From Pyrococcus horikoshii OT3 (GTDB lineage: Archaea; Methanobacteriota_B; Thermococci; Thermococcales; Thermococcaceae): 64,000 nucleotides of DNA. Of the stretch, positions 1-64,000 are shown piece after piece (positions within the stretch are counted from its first letter, which is position 1; the number at the start of each line of letters is the position of its first letter). Both the position numbers and the translations under genes were made by a program. The notes beneath the pieces are model-generated. The model searched no databases. It worked only from the letters and a program-made list of their open reading frames with translations, and had not been told where the DNA came from. The stretch covers positions 978,662 through 1,042,661 of the forward strand of contig NC_000961.1 in assembly GCF_000011105.1 (NCBI RefSeq), given 5' to 3'.

Positions 1-713
1 ATTTTCCGCATTTCAAAGAGGGAGATGTAATCCCACTAGACGAATTTGATGTAGACTTTATAGTAGCAATAGGTGGGGATGGGACGATCCTCAGGATAGA
101 GCATATGACTAAAAAGGATATACCGATTCTAAGCATAAATATGGGGACTCTAGGGTTTCTCACGGAAGTTGAACCATCAGATACGTTCTTTGCATTAAAT
201 AGGTTAATAGAAGGAGAATATTACATCGACGAGAGAATTAAGGTTAGAACCTATATCGATGGGGAAAATAGGGTTCCAGATGCACTGAATGAAGTTGCGA
301 TACTCACGGGAATCCCAGGAAAGATAATTCACATGAAGTATTATGTAGACGGAGGATTGGCCGATGAAGTAAGGGCCGATGGATTGGTTGTCTCAACTCC
401 CACAGGTTCCACGGGGTATGCAATGTCTGCTGGAGGGCCATTTATAGACCCCAGGTTGGATGTAATTCTAATAGCCCCTCTCCTCCCCCTGCCCAAAACC
501 TCTGTTCCAATGGTTATTCCAGGGAGTTCAAGGATAGATATAAGAATGCTGACCGATAGAGAAATAATTCTTGCTATAGATGGGCAATATTACGAGCACT
601 TACCTCCAAACGTTGAGATAACGGTGGTAAAAAGCCCAAGAAAGACGAAATTCATAAGGTTCACAAGGGAGATTTATCCAAAATATACTATCAGGATAAA
701 GGAAAGACACTAG
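1..713 (+). CDS. nadK: NAD kinase, 5' end cut by window
   Basis: This enzyme phosphorylates NAD to NADP with ATP or polyphosphate in the cytosol. The open frame runs in from base 3, well before the first ATG at 105. The lost upstream part carries the kinase signature GGDGT (bases 72-86), so the ATG at 105 is not the start. The downstream NE of LNEVAIL and the glycine-rich stretch [14 protein letters not shown] are typical of the family's NAD-binding half. About 236 residues are present; the family is usually 250-280, so roughly 40 N-terminal residues lie outside the window. The stop codon shares the palindrome CTAG with the stop of the convergent hom gene. Confidence 0.93.
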
Positions 714-1669
714 CGGAGGTTTGGGAATTTTAGAGTTGCCTTTATTATATCGGTGAAAACTCCGCTAGCGGTAACTCTTCCTCCTCCCCCTGGGCCCTTA
801 AGTATAACTTCCCCTAAATTGTTCGTCCTTATAACAGCTGCATTTTGCACTCCTTCAACGAGCAACGGATTATCACTTGAAAGTTTCCTCGGCTTTACGC
901 TTATCTTTCCCTTAGATACCTGAGCTACGAGTCTAACATTCCTGGCATCTCTAACCTCCCTAATTCCTAACCTCTCTTCCTCTTCTGGAGGTTCCCCATA
1001 GGAAACCCAGTGAAGGATCTTCGCCTTGTAATAAGCGTCTATTCCATCTATGTCCTTTGAGGGATCCTCTTCTAGAATACCTAGGCTCTTGGCTTCCTCT
1101 ATGGCATCATCAAGCGTTTTTCCTTCACTCATCTTAGTAAGAATGAAGGTGGTACTAGCATTTACAACAGCGTCAATTCTCTTAATATTCTCTCCAAGCA
1201 GATTTTCCCTTAATACACCTATTATCGGCGTTCCGGCCATTACCGTTGATTCAAAGAATATTCCTGCATTATTTTCCTTGGCTAAATTCATTAGTTCGTC
1301 ATAATAATTAGCTATGGGCGGCTTATTGCTTGTCACGACGCTTATCCCCTCACCAAGAGCAACTTTGTACATTTCATGAGCTTCATCCCAGCTACTGACA
1401 TCAACTAGAATGTTTGGTTTAACTTCCTCGACTAGCTCCTGAGGGGAAAAGTTGTAAACTTCATAATCCCCGATGTTGCTCAGCTTTCCCGTGGATTCCT
1501 TAACTTCCTTAGCTTCCAAAAGGTCAAAATCACCCCATATAGTCCCGCTTCTGTCGGTTATTGAGATGACGTTCAGTTCAACCCCAAAAATTCTACTTTT
1601 TTCAGCTATAATTTCAGCTAGAGCTCTACCAACGGTTCCAAATCCGAAAATTGAGATGTTAACTTTCAT
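710..1669 (-). CDS. hom: Homoserine dehydrogenase
   Basis: Reduces aspartate semialdehyde to homoserine, the branch point to threonine and methionine. The 319-residue protein begins with a Rossmann motif (GFGTVG, residues 9-14), followed by the catalytic domain with the family's VVNAST and [18 protein letters not shown] segments (about 168-220). It is a short, single-function form with no C-terminal ACT domain, so feedback control by threonine is not evident. The start ATG has a TATA-like CTTTTTAAACC about 35-45 bases upstream on the minus strand. It is separated from the aspartokinase operon at 8.1 kb by unrelated genes, but completes that pathway. A well-studied hyperthermophilic homologue exists in P. 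horikoshii. Confidence 0.95.
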
Positions 1670-1767
1670 GACGAAAGGTAAGCGGAGAAAGGTTTAAAAA
1701 GCTTATGAAAGAACTTAGAAACTTTATTAACCTCAAACCTTAAGTTTAATTTATGGAGGGGGTTCCT

Positions 1768-2664
1768 TTGAAGAATTCTAGGCCATATTTCCATAGATTC
1801 ATGGTAGATTTTATCAACGGATCTTCACCTACCGAGGTATTAAAGTTGGCCTCCAACACCGTTGATGATTTTGTAAAAGAGTTGATCTCCATATTTGAAT
1901 TAAAGGATTATAAGGTTAAATTTATGGCAATTGACGACTGGGATCACGCCGAAGGAGATAAGTTAGTAATTCTCCCGTACAGCGAGATAAGCGAGGATGG
2001 AAGGATATATTTTCTAAGTGCTGACATCCTTGAGGCCATGGATAATCCGGATCTTGAAAAATTGAAGCTGCTATCCTGGGAAATGATTCTTGGAAGAACG
2101 AGCTATATATTATACGAGAACTTTGAAGAGGTTAGGAAGTTTGAATTTAAAGGAGATGTGATAATACTTGCCAATCTCTTAGCTTCATCAACGCTGATAA
2201 GGATAGAAGACATTAGAACACTACTCGCGGTTCTGGATGCAAAGTTAAAGACGATTAGGTTAGAACTTGAGAGTCTAGAGGATCTAGAGGGAATGGAAGT
2301 CTTGAACTTTACTGAAAGAGAGTTGCTTTTTAACGATGCGAGGGCAAAGGTGATAAGAGCTAGTGTGCAGTTCATAGATGCTGCAATTCTTAGCTGGATG
2401 GCCATGCAGTCCCTTTCATTAGCTCCCCTTCTTCACCCTGAGGAGGAGATAATTAGGATCGTTAAGAAGAGCCTGTTTGAAGACGGCCTTCTTGAAAAAC
2501 CTGGGGAAATTTTTCAAGCTGTGTTAGGATTTTATGATTTGCTAAAAGCTATGAACAGAGGAAAAGGGCCCGAAATAGTCGAGATAGGGGATAAGATAAT
2601 GATGTACAGGCAGAAGTTGGGTCTTGACTACTATCCCTCAACCCAGGATATAATGGTAGGCTAG
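1768..2664 (+). CDS. Uncharacterised protein, probably Thermococcales-specific
   Basis: I do not recognise this family. The protein is soluble and mostly helical by inspection, with acidic stretches, no membrane segment and no cysteine motif. The longest frame opens with ATG at 1753. However, the bases right after that ATG form a strong ribosome binding site (GGAGGGGG, 1755-1762) placed 5 nt before an in-frame TTG at 1768, so I start there (298 residues). A TATA-like TTTATTAA at 1723-1730 puts the transcript start near 1753, which would allow either a leaderless ATG start or a 15-nt leader to the TTG. It stands alone between hom (divergent) and the RNA methyltransferase. Confidence 0.7.
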   Translation: MKNSRPYFHRFMVDFINGSSPTEVLKLASNTVDDFVKELISIFELKDYKVKFMAIDDWDHAEGDKLVILPYSEISEDGRIYFLSADILEAMDNPDLEKLKLLSWEMILGRTSYILYENFEEVRKFEFKGDVIILANLLASSTLIRIEDIRTLLAVLDAKLKTIRLELESLEDLEGMEVLNFTERELLFNDARAKVIRASVQFIDAAILSWMAMQSLSLAPLLHPEEEIIRIVKKSLFEDGLLEKPGEIFQAVLGFYDLLKAMNRGKGPEIVEIGDKIMMYRQKLGLDYYPSTQDIMVG

Positions 2665-2698
2665 AAAGCATTATAAAACCAATGTCAAACCCCAAGAT

Positions 2699-4051
2699 AT
2701 GGAGCTGTTTTACAGGGTTACTCTCCATGAGATAATAGCAGATGCTCTAACCCTCATTGAGGAGAGGGAACTTTCATCGAAGCATGCCCTTGAAAGAGTA
2801 TTTAGGAGAGTAGAAGGAAAGGATAAGGAAACAGCGAGAGGCATAGCTCATGCCTACGTTTTTGAAATAGAAAAGTGGAGGGCCAAAATAGACTTTATAC
2901 TAAACTCAGTTCTCAAGGGTTCTAGGGTTGAAGATCTAGATACCTATCTAGCAAACTTGCTTAGGATAGGAACCTTTGAGATGAAGTTTAAGGGAGTTAA
3001 CCCAGCCATAGCCACGGATTCCGTGGTTAGGGTCGTGAAGGAGAAGTTCGACCTGACGAGGGCCAAATTCGCCAACGCAGTTCTAAGGGAAGTGGAGAAG
3101 TTCAACGTTGAAAGGGCCCTCAAGAGGCTGAAAGAGAGGGATAGAATAGAATGGCTCTCGGTAAGGTTTTCTCACCCAAGATGGTATGTTGAGTATGTGG
3201 TCAAACTTTTAGGTTATGATGAAACGGTTAGACTGTTGCTCAGCAACCTAAGGCCTCAGAGGTATTATATAAGGGTTAACACGCTGAAGGTAGATGTTGA
3301 TAGGGTTAAAAGATACTTGGAAGAGAATGGGGTAAGGGTCTCGCTAACTCCGGTTGATGACGTTCTAAAGGTTTTGGAATATGAAAAGCCTGTTACCAAG
3401 CTTGAATGGTACAGGAAAGGTTACTTCGTGATTCAAGACTTAGCCTCTGCATACGTGGCCCACGTTCTAAATCCAGAACCTGGAGAGAGAGTTCTAGACT
3501 TAGCGGCCGCCCCAGGAAGTAAGACCTTCCATGCAGCAGCTCTCATGGAGAACAGGGGAGAAATAGTTGCCGTAGATTACTCTTATGATAGGCTAATAAA
3601 GATGAGAGAGAGAATGAAAAAGCTTGGGGTTAAGAACGTTAAGCTCGTTCATGCGGATGGACAGAGTTACACAGAAAAGGAAAAGTTCGACAAGATAATC
3701 CTGGATGCACCCTGCTCCAGTTCTGGAACCTACAGGCAGTTTCCAGAGGTTAAGTGGAGGTTTAATGAAGAAAAGATAAAAAGGGTGATAAGCGTTCAGA
3801 GGAACATGCTCATTAATGCATACAGGAATCTTGCAGGCGGAGGAGAGATGACTTACTCAACTTGCTCGATCAGAATAGATGAAAACGAGCAAAATGTCCT
3901 CTTTGCCATAGAAAAGGGTTTAGAGCTTGTTGATTATCCCTTTGAATGGGGAGATAAAGGATTTCTGGAAATAGGGGATAAGGTGTTTAGAACCTGGACT
4001 CATAAGCATGACTGTAACAGTTTCTTTATAGCCAAACTCCGCAAACCTTAA
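2699..4051 (+). CDS. RNA (cytosine-5) methyltransferase, NOL1/NOP2/Sun (RsmB-like)
   Basis: SAM-dependent m5C methyltransferase acting on rRNA or tRNA; the substrate cannot be told from sequence. The N-terminal 130 residues resemble the NusB-like RNA-binding domain found in RsmB. The C-terminal Rossmann domain has the SAM motif VLDLAAAPGSKT (about residue 262) and the two cysteine motifs of the family: DAPCSSSG (motif IV) and YSTCSI (motif VI, catalytic cysteine). At 450 residues it is full length for an RsmB-type enzyme. ATTATAAAACC at about 2669-2680 lies a TATA distance from the ATG, suggesting a leaderless transcript. The stop codon touches an inverted repeat that precedes the next gene. 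Confidence 0.9.
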   Translation: MELFYRVTLHEIIADALTLIEERELSSKHALERVFRRVEGKDKETARGIAHAYVFEIEKWRAKIDFILNSVLKGSRVEDLDTYLANLLRIGTFEMKFKGVNPAIATDSVVRVVKEKFDLTRAKFANAVLREVEKFNVERALKRLKERDRIEWLSVRFSHPRWYVEYVVKLLGYDETVRLLLSNLRPQRYYIRVNTLKVDVDRVKRYLEENGVRVSLTPVDDVLKVLEYEKPVTKLEWYRKGYFVIQDLASAYVAHVLNPEPGERVLDLAAAPGSKTFHAAALMENRGEIVAVDYSYDRLIKMRERMKKLGVKNVKLVHADGQSYTEKEKFDKIILDAPCSSSGTYRQFPEVKWRFNEEKIKRVISVQRNMLINAYRNLAGGGEMTYSTCSIRIDENEQNVLFAIEKGLELVDYPFEWGDKGFLEIGDKVFRTWTHKHDCNSFFIAKLRKP

Positions 4052-4069
4052 GTTAGGGTATCCTAACTT
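4050..4069. promoter_or_regulatory. Perfect 8-bp inverted repeat before the metallo-beta-lactamase gene
   Basis: AAGTTAGG and CCTAACTT are separated by GTAT and end 6 bases before the ATG at 4076. The element overlaps the stop codon of the upstream gene. It could be an operator, an mRNA hairpin at the 5' end of the downstream gene, or a weak terminator followed by TTTAA. The sequence alone does not decide. Confidence 0.4.
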
Positions 4070-4075
4070 TAATTC

Positions 4076-4741
4076 ATGCCAAGGTTAATAGTACTCAACG
4101 ATAATACACCGTCTAGGGGATTAATTAACGATTGGGGATGGAGCATTCTTATTGAAGGGAGGGAAAGGTTCCTGTTTGATGCTGATACAAATCCTCTAGT
4201 TTTAGCTCACAATTCTAAGGTACTAAACGTGAACCTGAGGAACCTTGACTTTGCGGTGCTGAGCCACTGGCACTATGACCATTATGGAGGCTTCGAGTAC
4301 ATCGCGGAGCTTAACCCAGGAATAAAATTCTACGCTCCTCCTCAGGGGTTGGCTTTGGCCATGAGATGGGGCTTTCAGCCAATAGCAATTAACTTTGGAG
4401 GAAAGATAGAGGAAGAGGTTTACACTTCTGGTGTTATAGATGGGATCGAGCAGGCCATAGGACTTGAAACCAGCTCGGGGTTGGTAGTTATTGTAGGTTG
4501 TAGCCATCCTGGGGTAGATAGAATGGTAGAGGAAGTTCTAAAAGTTTCAGGTTATGAAAAAGCTTATCTCGTGATTGGGGGCTTTCATTCGCCTCCGATC
4601 CATAGGCTCAGGAATTTGGCTAGGTTAAGTGAGCTTATAGCTCCAGCCCATTGCTCGGGGGATGTTGCAAAGGCCTTCATAAAAAGGAACTACAAGGAGA
4701 AGTACGTTGACGTTAAGACTGGAACGATCCTAGAGATTTAA
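4076..4741 (+). CDS. Metallo-beta-lactamase-fold protein, dihydropterin-AB-phosphate-synthase-like
   Basis: Zinc-dependent hydrolase or synthase fold. The metal motif is LSHWHYDHYGG (residues about 58-68, HxHxDH), and further ligand regions are GCSHPGVDRM, GGFHSPP and PAHCSGD. This residue pattern and the 221-residue length match the subfamily annotated as 7,8-dihydropterin-6-methyl-4-(beta-D-ribofuranosyl)aminobenzene-5'-phosphate synthase, a modified-folate precursor enzyme in methanogens. Whether this homologue makes a pterin is inference; Pyrococcus does use modified folates. It overlaps the 3' end of the convergent small membrane-protein gene by 12 nt. Confidence 0.75.
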   Translation: MPRLIVLNDNTPSRGLINDWGWSILIEGRERFLFDADTNPLVLAHNSKVLNVNLRNLDFAVLSHWHYDHYGGFEYIAELNPGIKFYAPPQGLALAMRWGFQPIAINFGGKIEEEVYTSGVIDGIEQAIGLETSSGLVVIVGCSHPGVDRMVEEVLKVSGYEKAYLVIGGFHSPPIHRLRNLARLSELIAPAHCSGDVAKAFIKRNYKEKYVDVKTGTILEI

Positions 4742-4978
4742 TACAAGGACTATGTACAGGGTTAGGTAAACCACAAAGACTATCTTAACTATGGCCCTCC
4801 AAATCTTATTCCTGGATATCATAAAGAGCCCAATCAAGACTAGAATAACGCCCCAGAATGATCTCTTGATGTAGCTGGAATATGGAATTAAGTAGTGGAG
4901 AATCTCGGGATGAAAAGATTTTATTATCATAAAAAGTCCCAGGAGTAGGAGGAGAAGGCCTAAGGTTTTACCCAACAA
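4730..4978 (-). CDS. Small two-to-three-helix membrane protein downstream of PspC
   Basis: An 82-residue hydrophobic protein with membrane segments at about residues 4-18, 39-56 and 63-80 and basic loops between them. I do not recognise a catalytic motif. The start is a TTG (4978, or the adjacent TTG at 4975) placed just after the GGGGGTGAT sequence that also contains the stop of the upstream pspC-like gene, so the two are translationally coupled. The layout (small multi-helix protein next to PspC) recalls LiaI/LiaF-type envelope-stress partners. That role is inference. Confidence 0.65.
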   Translation of the reverse strand: MLGKTLGLLLLLLGLFMIIKSFHPEILHYLIPYSSYIKRSFWGVILVLIGLFMISRNKIWRAIVKIVFVVYLTLYIVLVLNL

Positions 4979-4979
4979 A

Positions 4980-5402
4980 TCACCCCCTTAATATTAAATA
5001 TGCTCCAAAGGTCACAGCTAATACCCCTACTACAATCTTCCAGGGAACATTAATGAAGGGATAGTAAGCCCTAAGAATTAAGATGAATCCTAAGGCTATC
5101 ACGGCTATTCCTATTACCTTCTCATCCTTACCTTTAAACTTTAGGCCCTTGAAAACCTCCCCAACTTCTCTGACCATCTCCTCTACCCTATCCCCTATAC
5201 TCCCAGATTCCTCACCGGGTTCCTCCGGCATTACAAGAGCGGCTCCAAAGTAGAGTATTGTTGCAACCTCAGGATTCAAGACGAAGAGCAGAATGAACAG
5301 AAGCCTAACTATCGTTGGATCAACGTCGAAGTACTTAGCTATCCCACCAAGAACTCCCAGGAACATCCTCTCATCCCTAGCCCTGTAAAGTCTCTTTTCC
5401 AT
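4980..5402 (-). CDS. PspC-domain membrane protein
   Basis: The N-terminus (MEKRLYRARDERMFLGVLGG, then IAKYFDVDPTIVRLLFILLF) is a typical PspC domain, known from bacterial phage-shock envelope-stress systems. Membrane segments follow at about residues 38-58, and two more lie near the C-terminus (about 100-118 and 121-139), separated by an acidic linker. The open frame extends 18 codons further upstream, but I place the start at 5402 because GGAGAAGGGG precedes that ATG. A TATA-like GTTTAAAAG about 30 bases upstream would also put the transcript start inside the longer version. Its promoter and the coupled downstream gene suggest a two-gene operon. Confidence 0.85.
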   Translation of the reverse strand: MEKRLYRARDERMFLGVLGGIAKYFDVDPTIVRLLFILLFVLNPEVATILYFGAALVMPEEPGEESGSIGDRVEEMVREVGEVFKGLKFKGKDEKVIGIAVIALGFILILRAYYPFINVPWKIVVGVLAVTFGAYLILRG

Positions 5403-5510
5403 GCTTTCCCCTTCTCCTTTACATGTGCTTGAAACTTTTAAACTTTTGTTTGTCATAGATTAAGCTAAAGATGAAAGTAAAAATACACACCTAATGAAAG
5501 AAGCCATCGA

Positions 5511-6113
5511 TCACCACAATGGCCTGGCCACTATGAACCTCACAATCCCCTTATAGTAGCTCTCTTCCCTCTCCACTCTGAAGAATTTTCTCACAAGCTT
5601 GTGGGTTTCTCTGGTAGTGCTGTCATCTATTAAAGGTCTTAATATAAGCTCTAATGGTGCTAGAAATAGCATGTTTATTAGGAAGCTATCGCTGAGCGTA
5701 TGTTCAAGGAATATGACCTTTCCGCTTGGCTTTAAAACTCTTATTATCTCCCTCATGGCCTTCTTCGGATTTGGAATTGTGCAGAAGACGAAAGATGAAA
5801 TTACGAAGTCGAAAAAGTCGTTAGGAAAAGGTAGATCCTCAGCTTCCGCTTTAAAGAACTTTACATTGATCCCAAGTTGTCTCGCTTTTTCCCTTGCTAC
5901 TTTAAGCATCTCCTCGCTTCCATCAATTGCGTAAAGCTGAACATCATTTGGATAGTATTTTAGCGTTTTCCCGGTTCCGATACCTATCTCCAGAACTTTA
6001 CCTCTAACCAAGCTAACAGCTTTCTTTCTCAGTGGCTCAAAGTATCTCTCCAATGGAGACTCTAGAATATCATACTTGGATCCTATTCTATTGTACTTCT
6101 CCCTATAACTCAA
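5511..6113 (-). CDS. Class I SAM-dependent methyltransferase (type 11)
   Basis: A 200-residue single-domain enzyme with the SAM-binding motif VLEIGIGTGKT (about residues 41-51), the acidic YAIDGSEEML, the AEDLPFPNDFFDFV motif and the post-motif RVLKPSGKVIF. This is the UbiE/COQ5-like layout seen in many small-molecule or lipid methyltransferases. The substrate is unknown. It ends in a short gap upstream of the pspC-like gene (same strand, about 108 bases away), so cotranscription is not clear. Confidence 0.85.
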   Translation of the reverse strand: MSYREKYNRIGSKYDILESPLERYFEPLRKKAVSLVRGKVLEIGIGTGKTLKYYPNDVQLYAIDGSEEMLKVAREKARQLGINVKFFKAEAEDLPFPNDFFDFVISSFVFCTIPNPKKAMREIIRVLKPSGKVIFLEHTLSDSFLINMLFLAPLELILRPLIDDSTTRETHKLVRKFFRVEREESYYKGIVRFIVARPLW

Positions 6114-6143
6114 AACCCCTCCCCCTTTATAAAAAAGAAAAAA

Positions 6144-6491
6144 TCACTCAAGCTGAACCTCATTCTCCCATAGGCCGTGGATGTTACAGTAGCTCAAGGC
6201 ATAGAGCTTCCCTTTCTTGCTTGTCTTAAAGAAGAACACGGCCCTAGGCTCTGTCAGTGGATCGCTGTGGTTTGTGAACTCAACCCTACCTACGAGTATT
6301 GGGAACTGCCCACCCTCAGGATGGAAGTAGAGTTCTATCCACGCTATGTGATGCTCTGGAGTGTTTGGGTGTGGTATCTCCTTTCCAACGCTGACCTCTA
6401 CCTTAACTAGATCCCCTTCCCTCTCGTACTCTATAACTGGTACGTGCTTTTCACCTTTCCAATCTCCACTTCTAATGGTTTCCTTCAACAT
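6144..6491 (-). CDS. sorA: Superoxide reductase (neelaredoxin type)
   Basis: Reduces superoxide to hydrogen peroxide without forming O2, using rubredoxin as electron donor in Pyrococcus. Starting at ATG 6491, the 115-residue protein has the mononuclear-iron ligands of the family: Glu14, His16, His41, His47, Cys102 and His105 (in SYCNIHGLW). It lacks the N-terminal desulforedoxin domain. It is about 9 residues shorter than the P. furiosus enzyme I recall, with the gap just before the LTEPRAVFF segment. The start at 6491 is preceded by AGGTGAT. A longer frame to 6557 adds 22 residues (see findings). The upstream gene on the same strand encodes a flavodiiron protein, giving an oxygen-defence pair. 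Confidence 0.95.
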   Translation of the reverse strand: MLKETIRSGDWKGEKHVPVIEYEREGDLVKVEVSVGKEIPHPNTPEHHIAWIELYFHPEGGQFPILVGRVEFTNHSDPLTEPRAVFFFKTSKKGKLYALSYCNIHGLWENEVQLE

Positions 6492-6579
6492 TCCAATCAC
6501 CTTCGCTTTATGGTGCACCAGAGATTTGGCACACCATTTTGCCGCGAATTTCACCATTATTATGTTAGTATCTAGACCT

Positions 6580-6589
6580 TATAAAGTTT
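6580..6589 (-). promoter_or_regulatory. TATA box of the superoxide reductase gene
   Basis: On the minus strand the sequence reads CTTTATAAGG. Its centre is about 27 bases upstream of 6557, so the predicted transcript start coincides with an ATG at 6557 and leaves a 66-nt leader to the reductase start at 6491. Confidence 0.5.
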
Positions 6590-6649
6590 GCTATTCAAAC
6601 CAAAAATGTTTTAGAATAAAAAGTAATATCTTATCCCCAAGTTTTAGCA

Positions 6650-7885
6650 CTAAAGTTGCCATTGAATTAGCTTTCTCACAGCTTCCCTCAATCTTTCTTC
6701 ATCTTCACTAGTCATCCTTCCTTTTGTTTCCACGACATCGACTAGCTCGAATTTGCTCCTGGAAATTAAGGTCTCTACCTTCTTTCCTGCAACTCCTCCC
6801 CATCCAAATGCTCCCACTATTAAAACAGGCTTTTCGTAATTCGCCTTATCTAAGATCTCATAAAGGGCGCACCTCATCCTTGGGTGTATATCCGCCTCAT
6901 ACGTTGATACTCCTATAACTAAAGCTTCACTGTCTGGAACTTCGCCGAGGATGTCGCTGATAGCTGGGTTCTCCTTATCCGTGAATCTATAGACGACTGG
7001 CTTTTTACCGTATCTCTTCAGCTCTTCTATAACAACACTCATCCTTTTCTCAACGAACCCATACATGGAGTCATATATAACTAAAACCTTATCCTTAGTC
7101 GGGATTCCAGCTCCAACCCTTTCATAATGCTCAAATATTCTGGTAGGACTCTTTCTCCAAATTAAACCATGTCCGGGAAGTATCATGTTCGCATTCTCTA
7201 TTATTCCGAGTTCCTTGAGTTTCTTAATATTCTGAACTATGTACTTATGATAGTGTCCTATCACGGTTACTATGTACTTCGTTACGTAAGGTAAGTACTT
7301 TTTCACAACGTCTTCATCGCTATCATCTATGGCCTCAGGGATCCCATAACCTCCTCCCGCATCGCAACTGAAGATTAGTTTATCCTCTACATCGTAAGTT
7401 ATCATTGTATCAGGCCAATGAAGCCAAGGAACAGTTATGAACCTAAAGGTCCTATTCCCAATTTTTACCTCTTCTCCATCCTTTATTGTGTGGAAGTTTT
7501 CAACTACTTTGTCTCCATAAAAGCCTTGTAATAAATTCTTGGCAAAGGTCGTTCCTATGAGCTTTGCCCTGTACTCATTAAGTTCCAGAAGCTTTGGAAG
7601 GGCCCCACTATGATCCGGCTCAGTATGGTGAACTATTATATGCGTTATTTCCTTAGGATCCACAAGGGTTGAAAGACTCTCTAAAAACTTCTCAGTGTAT
7701 TCCCCTTTCCATGTGTCAAAGAGCACGACTGCATCTCCAACTTTCATTAAATAAGCATTGTAAGTTATACCCTCGGGTATGCTCCATGCGGCCTCAAAGT
7801 GCTTAATTTCACTATCGTCTAGCCTCAATATATATAACTCGGGCTCATCTAATAGTTTCTCGACCCAGACCTTAACCATGCACAT
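6650..7885 (-). CDS. Flavodiiron protein (A-type flavoprotein)
   Basis: Reduces O2 (or NO) with electrons from rubredoxin. The N-terminal metallo-beta-lactamase-like domain carries the di-iron motif HHTEPDHSG (about residues 85-93), then WLHWPD, SCDAGGGYG and LPGHGLIW, which supply the remaining ligands. The C-terminal flavodoxin domain begins near VLVIYDSMYG (about 270) for FMN. Length (411) is normal for the two-domain form. The start could be ATG 7885 or the ATG two codons later. A TATA-like ATTTATATTT at 7906-7916 places the transcript start close to 7885, so translation is probably leaderless or nearly so. It stands 93 bases upstream of the superoxide reductase gene. Confidence 0.95.
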   Translation of the reverse strand: MCMVKVWVEKLLDEPELYILRLDDSEIKHFEAAWSIPEGITYNAYLMKVGDAVVLFDTWKGEYTEKFLESLSTLVDPKEITHIIVHHTEPDHSGALPKLLELNEYRAKLIGTTFAKNLLQGFYGDKVVENFHTIKDGEEVKIGNRTFRFITVPWLHWPDTMITYDVEDKLIFSCDAGGGYGIPEAIDDSDEDVVKKYLPYVTKYIVTVIGHYHKYIVQNIKKLKELGIIENANMILPGHGLIWRKSPTRIFEHYERVGAGIPTKDKVLVIYDSMYGFVEKRMSVVIEELKRYGKKPVVYRFTDKENPAISDILGEVPDSEALVIGVSTYEADIHPRMRCALYEILDKANYEKPVLIVGAFGWGGVAGKKVETLISRSKFELVDVVETKGRMTSEDEERLREAVRKLIQWQL

Positions 7886-8084
7886 CCCCGAACCTAACTA
7901 GTGCGAAAATATAAATAAAGCTTATCCACTTTTAAATTTTCAATTTGATCTCAGAATATACAATTTTTGAGAAATTCTTTATTTCAATTTTATGTTATTA
8001 AAAATTATCTCAAATTGTTTTATTCCTAATAGGAATTTTTAATCCTAAAAAATATGTCAAAAAATATATAAAAATCGTGAGCTT
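7886..8084. promoter_or_regulatory. Divergent AT-rich control region of the flavodiiron and aspartokinase genes
   Basis: A 199-base region with promoters facing outward. It holds a TATA for the flavodiiron gene near 7906-7916 (minus) and TATATAAAA at 8065-8073 (plus). Between them lies a 15-bp palindrome ATTCCTA-A-TAGGAAT at 8022-8036, about 30 bases upstream of the plus-strand TATA, where archaeal activators often bind. A looser pair CAATTTGA (7941-7948) and TCAAATTG (8010-8017) is also present. Confidence 0.5.
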
Positions 8085-9125
8085 ATGAATTTAAGGGGGA
8101 AGATGATAGTCATCAAATTTGGTGGAAGTTCACTTCGATCTGAGTTTAAGAGTGCAGTTTCCCTAATAAAGGCTCTTTCGGAAGAAAAAGATGTAGTAGT
8201 TGTCGTATCGGCTTTAAAAGGAATAACTGACTTGCTAGAAAAGTACACAGATACTTTTGATTCTAGATACGCGGTTGAGGTCTCAAAAACTTATCTAGAG
8301 TTTGGGAAGAGGATGGGGATAGATACTTCCAGTCTATCCCCTTATCTTAAGCAATTATTTAACCCACCAGATCTTCCTCCTCAAGCCCTCCGGGATTATA
8401 TATTAAGCATTGGAGAATTACTATCAGCAGCAATGATTGCAGAGAAGGCAAATGGTGCTGTTATTTTTCCCTGGGACCTATTTGTAGCCCACGGAAGCTT
8501 TGGAAATGGATTTATAGACATCAAGAAGAGCAAGAGAAATGTCAAATTAGTCAAAGAAGCTCTAGAGTCTGGAAAGATTCCAATTATCCCAGGATTTATT
8601 GCAAACCTCAATGGATACAGAGTCACACTAGGTAGGGGAGGAAGTGACTATTCAGCAGTAGCATTAGGTGTTCTATTAAATTCAGAGCTCGTTGCTATAA
8701 TGAGTGACGTTGAGGGCATATTCACTGCAGATCCAAAGATGATTCCATATTCCCTCCTGATTCCGTACATGTCCTATGATGAAATCTTAATAGCTTCCAA
8801 ATATGGAATGGAGGCAATCCAATGGAAAGCTGCAAAGTTAGCTAAAGAATATGAAGCTCTTATACTATTTGGAAGAGCCAGTGACTGGAGAATGGGAACT
8901 GTGGTGAGCAATAGTTCCTCTCATATGCCCCTTTTAAGCTATGACCAAGGTAAATTGCTAGTTATGAACATGGACTCTGAGATACCTTACGAAGTGGTAG
9001 AGGAGGGAGAATTTTGGAGAGTTTATAGGGTTCCTAAACGTGATTCCATAAAAATTATTAAGGAACTACACAGGAAGATAATCTATCAAGAAAATGCACA
9101 GCTTCTTGGGAGGGTTAAAGCTTGA
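8085..9125 (+). CDS. lysC: Aspartate kinase
   Basis: Phosphorylates aspartate, the first step towards homoserine, threonine and methionine. KFGGSS (about residues 11-16) is the aspartokinase signature. LGRGGSDYSAVALG and SDVEGIFTADPKMIP complete the amino-acid-kinase core (to about residue 280). The C-terminal 65 residues do not look like the tandem ACT domains of allosteric aspartokinases, so feedback inhibition may be absent or atypical. The start could be ATG 8085 or ATG 8103; the TATA at 8065-8073 slightly favours 8103. It opens a three-gene operon; its TGA overlaps the TTG start of homoserine kinase. Confidence 0.93.
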   Translation: MNLRGKMIVIKFGGSSLRSEFKSAVSLIKALSEEKDVVVVVSALKGITDLLEKYTDTFDSRYAVEVSKTYLEFGKRMGIDTSSLSPYLKQLFNPPDLPPQALRDYILSIGELLSAAMIAEKANGAVIFPWDLFVAHGSFGNGFIDIKKSKRNVKLVKEALESGKIPIIPGFIANLNGYRVTLGRGGSDYSAVALGVLLNSELVAIMSDVEGIFTADPKMIPYSLLIPYMSYDEILIASKYGMEAIQWKAAKLAKEYEALILFGRASDWRMGTVVSNSSSHMPLLSYDQGKLLVMNMDSEIPYEVVEEGEFWRVYRVPKRDSIKIIKELHRKIIYQENAQLLGRVKA

Positions 9126-10003
9126 GAATTAAAGTCAGAGCACCCGCGACAATAGCCAATTTTGGCCCTGGATTTGACGTTTTTGGGATGGCCATAGACA
9201 AGCCATTCGATGAAGTTGTGGTTGAGGAGTTCAACGAATTCGAGATAATCTCAAGCGGTTATCCCGTTCCAAATGGAGAAGATAATATTGCATTATTTTC
9301 GGCTAAAACCTTATTTAAAATGCTTAACATTGAGGGAGGGTTAAGAATAAAGCTCAAAAAAGGAATTAGACCGAAAAGTGGACTTGGAAGCTCTGGAGCT
9401 TCAGCAGTAGCTGGGGCTCTAGGAGCGGCAAAACTTCTTGGAGTTTCCAATGATGAGTTAATTTTAAAGGCGGCCATGAAGGGAGAGGAAAAAGCTTCAG
9501 GAGAACCACACCCAGATAACGTTGTTCCCTCCTATTACGGAGGATTTACGGTGATAGAATCCAAGTCCCCGCTTAGGGTTCACTTTGTAGATGCGAAGTT
9601 GAGGGGTGTAGTAGTACTTCCAGAAGTTGAGATACCAACAGCTAAGGCTAGAAAAATCTTACCTTCAATGGTTCCACTTAAAGATGCCGTAAAGAATATT
9701 GCCATGGCTTCATCCCTGATCTTAGCCTTGAAGGAAGGAGACTTAGAAACCATTGGAAGGTTACTTGATGATAATCTAGCCCTTCCCTATAGGAAGAAGC
9801 TGATGCCATGGTTCGATGAGATTAGAAGAGTAGCGCTCGAGACTGGAGCTTATGGGATAACAGTTTCAGGCTCCGGTCCAGCACTTTTTGCTATAGGAGA
9901 AAACTTGAAGGATATAGGAAAGACCATAGTTGAGAAGTTTGAAGAATTAGGAATAAAAGCCGAGTATTGGGTAACGAAAACTGGAAGGGGGGCTAAAACA
10001 TGA
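9122..10003 (+). CDS. thrB: Homoserine kinase (GHMP family)
   Basis: Makes O-phosphohomoserine from homoserine and ATP, for threonine synthase and possibly for transsulfuration. The GHMP ATP-binding motif GLGSSGASAVAGALG is at about residues 90-104, an N-terminal PATIANFGPGFDVFG motif lies at about 8-22, and a C-terminal ITVSGSGPALFAIG closes the fold. It starts with TTG, preceded by GGGAGGG at a 7-nt spacing. Overlaps of 4 nt with both neighbours indicate tight coupling. No threonine synthase gene is seen in this window. Confidence 0.95.
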   Translation: MRIKVRAPATIANFGPGFDVFGMAIDKPFDEVVVEEFNEFEIISSGYPVPNGEDNIALFSAKTLFKMLNIEGGLRIKLKKGIRPKSGLGSSGASAVAGALGAAKLLGVSNDELILKAAMKGEEKASGEPHPDNVVPSYYGGFTVIESKSPLRVHFVDAKLRGVVVLPEVEIPTAKARKILPSMVPLKDAVKNIAMASSLILALKEGDLETIGRLLDDNLALPYRKKLMPWFDEIRRVALETGAYGITVSGSGPALFAIGENLKDIGKTIVEKFEELGIKAEYWVTKTGRGAKT

Positions 10004-11004
10004 AAGTCGCCGTTCTTGGGGCCACGGGAGTTGTTGGAAGAACTTTCGTAAAGCTTCTTGAAAATCATCCTTGGTTTAAAGTTGAAAAGCTAGTAGCTTC
10101 TGAAAGATCGGCCGGCAAACGATATGGAGAAATCGTTGAAGATTCCCCGGAAGAATTCAAGGATTACACGATAATAGGTCTTAAGGAATTCCTTGAGGAT
10201 CCTGGGGTTGATCTCGTATTTAATGCCCTCCCTGCATCGATATCAAAGGAGGTAGAAGAGAAACTTGCACAGGAAATTCCAGTTTTCACAAACGCAAGGA
10301 GTCACCGCTATGATGAAGATGTTCCAATTTTAGTCCCAGAAGTGAATAGTGATCATTTAAAGCTTGTAGAAGTCCAGAGAAAGCGGAGGAAGTGGAGGGG
10401 GTTCATAGTAACTAATCCTAACTGCTCGACAGCAATACTTACTGTTTCACTAGCACCCCTCAGGGCCTTTGGCATAAAGAAGGTTAGGGTAGCTACGATG
10501 CAAGCTATTAGCGGAGCTGGGTTCTCTGGGCTTTCAGCCTATGCAATTCACGACAACGTTATACCTTTTATAAATGGAGAAGAGTGGAAAATAGAGAACG
10601 AAAGCAGAAAAATACTCGGTAAATTTACTGGAGATAAAGTAGAACCAGCCGAGATAGAGGTAGCTGCAATAGCTACGAGGGTTCCAGTTCTACACGGGCA
10701 TACTGAAGCGGTCTTCGTTGAGCTTGAAAAATTTGATATCGAAGAGATAAGGGAGGCATTTGAAAACTTTGATCCCCTTAGAAGCCTTGAGCTTCCATCG
10801 TATGAAAAGCCCATAGTATATACAGAGATTCCCCAGCCGAGATTGCATAGAGATAGAGGAAAAGGGTTAACAGTTACAGTGGGTAGACTTCAAGAAATAT
10901 CAGGAGGTATAAAATATGTTGTTTTAGGCCATAATTTAGTTAGAGGAGCTGCAGGGGGTTCCATCCTTAATGCTGAGCTTGCTTATAAACTGGGAATAAT
11001 ATAA
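10000..11004 (+). CDS. asd: Aspartate-semialdehyde dehydrogenase
   Basis: Reduces aspartyl phosphate to the semialdehyde with NADPH. The Rossmann motif GATGVVGRTF is at residues 7-16. The catalytic cysteine sits in TNPNCSTAI (about 142-150), and the histidine region is VPVLHGHTEAVFVE. The 334-residue size and the motif spacing fit the archaeal/fungal-type enzyme. The ATG overlaps the upstream stop (ATGA). The gene order lysC-thrB-asd, plus hom at 0.7 kb, supplies every step from aspartate to phosphohomoserine. A run of A after the stop (11004-11012) is the only terminator-like feature. Confidence 0.95.
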   Translation: MKVAVLGATGVVGRTFVKLLENHPWFKVEKLVASERSAGKRYGEIVEDSPEEFKDYTIIGLKEFLEDPGVDLVFNALPASISKEVEEKLAQEIPVFTNARSHRYDEDVPILVPEVNSDHLKLVEVQRKRRKWRGFIVTNPNCSTAILTVSLAPLRAFGIKKVRVATMQAISGAGFSGLSAYAIHDNVIPFINGEEWKIENESRKILGKFTGDKVEPAEIEVAAIATRVPVLHGHTEAVFVELEKFDIEEIREAFENFDPLRSLELPSYEKPIVYTEIPQPRLHRDRGKGLTVTVGRLQEISGGIKYVVLGHNLVRGAAGGSILNAELAYKLGII

Positions 11005-11016
11005 AAAAAAGTAAGG

Positions 11017-12033
11017 TTAGATATCCTTTAAAGTCCTGAATTCCGTTGTTTTCTTACCTTCCCTTTCCAACTCCTTTCTCACAAGTTCAGTTGCCTTAAC
11101 CATGTTAACCAACTTATTATAGGCTATATTCCTATCTAGCAACTTCATGCCACAATCAGGATTTATGTAGAGCAATTCTGGTTCCACGTACTCAAATACC
11201 TTCTTAATCGCTTTTACAATTTCTTCAACGCTCTCTATCCTGGGATTATGTACGTCAACAACACCAAAGCCAAGCTCCTTATTGGAAAGTTTCTTTAGGA
11301 AGTCCATATCCCTAAACTGTCTATTCGCGAACTCAAGGGCAAACTGGGTTACCCTAATCTCATCAAAGTAATCGGCGAGTAGGTAATAGTTGGAGTAGCA
11401 AACATGGAGTCCAACCTTTATCTTGATACCCTTCACGGCCTTATTTATTGCCTCAACCGCTAATGGAACTTCGTCTGGATGGTTTAGCATTGCTGGTTCG
11501 TCAAGTTGGATGTAAAGGGCTCCATGATTCTCAAGCATCTTGAGTTCTTTATTTATTATCTTAGCTAGATCCATGATAAAACTCTCCTTATCTGGGTAAT
11601 ATTCGTTAAAACTCCACTCAGCAATTGTGTAAGGTCCAGTTATTGGGATCTTAACGACCTCACGCGTAGTGTTCTTCTTTACCCAGAGAAATTCCTCAAG
11701 AACCAAGGGTTCCTTGTACTCAAGTTTGTCAACGGCCGCGGCCTTATTGAAGTAGGCATTACCCCAAACCCTAACTGGACCGTAAAACTTGAAGCCACCT
11801 ATCTTAGCGGTAAAGTGCTCTGTCATCTCAGTTCTCCACATTTCACCATCCCAGGGAATATCTACTCCTGCTCTCTCATGCTCTCTAAGCACGGAAACGC
11901 TTGCATCCTTAACTGCTTCTTTAAAGTCCTCTTCTGGTATCTTTCCCAAGTCCCTGAGCCTGTACATCCTGAGTAACCACCTTGGCTTCGGATAGCTCCC
12001 AATAACGCTTGTAGGTAATATGGGAAGCTCCAT
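11017..12033 (-). CDS. Methionine synthase, catalytic (MetE C-terminal-like) protein
   Basis: Transfers a methyl group to homocysteine. The protein corresponds to the C-terminal half of cobalamin-independent MetE and keeps the zinc ligands: HVC in GLHVCYSNY (about 209-217) and the cysteine of INPDCGMKLL (about 293-302), with QLDEPAML before them. It lacks the N-terminal half that binds methyl-tetrahydropteroyl-polyglutamate in bacteria. Such short archaeal enzymes are thought to use another methyl donor, for example a methylated corrinoid protein; the donor here is unknown. It is last in a four-gene methionine operon (spacings of 2, 1 and -4 nt). Confidence 0.9.
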   Translation of the reverse strand: MELPILPTSVIGSYPKPRWLLRMYRLRDLGKIPEEDFKEAVKDASVSVLREHERAGVDIPWDGEMWRTEMTEHFTAKIGGFKFYGPVRVWGNAYFNKAAAVDKLEYKEPLVLEEFLWVKKNTTREVVKIPITGPYTIAEWSFNEYYPDKESFIMDLAKIINKELKMLENHGALYIQLDEPAMLNHPDEVPLAVEAINKAVKGIKIKVGLHVCYSNYYLLADYFDEIRVTQFALEFANRQFRDMDFLKKLSNKELGFGVVDVHNPRIESVEEIVKAIKKVFEYVEPELLYINPDCGMKLLDRNIAYNKLVNMVKATELVRKELEREGKKTTEFRTLKDI

Positions 12034-12035
12034 CC

Positions 12036-12965
12036 TTACTCACCCCCAAGTCTTCCCAAAAGCTTGAGCTTCTTCCAGGCCACCCTCTCAGGTAAGAAAT
12101 CTAAGAGGGTGTTTGGGGTTACGTAAACCTTTTCGAATTTCCTAATGTACTTTCTAAGCTTGTCTTTCAGTCTATCTGCTCTTTCCATCTTAGTTTCTCT
12201 AGCGTTAACTATTCCCAACCCTACTTCCCCTTTAACCTCATCGGGAACGTTACCTTCTATGAGATCAATGTTAAGGATCACATCCTTGGGAACCACCTGA
12301 GGAGTTCCAAAGTACGTGACTACCCAGAGCTTCTTCACCCTTGCAAGGTCTTCAATTACCTTCTTGGCAACTTCTTTACTCACGTGTTCCTCTGATTCTC
12401 TGGTTGCCTTAGAAAGCTCCGCTGCGAGAGAGGGTTCTTGTAGCTCCATAATCTTAACATCAAGTTCCTTAATAAGCTCCCTTAAGACGGTGGCATAGGC
12501 CTCTGTAAGTTCGTTTAAATCCTTATAGTATTCGTTTATCGAGTGATAAGCTAAAGTTACAGGCCCAGGGAGTACTGCTTTGAGTTCTGCCTCTGGATAG
12601 ACATCTTCCTTTATTTCCTGGGCTATACTTATCCATCCTGGAAGTGGGTTCTCCTTAAGCGATAACTCCCCCCTAACTACTGGAGAGCGATAAAAGAAGT
12701 TATTCTCATAAAATTTGAAGAGCCCATTAACCTCTACACCGTCTATAAATCTTATTAGGGGGTTAAATATATCATCCCAACGATAGAGACCATCTGTTAT
12801 CACCTTTATTCTAGCTTTTTTGAGGTTTTCAAACGCTTTCCTTGTATAGCTTCTATAAGCTTCTTCAAGCTTCTCTTCACTTAATCTTCCTATCGAGTAT
12901 AGCTCTATCTTTTTGGCTAATCCTATAGGCCTTGGAAGGCTACCTATAAGGGCCGGGACTATCAC
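12036..12965 (-). CDS. MetE-like paralogue without the zinc site
   Basis: A 309-residue TIM-barrel protein related to its downstream neighbour (both begin with a GS(Y/L)P(K/R)P segment and share GP-T-A and L-EP motifs). The zinc ligands are replaced: the HVC region reads VVTYFGTP and the PDC region reads VTPNTLLD. It resembles the N-terminal half of MetE in that respect and may bind the folate or another methyl donor for the catalytic subunit. I infer a two-subunit MetE; no direct evidence is available from sequence. Spacing to the neighbours is 1-2 bases, so stoichiometric expression is likely. Confidence 0.82.
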   Translation of the reverse strand: MIVPALIGSLPRPIGLAKKIELYSIGRLSEEKLEEAYRSYTRKAFENLKKARIKVITDGLYRWDDIFNPLIRFIDGVEVNGLFKFYENNFFYRSPVVRGELSLKENPLPGWISIAQEIKEDVYPEAELKAVLPGPVTLAYHSINEYYKDLNELTEAYATVLRELIKELDVKIMELQEPSLAAELSKATRESEEHVSKEVAKKVIEDLARVKKLWVVTYFGTPQVVPKDVILNIDLIEGNVPDEVKGEVGLGIVNARETKMERADRLKDKLRKYIRKFEKVYVTPNTLLDFLPERVAWKKLKLLGRLGGE

Positions 12966-12966
12966 C

Positions 12967-13977
12967 TCAAACCACCTCCTTCACGAGTTCTAAAGCTTCT
13001 TCAACTTTTTCCATCCAATCATCAGCGAATACTATGAGATTTATTCCAGCGAACTCGAGACTCGAAACCTCCTCCAAGACCTCTTCAAACTTACTACCAA
13101 CCTCCACGCCCATACTCCTAAGGGCGTTTTCAAGCTCTTTTTTTATCGGATAGAGCAGAGAAACCACAATTGGAACTTCCCTGCTTGAATATTTCAAAGA
13201 ATGCTTAACTATCTCTGGAATTTTCCTGGCTACTTTAACATTCGCAACAACTTGGGTAAATACAACGTCTACCCCGGCTATGATCTTTCTAGCTAATCTT
13301 TTTCCTTCAAGTTTCTCTTGATAGTTTGGATTCATGGTTCCAGCTACGAAGGGCCTCTCTTTTACCTCAATTTTCTCTCCAGTTGGTAGAATTCCAGAGA
13401 ATACTAGCCTGGCTAGCTTTATCATATTAGTAGAATCTAGATCGAATACTGGCTTTGCATGTAGCATTAATCCCGGCCAGTCACCCGTTGTTAAAAGGAC
13501 ACCTTCAAAGTTAAATTCAACTGCGGTTCTAAGCTCTGAGGTAATAGCTAAGGCATTCCTATCCTTTCCAGTTACATGGGGCATAACCTCAAATCCCTTG
13601 GATTTCAACCAAGTAGCCAAAGCTACCGATGATACATGTGGATAGCCTAAAGGGTTGTCGGGGACGGTAAATAAGTATCCGTTATCCTTAAAGTCCTTAA
13701 ATCCGCTTTCAAAAACCCTAATAGGAAATTCCACTGAGATTGCCCGTCCTTTCTCCAAGTCCTTTATAAATTTACTCTTTTTAATCTCTACATCATCTTC
13801 TAAGGTAAATCTAGCTACTATGGGATGCTCCACTAACAAAGGAGCTCCATCTAAAGTGTCTAGCTTCTCGAGAACATAAACCCATGGGCAGGGCTTTTTG
13901 CTTACCCTACAGGTCCCATTAAATACATCTCCACAGGGGCCGTTAAGCAACTTCTTTGGACAGCTTAAGATCCTCAT
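12967..13977 (-). CDS. Methylenetetrahydrofolate-reductase-like protein with N-terminal MetV-type zinc domain
   Basis: Probably supplies the methyl group for methionine. Residues 1-40 (CPKKLLNGPCGD...CRV...CPWVYVLEKL, with cysteines near 6, 15, 23 and 30) match the MTHFR C-terminal (MetV-like) cysteine domain. The remainder (about 65-336) looks like the MetF TIM barrel, with ISVEFPI, VPDNPLG, HVTGKDRNALAI and LLTTGDWPG. The order is reversed relative to proteins carrying the cysteine domain at the C-terminus. It shares an ATGA overlap with the upstream transsulfuration gene and a 1-base gap with the MetE-like genes. The electron donor and the true pterin are unknown. Confidence 0.82.
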   Translation of the reverse strand: MRILSCPKKLLNGPCGDVFNGTCRVSKKPCPWVYVLEKLDTLDGAPLLVEHPIVARFTLEDDVEIKKSKFIKDLEKGRAISVEFPIRVFESGFKDFKDNGYLFTVPDNPLGYPHVSSVALATWLKSKGFEVMPHVTGKDRNALAITSELRTAVEFNFEGVLLTTGDWPGLMLHAKPVFDLDSTNMIKLARLVFSGILPTGEKIEVKERPFVAGTMNPNYQEKLEGKRLARKIIAGVDVVFTQVVANVKVARKIPEIVKHSLKYSSREVPIVVSLLYPIKKELENALRSMGVEVGSKFEEVLEEVSSLEFAGINLIVFADDWMEKVEEALELVKEVV

Positions 13978-15089
13978 TTAACCACCTCCAGGGCCTTATC
14001 CAAGTCTTCTAGAAGCTCATCTAGAGGCTCTAGACCAACAGAAAGCCTTATTAATCCCTCAGTTATCCCAAGAGCTTCTCTCTGTTCTTCGTTTATGTAT
14101 CTAGCAGCGCTCTTTACAGGATATGTGACTATACTCTCCACACCTCCCAGAGAAGGTGATGGGAATATCTTTTTAATGGACCTAAGGAAAACTATTGCAT
14201 TGGACTCATTACCAACATCAAAAGAAACTACACCTCCGTAGAGATCCCTCTCAAAGAGCTTCTTAGCTATCTCATGGTAGGGGTCATCCTCGAGTCCAGG
14301 GTAATGAACTTCTTTAACTTTTGGATGCTCAGATAAAAATTCAGCTATAGCTTGAGCATTTTTGCTTTGTCTCTCAAATCTAACTTCAAGGGTTCTCATT
14401 CCTCTTTCAATCATCCAGGCATCAAATGGTTGTATTATACCTCCAAGCCTTCTTCTCCAGTTCCAAAGATCGTGAATAAACTCTCCATTCCAGAGAATAG
14501 CGCCTCCTAACACGTCATTGTGCCCAGCTATGTACTTAGTTAAACTATGAACGACAAAATTTGCTCCATCCTTTAGGGGCTTGTAAAGGAGGGGAGTTAC
14601 GAAAGTATTGTCAACTACAAGGATAGTCTCAACTTCTCTGCACCTCTTTGCAACTTCTCTAACATCAATAACCTTAAGGGTTGGATTTGTCATGGTTTCG
14701 ATTAGCACTAGCTTAGTCCTCTCGTTTATTTCCTCAACTATATCCTCAGCTCTCGGATACGCCAGCCGTATCTTAACTCCGAACCTCCTACCTATGAGCC
14801 TTGCGAGCTCTATTGTAGTTCCATACCCCTCCATGGAGAGAACAGCTTCATCTCCAGCTTCAAGAAATGAGAAGTATAAAGTAGCTATAGCTGCTATTCC
14901 ACTATTGAAGGCTAGAGCATTATCAGCCCCTTCAAGTTTGGCTAGTTTATTCTCTAGGTTTAGGACTGTTGGGTTTTCCTCCCTAGAGTACTTTAACTCG
15001 GTATTCCTAGGTGTCAAATATGCTTCACCTACTTGCCTGAAAACGGCAGTTAAGTAAAGAGGCTCGTGGAGAGGCTTCAATCTCGCCAC
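13974..15089 (-). CDS. Cystathionine gamma-synthase/lyase family PLP enzyme
   Basis: Trans-sulfuration enzyme. The PLP lysine is in HSLTKYIAGHNDVLGG (about residues 180-195), with the family motifs NSGIAAIAT near the N-terminus and SVGLEPLDELLEDL near the C-terminus. It may act as gamma-synthase, gamma-lyase or O-phosphohomoserine sulfhydrylase; operon context with methionine synthase favours homocysteine formation. The longest frame starts with GTG 15089, but GAGGGGTG overlaps that codon and is correctly spaced from the TTG at 15080. A TATA-like ATATAAAT at 15110-15118 puts the transcript start near 15088. It is the first gene of the methionine operon. Confidence 0.9.
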   Translation of the reverse strand: MARLKPLHEPLYLTAVFRQVGEAYLTPRNTELKYSREENPTVLNLENKLAKLEGADNALAFNSGIAAIATLYFSFLEAGDEAVLSMEGYGTTIELARLIGRRFGVKIRLAYPRAEDIVEEINERTKLVLIETMTNPTLKVIDVREVAKRCREVETILVVDNTFVTPLLYKPLKDGANFVVHSLTKYIAGHNDVLGGAILWNGEFIHDLWNWRRRLGGIIQPFDAWMIERGMRTLEVRFERQSKNAQAIAEFLSEHPKVKEVHYPGLEDDPYHEIAKKLFERDLYGGVVSFDVGNESNAIVFLRSIKKIFPSPSLGGVESIVTYPVKSAARYINEEQREALGITEGLIRLSVGLEPLDELLEDLDKALEVVK

Positions 15090-15109
15090 CCCTCAAAGGT
15101 TCTCGAATC

Positions 15110-15118
15110 TATTTATAT
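15110..15118 (-). promoter_or_regulatory. TATA box of the methionine operon
   Basis: On the minus strand GATATAAATAG lies about 26 bases from 15088. No clear operator-like palindrome is visible beside it. Confidence 0.45.
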
Positions 15119-15125
15119 CTTTTTC

Positions 15126-15698
15126 GACATAATTCTAGATAATAATTATATCTATCAGGAATAAAACTTATCAAAGTAAAATTTTACAAAGTTAAAATGT
15201 AAACAATAATTTAGGTGTGATTTCTAAAAATTTTCAATATATATGCAAATCAGAATATATGCTATTTTGGCTTCTGTTTTCGGATGAATTCCAAAAATAT
15301 TCCCTCAGAAAAGTTATGGCATATTTAGTAATTGAAAGTTATTAAATAACGAATTGGAACATATCTATCTTTATATTATTACGAAAATTTTTCGAAAATT
15401 ATTCTATTAACCAAATAGCGGAAAAATCCAAGATATCTTAGCTATCATTGTGTCATTTTTAATTTCTACAATGATTACCACTTAAATCTTAATTATCTCT
15501 TAATAATATAACTTTGCATTTAAAATTAAAAGTTTAAAGAGAACGCCATGTTAGGCCGTTTTAAGATGTATAGCCCCCAATATCGTCTCAATTTATTACT
15601 ACATTATGAGCAGTCAAAAGTAGCAGGATACCCAAAAGTCTTATAAAATTTGAGTGATATAGTAACTCCAGTAGAGAAATAAAGCAAAATTGGCTCCT
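15126..15698 (+). promoter_or_regulatory. AT-rich gene-free region and CRISPR leader
   Basis: This stretch of more than 550 bases has no credible gene. It is strongly AT-rich with long homopurine and homopyrimidine runs, as usual for a Pyrococcus CRISPR leader, and it lies on the side where the repeats are intact. TTATAAAA at 15641-15648 would start transcription near 15670, just ahead of the first repeat, producing the crRNA precursor on the plus strand. The boundary between leader and ordinary intergenic DNA cannot be drawn from one sequence. Confidence 0.65.
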
Positions 15699-16124
15699 GT
15701 TCCAATAAGACTAAAATAGAATTGAAACTTCTGGAGTGCAAAGTTTGGAAAAGGCTTGAATGGTGTTCCAATAAGACTAAAATAGAATTGAAACAGGCTT
15801 TTATTGAGCGTTGGTTTGTTATTTTTAGTTCCAATAAGACTAAAATAGAATTGAAACCAGTTTAAGCTTAACCTCCCACCTGTGAACGTTGAGAGTTCCA
15901 ATAAGACTAAAATAGGATTGAAACTTCACGGCTGGTTGGAGGGTACTAGTCTATGATATGCGTTCCAATAAGACTAAAATAGAATTGAAACTGGAGCGAT
16001 GGCTCTCGCACTCGGTCTCTTGTTCAGCGTTCCAATAAGACTAAAATAGAATTGAAACCATAGCTAGGAATCTTGGCTTTCTCTGGAGAAGGAGGTTCCA
16101 ATAAGACTAAAAAAGAATTGAATT
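15699..16124 (+). CRISPR. CRISPR array, 7 repeats and 6 spacers
   Basis: Repeats of 30 bases start with GTTCCAATAAGAC and end with AGAATTGAAAC. They begin at 15699, 15765, 15828, 15895, 15962, 16029 and 16095. Spacers are 33-37 bases. The fourth repeat has an A-to-G change at 15916. The seventh has a T-to-A change at 16113 and a damaged end with GAATTG duplicated, so it marks the leader-distal end. The leader is therefore on the low-coordinate side. No cas gene lies within the window; processing would need Cas6 encoded elsewhere. The repeat type is the one shared across Pyrococcus and Thermococcus. Confidence 0.97.
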
Positions 16125-16168
16125 GAAAGGCAAACAGAGAGGCATAAGCACTAACAACTCTCTCAATC

Positions 16169-19100
16169 TCAAACGGCCCTCCAGAACGGATCTTCCTTTG
16201 CCTTTACTTGGGCTATCATCTTCAAGGCCTTAATATCTGTATCCTCCAGGACATCCCTAAGATGCTTCAATAGTATTATTGCATCATCCCTGCTTAAGTC
16301 AACGTACAGAGTTTCTCCTGGATGAATATGCCTTCCAACTATAGCCCCCTCTATTGCTATTGCAACTGCTTGTCCCTTTCTAGCTTCCTGGAGAAATTCA
16401 TCTCTGCTCTTTATTGACCTTATAGTTCCAACCTTTTGGCCGTTCTGCTTTATCAGCGTAACACCTGGCTTTATTCTTCCCTCCAAAACTTCAATTCCAA
16501 CTATTGCTGGATTACTTCTTCTGAAAACGTACCTCTCATCCGGATACAATTTTATTACACCAGGGAACGTCACCTTTGCAAGTAACTCTCTCTTCCTCTT
16601 CTCCTCTTCCTCTTTTATCCAAGCTTCATAATCCTCTATGAGCTTATATATTATATTCCCGACGAATATCGGGACTTCCTTGGCCTTTGCAACTTCTTTT
16701 GCATCTTCGTTAACTTTCACGTTAAAACCTAGGATTACCCCATACTTTGGGTTCTCCTCTTTTACGCTGAGAGCCTCCATAACGTCTGTTTTACTTATGT
16801 TTCCTACGTCAGCTTTCCTTATAGGTATTTCCTTCTCCTGGAGCTCTTTGCTTAATGCTTCCAGGCTTCCCAGGGTATCGGCCTTCACTATAACCCCAAC
16901 TTTATCAGTGCTTATGACGACGCTTTCTATTTGCCTCATTATCTCCTCCTTCGCCCTCTCAACATCTTCGGGCGTGGGGGCAGCTATAACGGGAGAACCT
17001 GCAAGGGCTTCCTCGAGCCCAGGAGCAGCTATCTTTACACCTGCTGCGGCCGTAACTTCATCCACGTAGTCGAATCTGAACCTTGGATCTCTTATTTCAT
17101 CCAGTGGTTTAGGCTTAAGTAAAGCCCTAACCTTCGTGACTATCGCTTTATCTTTTCCTCCAACGACGATCGTGTCATCCTTGTGCAGGGTTCCATCGTA
17201 TATTATCACGTCTATGGTATGCCCCAAACCTGGTTCTTCCCTAACTTCAAGTATGGTTCCCCGGGCCGGACCTTCCACTTCAATCTTTAGCTTCTCCTCA
17301 AGGTACTTTTGAGAGAGTCCCGCTATGAGAACTAGGAGTTCCGCTATTCCAATTCCGTATTTTGCCGAGATTGGGACTATTGCTAATTCCCTCGTAAAGT
17401 TCTGGACTCTATCAAAGCGATTCGCTTGGAAGCCGAATTCGTAGAATTTTCCTATAAGTTCCCAGAGCTTCGTCTCAAGCTCTTGAATAGCCCTCTGATC
17501 TTGCCTCTTTATGTTCATTAGGAATGGTTCATCCTCCTCAATCACCCAACCCCTTATCCTGTCTATCTTGTTGGCCGCAACTACGAACGGCGTTCTATAC
17601 CTCCTCAATATTTCAATGCTCTCTATAGTTTGTGGCTGGAAACCTTCGTTTACATCTATAACCAGAACTGCTAAATCGGCTAAGCTTCCTCCTCTAGCCC
17701 TTAGGCTAGTGAAAGCCTCGTGTCCGGGAGTATCTATGAAAAGTAAACCTGGAAGTCTTATCTCGGCCTTCCAGAGCTTAATAAGGGGTCCAGCTATCTT
17801 CTTGACTACATCTATTGGAACTTCCGTAGCTCCAATGTGTTGCGTTATCCCACCGGCTTCCTTGGCCGCGACGTTCGTCTTTCTGATTTTGTCCAGCAGG
17901 GTGGTGTTGTGAACTAAAATTCCGTTTGCAATGAAGTTGTGAGTCTCCGTGGTTACATCATAAACGTAGCCATCATATTCGAACTCTTCTATTTTCTCAA
18001 CTGGGAGAAAAACGAAGTTTTCAATAATATTCCTGAGGTAGTTCACATCCCTAGAGTCGAATTCTCTGTTGCGCCAAACTTCGAGGAGCTCCTTTCCAAG
18101 TTCGGTAAGCTTCCCATCCTTTATTAACCCCTCCCTTTTAAATTCCTCTATATACTCATGGTCTCTGACCCTACCCTCAAGGATGGTAATCTTTTTGTTC
18201 AGGTCTTTTGATCCCTTTTCAATGGTATTAAGGATCTTCATCAGGATTTCATAGCTTGGCGCCTCCTTGGACTCGTATTTACTATAGAGGGGGATCGTTG
18301 AGCTAAGTTCTGCTCTTGTGAACCCGAAGAGCAGTCTTATACGTCTTAACTCTTCAAAGATCGGGTAACTCTCACTATTTTCGCTTCTTCTAATGATCCC
18401 CTCTAGTTCTTTTGCTTTCTGCTTTTCTGAGAAGCCAATGTACCTCCTAAAGAGCTCAAGGTTCCTTCTTCCAGATATTGCAAGACTTGTAGGATAGATC
18501 TTTGAGACTATCCCTAACCGGAGAAGGATGAGGGAGAGCTCCTCCAGTACCTCGTGAGGTGCTCCCCTTACCTCAACCCTCAATTCTTCGCCATTTACAT
18601 AACCATTAATATCAAAGAATCCCCTTAGAAAGTTAGCAACGTATCTGACTGGGGCCATGAAAAGTACCCTTAGGACTTCCCTGGGATACTCAAATAGTAC
18701 TTTAAATAACTCAAGCAAAGCTTTTACTTCATGAGTCAGTCCTTCAGGATTAACACTGTTTTCTCTACCAAATATAGTTCCCGCAAAGTAGAAAAAGGTT
18801 TCCCATTCCTCATCTGAGCTCGGTAGCTTTATGTGGACTTTCCCCTTAAGTTTTTCGTGCACGTATTGCAAAAACTTTTCCTTATCATCCTTCCCAGGAA
18901 GGATCTTGGGTACCGCAACGTAATCTCCAGGTTTAAGCTGATCGGCCCTAACCCATCCCCTCGTCGTTAAAAATGGATGCTCCGGAGTAACTGCAACGGA
19001 ATGCCAATCTTTTAGTTTAACCCTAAGCATTTTACCCTTATACCTAACTTTCCAAACGTAAGGTCCTTCGAGGAGCCTTACCCTACCATCAACCCCTGCA

Positions 19101-19303
19101 ACTGGCATCCTAATTCCGAGTTTTCTTACCTCCTTCTCCTCATCCTTAAAGACGGTCTCCTTTGTCATGTTAAATAGCTCTTCGAGCGTTATTGGACCAT
19201 AATCTGGAAGTATTACCCTCTCCTCTGGCAATAAACACTTACCATGGTCGACATGACCGAGAACCGCTATAATAGGCTGTCTAATTCTCTTCACATAACT
19301 CAC
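16169..19303 (-). CDS. infB: Translation initiation factor aIF5B (IF-2 homologue) interrupted by an intein
   Basis: Ribosomal-subunit-joining GTPase. The precursor is 1044 residues; removing the intein leaves 600. Extein residues 1-22 end in GHVDHGK, and the chain resumes with TTLLDKIRKT, so the intein splits the P-loop. Other G motifs follow: FIDTPGHEAF (G3) and AANKIDRIRG (G4). Domain II and III and the initiator-tRNA-binding C-terminal domain follow (about precursor residues 690-1044). Without splicing the GTPase site cannot form. It is unlinked to other translation genes here; the CRISPR array lies just past its stop, with the last repeat about 45 bases away. Confidence 0.97.
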   Translation of the reverse strand: MSYVKRIRQPIIAVLGHVDHGKCLLPEERVILPDYGPITLEELFNMTKETVFKDEEKEVRKLGIRMPVAGVDGRVRLLEGPYVWKVRYKGKMLRVKLKDWHSVAVTPEHPFLTTRGWVRADQLKPGDYVAVPKILPGKDDKEKFLQYVHEKLKGKVHIKLPSSDEEWETFFYFAGTIFGRENSVNPEGLTHEVKALLELFKVLFEYPREVLRVLFMAPVRYVANFLRGFFDINGYVNGEELRVEVRGAPHEVLEELSLILLRLGIVSKIYPTSLAISGRRNLELFRRYIGFSEKQKAKELEGIIRRSENSESYPIFEELRRIRLLFGFTRAELSSTIPLYSKYESKEAPSYEILMKILNTIEKGSKDLNKKITILEGRVRDHEYIEEFKREGLIKDGKLTELGKELLEVWRNREFDSRDVNYLRNIIENFVFLPVEKIEEFEYDGYVYDVTTETHNFIANGILVHNTTLLDKIRKTNVAAKEAGGITQHIGATEVPIDVVKKIAGPLIKLWKAEIRLPGLLFIDTPGHEAFTSLRARGGSLADLAVLVIDVNEGFQPQTIESIEILRRYRTPFVVAANKIDRIRGWVIEEDEPFLMNIKRQDQRAIQELETKLWELIGKFYEFGFQANRFDRVQNFTRELAIVPISAKYGIGIAELLVLIAGLSQKYLEEKLKIEVEGPARGTILEVREEPGLGHTIDVIIYDGTLHKDDTIVVGGKDKAIVTKVRALLKPKPLDEIRDPRFRFDYVDEVTAAAGVKIAAPGLEEALAGSPVIAAPTPEDVERAKEEIMRQIESVVISTDKVGVIVKADTLGSLEALSKELQEKEIPIRKADVGNISKTDVMEALSVKEENPKYGVILGFNVKVNEDAKEVAKAKEVPIFVGNIIYKLIEDYEAWIKEEEEKRKRELLAKVTFPGVIKLYPDERYVFRRSNPAIVGIEVLEGRIKPGVTLIKQNGQKVGTIRSIKSRDEFLQEARKGQAVAIAIEGAIVGRHIHPGETLYVDLSRDDAIILLKHLRDVLEDTDIKALKMIAQVKAKEDPFWRAV
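17906..19237 (-). other. Intein in aIF5B, with LAGLIDADG homing endonuclease
   Basis: 444 codons, from Cys23 to Asn466 of the precursor. Splicing blocks: CLLPEERVILPD at the N-terminus, AVTPEHPFLT (block B, with the conserved histidine), and the C-terminal HNFIANGILVHN with the usual penultimate His and terminal Asn, followed by Thr as the +1 residue. The endonuclease motif FLRGFFDINGY lies near residue 225 and a second motif region LILLRLGIVS near 258. The length agrees with the P. horikoshii IF-2 intein as I recall it. Confidence 0.95.
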
Positions 19304-19330
19304 CTCAACCTAAAACTCATCCCTCTAGTT

Positions 19331-20542
19331 TTAAATGTTTAGAGAGACGAGTAGTTTAGAGTACCTAACCCAATAGTACAATGTTATTAGGATTCCAATT
19401 AAGGTTAAACTTAAAGTCACCCTCAGGTAGCCCAGCTTATCAACAGCTGGCCCTATGAGGGCCATTCCCACTGGCGTTGCACTCATGACGAGGGTTTCAA
19501 GGGTTGAGAAGATCCTGGCCCTGTACTCCTCAGGAACCTCCCTCTGTAACTTAGTTAGTATGGGTATGTTAACGAGAACATTAAACACTCCTATTATGAA
19601 CACTATGGTGAGTATTGCGAAGTAATTCTCTGGATAGTATAGCCTTGGTGTAAATGGTATCATTAGTAGGAAGAATTCTTGAATTGCTAAGGCCTTAAAT
19701 ATATGCTTAGTTGCCGACTCCCTTAAAATTCCAGCTATTATAAGGTTTCCTACGAGCATTCCAAGTGTTAAGGATGTCTGTACTGTACCAAATTGGAAAG
19801 CTGAGAGCTTTACAACTACCCTTACCATGTAAGGGAACACTACTGCAAAGAGGGGGTTTAAGAGGGCGTTTAAGATTACGGAAAATGATATAATTACCGT
19901 TAACATCTGGGAGTTCTTTATTAAGTTAAGGGCTTCCAGGAATTCTTCGACTACTTTTGTAATGGTAAGCTTTCCAGCCTTCCTCCTCCACTCATACCTT
20001 ATAAGTATTTCAAATAGACCGGAACCAAAGAAGCTTATTGCGTTCACGAGTATTGCTGCTCTTATTCCTCCGAGGCCGTAGATAAGCCCACCAAGGGCCG
20101 GACTTATGACATTTATTACCTGGGTTCCCATCTGTAGAATCGAGTTCGCTTGCATTAATTCCTCCTTAGGAACTAGATCCGGAAACATGGCCGAAGTACC
20201 CGCAGAAAAGAAGGAGCCCATTGCGGACATTATCACCTGAACTATTAACAACTCCCTTAATTCGAGCATGTTGAGAGCTATAATTAGGAAGAGGAGCACT
20301 CCCCTGGCAAGGTCAAAGCCAACCATAAGGTGTTTTCTATTGTACCTGTCCCCTATGACTCCCGCAAGTGGATTGAGGATTATCCTGGGAATTAGCTCGG
20401 CCATGACAAAGGCGCTCATCATCGTTCCGCTTCCGGTCTTATCCAAAACATAGAGAGGAACGGCCACGTCCTGAATAGTCCAGCCTGCTGTTGATATCCA
20501 TCTACCAACTGAAAATAGCCAGAAGTCCCTGCCTAGTGGCAT
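19331..20542 (-). CDS. Major facilitator superfamily transporter
   Basis: A 403-residue integral membrane protein with about 12 hydrophobic segments. MFS signatures are seen in the GVIGDRYNRKHLM loop between helices 2 and 3 (about residues 60-72) and AGTSAMFPDLVPKEELMQANS in the fourth/fifth-helix region (about 113-133). This layout matches drug-efflux-like MFS proteins (enterobactin exporter/MefA-like). The start is set by AGGAGGAT 5 bases before the ATG. It is the last gene of an ArsR, membrane, DUF4097, MFS operon, so its export function may serve an envelope or toxin stress response. Confidence 0.88.
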   Translation of the reverse strand: MPLGRDFWLFSVGRWISTAGWTIQDVAVPLYVLDKTGSGTMMSAFVMAELIPRIILNPLAGVIGDRYNRKHLMVGFDLARGVLLFLIIALNMLELRELLIVQVIMSAMGSFFSAGTSAMFPDLVPKEELMQANSILQMGTQVINVISPALGGLIYGLGGIRAAILVNAISFFGSGLFEILIRYEWRRKAGKLTITKVVEEFLEALNLIKNSQMLTVIISFSVILNALLNPLFAVVFPYMVRVVVKLSAFQFGTVQTSLTLGMLVGNLIIAGILRESATKHIFKALAIQEFFLLMIPFTPRLYYPENYFAILTIVFIIGVFNVLVNIPILTKLQREVPEEYRARIFSTLETLVMSATPVGMALIGPAVDKLGYLRVTLSLTLIGILITLYYWVRYSKLLVSLNI

Positions 20543-20553
20543 TAGTAATCCTC

Positions 20554-21180
20554 CTAGGCTTTTTCAACCGTTATGGAGCCATTTACAGTTGCTATCCTGA
20601 GCTCGTGAACTCCTTCCATAGGAGGAACTTCGATCTTCCCGGTCACCGTTTTTGCATTTATTTTAACGTCATCCATAATTGTTAGATTAACGCCCCCATT
20701 TACGGTACTTATCTTTCCATCCCCTTCAATCTCGTATATCTTAAGGTCGATATTTCCGTTTACTGTCTTTACCTCTGGCTCTTCGGTCAGTTTTACTGAC
20801 CCTCTTACCGTTCCGTTCACGGTGTGCACCTTTCCTATTTTAGCATCTTTTAGGGTTATACTAGAGTTCGTACTCTTAATCCCTGTAATCCTACAGTTTT
20901 CAGCTCTTATTGGCCCGTTAACGCTCGTTATTTCGACTTCAACTTCAGAAGGAACCGTTAGGCTAATATTAACCTTGCCATCCCTTCCCAATATGCCGAG
21001 AATCCATCTTCTCTTAAGTTTCTCCTTAATTATCAAGGTATCCTCTTCCCGTTCGATCCTAACGTCAGCATCGCCTTGAATCTCATATTCGAGCTTAACG
21101 TAATCGATATTGGATCCTTTAACTCTTATAGAACCGTTAACAGAACTTACTATAACCCTCTTTATTCCATAGAATATCAT
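20554..21180 (-). CDS. DUF4097 (toast-rack/adhesin-like beta) protein
   Basis: A 208-residue protein built from repeated beta units. The motif TVNG or SVNG recurs about every 20-22 residues (SSVNGSIRVKG, TSVNGPIRAEN, HTVNGTVRGS, KTVNGNIDLK, STVNGGVNLT, ATVNGSITVEK), as expected of the right-handed beta solenoid of DUF4097. It has no signal peptide or membrane segment. A TTG gives a longer frame, but ATG 21180 is preceded by GAGGTGAT at proper spacing. In bacteria such domains accompany PspC and LiaF-type sensors. Its role here is inferred from the company of the upstream membrane protein. Confidence 0.82.
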   Translation of the reverse strand: MIFYGIKRVIVSSVNGSIRVKGSNIDYVKLEYEIQGDADVRIEREEDTLIIKEKLKRRWILGILGRDGKVNISLTVPSEVEVEITSVNGPIRAENCRITGIKSTNSSITLKDAKIGKVHTVNGTVRGSVKLTEEPEVKTVNGNIDLKIYEIEGDGKISTVNGGVNLTIMDDVKINAKTVTGKIEVPPMEGVHELRIATVNGSITVEKA

Positions 21181-21191
21181 CCTCAATCACC

Positions 21192-22478
21192 TCAAATGTA
21201 CTCCATAAGCTTTTCTACTAGCTCCTTTATTCTTCTATTCAGCCTTGCCCTGTCTATCCCTAAACCCTCTATAATGTCGTCAGCCTGTTCCTCCACGATC
21301 TCTCTAGCTTTTTCAAGAACAAGTTTAAAGGCCTCTTCGCTTTCTATTATGTAGTTTTTACTCCCTATTCTTATCTTAACCTTTCCTTCACTGGCCGAAA
21401 TTACTGTATCTTCAATTCTTATCTTTCCAGAATCCCTACCAACGCTTATCGATATAGTTCCAGAGTCCAAAGAAACGTATCCATCCCCTATTGCTAGCTT
21501 CTCTTCGCCGCTTTTATAGAGTATCCTATCTCCTATGGTCTCTATTTTGAAATCTTCAGTGGTTATGGTAAGTCTCTCACCAAGGATAGTCAGCTTAAAT
21601 CCATTCCTTAGCTCTTGTATTGTTATCATATCCTTCCTAGGTTTCTCTGTGCTTCCTTCCCTAATCTTGAAGGGGCCGATTTTAACTTCTTCACCTTGAG
21701 GAGTTTCAACGACTTCGAGGAAGGGTAACTTAACGTACGTGAAGTCCTCTCCTTCGTATACCTTGAGGATTCCAAGATCTATGGAGCTTTTTTCCTTAGT
21801 GTAGGTAGTTGGAGCACTTAAAAGGGAGTTTGCAGTGTCCACGAAAGTTAAGTTGGGGGAAGCCTTTTCTGAAGCTATGTTTATGCTCGTCCATATAGCA
21901 ACTGGGGCTATGAGCTTCCTCTTGATTACTCCCAAGGGCGTATCTGCTTCAACTATCACTTCCCCTTCAATAGCCCATCCTATCCTCTTTCTCCCAAGTT
22001 TAATTGGATAGGCTTTCCCTTCTCCAGACAGCTTCACCTTTCCATATGAAAAGCCGTTAAACTTATAGGCTTTCTTTTCGACTCTTGGGTAGACTTCCCC
22101 TTTACTTAATGGAAAATCAAATTTGGCCACCAATATACCGGCTATTCCAAGGACTACTGAGTATGCAAAGGCCGTCTTCGCATCTATTGGGAAATCCTTA
22201 GGTAGATCTAACCACTTCCCAAAGAACAGAAAGATCGCTATTAAGAATGCCGCCTTAGCAAGTGAAAGTATTATTCCGCTTATGGTTATTCCAATCCATC
22301 TTCCAACTCCCAGGATTTCTGTTATTATAATTAGGGTTATTATCGCCCAAACCATTTCTTCGTTATATGCCTCGAGCCTAAGCCATCCCTTAAATAGCCA
22401 CAATATTATTAACAAAGCAGTTATTGCCTTTAGTGCATCCCTAATCTTAAACCTTATTCCCTCCTCAACGCTAAACAT
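21192..22478 (-). CDS. Membrane protein with C-terminal beta-rich domain (LiaF/DUF4097-like layout)
   Basis: About 428 residues. The N-terminus has roughly four hydrophobic helices (about 17-34, 42-58, 65-90 and 105-122). The C-terminal 300 residues are beta-strand rich with short repeats such as SLDSGTISISVG and GKVKIRIG, and a coiled helical tail at 385-428. No catalytic motif is recognised. The ATG at 22478 is chosen because AAGGTGA precedes it by 5 bases; the GTG three codons earlier lies inside that binding site. It overlaps the end of the ArsR-type regulator gene by 8 bases. A sensor or envelope-stabilising function is inference. Confidence 0.72.
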   Translation of the reverse strand: MFSVEEGIRFKIRDALKAITALLIILWLFKGWLRLEAYNEEMVWAIITLIIITEILGVGRWIGITISGIILSLAKAAFLIAIFLFFGKWLDLPKDFPIDAKTAFAYSVVLGIAGILVAKFDFPLSKGEVYPRVEKKAYKFNGFSYGKVKLSGEGKAYPIKLGRKRIGWAIEGEVIVEADTPLGVIKRKLIAPVAIWTSINIASEKASPNLTFVDTANSLLSAPTTYTKEKSSIDLGILKVYEGEDFTYVKLPFLEVVETPQGEEVKIGPFKIREGSTEKPRKDMITIQELRNGFKLTILGERLTITTEDFKIETIGDRILYKSGEEKLAIGDGYVSLDSGTISISVGRDSGKIRIEDTVISASEGKVKIRIGSKNYIIESEEAFKLVLEKAREIVEEQADDIIEGLGIDRARLNRRIKELVEKLMEYI

Positions 22479-22881
22479 TATCTTCACCTTCCTCTAGGGC
22501 CGATATTATCCTAAGAATCCTCAAAAACAAAAGGCCATCTTCAGTTATCTCGTATTTTTCTCTTTTCCTAATCATTCTAGTTTTTAGGAGAAGCTTGAGA
22601 TGATGGGAAACCGTGGGGCTTTCAACTTTCAATGAATCTTTTATCTCCTTAAATCCCATGGGCCTCTCAGAGAGCATCTTCATTATCTTTATCCTATCGG
22701 GATTCGCAAGAGCTTTCAACACCTTAGCAGCCTTTTCTTCGTCCAATTCAGGTAGTACTTCAAGTTTCTTCTTTAATCTAATTTTTATCGAGAGCATTAC
22801 CTCGTCTACAGGATCTATATTCTCCTCAAGCACCTCAAGTCTCTTCTTGAGCTCCTCAAGTTGCTTCTTTAGATCTTCCAA
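22471..22881 (-). CDS. ArsR-type winged-helix regulator with N-terminal coiled coil
   Basis: Residues 1-45 form a coiled coil (LKKQLEELKKRLEVLEENI). A winged helix follows (about 55-125): AKVLKALANPDRIKIMKMLSE, then the recognition helix SPTVSHHLKLLLK and a basic wing. The start is taken as TTG 22881, preceded by GGTGATTGG; longer frames reach 22914. No metal-binding cysteines of the ArsR metal sensors are seen, so the signal is unknown. It leads the operon and probably controls it from the palindromic site just upstream. Confidence 0.85.
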   Translation of the reverse strand: MEDLKKQLEELKKRLEVLEENIDPVDEVMLSIKIRLKKKLEVLPELDEEKAAKVLKALANPDRIKIMKMLSERPMGFKEIKDSLKVESPTVSHHLKLLLKTRMIRKREKYEITEDGLLFLRILRIISALEEGEDNV

Positions 22882-22907
22882 TCCAATCACCAGGTACAGA
22901 TTTTTGT

Positions 22908-22925
22908 AGTACACTTTTTTGTACT
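22908..22925. promoter_or_regulatory. Putative operator of the ArsR operon
   Basis: AGTAC and GTACT flank 8 bases, and a third GTAC lies at 22894-22897. A TATA-like CTTTTATATATT at about 22939-22950 (minus) would start transcription near 22918, inside this inverted repeat. A regulator bound here would block initiation, as expected for autorepression. Confidence 0.45.
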
Positions 22926-22952
22926 TAGTTAATAAATAAAATATATAAAAGT

Positions 22953-24395
22953 TTATCGGTTATGTATTCCCCTAAAAACTTCCGAGAATAGGAGAGAAGC
23001 AAGCTCTTTAAGCCTAATACCACGAGATTTTGCAATTTTCTCTAGAATCTTTTGAGCATTACTTCCATATTGAGCTGCTTTCTTTTCCCTCTCAGCAATC
23101 CACTCGGGAAGCCCCAGACTTTTGGCTATCTCCCTTAATATTATTTTTCTCTTCCCATCTTTAATTTTATGTTGCAGGGGTGTGTTAAGAGCTAGTACTG
23201 CAAATGGTAAATCAAGATACGGATACCTAACCTCAACTCCGTTAATCATGGAAACCTTATCGTCCCTTGCTAAGTTCCTTTCCCCTAGATTTGCTACGTC
23301 GCTAATCATGAGATTCGGATTCTCAAGATACTTTGCATAACCCCCGAAGAGCTCATCGGCCCCCTGTCCACTCAATAAAATCTTAACTCCATCTTCTCTT
23401 GCAAGTTTTGTAGAGAAGTAAAGGGGAATCGCTATTGAAAGGTTCATTGGATTTGGCTCCTCGATTGCAAACATAATCCTCTTTAGCTCTTTCTCAACTT
23501 CCTCCTTGGAAAATATATACTCCTTAAGCTTTAATCCTAGTTCTTGGGAAACTTTTCTAGCCCATTCAACGTCTTTACTGTCCTCGGTACCAGAAACGTA
23601 TAAAGTTACGTTAGAATACCTCGAAGCTATAAATGCTATCAACGTACTGTCAAGACCTCCAGAGAATAATATTCCTATTTTTTTGCTACTTCTTATTTTA
23701 ACTGAGTCAATTAAAAGGTTCCTCAAGCCATCAAAGTACTCGCTCCCAAAGCTCTTTATCGCAGTCACATCGTACAACCTTACCCTATTTATTCCAAATT
23801 TAGAAATTTCAACGGCCTCTCCCGGCATTACGGGCGTAGCTTCTTCCCCTAAACCCCAGAGAACTTTTTTCTCAGATCCGAAGTGACCCTGTGATGAGTA
23901 GTAGAGGGGTCTTATCCCTAGGGGATCCCTGAAGAGGTAGAACTTTCCATTGTAATGAAAAGCAACTGCATAATCCCCCCTAAGCATCCACATTAACTTT
24001 TTAATTGCGTTCCAAGGGGATAAGTTCCTATCAAAGAGTAAATACTCAAGTAGCCTGAGTATTACCTCACTATCAACATCACTCTCGAATGATATTCCTC
24101 TCTCAACTAAATAAGCTCGAAGCTTTTCGTGATTATATATTTCCCCATTGTGAACGAGAGCTATCTCGTTATAGAACGGTTGGGTATACTCCTTAGATCC
24201 GGTCATTGCGAGTCTGCACTGAATTAAAACCTTATCTCCTCCCTTAACCTCCTCAAGAGCAGAAAAATCACTTGACTTAATTACCTCCCTCTCACTCCAA
24301 ACGCCAAAGGAGTCTGGGCCCCTATGCTTACCAAGCTCGATTATCCTAATTATCTCATCCGTGTAAAGCTTAAAGCCACCGGCAATTAGGCACAT
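22953..24395 (-). CDS. asnB: Asparagine synthetase (glutamine-hydrolysing)
   Basis: Makes asparagine from aspartate, ATP and glutamine. Cys2 (MCLIAGG) is the glutaminase nucleophile after Met removal. The Ntn domain covers about residues 1-190 with RGPDSFG and LVHNGEIYNH. The ATP-pyrophosphatase motif GILFSGGLDSTL is at about 242-253, and GQGADELFGGYAKY at about 340-353. At 480 residues it is a compact archaeal form of AsnB. The ATG lacks a clear ribosome binding site. A TTTTTACA element about 26 bases upstream fits a leaderless transcript. A one-gene unit. Confidence 0.93.
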   Translation of the reverse strand: MCLIAGGFKLYTDEIIRIIELGKHRGPDSFGVWSEREVIKSSDFSALEEVKGGDKVLIQCRLAMTGSKEYTQPFYNEIALVHNGEIYNHEKLRAYLVERGISFESDVDSEVILRLLEYLLFDRNLSPWNAIKKLMWMLRGDYAVAFHYNGKFYLFRDPLGIRPLYYSSQGHFGSEKKVLWGLGEEATPVMPGEAVEISKFGINRVRLYDVTAIKSFGSEYFDGLRNLLIDSVKIRSSKKIGILFSGGLDSTLIAFIASRYSNVTLYVSGTEDSKDVEWARKVSQELGLKLKEYIFSKEEVEKELKRIMFAIEEPNPMNLSIAIPLYFSTKLAREDGVKILLSGQGADELFGGYAKYLENPNLMISDVANLGERNLARDDKVSMINGVEVRYPYLDLPFAVLALNTPLQHKIKDGKRKIILREIAKSLGLPEWIAEREKKAAQYGSNAQKILEKIAKSRGIRLKELASLLFSEVFRGIHNR

Positions 24396-24516
24396 CGCCC
24401 TTATCTACCTAATGGAATGTAAAAACCTTCCCAATTTCTAAATGAATTAGTATGCAATCTGAAAGCAAACGGGATGAGAAAGTGGGCAATTCTGAAAGGA
24501 TGTAAAAGAAAAGTAT

Positions 24517-24900
24517 TCACTCTTCTAGTAGGATCGCATTGACAACTCCATCTTGTCCTGGCCTTGAGGTAACCTTTGCCTTACCTATCTCAGTCTCTAT
24601 TATTGCCCCCTTGGTTATGATATTTCTCCTGGCAAACTGCCTGTTTGCTGGGTTTTCAAGAACCCTAATTATCCTTACCTTTCTACCCTTTCCACTCTTA
24701 TCAAAGACATTCGCATAGGCCGCAGCAGTTAGCCTTACTTTTCTATTTCCTCCATAGGTTCTAATTATCTTCCTCTTATCCTGCTCAGCAACCCTTGTAT
24801 TTGAAGGCTCCCTACCGAGTTCCCTCTTTCTCTTCTTCCTCGCGAGGACAATCCTCCCACCTGAAGGCTTCTTAAGTGATCTTCCCTGCCAGATCGCCAT
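24517..24900 (-). CDS. rps8e: Ribosomal protein eS8
   Basis: The 127-residue basic protein starts [16 protein letters not shown] and continues with the [15 protein letters not shown] segment and a beta-rich C-terminus, the archaeal S8e pattern. It binds 16S rRNA in the small subunit. A GAGGTGGG ribosome binding site lies before the ATG. The gene is single and not in a ribosomal operon here; a small membrane-protein gene lies immediately upstream on the same strand. Confidence 0.95.
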
Positions 24901-24923
24901 TTAACCCACCTCGCTATTGGGCA

Positions 24924-25352
24924 TTAAAGTGGTTCCCTTATAAGCTTTAGGGTTAGTTTGGACATCGCATAGTGCAACAGCTCATCCCAATCCAGATTTA
25001 GCTTTAACCCCTCAATTCCAATTATGGTTCCTATGGTGGTAAATATAAAGTATAAGGTAAAGAAGCCGAGTATGAAGCCAAATTCTGTAGTTGCGGTTAT
25101 TATAAATGTGTCTTTTAAGTTTATTCCTTTAACAGCTACCGCAAAGGCCGTGAAGATTATAGCCAGTAAAACGTTAACGAATAATGTTAGTGTCATTGAT
25201 ACAGCTGAAACTAGGAGGAGATAAAGCTTACTCGGTTTTTTATAAGTGAATACCTCGAAGCATACCTTTAGGAGTTCATAATATATAAGGAGTCCAAGCA
25301 ACATAACAAGGAAGTCAGCGGGTGCTATGAATTGAGATTCCAAAGGGTTCAT
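24924..25352 (-). CDS. Four-helix membrane protein of unknown function
   Basis: A 142-residue protein with hydrophobic segments at about residues 14-30, 42-60, 62-76 and 93-113, and a polar C-terminus (LDWDELLHYAMSKL). I do not recognise a family. Its start, ATG 25352 after GAGGGAGAGTG, lies inside the end of the dph2 gene (38-base overlap in another frame), so it is probably translated from the dph2 transcript. Confidence 0.7.
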   Translation of the reverse strand: MNPLESQFIAPADFLVMLLGLLIYYELLKVCFEVFTYKKPSKLYLLLVSAVSMTLTLFVNVLLAIIFTAFAVAVKGINLKDTFIITATTEFGFILGFFTLYFIFTTIGTIIGIEGLKLNLDWDELLHYAMSKLTLKLIREPL

Positions 25353-26343
25353 CACTCTCCCTCGGCCCCCCTAATATTTCATCGAACTCGTATTCCTCCC
25401 TTAACCCCAGGAGTATCTCAACCTCCTTCGGTGTTAGCACGGGTTTTCTCCATGCTCCATAATCATCCAAAGGTACTCTGGGGCAAGCTACGACTACGTA
25501 TGCTTCGAATGGAAATCCCTCCAATTTATGATAATTTACATCGTTCATCACTATAAGTCTTGCTTCCCTACCGTGTTTCTTTAGGAGCTTAACGATCCTC
25601 TTAGCTTCCGCTAGTCTCAGTTGACCTTTTTTAATGCTTACTATGACACCAAATTTCTTAGCATCCATGGCCTTTGCTATTTGGGCCCATCTCTTCCTTA
25701 TGAACCTCTCAGGATCTATCCAGGAAAAGGCTTTTGTATATGGATCTATTGCTAGAACCTTTTTTCTTGTTGCCACGGCTAATCCCAGTGGATGAAAAAT
25801 CCCCGATCCTATAAAGAGTATCCCCTCTCCCCTAACTTTAGCTACAGAATAGTTACAACCAAGAACTTGACCTGGCCAGGAAATTCTAGAATCCCCTCTT
25901 CCAATGCTAACTTCAAACCCTTCACTCTCTAAAAATTCCTTAGCCTCCTTAAGCTGATGAATATGCTGGGCTGTCGTCGTTACAATTATCTTCCTACCAA
26001 GCTTCTTTATTTCCCCTATATTTTCCTTTAAAGCCTCAACGACACTAACTCTTGCGAAAGCTGGAACGAAGATCGTGGGAACTTCAAGGGGAAGCTTCAT
26101 GTAAGAGTGACCCAGATGAATGAGGGCGTCACACCCAACTAACTTAGCCTCTCTATCAGCGGGATCGCAGGCTCCATAGTTTATTTCTCCATGTAAAAAA
26201 ACCTCGATGTTGTTTTCCTCTAAGAACCCTGCAAGTTCTTCAGCTTCCCTTCTAAGGCCTTCTGGAGATTGTATTAGAACTCTTTTAGCCCCTATCCTTT
26301 TTAACTCCTTTAAGATTTCACTTTTTGGTATCTCATGAAGCAT
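25315..26343 (-). CDS. dph2: Diphthamide synthase subunit Dph2 (radical 3-amino-3-carboxypropyl enzyme)
   Basis: Transfers the aminocarboxypropyl group of SAM to the target histidine of elongation factor 2, the first diphthamide step. The three cysteines that hold the 4Fe-4S cluster are visible at 59 (YGACDPAD), 163 (LGCNYSV) and 287 (VACPRVP) when counted from MLHEIPKS. Radical chemistry is known for the P. horikoshii homodimer, and the 342-residue length agrees with my recollection of it. I therefore use ATG 26343 rather than the frame's start 19 codons earlier. A TATA-like ATTTTTAATTC at about 26366-26376 fits a leaderless start there. Confidence 0.97.
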   Translation of the reverse strand: MLHEIPKSEILKELKRIGAKRVLIQSPEGLRREAEELAGFLEENNIEVFLHGEINYGACDPADREAKLVGCDALIHLGHSYMKLPLEVPTIFVPAFARVSVVEALKENIGEIKKLGRKIIVTTTAQHIHQLKEAKEFLESEGFEVSIGRGDSRISWPGQVLGCNYSVAKVRGEGILFIGSGIFHPLGLAVATRKKVLAIDPYTKAFSWIDPERFIRKRWAQIAKAMDAKKFGVIVSIKKGQLRLAEAKRIVKLLKKHGREARLIVMNDVNYHKLEGFPFEAYVVVACPRVPLDDYGAWRKPVLTPKEVEILLGLREEYEFDEILGGPRESDEPFGISIHSTR

Positions 26344-26374
26344 GAAGAAAAGAAAGAAGCAAGAATTAAAAATT

Positions 26375-26632
26375 TCACTCAATAACTTCCGCGAATGCAA
26401 ACCTCCTTTTCACAGAGTTTATCACGATCTCGACTTCATCTCCAACTTTCGTATGGGGTACGAATATTACAAACCCCTTTATCCTTGCTATTCCATCTCC
26501 TCCTTTCCCCATACTTTCAATCTTTACCTTATACCTTTCTCCAACCTTAACTGGAGCTTCCATCTTTCTTCCTCTATCTCCAGTAAATCTCCTCTTTCCA
26601 CCTTTTCCACTATACATCTCCAACACATCCAT
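26375..26632 (-). CDS. Small TRAM-domain RNA-binding protein
   Basis: The 85-residue protein has a basic N-terminal tail ([13 protein letters not shown]) and a single TRAM domain ([44 protein letters not shown]). Stand-alone TRAM proteins of archaea act as RNA chaperones, cold-response factors or transcription-termination factors; which applies here is unknown. The start may be the ATG at 26632 or the one at 26620, which has GGAG directly before it. The 5' leader contains a strong hairpin at the predicted transcript start (26641-26670). Confidence 0.85.
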
Positions 26633-26640
26633 TCAACTTT

Positions 26641-26670
26641 GGACAAGACACTCAGAAGAGTGCCTTGTCC
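26641..26670 (-). promoter_or_regulatory. 5'-end hairpin of the TRAM gene transcript
   Basis: On the minus strand the arms GGACAAGGCACTC and GAGTGTCTTGTCC enclose TTCT. All 13 pairs form, one as a G-U wobble. The same position is an A-C mismatch on the plus strand, so the fold belongs to the minus transcript. The TATA (ATTTATAAAT, 26691-26700) puts the transcript start at about 26670, the first base of the hairpin. Confidence 0.6.
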
Positions 26671-26690
26671 AGCTCTATTAATTGGGTAGA

Positions 26691-26700
26691 ATTTATAAAT
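26691..26700 (-). promoter_or_regulatory. TATA box of the TRAM gene
   Basis: ATTTATAAAT, palindromic, centred 26 bases before the hairpin's first base. Confidence 0.55.
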
Positions 26701-26727
26701 ATTTTTATGGCCGAAAAGTTAGATAAA

Positions 26728-26931
26728 TTAGCCTCCAGAAACTACCGGAATTACCTCCACTAGATCTCCATCCCTGACCTCCTTTTCTTCTAACGCTACT
26801 TTTCCATTTACTTTTGCTATCGCACTCTCAGTATTAAAGCCGACCTCCCTCAGAATATCCTTTACCTTCATTCCTTCTCTCCATTTGATCTCTTTCTCTA
26901 TTCCCCTTCCAATCACTTTCACCCTTATCAT
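26728..26931 (-). CDS. Ubiquitin-like small archaeal modifier / MoaD-ThiS family protein
   Basis: A 67-residue beta-grasp protein ending in VVSGG. The C-terminal di-glycine is the hallmark of proteins that are adenylated by E1-like enzymes for sulfur transfer (MoaD, ThiS, tRNA thiolation) or for conjugation to lysines (SAMP). Internal motifs DGDLVEVIPVVSGG and the short strand-helix pattern support this. Which of the two roles it plays cannot be told; no E1 gene is nearby. Confidence 0.88.
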   Translation of the reverse strand: MIRVKVIGRGIEKEIKWREGMKVKDILREVGFNTESAIAKVNGKVALEEKEVRDGDLVEVIPVVSGG

Positions 26932-26988
26932 CTCAACCCCCTCATTTTTAAGGAGGTGAGGATAAAAATATTCTCTGGTTGATCCTCT

Positions 26989-27888
26989 ATGTTGAAAAAG
27001 CTTCCCAAACCTATATTGGAACCCTCTAAGGAAGGTTTCGATTCAAAGAACGTCTATAATCCTAGCGTAATTTACGTGAGGGAAAAATTCATCATGCTGT
27101 ATAGGGCCGAGGGAGAGGATAACGTAACTGGAAGGATTGGACTGGCCCTAAGTGAAGATGGAATCAACTTTGTCAAGCATCCGGAGCCCGTTATGGAGCC
27201 GGAGTATCAATGGGAGAAAAAAGGGATAGAGGATCCAAGGGTAGTGAAATTGGGGAAAAGATACGTGATGACATATACTGGGTACGATGGTAGGATTGCG
27301 AGGCTCTGCATTGCAGTTTCAAAAAATCTCTTATCCTGGGAGAAAGGGGAGCCTCTATTTCCAAACTTTCCTGGCAATAGGCTAAGGCCAAGGGGTTGGA
27401 CTAAAAGCGGGGCAATTTTACCTCAGAAAATAAACGGGGAGTATATCATGTACTTTGGAGATTCTAACATTTGGATAGCCTATTCATCCGACGGTATTCA
27501 TTGGGAATACTATAACTCTCCAGTAATGAAGCCCAGGAAGGGAAAATTTGATAGCTTATTAGTGGAGCCCGGACCGCCTCCGATTTTAACTGAGGATTCA
27601 ATAGTTTTATTTTATAATTCCGCTAATGAAAACCTAGTGTATAGGGTAGGTGTGGCCCTCTTCGATAGAGATGAACCCTGGAAAGTCAAGATTAGGAGTA
27701 GAAGACCAATACTGGAGCCAGAATATCCATGGGAGCTGGAGGGGCACGTAGATAATGTCGTCTTCCTTGAAGGCTTTGTCGATCTCGGTAATAGGTTATT
27801 ATTCTATTATGGCGGGGCCGATAAGTACGTTGGATTGGCAACTTGGGAAGGAGACCTCACTTCCCTTCTAAAATTCGTAGTGGGATGA
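26989..27888 (+). CDS. Glycoside hydrolase family 130-type protein (beta-mannoside phosphorylase-like)
   Basis: Five-bladed propeller enzymes of this group cleave beta-mannosides by phosphorolysis or hydrolysis. Features: NPSVIYVREKFIMLYRAEG (about residues 24-42), GIEDPRVVKLGKRYVMTYTGYDG (about 81-103) with the acidic DPR motif, and a repeat of the motif as PEYPWELEGHVDNVVF near 245-260. The substrate is not deducible. It shares an ATGA overlap with the downstream membrane protein and diverges from the modifier gene, with a 57-base promoter region between them. Confidence 0.82.
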   Translation: MLKKLPKPILEPSKEGFDSKNVYNPSVIYVREKFIMLYRAEGEDNVTGRIGLALSEDGINFVKHPEPVMEPEYQWEKKGIEDPRVVKLGKRYVMTYTGYDGRIARLCIAVSKNLLSWEKGEPLFPNFPGNRLRPRGWTKSGAILPQKINGEYIMYFGDSNIWIAYSSDGIHWEYYNSPVMKPRKGKFDSLLVEPGPPPILTEDSIVLFYNSANENLVYRVGVALFDRDEPWKVKIRSRRPILEPEYPWELEGHVDNVVFLEGFVDLGNRLLFYYGGADKYVGLATWEGDLTSLLKFVVG

Positions 27889-28340
27889 AGATGCTCTTCC
27901 GGGGAAGGTATTTAGTAAAGCTCCTCGAAATTGAGGAACCTTGTTCAGAGCTTGTCAAGGGAAGTTATGTTGTTATCGGAGACAGCGAGTACGAAGTCGA
28001 CCTAAAAATAGAGCCCTTCCTAGAATTTAGGCGAGAAGCTTGCTTAGTGAAATGTGAAGGAAAGGTAATACTTTCCGAGGACTGTAAGTATATCGGAGAG
28101 GTTTACTGGGTCAGAAATGCTAAGGGTCTGTGGAGATTAATCCAGGGAAAGAGGAGCGAGGAAGGGTTCCATCTAATCCTTGCTTTCATAGTCATGATTA
28201 TCTTATATTCATTGCTGGGCTTCGTTAGGGCTAAATCATTCTGGACGGTTACGGGAGTGCTCTTGGTGATCTTCATTATTTTAATGGATATAGGTAAGGC
28301 CCTTCAATACTTTTTAATAGGGTACGTTAAAGCTTCCTAG
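27885..28340 (+). CDS. Two-helix membrane protein with N-terminal soluble domain
   Basis: About 151 residues: a beta-rich N-terminal domain of 95 residues (with three cysteines) followed by two hydrophobic helices (about 96-113 and 120-138). I do not recognise it; the membrane-distal part might be a NfeD-like or OB-like module. The ATG at 27885 forms an ATGA overlap with the stop of the glycosidase gene; the longer frame start at 27843 lies deep inside that gene and is rejected. Coupled to the glycosidase and to the following CoA-binding gene (9-base gap). Confidence 0.65.
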   Translation: MKMLFRGRYLVKLLEIEEPCSELVKGSYVVIGDSEYEVDLKIEPFLEFRREACLVKCEGKVILSEDCKYIGEVYWVRNAKGLWRLIQGKRSEEGFHLILAFIVMIILYSLLGFVRAKSFWTVTGVLLVIFIILMDIGKALQYFLIGYVKAS

Positions 28341-28349
28341 GGTGAGATT

Positions 28350-28784
28350 ATGGAAGAGACGAGGCCTATTGATGGGTTAACAGACGAAGACATCAGGGAA
28401 ATCCTTACAAGGTACAAGAAGATAGCTCTCGTTGGGGCTTCACCAAAGCCTGAAAGGGATGCAAACATTGTTATGAAGTACTTGCTCGAGCATGGGTACG
28501 ATGTCTATCCCGTTAATCCCAAGTATGAGGAAGTTCTCGGGAGAAAGTGTTATCCAAGCGTTCTTGACATACCCGATAAGATTGAGGTTGTTGATCTCTT
28601 TGTAAAGCCCAAGTTAACAATGGAATACGTGGAACAAGCGATAAAAAAGGGAGCAAAGGTAGTTTGGTTTCAGTACAACACATATAACCGAGAAGCATCT
28701 AAGAAGGCCGATGAAGCTGGGTTAATAATTGTAGCTAATAGGTGCATGATGAGAGAGCATGAAAGATTGCTTGGAGAGAAATAA
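28350..28784 (+). CDS. CoA-binding protein (YccU-like)
   Basis: A 144-residue Rossmann-like protein with the CoA-binding pattern KKIALVGASPKPERDANIVMKYLLEHGYDVYPVNP (residues about 24-58), then VDLFVKPKLT and GAKVVWFQYNTYNREA. A structural homologue of this size from P. horikoshii binds CoA, and the family is related to the N-terminal domain of ADP-forming acyl-CoA synthetases. Its biological role is unknown. It is preceded by GGTGAGATT. The 3' end lies 30 bases from the H/ACA RNA start. Confidence 0.85.
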   Translation: MEETRPIDGLTDEDIREILTRYKKIALVGASPKPERDANIVMKYLLEHGYDVYPVNPKYEEVLGRKCYPSVLDIPDKIEVVDLFVKPKLTMEYVEQAIKKGAKVVWFQYNTYNREASKKADEAGLIIVANRCMMREHERLLGEK

Positions 28785-28792
28785 CTTTAAAG
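28785..28792 (+). promoter_or_regulatory. TATA box of the H/ACA guide RNA
   Basis: CTTTAAAG is centred at 28789, which predicts a transcript start near 28815, one base before the basal stem of the RNA. Confidence 0.6.
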
Positions 28793-28814
28793 TACTTACA
28801 GAAGACTCTAATAT

Positions 28815-28873
28815 GCCCCTCCCCTCTCACACCCCCGTGATCGGTGATCGGGGGGCGGTCGGGGAGGGGACAC
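28815..28873 (+). ncRNA. H/ACA box pseudouridylation guide RNA (single hairpin)
   Basis: A GC-rich island in AT-rich DNA folds into an archaeal H/ACA hairpin. The basal stem is CCCCTCCCC (28816-28824) with GGGGAGGGG (28861-28869), 9 perfect pairs. The internal pocket is TCTCACA (28825-28831) and CGGTC (28856-28860). The upper stem is CCCCC (28832-28836) with GGGGG (28851-28855), capped by GTGATCGGTGATCG, which looks like the K-loop that binds L7Ae. ACA (28870-28872) directly follows the basal stem and lies 14 bases from the pocket, as the family requires. The guide arms are complementary to GACCG-UC-GUGAGA, a highly conserved 23S rRNA segment just before the peptidyl-transferase-loop base A2602 (E. 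coli numbering). The product would convert that U to pseudouridine with Cbf5, Nop10, Gar1 and L7Ae. Confidence 0.85.
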
Positions 28874-31800
28874 CCTTTATTATTGCCATTATCTTCTTAT
28901 GAAGCTCTTTTATTAACTCCCTCCTATCCTCCATCAGTACAACATCACTAGCCCCTATTACTTCCAAGTTAAAGGCGAAGGGACTTGGATACGGATGCTC
29001 TCTAACGGTAACTTTGATCTTTCCCTCCTTTATCCATTTAAGGAAAAGCTCAGCATTCTCTATATCCATTTTATCCTCCATAATCTCCCTATAAACTTCC
29101 TTTAGCAATGGAAAGTTGGGATGATTCTTCTTAAGGAAGTTCAAAAGTGTCTGTGCATTCATCTGTTGTCTGCTGAGGCTTTTTTCTCTTCCCATGTACC
29201 TCCTTAAAATTAAAAGTCCTCTATTAGCTACATGCCTAAACCTTCTCTTAAGTAGCTCGGTGTTGTCGAGGGCCCTCTTAAGGATCTCTCTTAAATTCTC
29301 AACGTAAAATAGCTCAAGTATCTCCCCTTCCTTTAGCTCTTTGTCAACTGGAACCTTTAGCATGAAACCATTATCCGTTATTGCAATCCCCACGTTGCAT
29401 TTCTTCTTTTTACTTATCATGTATGCAAAAGCCCTACTCAGGGCATCGTTGGCCCTTCTCCCTATTAGGGTATGGAAGAAGTACTTAGTAACGTTTCCTT
29501 CCCTAACTATTTCAACGAGAACCGTTTCATCATCTGGTATTATAGAATACTTTGCCTGCTCCCTAAAATATGAGATTATAGCTTTAGCAGTTACATTATC
29601 TATTCCGTACTTTTTCATAAGCAAGGATTCAGCCCTTTTACTGGTTAAAAGCTTCTTGACTTCTCCCCTGAATCTCTGGATGTCAATGGCTAAATCGAAA
29701 CTTAAGGGTAACATCTCGGAAAACCATGAGGGTATTGTGGGCTTAGCTCCTTCCCTGGGAATTACATAGATCTTGTTTCCCCTGCTCTTAACGAATTCAT
29801 AAGTCCTACCAGCTAAAACGAAGATATCTCCGGGCATTAACCTTTCAGCAAATTCTTCCTCAACGGTTCCGATGTACTTTTTATCAAGGGTAAAGACGTC
29901 TATCTTGGCCTCGTCTGGTATAGTTCCAGTATTCATATAATATATCGCCCTTGTCATCTTTCCTCTTCTTCCAAACTTTCCATTCTCAAGCCATATCTTA
30001 GCGTAAACCCTTTTCTCCTCTAAACCTGAATACTCGCCGGCCAGATACTTAAGAACGTTCATGAAATCACTAAAGGGAAGTTCATGATAGGGATAGGCCC
30101 TTCTCACGACCCTATAAGCTTCCTCGATCTCCCATACTTTTTCAAGGGCCATTCCCAGGATATGCTGAACTAAAACGTCGAGAGGGTTCTTAGGTATTTT
30201 TATCCTATCCAGCTTCCTATTCCTGGCGTTGTGAGCTAAAACTGTTACCTCAACTAGATCATCTCTATCTAAGGCTAGAATTATTCCCCTACTAACTTCA
30301 TGAAGTCTGTGCCCAGCCCTTCCTATTCTTTGAAGGGCCCTGTTTACACTCTTTGGGGAACCGACGAGGACTACCAAGTCTATTGTACCGATGTCTATAC
30401 CCAACTCCAAGCTTGTTGAGCTATTTTTCGAGACAAACCCATTAACAACATAATTTCCAGTTTCAGAGTTTATAATACCGTAGGCTACGTCAAGATAAAC
30501 CGGTTCAATGGAGGTTATCCTGTCAAAGAATATATCCCCCTCGGATAACTCCTTCAAATAGGAGAGCTCCTTAAGAACGTCGTTAAGTCCTCTTTCCCTC
30601 GCCACCTTTTCATAAAGCTTGATAATGGCTTTCAACTCACTCCTTCTAATTTCTCTCCGGTTATAGGTTCCTGGATACCCGAGTTTCTCTTCTATCTCTT
30701 TTAAGCGCTTTTCAAGATTTGGGATAACATCTTCCCACTCTTTATAATAATTTGACCTCCAGGAATTGACTATCTTGAGGAATTTTTCTCCTTCGATGAT
30801 TGAGACTTCAAAAGTTTGCTCATTTATAGATGAGAGTATACCGAGCTGAAGGAGGATATCTCTTATACCCTCTGCAAATTTTCTATTGAACGCAAAAAAT
30901 CCGAGTGAATGAATTCTTCCGTTCTCTATCTTGATAAAACCATTTCCATCGAAATAGCCGGCCAAAAATTCTTCTTTATGCTTCTCTGGTAGTATGTAGA
31001 TGATTGGAGGTACTTCAAGCTTTGGCCTAGCGAGGTTTTTAAAGACAAATGAGAGAAGGCTAGATGGAATTTCAAGTATATAGGTACCCTTATCTTGTGC
31101 TTTTATCCTTCCTTTAACTCTAAACTCTCTTTTACATAGGTCTTCGTATCTCTCGAGAATTTTCTTATCCTGGCTGTAGAATATTAGGGTATTTCTATTA
31201 AGTGAACCACTTGCCATCCAGAAGCCAAGCAATCTTGCAATGCCGGGTGTAAGCTCAGGTGGAAGTGAGTACTTACCCCTCCTAGAGGTTATCCTTTCAA
31301 TGTCATCTCGGGATATCTCAATGCTAACATCATTTAGAATAACCCGTAGCCTTCCCCAACGAAATGGAGAAAGACCGTTTAGTTGTTTTACGAGATAAGA
31401 GGAATTAAATCCCCTCTCTTTTGCATAATTCTTTATCGATCCAAATTTTTCTTTTATCGAGACCTTTAGTTTTTTTAAAAATTCCTTATTAAGCCAAAGA
31501 TAAGTGCTCTCTGGCAAAAAGTCTAGAATTAAAACTTTTGAATTGGGACTTGGAAGTTTCCTTATGATTCCCACGTAATCTCCTTCTTTAAGCCTCCACG
31601 CCTCCACCCATCTTAGCTCTCCATTTTTATCAATAGTGAGGAATCTGTGCTCTCTAGTACATTTAACTTCAAATCCTAGCTGTGTTCTTATTTTAACCCC
31701 ATATTCCTGGTACTTAACTTGATGTAATTCCTGGAATTTAACGAATCTACTCTTAAAACCATTGATTCCAACTATCATCCCTGAGTTTAAATGTCGAATC

Positions 31801-32885
31801 TCAACCGGGCCTTTTTCTGTTAGAACTTTTGAATCCCCAGAAACACATACAACGGCTCTTAATTCACCTCTTTTTAGTTTTTCCTCAACATCCAAGCGAA
31901 CTTCCCTCGATAAGGATGAATGATGAGTTTCTATTAATCCTTTAAACTCTGGAAACCTTTTCTTCAAATTGAAAGCCACCCTCTCTGCTCCACTTCTCGT
32001 GTTAGTGAATATCAAGGTAGTCTTATGCTTCCTTATAAGTTCTGCTAAGCGATTATAAAGAGCATTACTTAAGGTTTCAGCATCAGTGTATATTAAATCC
32101 TCAACGACGCTTTCAACCTTTATCTCCGTCTGCTTGGCGAAGGAGACATCAACTATAAGCCCTGACCTTGGTGTTCCATCGTCATTAAAACCGAACACAA
32201 ACTTGGCCACTTCTTCAAGTGGATGAATTGTGGCACTAAGTCCAATTCTTACAAAGTCCCTACCGACTAGCTCCCTTAACCTCTCGAGAGTTAACGCTAA
32301 GTGCGATCCTCTCTTATTTTCAGCTAGGGCATGAACCTCGTCAACTATTACCCACCTTACATCCCTTAATCTTTCCCTAAATTTGGGTGCATTTAGAGCT
32401 ATAGCCAGGCTTTCAGGGGTTGTTATTAATATATGGGGTGGTTTTTTCACCATCTTACTTTTCTCATAGCTTGAAGTGTCGCTGGTTCTTACAGCTATCC
32501 TAATTTCAGGGATCTCCTCCCCAAGTTCCTGGGCTAGTTCTTTAATCTCTCTGAGAGGCTCTTCAAGGTTCCTTCTTATGTCATTATTAAGGGCCCTTAA
32601 AGGAGAAATATAAACGCAGTATATTTTATCTTCAAGCTTACCCTTTCTTCCGAGTGATATAAGCTCGCTTATTATGGCCAAAAATGCTGAAAGGGTTTTG
32701 CCGGAACCTGTGGGGGAAGATATAAGGACGTTCTCCCCCTTATGAATTTCAACTATTGCATACCTCTGTGGGGGTGTGAACGAGTTGAACTTTCTTTTGA
32801 ACCATTCCCTAACCAAGGGGTCTAGAATGGAGTATATCTCATCATCTGTGTATTTCCTTTTAGCCCATCTTACGTTACCCATCAC
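28827..32885 (-). CDS. lhr: Lhr-type large superfamily 2 helicase interrupted by an intein
   Basis: DNA helicase of the Lhr family. The precursor has 1352 residues, 877 after intein removal. Motifs: SSPTGSGKT (Walker A, about residue 54-62), IVDEVHALAENKRG (motif II), GLSATIHP (motif III), LIFTNTRSGAER (motif IV), then after the intein SSTSLELGIDIG (motif V) and QRIGRAGHR (motif VI). The winged-helix and Lhr core C-terminal regions follow. The intein sits before motif V. The last ~15 codons lie antisense to the H/ACA RNA and give an odd Pro-rich tail (PSPTAPRSPITGV), which may be an artefact of sequence serving two purposes. The start ATG is near 32885; no operon partner. Confidence 0.95.
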   Translation of the reverse strand: MMGNVRWAKRKYTDDEIYSILDPLVREWFKRKFNSFTPPQRYAIVEIHKGENVLISSPTGSGKTLSAFLAIISELISLGRKGKLEDKIYCVYISPLRALNNDIRRNLEEPLREIKELAQELGEEIPEIRIAVRTSDTSSYEKSKMVKKPPHILITTPESLAIALNAPKFRERLRDVRWVIVDEVHALAENKRGSHLALTLERLRELVGRDFVRIGLSATIHPLEEVAKFVFGFNDDGTPRSGLIVDVSFAKQTEIKVESVVEDLIYTDAETLSNALYNRLAELIRKHKTTLIFTNTRSGAERVAFNLKKRFPEFKGLIETHHSSLSREVRLDVEEKLKRGELRAVVCVSGDSKVLTEKGPVEIRHLNSGMIVGINGFKSRFVKFQELHQVKYQEYGVKIRTQLGFEVKCTREHRFLTIDKNGELRWVEAWRLKEGDYVGIIRKLPSPNSKVLILDFLPESTYLWLNKEFLKKLKVSIKEKFGSIKNYAKERGFNSSYLVKQLNGLSPFRWGRLRVILNDVSIEISRDDIERITSRRGKYSLPPELTPGIARLLGFWMASGSLNRNTLIFYSQDKKILERYEDLCKREFRVKGRIKAQDKGTYILEIPSSLLSFVFKNLARPKLEVPPIIYILPEKHKEEFLAGYFDGNGFIKIENGRIHSLGFFAFNRKFAEGIRDILLQLGILSSINEQTFEVSIIEGEKFLKIVNSWRSNYYKEWEDVIPNLEKRLKEIEEKLGYPGTYNRREIRRSELKAIIKLYEKVARERGLNDVLKELSYLKELSEGDIFFDRITSIEPVYLDVAYGIINSETGNYVVNGFVSKNSSTSLELGIDIGTIDLVVLVGSPKSVNRALQRIGRAGHRLHEVSRGIILALDRDDLVEVTVLAHNARNRKLDRIKIPKNPLDVLVQHILGMALEKVWEIEEAYRVVRRAYPYHELPFSDFMNVLKYLAGEYSGLEEKRVYAKIWLENGKFGRRGKMTRAIYYMNTGTIPDEAKIDVFTLDKKYIGTVEEEFAERLMPGDIFVLAGRTYEFVKSRGNKIYVIPREGAKPTIPSWFSEMLPLSFDLAIDIQRFRGEVKKLLTSKRAESLLMKKYGIDNVTAKAIISYFREQAKYSIIPDDETVLVEIVREGNVTKYFFHTLIGRRANDALSRAFAYMISKKKKCNVGIAITDNGFMLKVPVDKELKEGEILELFYVENLREILKRALDNTELLKRRFRHVANRGLLILRRYMGREKSLSRQQMNAQTLLNFLKKNHPNFPLLKEVYREIMEDKMDIENAELFLKWIKEGKIKVTVREHPYPSPFAFNLEVIGASDVVLMEDRRELIKELHKKIMAIIKGVPSPTAPRSPITGV
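30423..31847 (-). other. Intein in Lhr, with LAGLIDADG endonuclease and non-canonical Lys-Asn end
   Basis: 475 codons, precursor residues 347-821. The N-terminal splice block is CVSGDSKVLTEKGPVEI, followed by TREHRFLT (block B). The endonuclease motifs are LLGFWMASGSLN and FLAGYFDGNGF. The C-terminal end reads VVNGFVSKN followed by Ser (the +1 residue of the extein, SSTSLELG). The penultimate residue is Lys (AAA), where most inteins have His. Length agrees with the P. horikoshii LHR intein from memory. Confidence 0.92.
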
Positions 32886-33009
32886 CCCTCAACTCTCTTT
32901 TTGATTTTTAAACTATTTTGTTCAATATTCGAATAATTTGGGTTTGAATTTAGATACATAATTATTTAATCACATTTTTATTTAAGAACCTAATTAATCA
33001 AAAAGCTAA

Positions 33010-33363
33010 TTAAGTGAACCATTTTATCTTATCTCCAAATTCGGGTTTAATTGACTCTTTAAGCCCCCTAGGCCCTTCAATTATGTACCTTGCACGAGCT
33101 TTAGGGATGTAAATCCTCCATGGTTTAAGTGTTGTAACATCGACAACCCTAAAATTGGAATCCAGGAATATCACATCTATGCTTTCCAGCATGAAAAAGC
33201 CATGGATTGAGGCATTAATCCTTGTTTCGAGGGGAAGGATAAAGACTAAGGCATACCTAGGCTTTTTAAACATCAAACCTAGGGCCCTTTTAATGAAGCT
33301 ATCAGCGATCCTTACCTCCCCTTCCCAGCTCAAATTCTTGCTTTCATTGACTATCATTTTCAA
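33010..33363 (-). CDS. DUF192 family protein
   Basis: A 117-residue single-domain protein with the DUF192 hallmarks: the RALGLMF-type segment (residues 26-32), FILPLETRINASIHGFFMLESIDVIFLD (about 42-69) and the hydrophobic ARYIIEGP strand. The family is of unknown function and is often found outside the cytoplasm in bacteria, but here there is no signal peptide. The TTG start overlaps the TGA of the upstream radical SAM gene by 4 bases; an ATG two codons downstream is an alternative. Confidence 0.85.
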   Translation of the reverse strand: MKMIVNESKNLSWEGEVRIADSFIKRALGLMFKKPRYALVFILPLETRINASIHGFFMLESIDVIFLDSNFRVVDVTTLKPWRIYIPKARARYIIEGPRGLKESIKPEFGDKIKWFT

Positions 33364-34373
33364 CCCACAAGGGCATTTTTAAATCCGAGCTTTTTGGTAA
33401 TTTTTTCGGCTTCCCTCATTTCATCTAGCGTTAAAGTCCTCGCTATCTCATCATATTCAATAGCTTTGTACTCGGGTCGGTACTGAAACATTACATTAAC
33501 TCTAATTTCCCTTCCAAGGTTTTCTGCTATCCATCTTAATATGGGCTTCGTGCAACAATCTAAATGATTTGGCATTACCAAATGCCTTATTAAGAATTCA
33601 GCTCTAAAATGCTCCTTAGCTAGAAGGAAATTCCTTGTTACTACTTCCCAATACCTTGGAACCTTAGAGTACTTCATTGCGCACCTGTCATTCCCATATT
33701 TGAAGTCTCCCAGGTATATGTCGACCACTCCATCAAGCAACTTCATAGCTTCTTCGCTCATATACATATTAGAGTTCCAAACAATTGGGATGGGAACCCT
33801 GACATATCTAAGGGTTTCAAGTATGAAAGGAAGGTTCGGTGTAGGTTCCCCTCCCACGAAGTTAACATTCCTAGCTCCCAACTGAAAGGCCTTCTCTATT
33901 TTAATTGCCATATACTCTGGAAGATATTCAACTCCAATTCTAAACTGGCTTATATCCCAATTTTGGCAGAAAACACAACGAAAGTTGCAACCAGAGAAGA
34001 AAACCGTATAGGATGGAACCAGCTCCGGTTCCTCACCATAGTGAAGAAAATCACTAGCAACTAGGCTCTCCTTAACCCTGCAGTACCCTGGGCTCTTCTT
34101 TCTGTTTACCCTACATTTTATCTCACAGAGTGTGCATCTCTCAAGGATCTTATCTGCTATCTTAGCCTTTAAATCAAGGAGATTCCTTTCAGGATTTTCA
34201 GTTAGATCGTTTTCCTTGAGCTTGTCGAGACCTTCATCATGAATCACCCATAGTCCATCTAAATCCTCATCTCCCCTAAATCTTACCTTAACATTCCGGG
34301 CTAGCATGAAATTTGGCTCTTCCTCTCTCTTAAGTATTGCGAAATACTTAGGTAGGGCCTCCTCAGCTCCCAT
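33360..34373 (-). CDS. Radical SAM protein, PflX/COG1313-like
   Basis: The radical SAM cluster motif is CNFRCVFCQNWD (about residues 127-138, CxxxCxxC). An additional N-terminal cysteine cluster CTLCEIKCRVNRKKSPGYC (about 78-96) resembles the accessory site of AmmeMemoRadiSam- and PflX-type proteins. VNFVGGEPTPNLPFIL is the SAM-binding GGEP motif. COG1313 enzymes are described as putative pyruvate-formate-lyase activating homologues but their target is unknown. It is transcribed divergently from the guide RNA and phosphodiesterase gene. Confidence 0.85.
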   Translation of the reverse strand: MGAEEALPKYFAILKREEEPNFMLARNVKVRFRGDEDLDGLWVIHDEGLDKLKENDLTENPERNLLDLKAKIADKILERCTLCEIKCRVNRKKSPGYCRVKESLVASDFLHYGEEPELVPSYTVFFSGCNFRCVFCQNWDISQFRIGVEYLPEYMAIKIEKAFQLGARNVNFVGGEPTPNLPFILETLRYVRVPIPIVWNSNMYMSEEAMKLLDGVVDIYLGDFKYGNDRCAMKYSKVPRYWEVVTRNFLLAKEHFRAEFLIRHLVMPNHLDCCTKPILRWIAENLGREIRVNVMFQYRPEYKAIEYDEIARTLTLDEMREAEKITKKLGFKNALVG

Positions 34374-34408
34374 CGATTAAATTTATGAAATATCGGTTAA
34401 AATCATTA

Positions 34409-34467
34409 GCGACTAATGATGAACTACTCCCGGCTGAGGGGTGATGAACCACCTACCGGCTGAGGTG
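34409..34467 (+). ncRNA. C/D box 2'-O-methylation guide RNA
   Basis: The boxes are in standard order: C (ATGATGA, 34416-34422), D' (CTGA, 34434-34437), C' (GTGATGA, 34441-34447) and D (CTGA, 34460-34463). The guides between boxes are ACTACTCCCGG (11 nt) and ACCACCTACCGG (12 nt), the usual archaeal length. By the D+5 rule the predicted targets are the G of CCGG-G-AGUAGU and the U of CCGG-U-AGGUGGU; I have not placed them in an rRNA or tRNA. A TATA-like TTAAATTTATG (34378-34388) starts transcription near 34409. The D box runs straight into the GGTGA ribosome binding site of the next gene, so the RNA may be cut from, or compete with, that mRNA. Confidence 0.8.
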
Positions 34468-34472
34468 AAAGC

Positions 34473-35585
34473 ATGAAGAAGCTTGCCTTGATTAGTTTAG
34501 ACGGTAATGGAATTTACAATCTTAAGTATATGCCCTTCCTAAGTGAGCTTGCCGAGAAAGGGGATATATTTACCGTGGACTCTATATTTCCAACTTTAAC
34601 GGATCTAGTCCACACAACCGTAATGACGGGCGTCGAGCCTCGCCATCATTGGGTCGTTGAGAACGGCTATTACGATAGATTAAGCGGTGTTAGGGTTAAA
34701 TTTTATGAATATGATGTTGCATTCAATCCTCACAAGGTCATAAAAGCTCCGCTAATTCAAGACATACTTCGTCAGAGGGGAGTTAGGATAGCAAGCGTTT
34801 CCGGCTACACAATGCCTCCTTTTAGTAATGTTGACGTTAGAATATTCCCACCATTTTTCTCCAGTGATGAGCTTTACAGGAGGCACGGAAGGGATTGGAA
34901 GAAGGATGTCTGGGTTTTAAATTCGGCACTATACCTATATGAAGAGTGTAAGCCGGATCTATTGCTAGTGCATTTCGCATCCATAGATGGGATGCAACAT
35001 GATCATGGACCTGAAAGCAGAGAGGCCCTAAAAGCTGTAGAAACAGTTGATTCAGCAATAAGAGCTCTTTGGGAGAGGCTTAAAGATGAGTATGCCTTTA
35101 TAATATTTGCGGATCATGGACAGGAAGAAGTCCACACTTGGGTGAACCTTAGAGAGTACTTAAGGAATAAGGGAATAGAGACACTTAGAGTCTCCTCCGG
35201 AGGGGGTGTACACGTATACTTGAAAGACCCCAGGGAAAGGGAAGATGCTTATGAAGTTCTCAGGAGAGCCCCGGGAGTTAAAGCGGTTTTCTTAAGGGAA
35301 GATCTTCCCTATCTAAATGCCCCCGTTAGTGGGGATTTGATAGTTTCAGCCAAAGAGGGTTTTTGGTTCTGCCATCATAGAGAGTGCAAAGGGATTAAAG
35401 GGAAAAGCTACTGGGTTAGAGGGATGCACGGTTCTCTGAATGAAAGGGTTGTTAAAGTTCCTTTGGTATTGTGGAATCTGGAGGCTAAGAAGGAAGAGGC
35501 AACACTATATGATATTGCTCCAACTATATTGAAATTCTTTGGGGTTGAAAAAAGGGTTGAAATGATTGGGAAGTCCCTAATCTAA
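34473..35585 (+). CDS. Type I phosphodiesterase / nucleotide pyrophosphatase family protein
   Basis: Alkaline-phosphatase-superfamily hydrolase of 370 residues. Metal-site motifs: SLDGNG (about 8-13), a nucleophile region FPTLTDLVHTTVMTG (threonine), HFASIDGMQHDHGP (about 168-181), IIFADHGQEE (about 205-214) and VRGMHGSLNE (about 318-327). The substrate may be a nucleotide, phospholipid or phosphodiester; it cannot be decided. The start ATG is preceded by GAGGTGA, which lies at the end of the C/D guide RNA. The 3' end overlaps the convergent FUN14 gene by four bases. Confidence 0.88.
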   Translation: MKKLALISLDGNGIYNLKYMPFLSELAEKGDIFTVDSIFPTLTDLVHTTVMTGVEPRHHWVVENGYYDRLSGVRVKFYEYDVAFNPHKVIKAPLIQDILRQRGVRIASVSGYTMPPFSNVDVRIFPPFFSSDELYRRHGRDWKKDVWVLNSALYLYEECKPDLLLVHFASIDGMQHDHGPESREALKAVETVDSAIRALWERLKDEYAFIIFADHGQEEVHTWVNLREYLRNKGIETLRVSSGGGVHVYLKDPREREDAYEVLRRAPGVKAVFLREDLPYLNAPVSGDLIVSAKEGFWFCHHRECKGIKGKSYWVRGMHGSLNERVVKVPLVLWNLEAKKEEATLYDIAPTILKFFGVEKRVEMIGKSLI

Positions 35586-35881
35586 CCCTTCCTAAATCCT
35601 AGGTAAAAACCAGCTATAAAGGCAGCGCTTCCAGGTAAAATTCCAATTACCTTATCTGCGAGTCCTATAGTTTGTTGCGTAGCGCTTTTAGCTAGATTAA
35701 ACAATGCTTCTGTGTTTATTTTTATGACTCCCTTTTGCTGAAGCCAGAACAAGCTCAGAATGTAGACACCTATAAGGGCCGCCACTATCTTAAGGAACTT
35801 TTTGAGAGCATACCCAGTTATAAATCCAATTACCGCACCGATCCCAACGTCTCCGCTTATACCACCAATATTAAAGTCCAT
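35582..35881 (-). CDS. FUN14-domain membrane protein
   Basis: About 99 residues: a GDVGIGAVIGFITGYALKKFLKIVAALIG segment (residues about 10-38), a second membrane helix near 40-52 and a C-terminal helix AAFIAGFYLGFR. These are the glycine-rich helices of the FUN14 family, known in eukaryotic mitochondrial outer membrane; archaeal members are uncharacterised. The frame reaches 35932, but AGGTGATGAC immediately precedes the ATG at 35881, so I take that start. It follows tgtA on the same strand after 47 bases. Confidence 0.82.
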   Translation of the reverse strand: MDFNIGGISGDVGIGAVIGFITGYALKKFLKIVAALIGVYILSLFWLQQKGVIKINTEALFNLAKSATQQTIGLADKVIGILPGSAAFIAGFYLGFRKG

Positions 35882-35928
35882 GTCATCACCTAGACTATGG
35901 ATAGAAAAAAAGAATAAAACGATTTCGC

Positions 35929-37659
35929 TCACTCAACACCTTTCCTTACCTTGACAGCTCTTCCATACTGAAAGACTATCATCTCCCTTCCCGAAAGTAA
36001 TGCCTGTCCAGTTGCTAGCAGCTCATCGTTTTCATTTACAACCAAGACCTCATCGTAAGGTCTAATTCCCGGATCTGCAAAAATGACGAATTTCGCAAAT
36101 ACATCCTTACCTTTCCTTGCAAAGGGCTCAGCTTCCTTATTTACCACGACTCTCATCCTGGGATAAGGTAGAACCCTGTGAAGCCTTTTTGCACCTTCTA
36201 TTCCTAAGGTTAGCAATCCATCATCTGCTCTAACTGTCGCTAACCTCTTACCGTTAACTTTAACTTGTCTGGGCATCCCCGTCTTTGAAAGTTCGACTTT
36301 AGCATCATCAAAAGCTCTCGAGGCACCCTCTCCGAACTGATATTCAGCTATCGCCATTACATATTTTATAGCATCTTCCTTTGTAGGTTTTTCAATTTTG
36401 AAATCATCTTCAGCTTCACTTTGGGCAAATGGATATGTTAGGCTAAGATACCTTGACACCCTCCCAAATATCGGATGCTCAACTAGTTCCCCAAACCTTT
36501 CATTGATGCTTTTGGCCCTCTCTTTAGCCCTCCTCACTACGGGCCACCTTAAGCTTTCGTTGCTAATCTTGAATAAAGCAGATTTTTTAGTTATCGGCTC
36601 GAATTCTTCGAGAAATGTATAATGCTCCAGAAGCCTCTTATATGCAGAGTATAGCTTTGGATGGGATCTAGCTCTTTCATCAACCAATCTCCACAGTTCT
36701 CCTTCTTTTATGGCCTGCTTTACTCGCTTAATCTCTTCCTTGATTACCCAGAGATTGTGAAGGGCCAGTAACCTTGTCCTCTCCTCCTTAGGCATTTCCC
36801 TTAACTCTTGGGGGGTGTATTTAGAGCAGACTGGACAGGAACATGGAAAGTAATCTAGTTCATCAAGTCTCTTTGTTCCCTCTGGAGTCATGTATCTGTC
36901 ATCTTTGGCATACAGTGCATAGCTAGCTGAATCAAAAAGATCAACACCCATTGCAACTGCAAGTGCGAAAACTATAGGGTGCCCCGCTCCAAATAAGTGC
37001 ACGGGCCTGTCTGGTCTTAGTGCCATTTTTGAGGAGATGACTATGTCAACAACATCCCTAAATCTGTAAGATTCCAAAAGTGGAACAACGCCTCCTATTG
37101 GATGTATCTCGAAGTTCATGCTGCTTAATCTTCTCGCAGCGTATCTTCTTAGATCTGTATACGTCGATCCCTGGATGGTGGCATTCATGGGAATCTCCTT
37201 TATTTCTTCCGCTTCCCTGGCCCTTGACAGCGTAATCTCTAACTCTTTAACTGCCTGTTCCCTTGGAGCATCTGGAGGAGTTGGTATATCTAAAAATGTC
37301 CCTATATCGACTCCTATTCTATGTTGGAATTCTATTATCTCTCGATTGCTTACCTCAATGCTCCCATATTTCATGAGCTGAAATGACCCAGAATCCACCT
37401 CTATTATTCCGTTATAATCTAGCATTCTATGTATTCCCAACTCAAGAGCTTTTCTCCTGAGCTCTTCATCCTTGTAAATTATATAAGAATTTGTGATTAT
37501 TATCTCAAACCCCATCTTTTCTAGTTCCTTTGGCTCCACTACCATTTGCTTGGGGTTGACCACGGGCATTATCGCTGGGGTTTCAATTTTTTTCCCATTT
37601 ACTTCAAGTTTTCCTATCCTTCCGGCCCCATCCCTTGCTTTTATTTCAAATTTGAGCAT
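35929..37659 (-). CDS. tgtA: Archaeosine tRNA-guanine transglycosylase (ArcTGT)
   Basis: Exchanges guanine 15 of archaeal tRNAs for preQ0, the archaeosine precursor. In the 582-residue numbering the nucleophile is Asp95 (EVDSGSFQ). The zinc cysteines are CSCPVC near 279-284 with a histidine in LLALHNLW, and a C-terminal PUA domain (about 505-582) binds the tRNA acceptor end. The annotated protein starts at ATG 37677, but GGGGTGAT followed by AAA precedes the ATG at 37659 (576 residues), which I prefer. The longer start lies inside the D box of a possible C/D RNA. Confidence 0.95.
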   Translation of the reverse strand: MLKFEIKARDGAGRIGKLEVNGKKIETPAIMPVVNPKQMVVEPKELEKMGFEIIITNSYIIYKDEELRRKALELGIHRMLDYNGIIEVDSGSFQLMKYGSIEVSNREIIEFQHRIGVDIGTFLDIPTPPDAPREQAVKELEITLSRAREAEEIKEIPMNATIQGSTYTDLRRYAARRLSSMNFEIHPIGGVVPLLESYRFRDVVDIVISSKMALRPDRPVHLFGAGHPIVFALAVAMGVDLFDSASYALYAKDDRYMTPEGTKRLDELDYFPCSCPVCSKYTPQELREMPKEERTRLLALHNLWVIKEEIKRVKQAIKEGELWRLVDERARSHPKLYSAYKRLLEHYTFLEEFEPITKKSALFKISNESLRWPVVRRAKERAKSINERFGELVEHPIFGRVSRYLSLTYPFAQSEAEDDFKIEKPTKEDAIKYVMAIAEYQFGEGASRAFDDAKVELSKTGMPRQVKVNGKRLATVRADDGLLTLGIEGAKRLHRVLPYPRMRVVVNKEAEPFARKGKDVFAKFVIFADPGIRPYDEVLVVNENDELLATGQALLSGREMIVFQYGRAVKVRKGVE

Positions 37660-37670
37660 TTTATCACCCC

Positions 37671-37727
37671 GGCTCATTCGGGCTGGACTTCATCATCATT
37701 CAGCTTTTCCGGAGTCAAATCATCGCC
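37671..37727 (-). ncRNA. Possible C/D box RNA between adk and tgtA
   Basis: On the minus strand: C (GCGATGA, 37726-37720), a 16-nt segment TTTGACTCCGGAAAAG, D' (CTGA, 37703-37700), C' (ATGATGA, 37696-37690), a 12-nt segment AGTCCAGCCCGA, and ATGA (37677-37674) in place of the D box. A GGC/GCC pair encloses C and D, as in a K-turn stem. The weak points are the ATGA in place of CTGA and the long first guide. No separate promoter is visible, so it would be cut from the adk transcript. Confidence 0.4.
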
Positions 37728-38382
37728 TACTCCTAGTATTATAAATGTAATCCAGTAGAGGCCTTATCCTTTCCCAAACTTCATTAATCGATCCATGACC
37801 ATCTATCTTAACGTAAATTCCCTGCTTCTGGTAGAATTTTATTATCGGTTCCATATTCCTCATATATATGTCGTACCTCTTCTCCACTATCTCAGGCCTA
37901 TCGTCAGGCCTTTGAATTAGATCTCCTCCACAGATATCACACTTTCCTGGGATCTTTGGAGGGTTAAATTCAATGTGATATACTGCTCCACACTTGGAGC
38001 ATATCCTTCTTCCAGAAATTCTCCTCACGCTTTCTTCCTTAGTTATGAAGATATCTATGGCTACATCAATTTTAATACCATGGTCATAGAGGTAATTCTC
38101 AAGGGCTATTACCTGTTCTGGCGTTCTTGGATAACCATCCATAATGAAATTCTCCCTAACCCTTCTTAGCTTCGAAATTATCAACGTGTTAACTATCGTG
38201 TCAGGTATTAAGTCACCTCTTGATAAATACTTCTCCATTTCTAATCCAAGTGGCGTTCTTGAGCTTATTTCTGCTCTTATAATATCCCCGGAGGAAATAT
38301 ACGTCAAACCATATCTTTCAGTAATCCTCCTTGCTTGGGTTGACTTCCCACTGCCTGGAGGGCCAAAGATTAGGATATTCAT
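37720..38382 (-). CDS. adk: Adenylate kinase with zinc-binding LID
   Basis: Phosphate transfer between ATP and AMP. The P-loop is FGPPGSGKST (residues 6-15), the AMP site SSGDIIR, and DGYPRTPEQ. The LID carries CSKCGAVYH and CDICGGDLIQRPDD, a four-cysteine zinc site typical of the bacterial/euryarchaeal long form. 220 residues. GGTG seven bases before the ATG. Its TGA stop is the first base set of the possible C/D RNA's C box. Confidence 0.95.
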   Translation of the reverse strand: MNILIFGPPGSGKSTQARRITERYGLTYISSGDIIRAEISSRTPLGLEMEKYLSRGDLIPDTIVNTLIISKLRRVRENFIMDGYPRTPEQVIALENYLYDHGIKIDVAIDIFITKEESVRRISGRRICSKCGAVYHIEFNPPKIPGKCDICGGDLIQRPDDRPEIVEKRYDIYMRNMEPIIKFYQKQGIYVKIDGHGSINEVWERIRPLLDYIYNTRSRR

Positions 38383-38440
38383 TGCAGAACACCATCAAGG
38401 ATTTATATTTCAACGCATAAAAATAATAAGGGTGATTCCC

Positions 38441-38887
38441 GTGCCCAAGCTAATGAGTGGATTCGTAAGGGCCTCAGGTTATGCAAACAAAGTTAGGCGC
38501 GTTCTCTTCGCAGTAACTCGAGGTAAAGTTCCTCCCGAAGAAGTTGTTAGAGCATCAGCGGAAATAAATAAGACTATTTTTGAGAAACTTCAGGAGATGG
38601 GAGTGAAAAAGGAGGATGTCGTTAGGATAGCCTTTGATTTTGATATTGAAGATGGAAAAATTTTATGGAAACCGGAAACTTTAAAGATAGAAGTTTATAA
38701 GAAAGAAGAAGAGGAGAAGCTAGCATTAGCTATGGAAGAAGTTGAACAAATGGAAAAAACTTTGGAAGAAGTTATCGGCGAGCTTGAGGGACTCGCAAAT
38801 AAACTGAAAGAAGTAACCGATGCGATAGTTTCCCTGGTTGAGAGGATAAAGCAGGAACATACTGGTCTAAAACTTAAGGGGGAGTGA
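38441..38887 (+). CDS. Archaeal single-domain protein, DUF2258-like (tentative)
   Basis: A 149-residue protein: an N-terminal alpha/beta region (MSGFVRASGYANKVRRVLFAV..., about residues 4-95) and a C-terminal coiled coil (KEEEEKLALAMEEVEQMEKTLEEVIGELE...). I assign DUF2258 from memory only. The GTG start at 38441 is preceded by AGGGTGAT at the common 4-base spacing; the longer frame runs back into adk on the opposite strand and is rejected. The next gene starts one base after its stop. Confidence 0.68.
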   Translation: MPKLMSGFVRASGYANKVRRVLFAVTRGKVPPEEVVRASAEINKTIFEKLQEMGVKKEDVVRIAFDFDIEDGKILWKPETLKIEVYKKEEEEKLALAMEEVEQMEKTLEEVIGELEGLANKLKEVTDAIVSLVERIKQEHTGLKLKGE

Positions 38888-38888
38888 T

Positions 38889-39359
38889 ATGAAGAAGGCA
38901 TTTTTAGTTCCCCTTTTTATAATATTAAGCCTCATAGGGGTAGGTGCTGGATACTTCACTCTCATTCACTTTGTAATTGGTGATTTGGGAGATGTGAGAG
39001 TTAACCTAGTTAATGTTACCGTTTCAAGAGTTGAGCTCGATCATGCTGTTATAACTGTAACTATTGAGCTTGTAAATCCAGCTAAGAGAGAAGTGAAGAT
39101 AGATGTAATGTCGGTAAGCTTGTACGCCGGCTCATATTATATTGGGGATGTAAAAAAGAAGAACGTTACGGTCAGGCCTAATGGCAAGGTATTTATTAAG
39201 CTCGATTTTCCTGTTTACTACTCTTCTACTGATCCAGAGCTAATTAGGGTTATTGTGAAGAATAAAACGTTAGATATAAAATGGAGGATCTCTGGAAAGC
39301 TTGGCATAAATACTTCCGTAGGCGAGATTGGAAAATCTTTCAATATTACACTCTCCTAA
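38889..39359 (+). CDS. Membrane-anchored LEA/WHy-like domain protein
   Basis: A 156-residue protein with an N-terminal membrane anchor (residues 4-31) and an extracytoplasmic beta domain resembling LEA type 2 / WHy domains (VNVTVSRVELDHAVITVTIELVNPAKREVKIDVMSVSLYAG...). Such domains bind or stabilise other surfaces and lack catalytic residues. It is tightly coupled to the upstream gene (GGAGTGAT shared). It overlaps the end of the convergent KaiC-like gene by 14 bases. Confidence 0.75.
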   Translation: MKKAFLVPLFIILSLIGVGAGYFTLIHFVIGDLGDVRVNLVNVTVSRVELDHAVITVTIELVNPAKREVKIDVMSVSLYAGSYYIGDVKKKNVTVRPNGKVFIKLDFPVYYSSTDPELIRVIVKNKTLDIKWRISGKLGINTSVGEIGKSFNITLS

Positions 39360-40524
39360 GGATGAAAATGCATTTATCATTAGTTTGACTTTCGCACTTT
39401 ATTTCCTCCCCTTCCCATCTCTCTCCAGTAGCTTTTTCTAAGAGCTTTGCCATATATCCAGCATAATGAACGTGAGCAGGGTATGGGAAATTCCTAATAT
39501 GCGGGAATAAGTTTTTACCCTCAACGATTATTATATCCTTTGTAGCTTCTACTATCCTAAGGATTCCACCTCCCGTGGACCTTGTAACTTCAAACGCCTC
39601 CTCCAGGATTTCCTTTATCTCTTCAACGCTCTCTATCTTTGGGATCTCGAGATGTTCAACTTCATGCCTTCCCCATCCATATAAAAATTCACGCCCTTTC
39701 TCTGGGCCTAGAAACCTGTATACGAACTCTATCAAGGATCTTTCGGAGGTTTCCCCTATTAGTTGCACTCTTCCTTCCCCTAACTTTAGCACTCCATCAC
39801 TTGTAAGGACTAAGGAATCCCTAATGCTAACTGCATCTTTAAGAACATCCTCTATTGGAATTATTCCCTTGTTAGTCTTAACATAGGGAACTCCAGGTAC
39901 ATTAATGAAGGAAAATGATCTCTTGAATCTTATCATTCCCTCCCTGATCTCGATCAGATATTCAAATGGCATCAGGATCATTGAAAGGTCTTGAATTGAC
40001 AAAACGTCAGAGTTTATTGCAACAAGTGAAGAAGCTCCGAGCTTTCTAATGGAATTTGTCAACCTAACAATAACTCTAACATATGCCTTGTAATCGGTTT
40101 GGAGGGCGTATAGCGATGTTATATCATCAAAAACCAATATGTCATATTTCTCTTTCGATACGTTATCCCTTATTATTGCCGTTGTAATCCCAAGATCTAG
40201 GGGATTCGGTAAGACATCAGGTCCGCTAATACTTGCAGGAGAGTACAGGTTTGAAAATCCATCAAGAATCTTAAGATCCCCATCTTCCAAGTACTCCTCA
40301 TAGTTTATATTGTACTGAGAAAGCCACTTAATTAGAGATGCAGGATCCTGACGAAGCTCCACGAGGAGAACCTTTTTTCCAGAGGATAAAAAAGCATTAG
40401 TTAACTGATGGGTTAACAGGATATGATCATTATCCATCCCACCAACTAACGCTATATTGCACCCTTTCTCAAAGCCCCCTCCTAGGATCCGATCCAGGGC
40501 CGGTATTCCAGTTTTTAACTTCAT
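39346..40524 (-). CDS. KaiC/RadA-like protein with degenerate Walker A and C-terminal V4R domain
   Basis: 392 residues. The N-terminal part has the RecA/KaiC layout (TGIPALDRILGGGFEKGCNIALVGG, residues 4-28), the conserved LVFDDITSLYAL Walker B region and a later VAINSDVLSIQDLSMIL strand. The phosphate loop reads GGMDNDHI, without the G-K-T/S needed for ATP binding. The C-terminal ~150 residues resemble the V4R (4-vinyl reductase) fold, ending in the cysteine pair region IKCESQTNDKCIF. Likely a sensor rather than an ATPase. Start set by TTGAGGATAAT before ATG 40524; the frame from 40539 is five codons longer. Confidence 0.78.
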   Translation of the reverse strand: MKLKTGIPALDRILGGGFEKGCNIALVGGMDNDHILLTHQLTNAFLSSGKKVLLVELRQDPASLIKWLSQYNINYEEYLEDGDLKILDGFSNLYSPASISGPDVLPNPLDLGITTAIIRDNVSKEKYDILVFDDITSLYALQTDYKAYVRVIVRLTNSIRKLGASSLVAINSDVLSIQDLSMILMPFEYLIEIREGMIRFKRSFSFINVPGVPYVKTNKGIIPIEDVLKDAVSIRDSLVLTSDGVLKLGEGRVQLIGETSERSLIEFVYRFLGPEKGREFLYGWGRHEVEHLEIPKIESVEEIKEILEEAFEVTRSTGGGILRIVEATKDIIIVEGKNLFPHIRNFPYPAHVHYAGYMAKLLEKATGERWEGEEIKCESQTNDKCIFILRRV

Positions 40525-40609
40525 ATTATCCTCAATCATTGTAGTTATGGATGTTTAAAATTTTTACTGAACAATGTTGTCATAACGTCAAAAATTAGAG
40601 AGGGATAAT

Positions 40610-41200
40610 TTAACTTTCAAGTCTTTTTGAAATACTCTTCAATATCCCTCTATGTTGGGCTTCGTTATACAGAAGAGACCTGGCAAGCTCCTTAATTATT
40701 GGGTGCTTTGCAAGGCTCTCTAGCCTTTCATAATCTTCTTCCATTTTTCCTTGATAGTTGATAATTCTTTCTATGACCTCTCTAACTTTTTCCCTGTCTT
40801 TTGGAGGTATGAATGTTTCAGGTTTTGTACTTAATATTTCTTCGAGAACATCTTCGGCTGGTATTTTATAGCCTAGAATCGTTGAGGAAACTAGAAGGGA
40901 CGGTATCCCAGGAATTAATATTAACCCTTGATCTAGCTGAGCTATTGATTCCCTAATTGGTCTGAGCTCAGGATAGTAAGGTTCCAAATTCTCCCGGAGC
41001 AACTTCAGGGTCTCTTTGTATGCTCTCTCTATGGCCTCCATTAACTCCTTATGAAATATTTTATCAACGGCCAATCTCAGGAGTATCCTCTTGAGCTCTG
41101 CGTCTTCTGGAGACTTCAGTTCTTTAATAACTTCTTTGTATTCCTTGAGGGCCCTTTCCTCAGCTTCCTTTGCACTTTTTATAATATCTATCAGCCTCAT
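40610..41200 (-). CDS. Ferritin-like four-helix protein
   Basis: 196 residues, all helical. It has two ferritin-like half-sites: one with EEYKEVIKE-type carboxylates and DKIFHKEL (about residues 16-50), the other with EEDYERLE and NEAQHRGIL (ExxH, about 156-188). The first helix pair has an Asp and no ExxH, so the di-iron site may be incomplete. It might act in iron or peroxide handling, or be structural. GGAGGTGGGACT before the ATG gives a sure start. It follows the KaiC/V4R gene on the same strand but is separated from it by a 70-base gap with a TATA. Confidence 0.65.
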   Translation of the reverse strand: MRLIDIIKSAKEAEERALKEYKEVIKELKSPEDAELKRILLRLAVDKIFHKELMEAIERAYKETLKLLRENLEPYYPELRPIRESIAQLDQGLILIPGIPSLLVSSTILGYKIPAEDVLEEILSTKPETFIPPKDREKVREVIERIINYQGKMEEDYERLESLAKHPIIKELARSLLYNEAQHRGILKSISKRLES

Positions 41201-41295
41201 AGTCCCACCTCCAGCTTTTAATAACTAAATGTATTTAAAATGATTTGGCTAAGGTTAAAAAGTATATCCACGAGTGTTGGTAGGAGGTGAGAGAG

Positions 41296-43104
41296 GTGAG
41301 AGTTATCGTTCCTGATACGAGCGTGATAGTGGATGGTAGGCTCACCCAATACCTTAGGAGAGTTAGAGAGAAGGTCAAGATCGTTGTTCCAGAAGCCGTT
41401 GTTGCTGAGATAGAGCATCAAGCCAATGAGGGAAAAGCGATAGGGCATACAGGTTTAGAAGAGCTAAAGAAGCTTAGGGAACTAGCAGATAAAGGAAAAA
41501 TCCTACTGGAGTTTTATGGAGAGAGACCAGAACTCTGGCAGATAAAAAGGGCAAAGGCCGGAGAGATAGATCATATGGTGAGGGAAGTTGCAAGGGAACT
41601 CAATGCTACCCTAATTACTGGAGATCAAGTTCAGAGGGATATTGCAATAGCAAAGGGGATAGAGGTAATATACCTAGAAGGTAAGAGGGAGCCGAAGACG
41701 AGGCTTGAGGATTTCTTTGATGAGGAAACGATGAGCGTTCACCTTAAAGCAGGAGTTAAACCTCTTGCTAAGAAGGGGAAGCCTGGAGAATGGAAGCTAG
41801 TACCTATTAGGGAAGAGCCTCTAAGTGAGGAAGAGTTGGAAGATATAGCTGATGATATAGTCGAAAGGGCCAAGAGAGACCCGGAGAGTTTCATAGAGCT
41901 TGACGAACCCGGAGCTACTGTCGTTCAACTTAGAAACTATAGAGTCGTTATAGCAAAGCCGCCATTTTCAGATAGGATCGAAATAACAGCGGTAAGGCCA
42001 ATAAAGAAACTTAGCATAGATGACTATAATCTAAGCGAGAAGCTACTTGAGAGGCTTAAGGAAAAGGCCGAAGGAATACTGGTAGCGGGACCCCCTGGGG
42101 CCGGAAAGACAACTTTCGTCCAAGCTTTAGCTGAGTGGTATGCAAGTATGGGAAAGATAGTCAAGACAATGGAAAAGCCTAGGGACCTTCAGGTTAGAGA
42201 GGAGATAACTCAATATACGGCCCTAGATGGAAGCATGGAGAAAACTGGAGATGTTCTACTGTTAGTTAGGCCAGATTATACTATATTCGATGAGATGAGA
42301 AAAACTAGTGATTTCCTAATATATGCAGATTTGAGGCTAGCGGGAGTTGGAATGGTAGGTGTCGTTCACGCCACTAAGCCAATAGATGCAGTTCAGAGAT
42401 TCATAGGAAGGGTTGAGCTTGGAATGATACCTCAGATAGTTGACACGGTTATATTCATAAAGGGAGGTAAAGTTGCTAAAGTGCTAACGCTGGAATACAA
42501 GGTTAAGGTGCCAACTGGGATGAAAGAGGAAGACCTGGCAAGGCCGGTAATAGAGGTAAGGGACTTCGAGACTGGGCAGCTTGAATACGAGATCTACACA
42601 TTTGGTGAGGAAGTTAGCGTAGTTCCTATAAAGAAAGAAGAAAAAGCACCTGCTCTTAAGCTAGCTGAGAGAAAACTAAAGCAGGAAATTCAAAAGTTCC
42701 TACCCGATGTTTACACGGAAGTTGAAGTCGTGAACCCACACAAGGCCGTGATTTATGCAGATGAGTATGATATTCCCCTTATAATAGGTAGGAAGGGGAA
42801 GAGAATTCAGGAACTTGAAAAGAGGCTTGGAATTAATATCGATGTTAAAAGTCTCGGAGAGAAGGAGGTAGGAAAGGTCGAGGAGAAGATACCCGTGGAA
42901 GTGGAAGAGAAAAAGAAGAGCATAGTACTGAGGGTTTCTCCAGACTTTGCGAAGAAACCACTTAGGTTCTATGCTGGAAAAGATTACGTCTTTACTGCAA
43001 CTCCGAGCAAGAAGGGAGTTGTAAAGGTAGGGAAGAATTCACCAGTTGGTAAACTACTGAAAAGGTATATAGATGAGAACTATGAAATTTGGGCATCTCT
43101 CTAA
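41296..43104 (+). CDS. PIN-domain, ATPase and KH-domain protein
   Basis: A 602-residue multi-domain protein. Residues 1-130 form a PIN nuclease fold with the acid residues DTSV (near 8), ...EIDHMVREVARE..., and TGDQVQRD (near 114). Residues 180-430 form an ATPase with GPPGAGKTTF (about 256) and the Walker B-like VRPDYTIFDEMR. A KH domain with LIIGRKGKRIQELEKRLGI lies near 493-511. Family members (VapC-like plus type IV pilus-like ATPase plus KH) are found across Thermococcales; the function is undefined and probably RNA-related. Start: GGAGGTGA is exact and 5 bases before GTG 41296; the earlier GTG at 41287 is part of that site. Confidence 0.88.
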   Translation: MRVIVPDTSVIVDGRLTQYLRRVREKVKIVVPEAVVAEIEHQANEGKAIGHTGLEELKKLRELADKGKILLEFYGERPELWQIKRAKAGEIDHMVREVARELNATLITGDQVQRDIAIAKGIEVIYLEGKREPKTRLEDFFDEETMSVHLKAGVKPLAKKGKPGEWKLVPIREEPLSEEELEDIADDIVERAKRDPESFIELDEPGATVVQLRNYRVVIAKPPFSDRIEITAVRPIKKLSIDDYNLSEKLLERLKEKAEGILVAGPPGAGKTTFVQALAEWYASMGKIVKTMEKPRDLQVREEITQYTALDGSMEKTGDVLLLVRPDYTIFDEMRKTSDFLIYADLRLAGVGMVGVVHATKPIDAVQRFIGRVELGMIPQIVDTVIFIKGGKVAKVLTLEYKVKVPTGMKEEDLARPVIEVRDFETGQLEYEIYTFGEEVSVVPIKKEEKAPALKLAERKLKQEIQKFLPDVYTEVEVVNPHKAVIYADEYDIPLIIGRKGKRIQELEKRLGINIDVKSLGEKEVGKVEEKIPVEVEEKKKSIVLRVSPDFAKKPLRFYAGKDYVFTATPSKKGVVKVGKNSPVGKLLKRYIDENYEIWASL

Positions 43105-43865
43105 ACGAACACACCATTTCGAATGGCTTCAAGTCTTTTTCTAGCTTCTTCTAAACTCTTTGCTTTTTCAATAGCAGTTCCAGTAACTATTATATCGGCC
43201 CCCGATTTTATCAACTTTTTAGCTTGCTCTCCAGACTTTATACCCCCTCCAACTATGAGGGGTACATCTATGACGCTTTTTACTACTCTTACCATCTCTT
43301 CTGGTACTGGTTCAGGGGCTCCACTCCCAGCTTCTAAGTATACTAGTCTCATTCCAAGGTATTGGCCGGCAAGGGCGTAAGCAGCTGCAAGCTTAGGTTT
43401 ATGCCTCGGGATTGGCCTAGCATCCCCAACCCATCCAACGGTTTCTCCTGGTTCAACTACTATATAAGCCATTGGAATCGGTTCTATTCCAAATTTTTTA
43501 ACAGTAAATGCGCCTAATGCTTGGGCCCCAGTAATGAAGAAGGGATTTCTGGAGTTAAGTAAGCTCATAAAGAAAATGGCATCAGCATATCTGCTTATTC
43601 CCCCGTGAGAGCCAGGAAAGAGTATTACTGGAAGTGAAGAATTATCTTTTATCGATCTAACAACGTTGTCTAAAACTTCACCTTCAGCTCCAGTTGAACC
43701 CCCAACCATTATGGCGTCTACTCCAAGTTCTTCACATACTCTGGCCAGTTTACCTGCTACCTCGGGAGATGTATCATCAGGATCTATCAGCACAAAATGA
43801 AGTTTTTTCTTCTCTAATTTTTCATGAATGTACTTCTCAACCTTTCCAATCCTCAATTCTCCCAC
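43101..43865 (-). CDS. Geranylgeranylglyceryl phosphate synthase
   Basis: Joins sn-glycerol-1-phosphate to geranylgeranyl diphosphate, the first committed step of archaeal ether lipids. A TIM-barrel protein with FVLIDPDDTSPE (about 24-35), VGGSTGAEGEVLD and IVGGGIKSGEQAKKLIKSGADIIVTGTAIEK (about 200-232), the phosphate-binding and glycerol sites. At 254 residues it matches the group-II enzymes of Thermococcales. The GTG start at 43865 lacks its own ribosome binding site; TTG 43856, preceded by GGTGGGAG, is an alternative. Its stop overlaps the PIN-ATPase stop by 4 bases. Confidence 0.9.
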   Translation of the reverse strand: MGELRIGKVEKYIHEKLEKKKLHFVLIDPDDTSPEVAGKLARVCEELGVDAIMVGGSTGAEGEVLDNVVRSIKDNSSLPVILFPGSHGGISRYADAIFFMSLLNSRNPFFITGAQALGAFTVKKFGIEPIPMAYIVVEPGETVGWVGDARPIPRHKPKLAAAYALAGQYLGMRLVYLEAGSGAPEPVPEEMVRVVKSVIDVPLIVGGGIKSGEQAKKLIKSGADIIVTGTAIEKAKSLEEARKRLEAIRNGVFV

Positions 43866-43928
43866 CTTTACTTATTATAACTAGCAACGTTTTTAAATCA
43901 TCAGCATACCCTTTATTAGGTGATACCA

Positions 43929-44543
43929 GTGAAATTTAAGGGGGCTACTTTTGGTAGATTAGTAAAACTTGAATTTGAGATACTACGTCTTGGCGAGCTT
44001 AAAATAGATGATATTTCTGAATTCAACACTAAGGATATTAAGCTTGAAATTAGGGCAACTAGCTCTGGGATAAAGCTTATTGGCGTGTGGGAGGGAGATA
44101 TAAGCGAAGTTGGAGAGGCCATTAAGAGGGCCCTTGATGAGAGTATGAAGCTTAGAGAGAGACTTTTGAGAAAGATGAGGAATAAGGTTGAGAGGATAAG
44201 GAAAACTCTAACCGAGATGGGATTTAGCGAGGAATCCATCGGATATGGAGATGCCATTAGATTTACGAAAAGGATAGGGGAGTATGAAGTAGCAATAGTC
44301 GTATCTTCTAGAGATGATATCGTGAGGGTTGAGGTTTATGGAGGTAATAAGAAGCTTCTAGCCCCCGAGCTTGAGGCTTTCTTTGAAAGCGTAGACATAG
44401 AGGAGCTTGAGATATATGATGTTGACGAAGATGGAAGAGAGGAGAGAGTTGTTATAAACCTTGAGTTACCAAAAACAGATGAGAAACCTGAGAAACGGAT
44501 AATTGAAGCAGTAAAGGTTCTTGAAAATATTCTAATGGCTTAA
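43929..44543 (+). CDS. Uncharacterised alpha/beta protein
   Basis: I do not recognise this 204-residue protein. It has an N-terminal beta-rich half, a central basic helix (KLRERLLRKMRNKVERIRKTL) and an acidic C-terminus. No motif or membrane segment. AGGTGAT four bases before GTG 43929 fixes the start; the frame from 43920 starts inside that site. A TATA-like ACGTTTTTAAATC near 43888-43900 predicts a very short leader. The 3' end overlaps the convergent small gene by 12 bases. Confidence 0.6.
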   Translation: MKFKGATFGRLVKLEFEILRLGELKIDDISEFNTKDIKLEIRATSSGIKLIGVWEGDISEVGEAIKRALDESMKLRERLLRKMRNKVERIRKTLTEMGFSEESIGYGDAIRFTKRIGEYEVAIVVSSRDDIVRVEVYGGNKKLLAPELEAFFESVDIEELEIYDVDEDGREERVVINLELPKTDEKPEKRIIEAVKVLENILMA

Positions 44544-44729
44544 TGCCATAATTTTCTTTATCTCCTCCTCATCCCCTTCAACCCTTAGTATTATCTTATT
44601 AAGGCCAAACTGATCAGGAGGAAGAAGCCTCGCCTTCTTAACGTTTCCCTTTATGAGTCTCGCCAACTTCTTTATAATAACACCTTTTTTGTCATAAGGA
44701 ACTTCAATTTTTATTTCGAAAACTTCCAT
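44532..44729 (-). CDS. Small 65-residue protein, unknown
   Basis: A beta-alpha-beta sized product (MEVFEIKIEVPYDKKGVIIK, then a basic middle) with no known family. GGTGGT precedes the ATG by 5 bases, supporting a real start. It is the last of a run with rpoF and rpl21e on the same strand, though about 100 bases apart from rpoF, with a palindrome AACCGTT...AACGG near 44769-44784 between them. Confidence 0.6.
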   Translation of the reverse strand: MEVFEIKIEVPYDKKGVIIKKLARLIKGNVKKARLLPPDQFGLNKIILRVEGDEEEIKKIMALSH

Positions 44730-44827
44730 CTATTACCACCGATAAAATTTTAGAAGAGGTTCTATAAAACCGTTTTCATTAACGGAAAGAATAAGAAAAG
44801 CCCGAAAAAAGAACTGGAGGTAATATA

Positions 44828-45193
44828 TCACTCTTCTCTATACTTATCAAGGATTTCAAGTATCTTCTTCATTTCCTCTGGTGTTGGCTGATGCTCCTCC
44901 TTTGCAAATATAACCCTTAAATCGAGGTTATCCTCTGGCATTATATCAACTAATTTTGCGGCTATCCTCTCGTTCATCCATTCAAATTCTGACATTAGCT
45001 CTTCAATAGCTTTTCTAGCTTTTTCAGCTGGCAACTTAGCGAACTTTTCAGCATGCTCTAGAGCTAGCCTTGCTTCATAGAACAATGGCTCTTCTATCCC
45101 AGCTTTTATTCCTTCTTCATATTTCTTAAGTAATATCTCTTTTGCTTCGGATATCGTTATGTACCTCTCGCCAAGCTTTTTCCTCCCTATCAT
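44828..45193 (-). CDS. rpo4: RNA polymerase subunit Rpo4 (F)
   Basis: Forms the stalk of archaeal RNA polymerase with Rpo7. The 121-residue protein begins MIGRKKLGERYITISEAKEIL and continues with a helical HRDC-like core (LPAEKARKAIEELMSEFEWMNERIAAKLVDIMPE), ending in an acidic helix; this matches archaeal Rpo4. It follows rpl21e with a 6-base gap, a conserved archaeal pairing. Confidence 0.95.
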   Translation of the reverse strand: MIGRKKLGERYITISEAKEILLKKYEEGIKAGIEEPLFYEARLALEHAEKFAKLPAEKARKAIEELMSEFEWMNERIAAKLVDIMPEDNLDLRVIFAKEEHQPTPEEMKKILEILDKYREE

Positions 45194-45199
45194 GGCCCT

Positions 45200-45493
45200 T
45201 CACTTCTGGGGCCTAAGGTGTACTGGGTGAATGAAAAGCGTCTTTACTTTGTTTCCGTCAGGTACCTCAACTATATAGGCATCACCCCTTTTGCCAACTA
45301 CCGTTCCTGTTCTACCATGAAATCTTGGATCTGGCATCCCTTTATGGTAGCTTGGCTCTATGACTATGTGAACTTTCTGTCCCACCTCAAATTCTTGAAG
45401 GAATCTCGTTAGTGGGGGTAGTCCCCTTCTTCTTGGATGCTTACGGAGCTTTTTCCTTGTTTTTCTTCTAAAACTGTGAGGCTTCTGAACCAT
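45200..45493 (-). CDS. rpl21e: Ribosomal protein eL21
   Basis: A 97-residue basic protein starting [20 protein letters not shown] and with the [38 protein letters not shown] ending of L21e. The frame from 45526 adds eleven residues, but GGGGGGAG precedes the ATG at 45493 with suitable spacing. Cotranscribed with rpo4. Confidence 0.95.
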
Positions 45494-45553
45494 TCCCAAC
45501 TCCCCCCTAATTATTATCCTCCCCAAATATCCTTTACATAACTTACTTACCCT

Positions 45554-45569
45554 GGGGGTCTTTACCCCC
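45554..45569. promoter_or_regulatory. GC-rich hairpin between the L21e and pyrE genes
   Basis: GGGGGT, loop CTTT, ACCCCC, in the 149-base gap of the divergent pair. It sits upstream of both promoters (pyrE TATA AGCTTATAAAAC near 45597-45608). It may be a boundary element or a terminator; the sequence does not tell. Confidence 0.35.
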
Positions 45570-45642
45570 GAACTCTCAAGCCTTGGTTTAAAGAGAAGCT
45601 TATAAAACTTTTTGAAACTCTAATTCTCAGGGTGAAATGAAA

Positions 45643-46197
45643 ATGAAAGATGAGCTGATCAATCTAATAATAAATGAGGGATGCATAAAATTTGGCCATT
45701 TTGTTTTGACATCTGGAAAAGAGAGTAACTACTATATCGATATAAAAAGTCTGATAACAAACCCTAAAGCCCTAAGAATAATAGCAAAACTAATCAAAGA
45801 AAAAGCTGAGGAACTTAACCTAAACTATGATAAAATCGCTGGCCCCGAGTTGGGAGCAGTTCCAATAGCAACGGCCCTTTCGCTTGAAACTAACAAGCCT
45901 CTCTTAATAGTTAGAAAAAAGAAAAAGGAACATGGAACCGGGAAAGTAATAGAGGGAAATGTTCAAAAAGGAGATAAAGTGCTATTAGTTGAGGATGTTA
46001 CGACTACTGGGGGAAGCGTGATAAGAGCTGCCAAAATCCTAAGAGAGCATGGAGCAGATGTCGTCGGGATTTTTGTCGTGGTCGATAGAGAGGAGGGTGC
46101 AAAGGAAAATATCGAAAAGGAAGGCTTCAAGTTCTACCCCCTTGTCTTAGTCAGCGAACTCTTCAAGGCTGCTGGGATTTCTAAGGATCAAAGCTAA
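45643..46197 (+). CDS. pyrE: Orotate phosphoribosyltransferase
   Basis: Makes orotidine 5'-phosphate in pyrimidine synthesis. The PRPP loop [14 protein letters not shown] is at about residues 112-125, with [12 protein letters not shown] near the N-terminus and [12 protein letters not shown] flexible loop. GGGTGAA followed by ATG AAA ATG favours ATG 45643 (184 residues) over the ATG at 45637. A TATA (AGCTTATAAAAC) about 30-40 bases upstream. Confidence 0.93.
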
Positions 46198-46263
46198 GAA
46201 GTTCAAAAAGCCCTCGAAATTCTTTTAAACTTCCTTTTTTGAAGACTTCAGCGTGAGGGGGGT

Positions 46264-46659
46264 ATGATTGAAAGGTTGAGAATAAGGGAAGAATTAGATG
46301 AGGAGCAATATACTAAAGTTATAACTGTCATTGAGAAATTGAAAAGTAAGTTTCCCACGGTTTTCTCGAGGAGGACGAAAACTGGAGAAAAGATAAGTTT
46401 TATAGAAACCTCAATTTGTGGGGGATTAAATTTTGACATTCTAATAGGGAAGCGAGAAAGACCCTTTGTAGTGGTCGAAGTTGAGGGAAGAAAAGCTGCT
46501 AGCGCTTTTGGTATAATGAAATTTTTAATGGAGGAAGCAGGTGTGGAGTATTCACCAGAATGCGATGGAAATCAAGCTTATTTTGAACTCAAGAGATTGG
46601 TAAAGGCAAGAAATTTACTAGATTTTCTTGAATGGAAAAGTATTAAAACGTTAAAATAA
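46264..46659 (+). CDS. Uncharacterised protein, possible nuclease-like core
   Basis: A 131-residue protein (GAGGGGGGT before the ATG). The middle, with NFDILIGKRERPFVVVEVEGRK, resembles the beta-alpha-beta core of PD-(D/E)xK nucleases, but the final K of ExK appears as Glu, so activity is doubtful. I do not recognise the family. It lies between pyrE and a lipoprotein thioredoxin gene with short gaps. Confidence 0.5.
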   Translation: MIERLRIREELDEEQYTKVITVIEKLKSKFPTVFSRRTKTGEKISFIETSICGGLNFDILIGKRERPFVVVEVEGRKAASAFGIMKFLMEEAGVEYSPECDGNQAYFELKRLVKARNLLDFLEWKSIKTLK

Positions 46660-46678
46660 ATCAGGCAAGGGTTGAGAA

Positions 46679-47191
46679 ATGAAGAGGGATTTGGCCCTAC
46701 TCTTAATCCTTGTCCTGGCAGCTTCTTTCCTGGGATGTATATCTTCCCAAACCCAGACACAAACTAGTCAAGAAAAGTGGTTAGAGGGACTAAAGAAATC
46801 TGAATTCCACTTCTACATTTTTGGCTTAAACACGTGCCCTCACTGTCAAAGAATGAAGAAATTATTACCGGAGTACTTTGGGAATAGTAGCTTAACATTT
46901 TACGAAATAAGGGAGGATAAAAAAGCTTACAATACGTACATGAAGTTCGTTAAGACACTAGGAATTACTGGGGTTCCCCTTATAGGAATATTCTATAAAG
47001 ATAACCTATACGCTGTAGTGGAAGGAGAAATAGACCCTAAGGTAATCCCACAACTTGTAAAGGAAGCAATGAAGAACAATGGAGTTATATTAATAATCTC
47101 CCAGGGACAGTTCCTGGTTCCTAAAAATGAAAGTAAGGGGCTGGAGCTTATAGGTAACATGACAACATGGTTTAAGCTCAATGGACACTAG
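46679..47191 (+). CDS. Lipoprotein with thioredoxin-like domain
   Basis: A signal sequence followed by a lipobox (ALLLILVLAASFLGC, cysteine at residue 19) anchors it to the outside of the membrane. A Ser/Thr/Gln linker precedes a thioredoxin fold with the active-site motif NTCPHCQRM (about 58-66) and the cis-proline of TGVPLIGIFY. It probably reduces or exchanges disulfides outside the cell. The length is 170. Possibly coupled to the unknown gene 20 bases upstream. Confidence 0.85.
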   Translation: MKRDLALLLILVLAASFLGCISSQTQTQTSQEKWLEGLKKSEFHFYIFGLNTCPHCQRMKKLLPEYFGNSSLTFYEIREDKKAYNTYMKFVKTLGITGVPLIGIFYKDNLYAVVEGEIDPKVIPQLVKEAMKNNGVILIISQGQFLVPKNESKGLELIGNMTTWFKLNGH

Positions 47192-47243
47192 TGGTCAAAA
47201 ACATTAATTAAGGTTCCATTAATATTATTGTTTGGTGTTCTGC

Positions 47244-47447
47244 ATGCATTCGAAGGAGTTTATCTATAAAGTGCTGGCAACCAAAAAGAAAGCTGTGAGT
47301 TTGAAGAGGCTTAGCTCCGAGCTTGAAACTCCAATGCCTAGGCTTCTTCAAACTCTTAAAAAACTTGAAAGTGATGGTTTAGTCGAGATAACGTATAATA
47401 AGGAGATTATAGTCAGAGCAAAGACGATGAATGATTACACTTCATAG
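47244..47447 (+). CDS. Small HTH protein
   Basis: 67 residues with a winged-helix-like pattern (FIYKVLATKKKAVSLKRLSSELETPMPRLLQTLKKLESDGLVEI). The ATG at 47244 follows GGTG by six bases; TTG 47232 gives a longer frame. A regulator of unknown target, upstream of the phosphate permease gene and 29 bases apart. Confidence 0.7.
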   Translation: MHSKEFIYKVLATKKKAVSLKRLSSELETPMPRLLQTLKKLESDGLVEITYNKEIIVRAKTMNDYTS

Positions 47448-47476
47448 CTTCCTTCTTTCATTCTTGAGGTGATTAA

Positions 47477-48433
47477 ATGGATATATCCCTTGTTCTCCTA
47501 TCAATAGCCTTCTATATTGCCTGGAATATAGGGGCGAATGGATCCGCAAACGCCATGGGAGTTGTTGTAGGATCCGGAATACTGAGCTTTAGACAGGCCG
47601 TTTTAACGATCGCAGTTTTCACTCTTCTGGGGGCTTATCTTAGGGGAGAAAAAGTTATGGAAACCGTGGGCAGGAAGGTCATATATTCAATGACACCTGA
47701 GATGGCTATAGTAATCCTCCTATCAGCTGGATTATGTGCTACTATCGCCACCTTAAGAGGTTTACCGATATCTGTAACTCAGACGATAGTTGGGGGAGTC
47801 GTCGGAGTTGGACTGGCCCTTGGAGTCTCCATACAGTGGAAGATTTTTGAAAAGGTAATTATAGCATGGATCCTATCTCCAATACTCTCAGGGATTTTTG
47901 CTTTCATGCTCTACTACTTTTATTATAAAGCTTTCAAGAGAATAAAAAGCGTCAAAGAGCTTGAAATATTATATAAGGGAATGGCGATAGCTGGAGGTTC
48001 TTATATGGCATTTAACTTCGGTGCAAATGAAGTTGCAAATGCAGTTAGTCCACTTATTGGAGCGGGGATCTTAACCTATAAAGGGGCCGGCATCTTTGGG
48101 GCCCTAAGCTTGGCGATTGGTAGTTTAACCTTTAGCTACCCAGTAATGTATACCGTAGGGAAGAAGATAACGGCTCTAGGACCTATTTCAGCATTTTCCG
48201 CCCAGTTTGGTTCAGCAATTTCAGTGAGCTTAGCGAACTATTTTGGACTTCCGGTAAGTTCTGGGCAAGCTATAATTGGAGGTATTATAGGTGCTAGTAT
48301 TGCTGGAGGAGGAAAGATCAAACAGGAAATCATTGAAAGAATAATTTCTGGATGGATCCTAGCTCCGGTAATTGGAATAACGTTGAGTTATGCAGTAGCA
48401 AAGCTATTTGTATTCTTTAATCTTCTCAGCTGA
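47477..48433 (+). CDS. PiT-family inorganic phosphate permease
   Basis: A 318-residue membrane protein with two PiT signature repeats: WNIGANGSANAMGVVVGSGIL (about 15-35) and NFGANEVANAVSPLIGAGIL (about 176-195), and about ten membrane segments. Symporter of phosphate with sodium or protons. GAGGTGATTAA before the ATG. The shorter length suits archaeal forms without the large central loop. The 3' end overlaps hflX by eight bases (convergent). Confidence 0.92.
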   Translation: MDISLVLLSIAFYIAWNIGANGSANAMGVVVGSGILSFRQAVLTIAVFTLLGAYLRGEKVMETVGRKVIYSMTPEMAIVILLSAGLCATIATLRGLPISVTQTIVGGVVGVGLALGVSIQWKIFEKVIIAWILSPILSGIFAFMLYYFYYKAFKRIKSVKELEILYKGMAIAGGSYMAFNFGANEVANAVSPLIGAGILTYKGAGIFGALSLAIGSLTFSYPVMYTVGKKITALGPISAFSAQFGSAISVSLANYFGLPVSSGQAIIGGIIGASIAGGGKIKQEIIERIISGWILAPVIGITLSYAVAKLFVFFNLLS

Positions 48434-49697
48434 TCCTCTTAAGGCTAACACCCAACTTTGTGAGCTCCCTTATTAGGCCAGTTTGAATATAGGCCTTTAT
48501 TTTTGTCTCTTCACTGTACTCAACCTCTAGAAGATCCCCCATAGAGTGAACCATTGAAAGAACTTTCCCAAGCTTTGAAGGATCTTTAACCCTTATTTCA
48601 AACGTTTGAAACTTTGGTAACCTTGAAAGTGCAACTTCTATTAGATTGTAAAGCTCTTCCAGTTGATTAAGCTTAGCCGATATCCTAGCAACTCCGACGG
48701 TATTAGCTCTTCCATCTATAGTTTCCCTAACTAGGAGCTCCTTTTCCTTAGCATCCTCATCACTTATCAAATCGACTTTATTAAGAGCTACAATCATTGG
48801 CCTGTCCAATGCTTTAAGCTCTCTTAGAACATTGAGAGATGCAAAAAGTTTTCTTCTTATTTCCTTCCATGGTTCGCTGGCATCCAAAACTAGAATTATA
48901 ATATCAGCTTTGACTATTTCCTCTAAAGTAGAGTGAAATGCCTCAACTATAAATGGTGGAAGGCCGTCGATGAAACCTACGGTATCCGTGACCAAGAGCA
49001 TTTTTCCTTTAACTTTGAATCTTCTCGTGGTAGTATCAAGTGTCGTGAACATCTGATTTTTGGCCTCGATATCTTCTCCGGTTAGGGCATTTAATAACGT
49101 GGACTTTCCAGCGTTAGTATAACCCGCTAGAGCTATTAGAACGAACCCCTCCTCTTCTCTTTTCTTCCTTCTTATCTCTCTTTCGGCCCTTATCTTCTCT
49201 AATTCTCCCTTTATTCTGCCCATTCTGTACTTTATATGCTTGAGATATTGGTGAACTTGGTATTCACCCATTCCTTTAAATCCTGCCCTGTCACCCATTT
49301 TTATCCTTCTAATAGCTTCCTTCACAAGTGGAAGCTCATATTGAAGGTTTGCAAGCTCAACTTGAAGCTTTGCCTCTTTTGAATGGGCCCTCTTCTCAAA
49401 TATCTCGAGAACAAGTTGCCATTTGTCTATAATATCTACCCTCAGCTCTTTCCAAAGGTTGTAAGCTTGAGAGGGGGTTAACCTGTTTGCAAAAATAACT
49501 TTATCAGGCTTAAGCTCTTTAACAAGTTTTTTCACTTCTTCAAGTTTTCCAGGGCCGATATTATATCTCGGATGCTCCTCTCGTACCTGTTCAACTATTG
49601 CAAGAATTTCATAACCAGCACTCCTCAACAGTTCTTCGAACTCCTCTCTACTCCATCTCTCTCCCCGGGACTTTCTTATCACACCTATTGCTCTCAT
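48426..49697 (-). CDS. hflX: Ribosome-associated GTPase HflX
   Basis: Splits or rescues stalled ribosomes in bacteria. N-terminal nucleotide-binding-like domain (IGPGKLEEVKKLVKELKPDKVIFANRLTPSQAYNL), coiled coil (about 145-180) and a GTPase domain: LAGYTNAGKSTLLN (G1), FTTLDTTTRR (G2), VTDTVGFIDGLP (G3), ALNKVDLI (G4). The frame from ATG 49706 has three more codons, but the TATA-like CTATAAA at 49721-49727 (minus) puts the transcript start at about 49698, favouring a leaderless start at ATG 49697. Confidence 0.92.
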   Translation of the reverse strand: MRAIGVIRKSRGERWSREEFEELLRSAGYEILAIVEQVREEHPRYNIGPGKLEEVKKLVKELKPDKVIFANRLTPSQAYNLWKELRVDIIDKWQLVLEIFEKRAHSKEAKLQVELANLQYELPLVKEAIRRIKMGDRAGFKGMGEYQVHQYLKHIKYRMGRIKGELEKIRAEREIRRKKREEEGFVLIALAGYTNAGKSTLLNALTGEDIEAKNQMFTTLDTTTRRFKVKGKMLLVTDTVGFIDGLPPFIVEAFHSTLEEIVKADIIILVLDASEPWKEIRRKLFASLNVLRELKALDRPMIVALNKVDLISDEDAKEKELLVRETIDGRANTVGVARISAKLNQLEELYNLIEVALSRLPKFQTFEIRVKDPSKLGKVLSMVHSMGDLLEVEYSEETKIKAYIQTGLIRELTKLGVSLKRIS

Positions 49698-49732
49698 CAA
49701 AGGCATATCATAAGGAGGGTTTATAGAGATTT

Positions 49733-50650
49733 CTATTCAGAAATTGGAGGATTACTCTTCCTTAGGAAATATTCCTCCCTTTCTCTAAGTTCCCTGACAG
49801 CTGAGAGAAGCCTGTCTATTCTTTCATCATTGTACTTAGATTTAAAGGTTGTCAGCAAACCTTCCAGGAATCCATAAATTCCAACCCTTACAAAGTGTTC
49901 TCCCCTAATCTTCTCCAATCCTTTATTTAGTAGCAAAAATCTGTCTATAGCATTAAGCGTCTCTTCTTCTCCCAGGTCCCTCGCTAACTCCTTAACCTCC
50001 TTAATAATTCTCTCTGTAATGTCAACTTTCTTAGCCCTTATCGCGACGAAGCTACCCTCCCCGTACCCCTCCTTAACGGGCTCAATGTCTTTTATTTCAT
50101 CTAATTTATGGAAGAGCGTTTGAACTATTTTTTCCACTTTAAAGCCCGATCTTTCAAGTATGCTAATTACCTCCTCGGTTGAAAAGAACTTCGCTTCCCT
50201 ATAAAATACACTCTTATCTTTGTTCCTTTCATACTCCTTCCCTATTTTACTATTTTTATCTATAAAGCCAATTACTATGTATCCTCCTGGTTTGAGGACT
50301 CTATAAGCTTCCTTAATGCTTTTCTCGACATCATCAACGAAGCATATAGTTGTCACCATTAATATACAGGAGAGAGAGCTATCTGGGAAGGGTAGGTCTT
50401 CTGCTATACCCTCAATAACTTTTATTCCCCTTTTCTCAGCTATTTCGGCCATTTTTCTTGAAGGTTCAACCCCAATTTTTATCCCCAGTGGTTGGGCAAA
50501 TCTTCCGGTTCCGACTCCAACTTCTATGCATTCTTCCTCAGGTAAAACTTTCTTAATGGCATTGAGTTCGCTTAGATAAGCGTATTTGTGTCTCTCGAAC
50601 CAACTATCGTACCTTTCGGTATGTTCCTCGAAGGGCTTAATCTTCGGCAT
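49733..50650 (-). CDS. SAM-dependent methyltransferase with C-terminal helical domain
   Basis: Residues 1-200 hold a class I methyltransferase (ECIEVGVGTGRFAQPLG, AEDLPFPDSSLSCI, RVLKPGGYIVIGFID). A separate helical domain of about 95 residues follows (LARDLGEEETLNAIDRFLLLNKGLEKIRGEHF...). The substrate is unknown. GGAGGG eight bases before ATG 50650 sets the start; it overlaps the preceding DUF2240 gene by 14 bases. Confidence 0.85.
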   Translation of the reverse strand: MPKIKPFEEHTERYDSWFERHKYAYLSELNAIKKVLPEEECIEVGVGTGRFAQPLGIKIGVEPSRKMAEIAEKRGIKVIEGIAEDLPFPDSSLSCILMVTTICFVDDVEKSIKEAYRVLKPGGYIVIGFIDKNSKIGKEYERNKDKSVFYREAKFFSTEEVISILERSGFKVEKIVQTLFHKLDEIKDIEPVKEGYGEGSFVAIRAKKVDITERIIKEVKELARDLGEEETLNAIDRFLLLNKGLEKIRGEHFVRVGIYGFLEGLLTTFKSKYNDERIDRLLSAVRELREREEYFLRKSNPPISE

Positions 50651-51071
50651 AATAATTCCCTCCATTTTCAAGTTCTTCCTTGAATTTACTCATGTCTAAT
50701 CCCTTTTCCAAACCATAAAGATAGGCCAACAATTTCTTGTCAAGATTGCCGTATCTCTCCTCAAGTCTCTTTATCTCTTCCATTACCTCTAACTCAGTTA
50801 AGTTCAATTCCTTTGCTAGATATTCCACGATCTCACCGAAAATATCCCTTTTCTTTTCTTCCTCTTCAATTAAATTGACCTTAACAATAAGGCCCTCTTC
50901 ACTTTCTTCGATTATTCCTTCCTCTATCCCCTCTTTTATTAGCTCCTTAGCTTCGCTCACGCTCATAGCCCCTAATTTAAATGCAAGAATGCCAATTATC
51001 TCACTCCTGCTGGAGAATATATTATCACCTTTAACTTTCACGGCCTCAAGCAGAGGCTTATACTTACTCAA
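50637..51071 (-). CDS. DUF2240 family protein
   Basis: A 144-residue acidic, helical archaeal protein: KGDNIFSSRSEIIGILAFKLGAMSVSEAKELIKEGIEEG is the repeat-like N-terminal half. DUF2240 has no known function. A TTG start is used, with GGGGATGAT before it. Overlaps the methyltransferase start, so the two are coupled. Confidence 0.75.
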   Translation of the reverse strand: MSKYKPLLEAVKVKGDNIFSSRSEIIGILAFKLGAMSVSEAKELIKEGIEEGIIEESEEGLIVKVNLIEEEEKKRDIFGEIVEYLAKELNLTELEVMEEIKRLEERYGNLDKKLLAYLYGLEKGLDMSKFKEELENGGNYYAED

Positions 51072-51136
51072 GTATCATCCCCATAGGAAAGAACCCTTTA
51101 TATAGCAAAAAATCTTTTCCATTCACGGTGATACCC

Positions 51137-51523
51137 GTGGAGCAGAGAACGCACAAGCTAACCTCCAGAATCCTTGTTGGGAAGCCCATTTTAATTAAGG
51201 AAGGATACGCTGAAGTTGAACTTGAAACGATAGATGAAATGAAAGTTGATGAGAAGGGGCTAGTCCATGGAGGCTTTACTTTCGGTTTAGCGGATTATGC
51301 TGCAATGCTTGCCGTCAATGAACCTACCGTTGTGCTGGGTAAAGCTGAAGTAAGGTTTACCAAGCCTGTAAAGGTGGGAGATAAACTTGTAGCAAAAGCT
51401 AAAATAATTGAGGACTTGGGGAAGAAGAAAATCGTTGAGGTGAAAGTCTACAGGGAAGAAGAGGTAGTCCTTGAGGGGAAGTTCTACTGTTACGTGCTTG
51501 AAAAACACGTCTTAGACAATTAG
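51137..51523 (+). CDS. Hotdog-fold thioesterase (PaaI-like)
   Basis: A 128-residue single hotdog domain: the active-site region GLVHGGFTFGLADYAAMLAVN (about 42-62) and VRFTKPVKVGDKLVAKAKI. Hydrolyses acyl-CoA thioesters; the substrate is unknown. GGTGATACCC precedes GTG 51137, the same spacing as other corrected starts here. Its end overlaps the convergent uracil methyltransferase gene by 12 bases. Confidence 0.85.
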   Translation: MEQRTHKLTSRILVGKPILIKEGYAEVELETIDEMKVDEKGLVHGGFTFGLADYAAMLAVNEPTVVLGKAEVRFTKPVKVGDKLVAKAKIIEDLGKKKIVEVKVYREEEVVLEGKFYCYVLEKHVLDN

Positions 51524-52735
51524 CTTTGCAACTAATTCAAGATGTGGTGTATGAGGAAACATATCCAACGCTACGATCTCATCGATTTTATATTCAAGCT
51601 TTTCAATATCTCTTGCAAAAGTTTTTGGATTGCAAGAAACGTAGACAATAACTTCGGGCTTTTCCCTATTAAGTTTCTTAATTAACTTAGGATGCAAACC
51701 TACCCTTGGAGGATCGACTATAACCGTGTCAAAGCCGTTAACCTCAACTTCCCTATCGGTTGCAACGTCAAAGACTGCATCCACTTTGTTTATCTTAGCA
51801 TTTTTCCTGGCCATCTCTATAGCGAATTCATTCGAATCGAACCCTACAACTTTAAATCCCCTCTTTGCTAAGTATATACCAAAGGTTCCTACACCTGAGT
51901 ACATATCAAGAACTCTCTCTCCCTCTACTAATTCACTAACCTTCTTTACTAAGTTTACAGCTTGATAGCTATTCGTTTGGAAAAAGGAATTTGGATGTAT
52001 TAGGTATATAACATCATCCAGCTTCTCAGTAATGAACTCTCTCCCCCAGACGCTTTCAACTTCTCCATATGATACATCACTTTTAGTCCTGTTTACACTC
52101 CAGTAAATTGAAGTTGCAAAGTCAAAGTACTTGCTTGGATCGGGAAGCTTACCCTCTTTCGTAACGAGGTTAACCATTACTTCTCCTGTAAATTTTCCTT
52201 CCCTTAGAACCATGTATCTTAAAAAGCCCTCATCTTTCTTTACATTCCAAACGCTTATCCTCTCCTCCTCTATAAATTCCCTTAGCCTCTCTATAGCTTT
52301 CCTCGAGGTTTTTCCAAATACTGGGCACTCTTGAATATCAACAATCTTCCACCACTTTCCCCTTTCTCTAAATCCTATACCTTCCACGGTAACGGCTAGA
52401 TCTATCCTATTCCTATGGCCAAAGATCCTTGGGGAGGGAATTACCTCGACATCAACTCCCAATAATCTCCTTATCCTCTCTCCTTTGAACTCTAGCTGAT
52501 AATCGTAAGAAAGATGCTGAAGCGAGCAACCTCCGCACCTTCCGAAAACCTTGCATCTCGCTCCAACTCTCAGGGGGGAAGACTTAATTAGTTTCCATTT
52601 TGACGCGATCTTAGCTTTTTTAACCTTTTCTATCTTTAATATCTCAACTTCATCCCCAGGAGCTGAGAAGGGAACTAACACATTTCCAAGGACTCCAAAG
52701 CCATCATCGTTAAGCTCCTTCACAACACCCCTCAT
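51512..52735 (-). CDS. RNA uracil-C5 methyltransferase (RumA/TrmA family)
   Basis: 407 residues. A TRAM-like N-terminus (about 1-45), iron-sulfur cysteines CKVFGRCGGCSLQH...CPVF, SAM motif LDMYSGVGTFGIYLA (about 274-288), IVDPPRVGL, and catalytic cysteine in YVSCNPKTFARD. It forms m5U either in tRNA (position 54) or in 23S rRNA; Pyrococcus is known to have two such paralogues, and I cannot tell which this is. AGGAGGACTAC before the ATG. Confidence 0.9.
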   Translation of the reverse strand: MRGVVKELNDDGFGVLGNVLVPFSAPGDEVEILKIEKVKKAKIASKWKLIKSSPLRVGARCKVFGRCGGCSLQHLSYDYQLEFKGERIRRLLGVDVEVIPSPRIFGHRNRIDLAVTVEGIGFRERGKWWKIVDIQECPVFGKTSRKAIERLREFIEEERISVWNVKKDEGFLRYMVLREGKFTGEVMVNLVTKEGKLPDPSKYFDFATSIYWSVNRTKSDVSYGEVESVWGREFITEKLDDVIYLIHPNSFFQTNSYQAVNLVKKVSELVEGERVLDMYSGVGTFGIYLAKRGFKVVGFDSNEFAIEMARKNAKINKVDAVFDVATDREVEVNGFDTVIVDPPRVGLHPKLIKKLNREKPEVIVYVSCNPKTFARDIEKLEYKIDEIVALDMFPHTPHLELVAKLIV

Positions 52736-52775
52736 GTAGTCCTCCTGGAAAGAATAAGTTAAAAAGTTAAGGGAA

Positions 52776-54617
52776 TCACTGAAGCTCTTCTCTAAACTTT
52801 ATAGCATCGAAAGGACAGAGTTGGTTGCAGATTCCACAGCCGGTACATATTAGCTCATCTATCCTAACTTTCCTGGTTTCTGGGTCGTAAATTAAGGCTG
52901 GACATCCTGAGAGCAGTATACATGCTTTACACCCTGTACATTTGTCTTCAATTACTATTGGAGGTTCCCTGGTTTCGCCACGCCTTATTACTGGAATTAC
53001 ACACTCGCGCCTGGCTATTATAACTGCGGGACCTTTAACTTTCATAGCTTCTTTTATCGCTTCCTTCGTTGCTTTAAGGTCATAGGGATCAACGGTCTTC
53101 ACGTACTTTACACCTATTCCCTTTACGAGGGCTTCTATATCGATCTCCCTGAACTTTCTTCCCGTCTCGCTACCTCCAGTTCCTGGGTGAGGCTGGTGTC
53201 CCGTCATTGCGGTTGTCCTATTATCGAGGATTATAACTAGGACGTCAAGATCCTTGTAAACAGCATCGATTAAGGGTTGTATTCCATTATGGAAGAATGT
53301 TGAATCCCCAATTGTTGCAACTATCTTCTTACCCATGACGACGCTCTGTCCATTGGCTAAGCTTATACTTGCACCCATCACGAACTCCGTCCAGATGGCT
53401 TCCAATGGTGGTAAAAGCGAGAGGGCGTAACAACCAATGTCGCCGTGAATTGGAATATCAAACTTTCCGTAGCCCAGTTCTCTTAGTGCATCCAGTAGAG
53501 CCCTATAGCTCCCTCTGTGCGGACAACCTGGACACATTACTGGAGGCCTCTTGGGAGCTAAGCGTTCAGCTTCCTCAACTTCTTTTGGTAGAGAAACTTC
53601 TTCCCCTTCTTTACCTAGGAGCTTGAGTATAGCATTCTTAACTAGCCTTGGGGTTAGCTCGCCTTCAAGGGGTAGATATCCAGTTCTCTTCCCATAGATA
53701 GGGACTCTTAGCCCCTCTTCATATGCTACAACCTTTATTTCCTCCTCCAAGAATGGGGCCCCTTCTTCGATAACAAGGGCTTTCTCCACGGATTTAAGGA
53801 AATTAATAACTATCTTCCTGGGAAGTGGATGAGGAGTCGAGAGCTTGAGTATCTTGAAATCTCCTTCAATTGATGGTAGAACCTCCTTAACGTAGTTGTA
53901 GGGAGCTCCCTCGACGATTATCCCTATCTTACCGTCACCTTCTATCCAATTGTAGTCTAAATTGTTGAACTCCTCCTCTATCTTTTTCAACGTTTCGTTT
54001 AGCCACTTATGCCTCTTCCTATTTCCCTCCATACTAGCTCTCACGTATCTTTCTATATCCTTCTTGAACTTTGGGATCCTGTTTAGATCCTTAAATTCTC
54101 CAACCTCAACGTCGGCCGTTGTGTGGTTAACCCTGGTAGTGGTTCTAAATATAATGGGAACTTTGTACTTTTCGCTAAGTTCATAGGCGTACTTTATCAA
54201 ATCATGGGCTTCTTGAGGATCATAAGGTTCCAAAACTGGAAGTAGTGATATCTTCCCATAATATCTGTCATCCTGCTCAGTTTGACTTGTATGAGGCCCA
54301 GGGTCATCTGCAACTAAAACTACCAAACCTCCCTCAACACCAGAGTAAGCTAGGCTCATCAGAGGGTCAGCGGCCACGTTTAGCCCAACGCACTTCATGG
54401 TAACCAAGCTCCTTATGCCAGCATACGATGCCCCCGCAGCTTCTTCAAGCGCTACCTTTTCATTAGGTGCCCATTCAGCAAAGACTTCTGGTTTTAACCT
54501 TGCGATAGTTTCAATAACTTCTGTAGAGGGTGTTCCAGGATAACCAGTAGCAAAAGAAACTCCAGCTTCTAAGGCCCCATAGGCTATAGCTTCGTTACCC
54601 ATTAAGAGCCTCTTCAC
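52776..54617 (-). CDS. iorA: Indolepyruvate:ferredoxin oxidoreductase alpha-type subunit (IorA-like)
   Basis: 613 residues. N-terminal pyrimidine/transketolase-like domain (TGYPGTPSTEVIETIA), a C-terminal TPP domain with MCPGCPHRGSYRALL and GDSTFFHNGIQP...LDN, and two 4Fe-4S motifs (CTGCKACILLSGCP and CTGCGICNQLCP) at the end. It oxidises aryl-pyruvates in amino-acid fermentation, with a beta subunit. No iorB gene lies beside it, so it may be a paralogue with another partner. GTG 54617 is chosen after GGGAGGG; the frame from 54632 is longer. Confidence 0.85.
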   Translation of the reverse strand: MKRLLMGNEAIAYGALEAGVSFATGYPGTPSTEVIETIARLKPEVFAEWAPNEKVALEEAAGASYAGIRSLVTMKCVGLNVAADPLMSLAYSGVEGGLVVLVADDPGPHTSQTEQDDRYYGKISLLPVLEPYDPQEAHDLIKYAYELSEKYKVPIIFRTTTRVNHTTADVEVGEFKDLNRIPKFKKDIERYVRASMEGNRKRHKWLNETLKKIEEEFNNLDYNWIEGDGKIGIIVEGAPYNYVKEVLPSIEGDFKILKLSTPHPLPRKIVINFLKSVEKALVIEEGAPFLEEEIKVVAYEEGLRVPIYGKRTGYLPLEGELTPRLVKNAILKLLGKEGEEVSLPKEVEEAERLAPKRPPVMCPGCPHRGSYRALLDALRELGYGKFDIPIHGDIGCYALSLLPPLEAIWTEFVMGASISLANGQSVVMGKKIVATIGDSTFFHNGIQPLIDAVYKDLDVLVIILDNRTTAMTGHQPHPGTGGSETGRKFREIDIEALVKGIGVKYVKTVDPYDLKATKEAIKEAMKVKGPAVIIARRECVIPVIRRGETREPPIVIEDKCTGCKACILLSGCPALIYDPETRKVRIDELICTGCGICNQLCPFDAIKFREELQ

Positions 54618-54691
54618 TTTTATCCCTCCCATAAAGAATGGGAATGAAATTTATTAAAAATCTTCACGTATCTAAGTTGGTGATAGATAGC

Positions 54692-56122
54692 ATGAAGGCC
54701 CTTATCAACGGAACGATATATACGTCATTTAACCCTTTAAAGAAGGTTTCTGGACTCGTGATCTCCCATGGAAAGGTAATCTATGCCGGAGATTCTGAAG
54801 TCGCGAAGAAGATCGTGGAACTTTCTGGAGGAGAGATCGTTGATTTAAAGGGAAAGTACGTAATGCCGGCATTTTTTGATTCACATCTTCACCTGGATGA
54901 GCTTGGAATGAGCTTAGAAATGGTTGATCTAAGAGGAGCGAAATCCATTGAAGAACTAATTCAGAGGCTAAAAAGGGGAAAAGGAAGGATAATATTTGGC
55001 TTCGGCTGGGATCAGGATGAGCTTGGAGAGTGGCCCACGAGGAAAGAGTTAAATGCAATAGATAAACCAGTTTTCATTTATAGGAAGTGCTTCCACGTTG
55101 CAGTGGCTAATGATAAGATGCTTGAGCTACTCAACTTAACTCCCTCTAAGGATTTCGATGAGGATACTGGAATAATAAAGGAGAAGTCTCTCGAGGAGGC
55201 TAGGAAAGTTATCAACGAGAGAGTATTAACGGTTGAAGATTATGTTTATTACATAAAAAGGGCCCAGGAGCATCTGTTGGATTTAGGTGTCAAATCCGTA
55301 AGCTTTATGAGCGTTAACGAAAAGGCCCTAAGAGCTTTATTCTACCTGGAGAGGGAAGGTAAGCTTAGCATAAACGTTTTTGCCTATGTAACTCCCGAAG
55401 TTCTCGATAAATTGGAATCCATAGGACTAGGAAGATTCCAAGGAAACAGGTTAACTATAGCTGGCGTTAAGCTATTCACCGATGGGAGTCTCGGGGCTAG
55501 AACAGCGTTACTCAGCAAACCTTATAGCGATGATCCCTCAACAAGTGGGCAACTCGTTATGGAAAGGGAAGAGCTCATAAGAATAACAGAGAAGGCCAGA
55601 TCTCTAGGCTTGGACGTAGCTATCCATGCGATAGGGGATAAAGCCCTGGATGTGGCCTTAGATGTCTTTGAAACTACTGGATTCCCTGGGAGAATAGAGC
55701 ATGCCTCCCTAGTTAGGGATGATCAGCTAGAGAGGGTAAAGAATCTCAAGGTACGGCTTTCAGTTCAGCCCCATTTCATAATAAGTGACTGGTGGATCGT
55801 GGAGAGGGTTGGGGAAGAGAGAGTGAAGTGGGTCTACAGGTTTAAAGATTTAATGAAAGTTGCGGAGCTCGGCTTTAGTACAGACTCCCCAATAGAACCT
55901 GCGGATCCCTGGCTAACGGTGGATGCAGCGGTAAATAGAGGAAAAGGAAAAGTTAAGTTGTACGAGCTAACGAAGGATCAAGCATTAGACATTAAGGATG
56001 CTCTTCACTCCTATACTTATGGTTCCGCTAGGGTTTCATTGGCCAGTGATATAGGAAAGCTAGAACCTGGGTTTAAGGCCGAGTACATAATCCTCGACAG
56101 AGATCCTTTGGTGGTTAAATGA
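54692..56122 (+). CDS. Amidohydrolase-superfamily metal-dependent hydrolase
   Basis: 476 residues. The metal motif FFDSHLHLDE (HxH) is near residues 60-68, the GVKLFTDGSLGARTA segment near 255-268, AIHAIGDKALD, and DSPIEPADPW near the C-terminus. This is the YtcJ/exoenzyme-regulatory group of amidohydrolases; substrate unknown. The longer frame begins at 54638, but GGTGATAG precedes ATG 54692 by five bases. It forms an ATGA overlap with the next gene. Confidence 0.87.
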   Translation: MKALINGTIYTSFNPLKKVSGLVISHGKVIYAGDSEVAKKIVELSGGEIVDLKGKYVMPAFFDSHLHLDELGMSLEMVDLRGAKSIEELIQRLKRGKGRIIFGFGWDQDELGEWPTRKELNAIDKPVFIYRKCFHVAVANDKMLELLNLTPSKDFDEDTGIIKEKSLEEARKVINERVLTVEDYVYYIKRAQEHLLDLGVKSVSFMSVNEKALRALFYLEREGKLSINVFAYVTPEVLDKLESIGLGRFQGNRLTIAGVKLFTDGSLGARTALLSKPYSDDPSTSGQLVMEREELIRITEKARSLGLDVAIHAIGDKALDVALDVFETTGFPGRIEHASLVRDDQLERVKNLKVRLSVQPHFIISDWWIVERVGEERVKWVYRFKDLMKVAELGFSTDSPIEPADPWLTVDAAVNRGKGKVKLYELTKDQALDIKDALHSYTYGSARVSLASDIGKLEPGFKAEYIILDRDPLVVK

Positions 56123-57642
56123 GGAAAACATATTACTTTTTCTTCATATCTATTTGGACGTTGACATTCATTCCTTATATTATAACTAGAAAAAGCCCTC
56201 CAGGATATATAATTGGCGGTGATACCCTCGTTCATGCTGCGATAGCAAGGGGAATTTTACTTGGAAGAAATCCCTTTCTTGATCAAACTTATAACGTTCC
56301 TCCGAACTGGTATCCCTTCCTTTATCACATGATTGTTGCCGGAGTTGCAAAGGGATTTAGCATTAGCATTGAGAAGAGTATGCTCGTGCTACAGCTAATA
56401 CTCTCACTTTTAATGATACTAGTCATGTCACTAGTAGCTGGAAAGCTTTGGGGTGAGGAAGCTGAAATAGTTTCAATGGCCCTTTCCCTGTTAATGCTAC
56501 CGTACCATAGGTATCCAAATCCAAAGGAGCTAGCCCCAATTTTTGGCATTATTTCCCTCTTTTATTTGAGTAGAAGGAGATACATAATGTCTGGAATTCT
56601 TGTAGGTTTGGCTTTGTGGACGCACTATGCTGTCGCTTTTCCCTTGCTCTTATTCTTTTTGACGTTAGGACTAAAGGATAGGAGGTATATTCTCTCACTG
56701 ATAATCTCACTAATTATCTTTTCTCCCTTCGTTGTTAACATCCTCCTGCATTCGGAATTTTTGTTTCCCCAGGTAGAGGATATATACGCTTTCTGGGTCA
56801 ATGATACCGTTAAGAGGAAATTGTTAAGTGTTCTCCCTCCAGTTTACTTAGCCCCCCTAGTAGCCTTAGCAGGTATAAAAGGTTATAAGCGAAGGGAAAG
56901 AGAAGTGCTGCTATTAATAGCTTTTGTTTTTGTTATAATTATAGCGAGATTATCTCCAGAGACTCTAAAACCGTTTGGCATTAAACTCTGGTCGTCTAGG
57001 TTTACCTATTTGCTACCATACGTATACGTCTTACTCTCAGCGTACGGGATGTTAAACTTCGCAAAAAGTAAGTTAGGAAAGTTTATTCTGTTCTTCCTTA
57101 TTCCAATTTTAGCTGTTGTCAACTTTTCGGCTTCGATAGCTGAGGATCCCTTCCTTAAGGTATCTACCCTGGATCTTAAGGAGTACTTCCCCCAGGAGCA
57201 CTTTGTTGAAGTTGCAGAATGGGTAAAAAAGAATATTGAGAGAGATGATACCATAGCCGCTGGAGAGGAAATGAGCATGATGATAAATGCCCTCACTGGA
57301 AGGCCCGTGGTCGCAACGATGTATGGGCATGGAAATACCTTTTTAAACAATACTAGAAGGAGAAAAGACCTTGAAATTTTATTCCTAGGAAATTGTAATG
57401 AGAAGAAAGGAATCGTGAGGAAATATAAAGTAAGATATATAATCCTAGACCCTCCAACGACGGCTAAGGATATGGAGTGCTTAGGTATTGTTTACAAAAT
57501 TGGAAATGTAAGCATATTGAAAGTGAAGAGCTCGTTCAAAGAAGGATTTGAAAATGGGATGCACCATGAAGAGGAAGAAAGCACAATTACTTTGGCTTTT
57601 GTTTATCGCTTTTATCGTAAATTTTTCAGTTATCTATGGTAG
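56119..57642 (+). CDS. Polytopic GT-C-like membrane protein
   Basis: 507 residues, about ten membrane helices. The first extracytoplasmic loop GGDTLVHAAIARGILLGR with NPFLDQTYNVPPNWYPFLYH resembles the acidic GT-C catalytic loop. A soluble C-terminal part has LTGRPVVATMYGHGN. It is a close paralogue of the next gene; identity is visible through the whole first loop. Its final 35 residues beyond SILKVK do not match the paralogue and read through the start of that gene in another frame (95-base overlap), so the ancestral stop seems lost. A lipid- or protein-glycan transferase role is inference. Confidence 0.72.
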   Translation: MRKTYYFFFISIWTLTFIPYIITRKSPPGYIIGGDTLVHAAIARGILLGRNPFLDQTYNVPPNWYPFLYHMIVAGVAKGFSISIEKSMLVLQLILSLLMILVMSLVAGKLWGEEAEIVSMALSLLMLPYHRYPNPKELAPIFGIISLFYLSRRRYIMSGILVGLALWTHYAVAFPLLLFFLTLGLKDRRYILSLIISLIIFSPFVVNILLHSEFLFPQVEDIYAFWVNDTVKRKLLSVLPPVYLAPLVALAGIKGYKRREREVLLLIAFVFVIIIARLSPETLKPFGIKLWSSRFTYLLPYVYVLLSAYGMLNFAKSKLGKFILFFLIPILAVVNFSASIAEDPFLKVSTLDLKEYFPQEHFVEVAEWVKKNIERDDTIAAGEEMSMMINALTGRPVVATMYGHGNTFLNNTRRRKDLEILFLGNCNEKKGIVRKYKVRYIILDPPTTAKDMECLGIVYKIGNVSILKVKSSFKEGFENGMHHEEEESTITLAFVYRFYRKFFSYLW

Positions 57643-59062
57643 GAAAATGCCCGTTGGTGGAAATGGAGGTGACACGATAATCCACATGGCCATGATCCGG
57701 GGAATTTACCTCGGAAGAAATCCATTTTTAGATCAGCACTATAACGTTCCCCCTAACTGGTATCCCTTCTTATATCATGCTTTGATAGCTTTTTTGGCGA
57801 GGTTAACGCATATTTCCATCTGGAGCTTAATGATTTGGACGCCACTTATTTTTGCGTTAATAATGGTTTTTGCATGGTATAAACTTGGAGAGGAACTCGA
57901 TAAAGATTATGGAGGGCTCTTATTTGGTTCACTAGCCTTTTTGGCATTAAAATCGCAACTTTTTCCAAATCCTAAGGAACTCATTCCAATTTTTCTCCCC
58001 CTATTCTATCTCGAATACTATAGGTATTTCAGAGATAGGGAAAATAGACATCTCCTATACTCTGGCCTACTTCTTGGGCTCATGATGTGGAGTCACTATG
58101 GGGCAGCTTTACCCGTTTTAGCGGGAACTATTGCATATGCTCTAATAGAGCTCAAGAGAAACCCAAAATTAATGATCCCTCCTTTCTTATCCCTTGCAGT
58201 ATTTTCCCCCTTCATAGTCAATGTTCTACTTCACATTCACCCAGGAAGCACAATGATTGTAGAAGGAAAATGGCTTTCTGCACTTTCATGGAGCTCCGCT
58301 CTTCATAGGATTGCTTCTCCGAGTTGGACTCTACCGATCGTTACGATAGCGTTTTTGTCTCTAAGAAAGAGAAATCTTGAATTTTGGAACTTTTTAATAG
58401 TGGTAATAATTTCAATGATAGGGATAAACGTTACCCCCACTATTGTATATGACCTTGGAGGGCCTGCAGTGTTCCCTTCTCGTTTTGGAATACCCTTGTC
58501 TTATACCTATCTTATCCTTTGTGGGTTTGGAATTGATTTTCTCATTAAAGCCTTAAAAATACCTAGAAAGCAAATCTTAAGCTTAACTTTTAGCTTCCTT
58601 TTAATTATATATGGGTCCTGGAGTTTTATAGCCTGTAACTATCATAATTTTAGTTCTAAGTACACGTATAAAAACTTCGAAGATCTTGCTGGTAATTATA
58701 CCAAAGGGCTTGTAAAGGTTTCAGAATGGATACGAGAAAATACCGAAAGGGATGCTTATCTTATTGGATATCCCTATACTTTAGAATGGATTGCAGGTTT
58801 CACAGGGAGGCCCGTTGTTGCAGTAAGTTATGGTCATGGAAACCCTTTCCTAGATATGGAGCAGAGAAGAAAAGACATTGAGGAATTTTTCACAAATCCA
58901 GAAAAGAGGGAAGAAATCATCAAAAAGTATAATATAAAGTACATAATTCTGGATCCCTATACTAAGAGGAGTTTTAACGTTACAATTGATGATTTTGGTG
59001 ATAATTTTAGGATTGTATTTCAATGGGGAGAATTTTATATTTTGGAGAAAAACATTAAGTAA
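57554..59062 (+). CDS. Polytopic GT-C-like membrane protein, paralogue
   Basis: About 502 residues, with the same layout: first loop GNGGDTIIHMAMIRGIYLGR then NPFLDQHYNVPPNWYPFLYH, HYGAALPVL in the middle and TGRPVVAVSYGHGNPFL in the C-terminal domain. It ends normally in EFYILEKNIK. The start lies inside the upstream paralogue; ATG 57554 (AAGGA upstream) or ATG 57566 is more likely than TTG 57548. These tandem copies probably act on the same class of lipid-linked sugar. Confidence 0.72.
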   Translation: MGCTMKRKKAQLLWLLFIAFIVNFSVIYGRKMPVGGNGGDTIIHMAMIRGIYLGRNPFLDQHYNVPPNWYPFLYHALIAFLARLTHISIWSLMIWTPLIFALIMVFAWYKLGEELDKDYGGLLFGSLAFLALKSQLFPNPKELIPIFLPLFYLEYYRYFRDRENRHLLYSGLLLGLMMWSHYGAALPVLAGTIAYALIELKRNPKLMIPPFLSLAVFSPFIVNVLLHIHPGSTMIVEGKWLSALSWSSALHRIASPSWTLPIVTIAFLSLRKRNLEFWNFLIVVIISMIGINVTPTIVYDLGGPAVFPSRFGIPLSYTYLILCGFGIDFLIKALKIPRKQILSLTFSFLLIIYGSWSFIACNYHNFSSKYTYKNFEDLAGNYTKGLVKVSEWIRENTERDAYLIGYPYTLEWIAGFTGRPVVAVSYGHGNPFLDMEQRRKDIEEFFTNPEKREEIIKKYNIKYIILDPYTKRSFNVTIDDFGDNFRIVFQWGEFYILEKNIK

Positions 59063-59112
59063 TCTAGTAAGAGCGTAAAGCAGATGCTGAAAAAGAGCTA
59101 GGGGTTTGAAAT

Positions 59113-60474
59113 ATGAGAGAGATAAGAATCCCTAAGGCATTGACCTTGCTGTTTATAGTTTATATGGTAGTGTTTGGGAGTTATTCTGTTCTAAAATGTT
59201 TGACATTTAGGATACAAGCTTATGATACTGGAATTTACATGCAGAGTCTCTGGACAGCTGCTGAAGGAAAGTTATTCTATAATACTCCTGAAGCCCAAGG
59301 GCTTGGATGGGAGCTTCCTTCATCGAGTCATTTTGGTGTTCATTTCCAACCAATCTTATTTTTCCTAATCCCAATATACAAGCTCTTCCCATATCCAGAA
59401 ACCCTGCTCTTGCTAGAGACCCTTGCAATGGCAATTGCCATCTTCCCCTTGTATGCCCTTGCTTACGAGATTTTGAATGACGAAAGAAAGTCTCTTTTAA
59501 TTTCTTTACTTTACTTAATGAACCCTGCAATCCACGGGATTAATAGATACGATTTCCATCCAGTAGCTTTTGCTATCCCACCTATTTTCCTGCTTATGTA
59601 TTATTGGGTTAAAGGAGAGTACAAAAAGGGATTTCTAATTTCAATTCTCGTTCTCCTGGTAAAAGAAGATGCTGGACTCATATTAATTTCCCTTGGAATA
59701 GCTTTCACTCTTCAGAATATCGCTAACGTTAACTTTTTAGGAATAATAAAAAGGAACATCAAGAACATTAACTTAATGCTCCTCGGAATGTTGTGGATTA
59801 CACTTTCTGTCTTTGTTATAATACCTTTCTTTGGCAAACACAGTTACAGTTATCACTTTTATTCTCTCCAAGTGCACTTTCCCAACCTTGCATTGTGGAT
59901 GATTACAATTAACTTGATGGCTTTTGCCTTCTTGCCACTACTAAAACCGAAATTACTACTTGCAACTCTACCCCTTTGGTTAGAGCTAATACTTTCACCA
60001 ATGTATGGAATGGTGAAGATAGGATATCACTACCCTTACATGCTAGTTCCAATGTTAGCCCTCATTTCAATTTACGCCTTGAAAGAAGTCAACATTTCTT
60101 CGAAAATTATTTTGGGGATAAGTCTTTCGTCTATGGTGCTGTTCTCGCCACTTATTAATTTAAGTAATTCTCCAGATGTGGCAGGTGCTCGCTATCACCA
60201 ACTTGTCAAAGATTACATTGAAAACAAGGAGAAATACAAATGCCTTCTGCAGGAGATACAGAAGTATAAGGACTTTAAGGGAAAGTTAGTTGTCCAGGAT
60301 AGAATATTCCCATACTTAGCAAGTAATGAGAACGTATACTTACTTAGGGGTGTTAATATTGAGGATTCCGATATAATCCTATTCTATCCAGGATTTCAAG
60401 ACTTATACTCTAAATACTATGCTCCAATAATACGAGATCTCAACAAGGCAATATTTCTCTGCTCTAACTCTTAG
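59113..60474 (+). CDS. DUF2079 polytopic membrane protein
   Basis: 453 residues with about eleven membrane segments. Typical DUF2079 features are QAYDTGIYMQSLW near residues 35-47, SSHFGVHFQPILFFLIPIYKLFP and YDFHPVAFAIPP. Like its two upstream neighbours it is GT-C-like and ends in a soluble segment. A 50-base gap separates it from the paralogue pair; probably one operon with the amidohydrolase. Confidence 0.8.
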   Translation: MREIRIPKALTLLFIVYMVVFGSYSVLKCLTFRIQAYDTGIYMQSLWTAAEGKLFYNTPEAQGLGWELPSSSHFGVHFQPILFFLIPIYKLFPYPETLLLLETLAMAIAIFPLYALAYEILNDERKSLLISLLYLMNPAIHGINRYDFHPVAFAIPPIFLLMYYWVKGEYKKGFLISILVLLVKEDAGLILISLGIAFTLQNIANVNFLGIIKRNIKNINLMLLGMLWITLSVFVIIPFFGKHSYSYHFYSLQVHFPNLALWMITINLMAFAFLPLLKPKLLLATLPLWLELILSPMYGMVKIGYHYPYMLVPMLALISIYALKEVNISSKIILGISLSSMVLFSPLINLSNSPDVAGARYHQLVKDYIENKEKYKCLLQEIQKYKDFKGKLVVQDRIFPYLASNENVYLLRGVNIEDSDIILFYPGFQDLYSKYYAPIIRDLNKAIFLCSNS

Positions 60475-60569
60475 AAGTTTGATGCTAAATTAAATGCACT
60501 AGTTGAATTTATTTGATCCTTTTACTTCTTAGAAAGGAGGCTGAGTTCATGAAGTTTATATGGAAGTGA

Positions 60570-60647
60570 TGGCGGGCCGGCCGGGATTTGAACCCGGGAC
60601 CTCCGCCTCCGGAGGGCGGCGTTCTATCCTGGCTAAACTACCGGCCC
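60570..60647 (-). tRNA. tRNA-Arg (CCG)
   Basis: A 78-base gene with CCA encoded (60570-60572). Acceptor stem GGGCCGG pairs with CCGGCCC. The anticodon stem CCGCC/GGCGG encloses CTCCGGA, giving anticodon CCG (60610-60612). T arm CCGGG-TTCAAAT-CCCGG. Discriminator base G73. No intron in the anticodon loop. A TATA-like sequence lies upstream on the minus strand within AT-rich 60650-60690. Confidence 0.97.
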
Positions 60648-60697
60648 TCCCGCACCTTTTTAATGTGATAAGGTTTAATTCATTATCGGTGGCATAA

Positions 60698-61495
60698 ATG
60701 GTTAGGGTTGCAGTTATAGGAGGTTCCGGTGTTTATGACTTCCCAGCCGAGAATAAGAGAGAATTAACCGTTGAAACTCCTTACGGGAAAGTCAACTTAA
60801 CAATTGGCCATGTTGCTGGGGAAGAGGTTGCGTTTCTTGCAAGACATGGAAAAGGACATTCAGTACCTCCTCACAAGGTAAACTATAGAGCAAATATATG
60901 GGCTCTTCATGAGCTTGGAGTTGAAAGGATTGTAGCAACTTCGGCTGTAGGGTCTTTAAATCCAAACATGAGACCAGGAGATTTTGTGATCTTAGATCAA
61001 CTAATAGACTTCACCGTTTCTAGGCCAAGAACATTTTACGATGGAGAGGAGAGTCCTCACGATAGAAAGTTTGTTGCTCATGTTGATTTTACTGAGCCTT
61101 ACTGTCCTGAGATAAGGAGGGCCCTAATTACGGCCGCAAAGGATCTATCCCTTCCATATCACCCAAAAGGAACATATGTCTGTACAGAAGGTCCAAGATT
61201 TGAAACAGCGGCAGAAATTAGGGCTTATCGTATTTTAGGTGGGGATGTCGTTGGAATGACTCAGTGCCCAGAGGCCGCTTTGGCGAGGGAGCTGGAAATG
61301 TGTTATGCAACTGTTGCTATAGTTACGAATTATGCTGCTGGTATTAGTGGGAAAAAATTAACACATGCTGAGGTCGTTGAGCTAATGAATAAAAAGACAA
61401 GAGAAATAACGGCCTTAATAACCAAGGCTATTCCCTTAATCCCCAAGGAGAGAAATTGTCCCTGTAAAGATGCCCTGAAAGGAGCTACTGGATAG
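60698..61495 (+). CDS. Purine nucleoside phosphorylase / methylthioadenosine phosphorylase family
   Basis: 265 residues. IGGSGVYDF at the N-terminus, LARHGKGHSVPPHKVNYRANIWAL, and VCTEGPRFETAAEI (phosphate and purine binding). The C-terminus carries CPC (Cys254-Pro-Cys256), the CXC disulfide motif described for the P. furiosus purine nucleoside phosphorylase of the same length. I favour PNP activity over MTA specificity on that basis, but the two overlap in this family. GGTGG precedes the ATG. Promoter probably shared in the gap with the divergent tRNA. Confidence 0.88.
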   Translation: MVRVAVIGGSGVYDFPAENKRELTVETPYGKVNLTIGHVAGEEVAFLARHGKGHSVPPHKVNYRANIWALHELGVERIVATSAVGSLNPNMRPGDFVILDQLIDFTVSRPRTFYDGEESPHDRKFVAHVDFTEPYCPEIRRALITAAKDLSLPYHPKGTYVCTEGPRFETAAEIRAYRILGGDVVGMTQCPEAALARELEMCYATVAIVTNYAAGISGKKLTHAEVVELMNKKTREITALITKAIPLIPKERNCPCKDALKGATG

Positions 61496-62152
61496 CTAAG
61501 TAAGATCTTCAATTGATATCTTTATCTCCTTTACTTTTGATTTTATGGACCATGCATCTTTGACAAATTTTATTATTAAAATGTCCCTTTCCTGATTTAA
61601 CATTAGAACTGAAGTTCCTATGTCTTCTAATGCTAAAAGGGGATTAGTAGGTATGTTTTCTATAATCTTCTTTTCAACGAAGTAGAAGGCAAGTCTATCT
61701 TTCCTGGTGCTATATTGTTTCATTGAAGCAAGAATTTCATAGGTTAAGACCCCCGTATCATCAAGTGTGAACAGTCTATCAACCCCAAAGATCATATCAA
61801 TGAAGTTTTCCTTTGAGGCAACCCTTGAAAACTCTGCAGTATATCGGGATATATAAATGGAAGGATCACTTTCAAGCTTGAGTCTGGAGACTACATTTCC
61901 TATGTCTTCAACTCCCCCGATCTTCATAACATTAACAGAAGAAAGGTCTAACTCCCTGTTCATGAGCTTAAGGTGCTTAATATATATGGGAAACGTGTCT
62001 AAAATATCTTCTATGAGAACTGGAAGTTTCTCCTGCTTAGCATATTCAAGGATATAAGATGTCAAAGCCTCAATTCCAAGTGGAGAATCGTTTTCAACCA
62101 ATATCGTCTCTCCGAACTTTTTACTTTTTAGAAATTCCTGTAAAATTATCAT
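61496..62152 (-). CDS. DUF257 protein
   Basis: A 218-residue soluble protein of the DUF257 family, which is nearly restricted to Thermococcales and has no known function. Features shared with its neighbour: FGETILVENDSPLG..., KIGGVEDIGNVVSRLKLESDPSIYI and a DRLFTLDDTGVLTYEIL segment. It has a RecA-like feel (KaiC/RadA-related) but no Walker A. Overlap ATGA with the upstream copy. Its stop touches the PNP stop (convergent). Confidence 0.82.
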   Translation of the reverse strand: MIILQEFLKSKKFGETILVENDSPLGIEALTSYILEYAKQEKLPVLIEDILDTFPIYIKHLKLMNRELDLSSVNVMKIGGVEDIGNVVSRLKLESDPSIYISRYTAEFSRVASKENFIDMIFGVDRLFTLDDTGVLTYEILASMKQYSTRKDRLAFYFVEKKIIENIPTNPLLALEDIGTSVLMLNQERDILIIKFVKDAWSIKSKVKEIKISIEDLT

Positions 62153-62814
62153 CTTTCTACCTCCAGCTCTAAACTTATTTCTTTTCCTATTAATCCTGGG
62201 TTTAGACTTTTTATTATCGTTAAATTTGCTGTTATAAAGTTTGGAACCGCCCTTATGATTGTCGTAGCCACCCTCATTAATTCCAGATATACCTGAGGAG
62301 GTAACACCTTCAATGAGTTTTCATTGACAATATAAAACGCCTTCCTCCTTTTATCGCCTAAAAAGCGTTGAATAGCAAGAACTAGAAGGTAAACTTCATG
62401 GGGAGAATTTAAGTATCTGAAAAGATCTTCAATCCCCAGTACTATATTTATGAACCTCTCGATTCTATGTTCCTTAAGAGATCTCTGAATATTCTCTGAG
62501 TACTCTTGAATATAAACTCTAGGGTCTGGATGCAGTCTAACCCTTGTAATAATTTTTCCTATATTCTGTCTTCCCCCTGTTTTTACTACGTATGCATCTT
62601 GAAAGTCCTCAGCGAATCCCAAAATCTTAAGGTTTCTCGAGACTATCGACAGTGCATCGAGGTTATCGTCAATTATAACGGGGATATTCCTTATTTTAGC
62701 ATGATTTAAGATCTTTAAGATGATAAACTCCCTTATATAGGATAGTCCGGGATAAAATAATATTGTAGTTTCCCCAAATTTTATCTCGTCGAGTAGTTCT
62801 TCAAACGTTAGCAT
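62149..62814 (-). CDS. DUF257 protein, first copy of a tandem pair
   Basis: 221 residues and similar to the downstream copy: FGETTILFYPGLSYIRE, VKTGGRQNIGKIITRVRLHPDPRVYI, and EDLFRYLNSPHEVYLLVL. Sequence divergence from the neighbour is high, so the duplication is old. The ATG lacks a clear ribosome binding site; a TATA-like TTTAAAATTTA near 62838-62848 fits a leaderless transcript. Confidence 0.82.
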   Translation of the reverse strand: MLTFEELLDEIKFGETTILFYPGLSYIREFIILKILNHAKIRNIPVIIDDNLDALSIVSRNLKILGFAEDFQDAYVVKTGGRQNIGKIITRVRLHPDPRVYIQEYSENIQRSLKEHRIERFINIVLGIEDLFRYLNSPHEVYLLVLAIQRFLGDKRRKAFYIVNENSLKVLPPQVYLELMRVATTIIRAVPNFITANLTIIKSLNPGLIGKEISLELEVER

Positions 62815-62860
62815 TCAAATTTCCCAAAAATAAATTTTAAAAAGAGCTTAAAAATGTAAT

Positions 62861-64000
62861 CTATGTTTCTCTGAATAGTCCATACTTTTTAGGATCATAG
62901 AAGGGTGGTGTAACTGTAACTGCTTTCTTTCTTTGTCCTCTTATTTCTACTTCAATTTCAATTCCTGGTTTTGCATACTCCTCTTTGACGAATGCTATCC
63001 CTATACCGACGTTTAGGAGTGGTGATAATGTTCCACTTGTAACTTCTCCTATCATTTCTCCATTTGCATACACCTTGTACCCTTCCCTTGGTATACCCTT
63101 GTCTATCATCTTAAAGTGAACTAGCTTTCTTCCCACTCCCCTTTCCTTCTGCTTTAGAAGGGCATCTTTCCCTATGAAATCCTTATCCCAGTATATCGCG
63201 AATTCTAAGTTGGCCTGGAGGGGTGTCACTTCATCTATATCGGTACTCAAGAGTTGCAACTCTTTAGTCTCGTTACCGTAGAGGGTGTAACCGGCCTCTA
63301 ATCTTAGCGTATCCCTTGCTCCAAGGCCGCATGGTTTTATTCCGTACTTCTTACCTTCCTCAAGTATTCTCTCCCAAACATGCAAGGCTTTTTCTGGTTC
63401 TCCCCTCTTACTTTCATCTGGATGGTAGGGGTTAGCATCCTCTATGTAAACTTCAAATCCGTTCTCTCCAGTATATCCGCTCCTTGAGAGTAGCATCTTT
63501 ATTCCGTCAAGCTCAACCCATCTAGCCTGGAACCACCACATCTCATTTATGTCAATTCCAAACAGGTCTTTAGCTAGATCTCTAGCTTTAGGTCCCTGAA
63601 CTGCAAACATAGCTATATCGTAGGTCTTTAGCTCTATTTCAAGATCGAGTTTTGTAAATTGTTCTATAGTTCTCTTTAGGTAAGTAAACCAGGCATAGAG
63701 CTTTTCGAAGGCATCTGAGTCACATATCATTAGGTATTCATTGTTACCCATGTTAAATACCAATGTTTCATCCTTTATTGCTCCTCTTTCATTGAGAACC
63801 AATGTATATGTACCACTAATAGCGGGAGGCTTGCTTATATCGTTTGTTGTTACATATTGTAGAAACTTTAAGGCATCTTTACCTCTAAATACTATTTCCC
63901 CCATGTGCGAAACGTCAAATATTCCAACAGCGTTTCTAACTGCAAGGTGCTCCTCCTTTATGCTTGAATACCATATTGGCATTTCCCATCCGGCAAATTC
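62861..64000 (-). CDS. gcvT: Glycine cleavage system T protein (aminomethyltransferase), 5' end cut by window
   Basis: Transfers the methylene unit of glycine to tetrahydrofolate. The open frame continues to the window end: bases 63983-64000 read EFAGWE directly before MPIW, so ATG 63982 is internal and about 21 N-terminal residues lie outside. The aminomethyltransferase motifs are [40 protein letters not shown] (folate site), and [14 protein letters not shown]-terminal barrel from about 300. The family's usual length is about 400. Confidence 0.95.

What the first reader, a model, noticed from the sequence alone, without database searches (positions are those of the whole stretch)
11017..15089. 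Methionine operon with a two-part MetE and a reversed MetV-MetF fusion
Four coupled genes: PLP enzyme, MetF-like barrel with the cysteine domain at its N-terminus, a MetE-like protein without zinc ligands, and a MetE-like protein with them. Together they suggest a complete folate-to-methionine path in which methyl donor binding and zinc catalysis are on separate chains, and in which the cysteine domain precedes the reductase barrel. The donor (modified pterin or corrinoid) is unknown.
Basis: partly seen in the sequence, partly recalled or inferred. Interest (0 to 1): 0.6.

Follow-up and report, generated by a model that had tools for sequence, protein, structure and literature searches.

The report
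Archaeal methionine operon with split MetE
Four adjacent genes in a heat-loving archaeon look like the last steps of methionine synthesis, done by an already described two-piece methionine synthase, together with an unusual one-piece reductase that probably makes its methyl donor.

Summary
The four genes are real (15089 down to 11017, minus strand; 4-nt overlap, 1-nt and 2-nt gaps): a cystathionine-gamma-synthase-family PLP enzyme, a MetF-like barrel preceded by a four-cysteine module, a zinc-free MetE half and a zinc-site MetE half. The two-part MetE is published as 'split MetE'; the P. furiosus homologues PF1268/PF1269 are reported there to form a complex, with a methyl-pterin donor predicted (PMC7857596). 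My tests favour a pterin over a corrinoid donor: W561 and the zinc/homocysteine residues are kept in 19 of 19 catalytic halves, and no CdhD or B12-binding_2 match was found in the genome. The MetF fusion is not 'reversed': metV precedes metF in acetogens too; the archaeal chain keeps counterparts of the last 4 of 13 cysteines of one bacterial MetV. MetF, N-half and catalytic half match in the same 19 of 115 phylum genomes (two more carry weak matches to the catalytic half only). The fusion is this genome's only MTHFR-family match and no Mer-family match was found. The least described piece is thus this short MetV-MetF fusion, the likely methylene-pterin reductase. Nothing biochemical was tested; interest is modest.

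The parts
13974..15089 (-). PLP enzyme, cystathionine gamma-synthase family (Cys_Met_Meta_PP); presumed homocysteine-forming step
   Evidence: PF01053 384 bits; NF006347 630 bits, cut-off 477; upstream of MetF in 18 of 19 loci, in one of them (L012) only a fragment near the contig start; not found in L013
12967..13977 (-). MetF-like reductase with N-terminal MetV-type four-Cys module
   Evidence: PF12225 and PF02219 over cut-off; model (mean pLDDT 78.5) Z 21.5, rmsd 2.7, 233 aligned to Thermus MTHFR over residues 67-335
13888..13962 (-). [quoted passage not shown]
   Evidence: four Cys in 18 of 19 members; blast 45% over 38 aa to Acetoanaerobium MetV 157-194; model confidence under 60 here
12036..12965 (-). 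Zinc-free MetE half (N-half of split MetE)
   Evidence: NF006350 652 bits; Meth_synt_1 43.3 vs Meth_synt_2 40.2 bits; no Cys in 18 of 18; model Z 29.7 to MetE residues 1-358, others tied
11017..12033 (-). Catalytic, zinc-site MetE half of split MetE
   Evidence: NF003317 514 bits, cut-off 406; H641, C643, E665, C726, S433, E484, D599, H694, W561 (E. coli numbering) kept in 19 of 19
15109..15125 (-). Candidate archaeal BRE/TATA element (GAAAAAGATATAAATAG), 20-36 nt before the GTG start; judged by eye
   Evidence: sequence, position; not tested for function

Best explanation
This is the Thermococcales methionine operon. The PLP enzyme makes or helps make homocysteine. The MetV-module-MetF fusion reduces a methylene-pterin (methylene group from serine through SHMT) to the methyl-pterin, with a flavin in the barrel and electrons probably entering through the four-Cys module from ferredoxin or another low-potential donor. 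The two MetE halves form a heteromer in which the zinc half activates homocysteine and holds the pterin ring, and the zinc-free half completes the pocket and helps hold the methyl-pterin. Shown here: gene identities, order, co-occurrence, active-site conservation, predicted folds, and no match for the corrinoid methyl-carrier families searched nor for the Mer family in this genome. Inferred: substrate, electron donor, cofactor of the Cys module, and complex formation in this species (reported for the P. furiosus homologues by a paper that I know only through PMC7857596).
For: All four proteins match a family over its curated cut-off. MetF and N-half match in the same 19 of 115 genomes, and the catalytic half in those 19 plus two weak matches of another type, G017 and G019; order MetF-N-C in 19 of 19. 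The catalytic half keeps the zinc, homocysteine, H694 and W561 residues in 19 of 19 and in both haloarchaeal split MetEs examined. The N-half keeps a KFYENNFFY stretch aligned with E. coli K117 and onward in 18 of 18 and a TYFG motif in 18 of 18, against 0 of 19 catalytic halves. MetF barrel: 28 of the first 29 rows of the structural list are MTHFR entries (Foldseek agrees); E. coli MetF H88, D120, R171, K172 and Q183 are matched by the same residue in 19 of 19 in three alignment modes (roles recalled). Own genome: one PF02219 and one PF12225 match, no PF00296 match (Mer family), one SHMT, no CdhD or B12-binding_2 match; the three PF02310 matches over cut-off are two radical-SAM-type proteins and a mutase small subunit by my reading. 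In Halobellus limi split MetE sits near annotated Mer, npdG and a beta-RFA-P synthase-family gene (Mer NF002619 448 bits).
Against: No biochemistry. E. coli RELK 17-20 is not kept in the Thermococcales N-half; K117 is Arg and TYFG is YWG in the two haloarchaeal N-halves. The N-half profile scores slightly higher with the C-domain of E. coli MetE than with its N-domain (30.8 vs 24.5 bits), and structural scores for both domains and for MesD 3rpd are close. E. coli MetF E28, Y152 and H156 could not be placed consistently, and R118, D165 and N168 are replaced by T, E and R. PF02219 was reached by 14 of 19 members. The Cys module has model confidence under 60, and the ORF in G110 lacks two of the four Cys. 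Two sub-cut-off PF02310 matches (L004, L005) were not examined. Natrinema split MetE has no such pterin neighbours.
Confidence: 0.8

Rival explanations
1. The catalytic half is a core methionine synthase that takes methyl from a corrinoid protein, and the zinc-free half binds that corrinoid protein instead of a pterin.
For: Characterised core synthases use methylcobalamin in vitro (PMC7857596 abstract; PMC7005905 passages); the N-half has lost RELK.
Against: No CdhD or B12-binding_2 match in the genome; the PF02310 matches over cut-off are not methyl carriers by my reading; W561 and E484 are kept, whereas the core-like proteins L044/L045 have Cys and Gln there. Weakening this contrast: no CdhD match in G017/G019, the genomes of L045/L044, either.
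Confidence: 0.08
2. The MetF-like protein is not the methyl-pterin source but an accessory or regulatory flavoprotein of the operon, methyl-pterin being made by an unrecognised enzyme.
For: Barrel is far from E. coli MetF (18 of 19 members give no blast match at E 10, one a match at E 0.31), several E. coli flavin-site positions differ, and half of the Cys module is missing in one genome.
Against: Same 19 genomes as the N-half, conserved D120 and Q183 equivalents, only MTHFR-family match and no Mer-family match in the genome.
Confidence: 0.12
3. The zinc-free half has a separate catalytic role unrelated to methionine synthesis.
For: It lacks the zinc ligands and the homocysteine Glu and Asp.
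Against: Lies between MetF and the catalytic half in 19 of 19 loci, in one of them as two frames; PF1268:PF1269 complex reported (cited in PMC7857596); MetE fold over its full length.
Confidence: 0.05

Closest known systems
Split MetE (Price, Deutschbauer and Arkin 2021, PMC7857596; PF1268/PF1269)
   Same: Two genes for the two MetE domains, in Pyrococcus itself; pterin donor predicted by those authors
   Different: Nothing essential; added here are the residue survey, a model of the N-half and the constant MetF partner in Thermococcales
MetVF-type methylene-THF reductase of acetogens (PMC8760232, PMC8515935; passages seen)
   Same: MetF barrel nearer to an acetogen-type MetF than to E. coli MetF, MetV cysteine motif, and metV-before-metF order equal to the order within the fusion
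   Different: One chain; only the last 4 of 13 MetV cysteines have counterparts in the comparison with Acetoanaerobium; in a methionine operon
ANME-1 MetF proposed to replace Mer (PMC9012536; passages seen)
   Same: An archaeal MetF-type reductase suggested to act where Mer would
   Different: ANME MetF lies next to a separate MetV gene; a possibly catabolic role is proposed there
Haloarchaeal split MetE near Mer (Halobellus limi, L096)
   Same: Split MetE close to a methylene-pterin reductase gene
   Different: The reductase is F420-type Mer, not a MetF fusion; the Natrinema pair (L095) lacks this neighbour

Membership tests
Split MetE (PMC7857596) | Catalytic component of PF1269 type with zinc and homocysteine residues | tested here: met
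   NF003317 514 bits, cut-off 406; residues in 19 of 19. The paper's own test (phmmer with PF1269, 200 bits) was not run
Split MetE (PMC7857596) | Separate protein of at most 400 aa with Meth_synt_1 above cut-off and scoring higher than Meth_synt_2 | tested here: met
   309 aa; 43.3 vs 40.2 bits, cut-off 27; a narrow margin
Split MetE (PMC7857596) | The two chains form a complex | not testable with these tools
   Reported for PF1268/PF1269 in Menon 2009, seen only as cited in PMC7857596
Core methionine synthases MesA/MesC | Gln at the Glu484 position, no MetE N-domain partner | tested here: not met
   Glu in 19 of 19; partner gene adjacent
Core methionine synthases MesB/MesC | CoFeSP (CdhD/AcsD) in the genome | tested here: not met
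   No PF03599 match in the own genome at E 0.01; 5 of 14 controls rang, 2 over cut-off
MetVF-type MTHFR | MTHFR TIM barrel with MetF residues | tested here: met
   Z 21.5, 2.7 A, 233 aligned; Asp120, Gln183, His88 equivalents kept, E28 not placed
MetVF-type MTHFR | Complete MetV subunit | tested here: not met
   Only profile positions 40-80 of 95 are matched in the chain, against 1-95 in Acetoanaerobium MetV; it is the genome's only PF12225 match
MetVF-type MTHFR | Reduced ferredoxin rather than NAD(P)H as donor (as for the C. ljungdahlii enzyme) | not testable with these tools
   needs assay

The most novel reading that the evidence does not exclude
Thermococcales make methyl-pterin with a minimal one-chain MetVF-type reductase (four-Cys module plus barrel) in place of Mer, and pass it to a heteromeric MetE on a folate-like pterin without a polyglutamate tail, possibly within one multi-enzyme complex encoded by the operon.
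Probability: 0.45. Interest if true: 0.5.

Novelty: new variant of a known kind. Interest (0 to 1): 0.3.

Why it matters
Split MetE is known, so its presence here is ordinary. What could matter is the source of its methyl donor: no Mer-family match was found in this genome, and the constant partner of split MetE in the 19 Thermococcaceae genomes is a one-chain MetV-MetF fusion. If that is the methylene-pterin reductase, it fills the methyl branch of the Thermococcales pterin pathway, gives a smaller single-gene system in which to study electron entry into MetVF-type reductases, and fits the observation that relatives lacking one of the three genes lack the others too.

Tried and rejected
Corrinoid donor: CdhD, B12-binding_2, B12-binding and Pterin_bind domains were sought in the own genome. 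PF02310 gave five matches; the three over cut-off are radical-SAM-type proteins (L001, L003) and a mutase small subunit (L002) by my reading; the two below cut-off (L004, L005) were not examined. PF00809 gave one partial match in a TIGR00284 dihydropteroate-synthase-like protein. The hoped-for contrast, core-type L044/L045 with CdhD in their genomes, did not appear: no PF03599 match in G017 or G019, and a weak sub-cut-off one in G032, among 7 genomes searched.

Wider distribution of the MetF fusion: the one genome-contig scan used two short patterns and returned 6 loci, all Thermococcaceae by title; the plasmid collection gave 17 records (15 listed), none covering 80% of the query, the widest 79% at 26% identity in Planococcus. 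Whether the fusion exists outside Thermococcales is therefore open.

PDB sequence search with the single MetF protein gave nothing at E 0.01, with the profile only a rubisco-like match at E 0.048, taken as chance. Placing E. coli MetF E28, Y152 and H156 failed in three alignment modes. The fold of the Cys module (residues 1-64) was not tested on its own; the structural rows cover 65-336. No sigma-70-type promoter or terminator-like site at 10900-11100, which says little for an archaeon.

Literature: ten searches listed no title or abstract on a Thermococcales MetF fusion. Five papers were looked up and answered (PMC7857596, PMC7005905, PMC8760232, PMC8515935, PMC9012536); the other listed ones, such as PMC5736913 (holds PF12225) and PMC5370406, were not opened. 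Subscription papers are mostly not held, so the absence is weak.
Full report
What is there. The window lies in a single-contig genome of 1,738,505 bases; that size is the one I recall for Pyrococcus horikoshii OT3. The six named relatives of the MetF protein are titled Thermococcus or Thermococcaceae. Four minus-strand genes run from 15089 to 11017. They are tightly packed: a 4-nt overlap, a 1-nt gap and a 2-nt gap, with GGAGGTGGT or GGGGGTGA stretches before the three inner starts. By curated models they are a cystathionine gamma-synthase family PLP protein, a protein with DUF5981 and MTHFR matches, a PRK08575-type MetE relative and a PRK04326-type methionine synthase. A convergent cluster of aspartate kinase subunit, homoserine kinase and aspartate-semialdehyde dehydrogenase ends at 11004, so part of the early pathway lies next door.

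The two MetE halves. The 338-aa protein keeps every zinc ligand (E. coli H641, C643, E665, C726), the homocysteine residues S433, E484, D599, and the H694 and W561 positions in 19 of 19 Thermococcales sequences and in two haloarchaeal proteins. The residue roles are those named in PMC7857596 (passages), except H694 and W561, which I recall. The 309-aa protein has none of the zinc ligands and no cysteine in 18 of 18; the nineteenth, L011, was dropped because its gene is in two frames. Its predicted model (mean pLDDT 85.1) aligns over its whole length with residues 1-358 of Streptococcus mutans MetE at Z 29.7, 2.4 A, 293 residues; the MesD-type structure 3rpd (29.0) is tied, and C-domains of MetE follow at 28.2. 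By profile it is slightly nearer the C-domain of E. coli MetE (30.8 vs 24.5 bits). Motifs point to the N-domain: a KFYENNFFY stretch aligned with E. coli K117 and onward (18 of 18), and TYFG (18 of 18, against 0 of 19 catalytic halves), which the Candida MetE N-domain shares as TYFG (alignment) and E. coli as TYFE. The two haloarchaeal N-halves have Arg for K117 and YWG for YFG. The RELK stretch is not kept in Thermococcales; in the haloarchaeal pair the aligned residues end in [DE]-L-K. If, as I recall, Pyrococcus pterins lack a polyglutamate tail, loss of tail contacts would be expected; this is inference.

This arrangement is published. PMC7857596 (abstract, section 18 and passages read) names split MetE, searches with PF1269 of P. 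[quoted passage not shown]

Donor. In the own genome no CdhD match was found (5 of 14 controls rang, 2 over cut-off) and no B12-binding_2 match (9 of 14 controls rang). Of five B12-binding matches three are over cut-off; by my reading of the ORFs they are two radical-SAM proteins and a methylmalonyl-CoA mutase small subunit; the two weak ones were not examined. In Halobellus limi the split MetE pair lies near genes annotated as Mer, NADPH-dependent F420 reductase and a beta-ribofuranosylaminobenzene 5'-phosphate synthase family protein; in Natrinema it has no such neighbours. A pterin donor is therefore favoured. Against over-reading: the core-type proteins L044/L045, which differ at E484 and W561, come from genomes where CdhD was not found either.

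The MetF-like protein. The barrel (model residues 65-336) has an MTHFR fold: 28 of the first 29 rows are MTHFR entries (row 22 is an uncharacterised protein that binds methyl-THF), the best Z 21.5, 2.7 A, 233 residues to Thermus MTHFR, with Mer at Z 16.3 (Foldseek agrees). E. coli MetF H88, D120, R171, K172 and Q183 are matched by the same residue in 19 of 19 in three alignment modes; R118, D165 and N168 are replaced by T, E and R; E28, Y152 and H156 could not be placed. All 19 members match the MetF of Acetoanaerobium noterae (47.0 to 65.5 bits), whereas only one gave even a weak match to E. coli MetF (E 0.31), so the barrel is nearer the MetV-partnered kind. [quoted passage not shown] up to 61% over 36 residues, the weakest E 0.004). 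That MetV has 13 cysteines; the archaeal chain has counterparts of the last four. In Acetoanaerobium metV precedes metF by 20 nt, and PMC8515935 (passages) states that metV lies upstream of metF in MetFV-type homologues. The fusion therefore follows operon order and is not reversed; the words 'C terminal' in the Pfam title make it look so.

Coupling. MetF and N-half are found in the same 19 of 115 genomes of the phylum, and the catalytic half in those 19 and, weakly, in two of another family. The order MetF-N-C holds in 19 of 19; the PLP gene is upstream in 18 of 19, once as a fragment near a contig start and once after a 313-nt spacer. In the own genome the fusion is the only PF02219 and only PF12225 match, there is no PF00296 (Mer family) match while 10 of 14 controls rang, and SHMT is present. 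The simplest reading is that the fusion makes the methyl-pterin that split MetE uses. ANME-1 offers a precedent, as a proposal, for MetF standing in for Mer (PMC9012536, passages). Which electron donor serves is unknown; the C. ljungdahlii MetFV enzyme takes reduced ferredoxin and not NAD(P)H (PMC8515935, passages).

Verdict. Observation confirmed; the headline (two-part MetE) is already known; the fusion is a small variant of MetVF-type reductases whose function here is inferred, and ten literature searches (listed under Tried and rejected) listed no title or abstract on it.

Noticed in passing
window 15699-16124: Seven CRISPR-DR6 repeats form a short array upstream of the operon.
   Followed up: no
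window 16169-19303: Translation initiation factor IF-2-like gene interrupted by an intein-like insert (ends HNFIANGILVHN before TTLLDK, read by eye).
   Followed up: no
L015 (G110) 2482-2794: The MetF ORF lacks the N-terminus with two of four Cys, and a 313-nt stretch separates it from the PLP gene; a perfect 13-nt inverted repeat lies at 2491-2538. Perhaps an insertion.
   Followed up: partly
L011 (G108) 2545-3481: The N-half of split MetE is in two overlapping frames, so broken or a sequencing error, in a genome whose catalytic half is an open frame.
   Followed up: no
L044 121-2517: A core-type methionine synthase relative (Gln at the E484 position) lies next to a HcyBio homocysteine-biosynthesis gene, in a genome without a CdhD match: its methyl donor is unclear.
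   Followed up: partly
window 15109-15125: TATA-like element so close to the GTG start at 15089 that the transcript may be leaderless.
   Followed up: no
window 8085-9125: Aspartate kinase-like protein of the TIGR02078 'putative Pyrococcus aspartate kinase subunit' type, in a gene cluster converging on the methionine operon.
   Followed up: no

Follow-up and report, generated by a model that had tools for sequence, protein, structure and literature searches.

Can the same few bases close a guide RNA and open the translation of the gene behind it? In the window (the whole 64,000-nucleotide stretch of Pyrococcus horikoshii OT3 analysed here), a C/D guide RNA runs straight into the start of a phosphodiesterase gene, and if the same bases are both D box and ribosome-binding site, each transcript would choose between guide RNA and translation. 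Such sharing, if true, would link ribosome modification to the expression of an enzyme. Rfam already lists the RNA itself as the family sR10, and archaeal mRNA leaders are known to include guide RNAs, but a different guide RNA at the same gene in relatives makes this known kind of arrangement unusually testable. Our reading, to which we give a probability of roughly 0.55 as a whole, is that sR10 is a dual guide, that it shares a transcript with the gene, and that RNP assembly on that transcript competes with translation. The features used are listed below, with LSU numbering starting at genome position 192729.

34382 to 34387, forward strand: TATA-like TTTATG, a candidate promoter for sR10 and, from the layout, also for the phosphodiesterase mRNA (motif)
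34412 to 34465, forward strand: sR10, C/D box guide RNA (Rfam RF01149)
34416 to 34422, forward strand: C box ATGATGA of sR10 (sequence)
34423 to 34433, forward strand: D' guide ACTACTCCCGG of sR10, target LSU 1403-1412, predicted Gm1407 (10 contiguous Watson-Crick pairs, guide positions 1-10)
34434 to 34437, forward strand: D' box CTGA of sR10 (sequence)
34441 to 34447, forward strand: C' box GTGATGA of sR10 (sequence)
34448 to 34459, forward strand: D guide ACCACCTACCGG of sR10, target LSU 2342-2351, predicted Um2345 (10 contiguous Watson-Crick pairs, guide positions 2-11)
34460 to 34463, forward strand: D box CTGA of sR10, its last two bases being the first two of the Shine-Dalgarno sequence (sequence; Shine-Dalgarno match)
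34462 to 34468, forward strand: Shine-Dalgarno (SD) sequence GAGGTGA, matching the 16S 3' end, GATCACCTCCT, perfectly over 7 nt (anti-SD match)
34473 to 35585, forward strand: type I phosphodiesterase / nucleotide pyrophosphatase gene, 370 aa (Pfam PF01663, 209 bits)
33360 to 34373, reverse strand: divergent radical SAM gene (ORF, Pfam PF04055)

The guide RNA ahead of the phosphodiesterase gene matches RF01149 with 81.7 bits (E 1.3e-18; gathering score 45) over 34412-34465, and sR10 scores above the Rfam cut-off in 23 of 94 family genomes. Its C, D', C' and D boxes are perfect and in order, with guides of 11 and 12 nt between them. Chance resemblance to a C/D RNA was ruled out with controls: genome-wide, the strict C-D'-C' pattern matched 28 times (27 places) compared with 0 in a backward control, and dinucleotide shuffles of the window gave zero C/D elements at 0-1 mismatch. 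A C/D scan of both strands of the 64-kb window returned no further element at 0-2 box mismatches. A 24-nt match elsewhere in the genome (L002) was considered as a second C/D-leader copy and rejected, as it covers the SD and start region only.

Both guides pair with 23S rRNA over 10 contiguous bases, with the target base in register 5 nt from the box, so the predicted bases are G1407 (via D') and U2345 (via D), near E. coli 1263 and 2233 by pairwise alignment. The preliminary description had recognised a C/D guide RNA with four consensus boxes and guides of these lengths, which the Rfam match and a direct reading of the sequence bear out, coordinates included. It had also placed methylation at the fifth pairs, a G and a U, and proposed a search for the guide complements in stable RNAs with a floor of 9 bp; both targets lie in 23S rRNA in that register, at 10 bp each. 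Orphan guides are thereby ruled out. Shuffled guides matched as well in 332 and 528 of 20,000 trials (1.7% and 2.6%), and in a check for tRNA targets the two exact 10-mers turned up 3 and 4 times in the whole genome, sR10 itself included, leaving one and two unannotated places besides sR10 and 23S. Of the 54 guides in the strict set, 23 pair at this quality, which makes sR10 typical of its class. Small-RNA detection in Pyrococcus is cited for the C/D class (PMC7994747), and RiboMeth-seq of P. furiosus exists (PMC7758197), in an article whose text does not carry the site list.

Conservation points the same way as the pairing. Wherever the LSU was checked (26 family genomes, some with no detectable sR10), both target sequences are intact, and the guides are nearly constant across 25 loci despite differing downstream genes. 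By these matches, sR10 is a predicted dual methylation guide for 23S rRNA. One might instead suppose that the element is purely a cis-regulatory L7Ae kink-turn leader which merely resembles a guide RNA, a proposal made for some of the snoRNAs predicted in 5'-UTRs of T. kodakarensis (PMC4247193). However, a leader switch has no need of two conserved guides, and here both match 23S in register and are kept ahead of unrelated genes, so we consider this very improbable.

How tightly is this guide RNA joined to the gene? GGTGA follows the D box directly at 34464-34468, with the ATG at 34473. The distance from D box to ATG is 9 nt in all seven fused Pyrococcus genomes, each with the SD core GGTG directly after the D box, and this fused order of sR10, SD and gene is found in 7/8 genomes of the genus. 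Upstream, TTTATG (34382-34387) lies about 25-27 nt before the expected sR10 5' end, as a motif match rather than a mapped start, and a TTAA-TTTAT element is kept there in 6/8 Pyrococcus genomes (again by motif only). No TATA-like stretch occurs within sR10. Because no promoter fits the 9-nt gap and sR10 lacks such a stretch, the phosphodiesterase mRNA most likely starts at or before the sR10 5' end, judging from the layout, and we infer that guide RNA and gene share transcription. The earlier claims about this junction hold: a TATA 26 nt ahead of the expected 5' end agrees with the motif found, the proposed shared promoter agrees with a gap that leaves no space for a separate one, and the D box said to abut a GGTGA ribosome-binding site in fact overlaps it, the SD taking in its last two bases.

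On the other side, the radical SAM gene starts only 43 nt from the sR10 C box, so the two divergent promoters must interleave. The region between them (34374-34411) is a very short divergent promoter region in which AT-rich elements for both directions are interleaved.

In a C/D kink-turn, the GA bases of the D box form sheared G-A pairs. The GA common to D box and SD would be used in those pairs, so one RNA molecule cannot use it both ways at once. The mechanism we propose builds on this. The promoter just upstream of sR10 would be the only one able to serve the phosphodiesterase gene, making one transcript both guide precursor and mRNA. Assembly of L7Ae, Nop5 and fibrillarin on that transcript would form the C/D kink-turn, take the GA that otherwise starts the SD, and lead to the guide RNA being trimmed out; where no RNP assembles, the SD would stay free and the phosphodiesterase would be translated.

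As read from the sequence, the kink-turn is placed to occlude the SD, and the idea has precedents. L7Ae folds a kink-turn in an otherwise unstructured leader and occludes the SD (PMC6298567; also PMC5539422), and a reporter was expressed less when a C/D RNA overlapped it on the 5' side (Tripp 2017, reviewed in PMC7994747). With these precedents, it is a plausible conjecture that RNP assembly competes with translation. The mutual exclusion suggested in the preliminary description is not forced, however: if the transcript were cut right after the D box, the remaining GGUGAAAGCAUG would keep most of the SD and could still be translated. In P. horikoshii only a short stem closes the kink-turn (by eye, about 3 pairs: 34412-34466, 34413-34465 and 34414-34464), and in other Pyrococcus sequences it is weaker. 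Folding of the leader RNA gave a z of -2.0, which we set aside because such programs cannot model kink-turns.

A separate observation concerns the non-canonical kink-turn pair between C box position 5 and D box position 2, which covaries across the sR10 loci (L019-L043) and the sR7 set described below. In sR10 this pair is U-U in all Pyrococcus and C-C, A-G or A-A in Thermococcus; in sR7 it is U-U in 39 cases, C-C in 10 and C-U in 6.

Is a guide-RNA leader a general property of this gene? Orthologues are present in 88/94 family genomes, and the region upstream was scanned for C/D RNAs in 86 Thermococcaceae genomes, grouped here so that g1 is taken as Pyrococcus and g3 as Thermococcus sensu stricto (inferred labels). 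A C/D leader stands at the gene or its operon in 63 of the 86. All eight Pyrococcus genomes having the gene carry sR10 ahead of it, and 55 of the 78 other genomes (48 g3, 5 g5, 1 g6 and 1 g2) carry a different guide RNA, sR7, ahead of the gene or of the operon's first gene. The upstream scan found no C/D RNA in the remaining genomes, namely 2 of g2, 10 of g3 and all 11 of g4, where two of the ten g3 regions are shortened by contig ends and one of these, G051, does have sR7 by pattern search. Because g4 and about ten g3 genomes do without it, a guide-RNA leader is dispensable for the gene's expression.

Where a C/D RNA is present at the gene or operon, SD and start codon follow the D box by 9-21 nt in 61/63 genomes, the exceptions being G011 and G002, which have a TATA-like element in between. 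In 30/55 genomes sR7 stands within 50 nt of the phosphodiesterase gene and is its direct leader; in the other 25/55 it leads another small gene that comes before. The overlap of SD and D box is specific to Pyrococcus; in the sR7 leaders the SD begins 1-9 nt past the D box. The sR7 D guide is TGCACGTCAGG. Rfam calls sR7 (RF01310) in Pyrococcus, g3 and g2 examples, and the g5 and g6 forms, which fall below the RF01310 cut-off, are grouped as sR7 by their identical D guide. The D' guide varies: g3 has the TCCATCCC type, g5 and g6 share AGTTCGCTAG, and the one g2 genome with sR7 has yet another sequence. In our literature search, which covered main texts, no paper was found that names the sR10 or sR7 leader of the phosphodiesterase gene.

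Guides are also re-paired between RNAs: AGTTCGCTAG is joined to TGCACGTCAGG in g5/g6 (L099, L101, L102, L104), and in P. horikoshii it is joined to a different D guide, with a TGCAC guide joined to the TCCATCCC guide (cf. L065, L143). In one g3 locus (L152) and about a dozen others, the sR7 leader is followed immediately, ahead of the phosphodiesterase gene, by a two-gene cassette that encodes a 65-aa protein and a PemK/MazF-like protein (PF02452). Shorter sR7-gene intervals in other genomes look like remnants of this cassette.

This survey bears on the strongest alternative, compact packing with no regulation. On that account sR10 would be excised by RNP protection and trimming, the mRNA would be translated from the remaining SD, neither process would influence the other, and the guide would only have donated a promoter. 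Most archaeal C/D genes do overlap or abut other genes, and their maturation is independent of flanking sequence (PMC7994747). The leader's absence from g4 and some g3 genomes, and the genes of G011 and G002 with their own TATA-like element behind the guide RNA, also suit packing, and the linkage could have been inherited just because the gene had lost a promoter of its own. Against it stand the bases shared by D box and SD in Pyrococcus and the reduced reporter expression from 5' overlaps (PMC7994747), and regulation gains further from the fact that most of the family retains a C/D leader even though the guide has changed. Packing thus keeps a substantial minority share of our belief, and we hold competition between RNP assembly and translation to be slightly likelier in Pyrococcus. 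A bolder version of regulation makes the leader of the Thermococcaceae phosphodiesterase operon a maintained regulatory slot, in which a C/D RNA would sense free L7Ae or guide-RNP capacity and tie the enzyme to ribosome modification, with the guide interchangeable (sR7, then sR10 in Pyrococcus); this we think unlikely.

How did the guide come to change? By comparison of the genomes, one leader slot has changed occupant: most relatives have sR7 there and Pyrococcus has sR10. The Pyrococcus sR7 is found at another locus, ahead of a gene for phosphopantothenate synthetase. The g3 genomes carry sR10 ahead of a gene that encodes pterin-binding domains; the D box of this sR10 is followed immediately by the TATA-like TTTTAA, and in at least one of these genomes (L024) sR53 immediately precedes sR10. 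The genome G011, the first branch among Pyrococcus in the protein tree, has the sR53-sR10 pair, then a TATA-like element, then the phosphodiesterase gene, and its sR53-sR10 shares 88% identity with the g3 locus along 112 bases. The other Pyrococcus genomes have neither sR53 nor the TATA-like element there, and the D box abuts the SD.

Because sR7 occurs on both sides of the tree's midpoint root (a root used for drawing only), it is likely the older occupant. The simplest order runs from an sR7 leader, through sR53-sR10 with a separate promoter, to an sR10 leader, so the fusion seems to stem from the sR53-sR10 unit taking the place that sR7 holds in most relatives. The G011 arrangement is plausibly the intermediate, but could also be derived. 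We looked for the pterin-binding gene (behind sR10 in Thermococcus) in Pyrococcus and did not find its position. As further observations, sR53 and sR10 abut as a dicistronic guide-RNA pair in both G011 (L037) and Thermococcus (L024), and a third C/D RNA lies some 30 nt upstream of the pair in G011.

Separately from the mechanism, the change of occupant could be a coincidence, i.e., a rearrangement that put sR53-sR10 ahead of the gene after sR7 had left. Rearrangements did occur, as sR7 and sR10 are each present elsewhere in the other lineage, and C/D genes are often at gene boundaries. However, only about 3-4 of the 27 strict C/D RNAs in P. horikoshii are SD-fused leaders, and hitting a gene that already is a C/D leader gene has a chance well under 1% (roughly two thousand genes), a rough post hoc figure and a rough guide only, as the comparison was noticed after the fact. 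We consider coincidence doubtful, at about the level of a minor but live option. Either way, the pattern gives an actual example of a guide RNA being replaced by a different one ahead of a fixed gene, and genetically tractable relatives have the sR7 version, so the idea is directly testable.

The arrangement is found at other genes too. A second guide RNA in the window is the following:

37672 to 37730, reverse strand: sR38, C/D guide RNA, leader of tgtA, with ATG at 37659 (Rfam RF01121, 91.4 bits)

The SD lies 3 nt behind the D-like box of sR38, the sR38 D' guide matches 16S rRNA over 12 bases, and the layout with tgtA is kept in all eight Pyrococcus genomes having sR38. Elsewhere in P. horikoshii, by a strict pattern search (per-genome leader counts being partial), an HhH-GPD DNA repair gene has sR17 as its leader, and a FEN-1-like gene with XPG domains has a snoPyro_CD RNA. 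Guide-RNA leaders therefore recur, which fits the T. kodakarensis report of 11 potential 5'-UTR snoRNAs, some of them with a suggested cis-regulatory role (PMC4247193). We also observed that tgtA is the archaeosine tRNA-guanine transglycosylase gene and that the sR38 D box, ATGA, forms an upstream in-frame ATG. Other features of the window are an H/ACA RNA, Pab91 (28816-28872, forward strand), lying antisense to the 3'-terminal part of a large helicase-like ORF (28827-32885, reverse strand) with an apparent intein in its helicase domain, and a CRISPR array of seven DR6-type repeats (15699-16124, forward strand).

Compared with known systems, the RNA at 34412-34465 is a member of sR10 (RF01149), a Pyrococcus C/D box sRNA family, and is no different from it in boxes or guides; what is added here is the gene context, the SD overlap and the change of occupant. 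The 5'-UTR snoRNAs of T. kodakarensis (PMC4247193) are likewise guide RNAs in mRNA leaders, released by processing and with a cis role suggested, and the main text of that study names neither sR7, sR10 nor the phosphodiesterase gene; here, SD and D box share bases and the leader's occupant differs between genera. The L7Ae autoregulatory leader (PMC5539422, PMC6298567) also places an L7Ae-dependent kink-turn across or beside the SD, but as a stem-loop ahead of the L7Ae gene with no guide RNA, whereas the kink-turn here closes a full dual-guide C/D RNA. Finally, the rearrangement of C/D guide modules in archaea (PMC4644070) likewise involves guides and sRNA genes that, judging by sequence, were recombined and mobilised, whereas in this case whole guide RNAs swap ahead of a fixed gene, with G011 as a possible intermediate.
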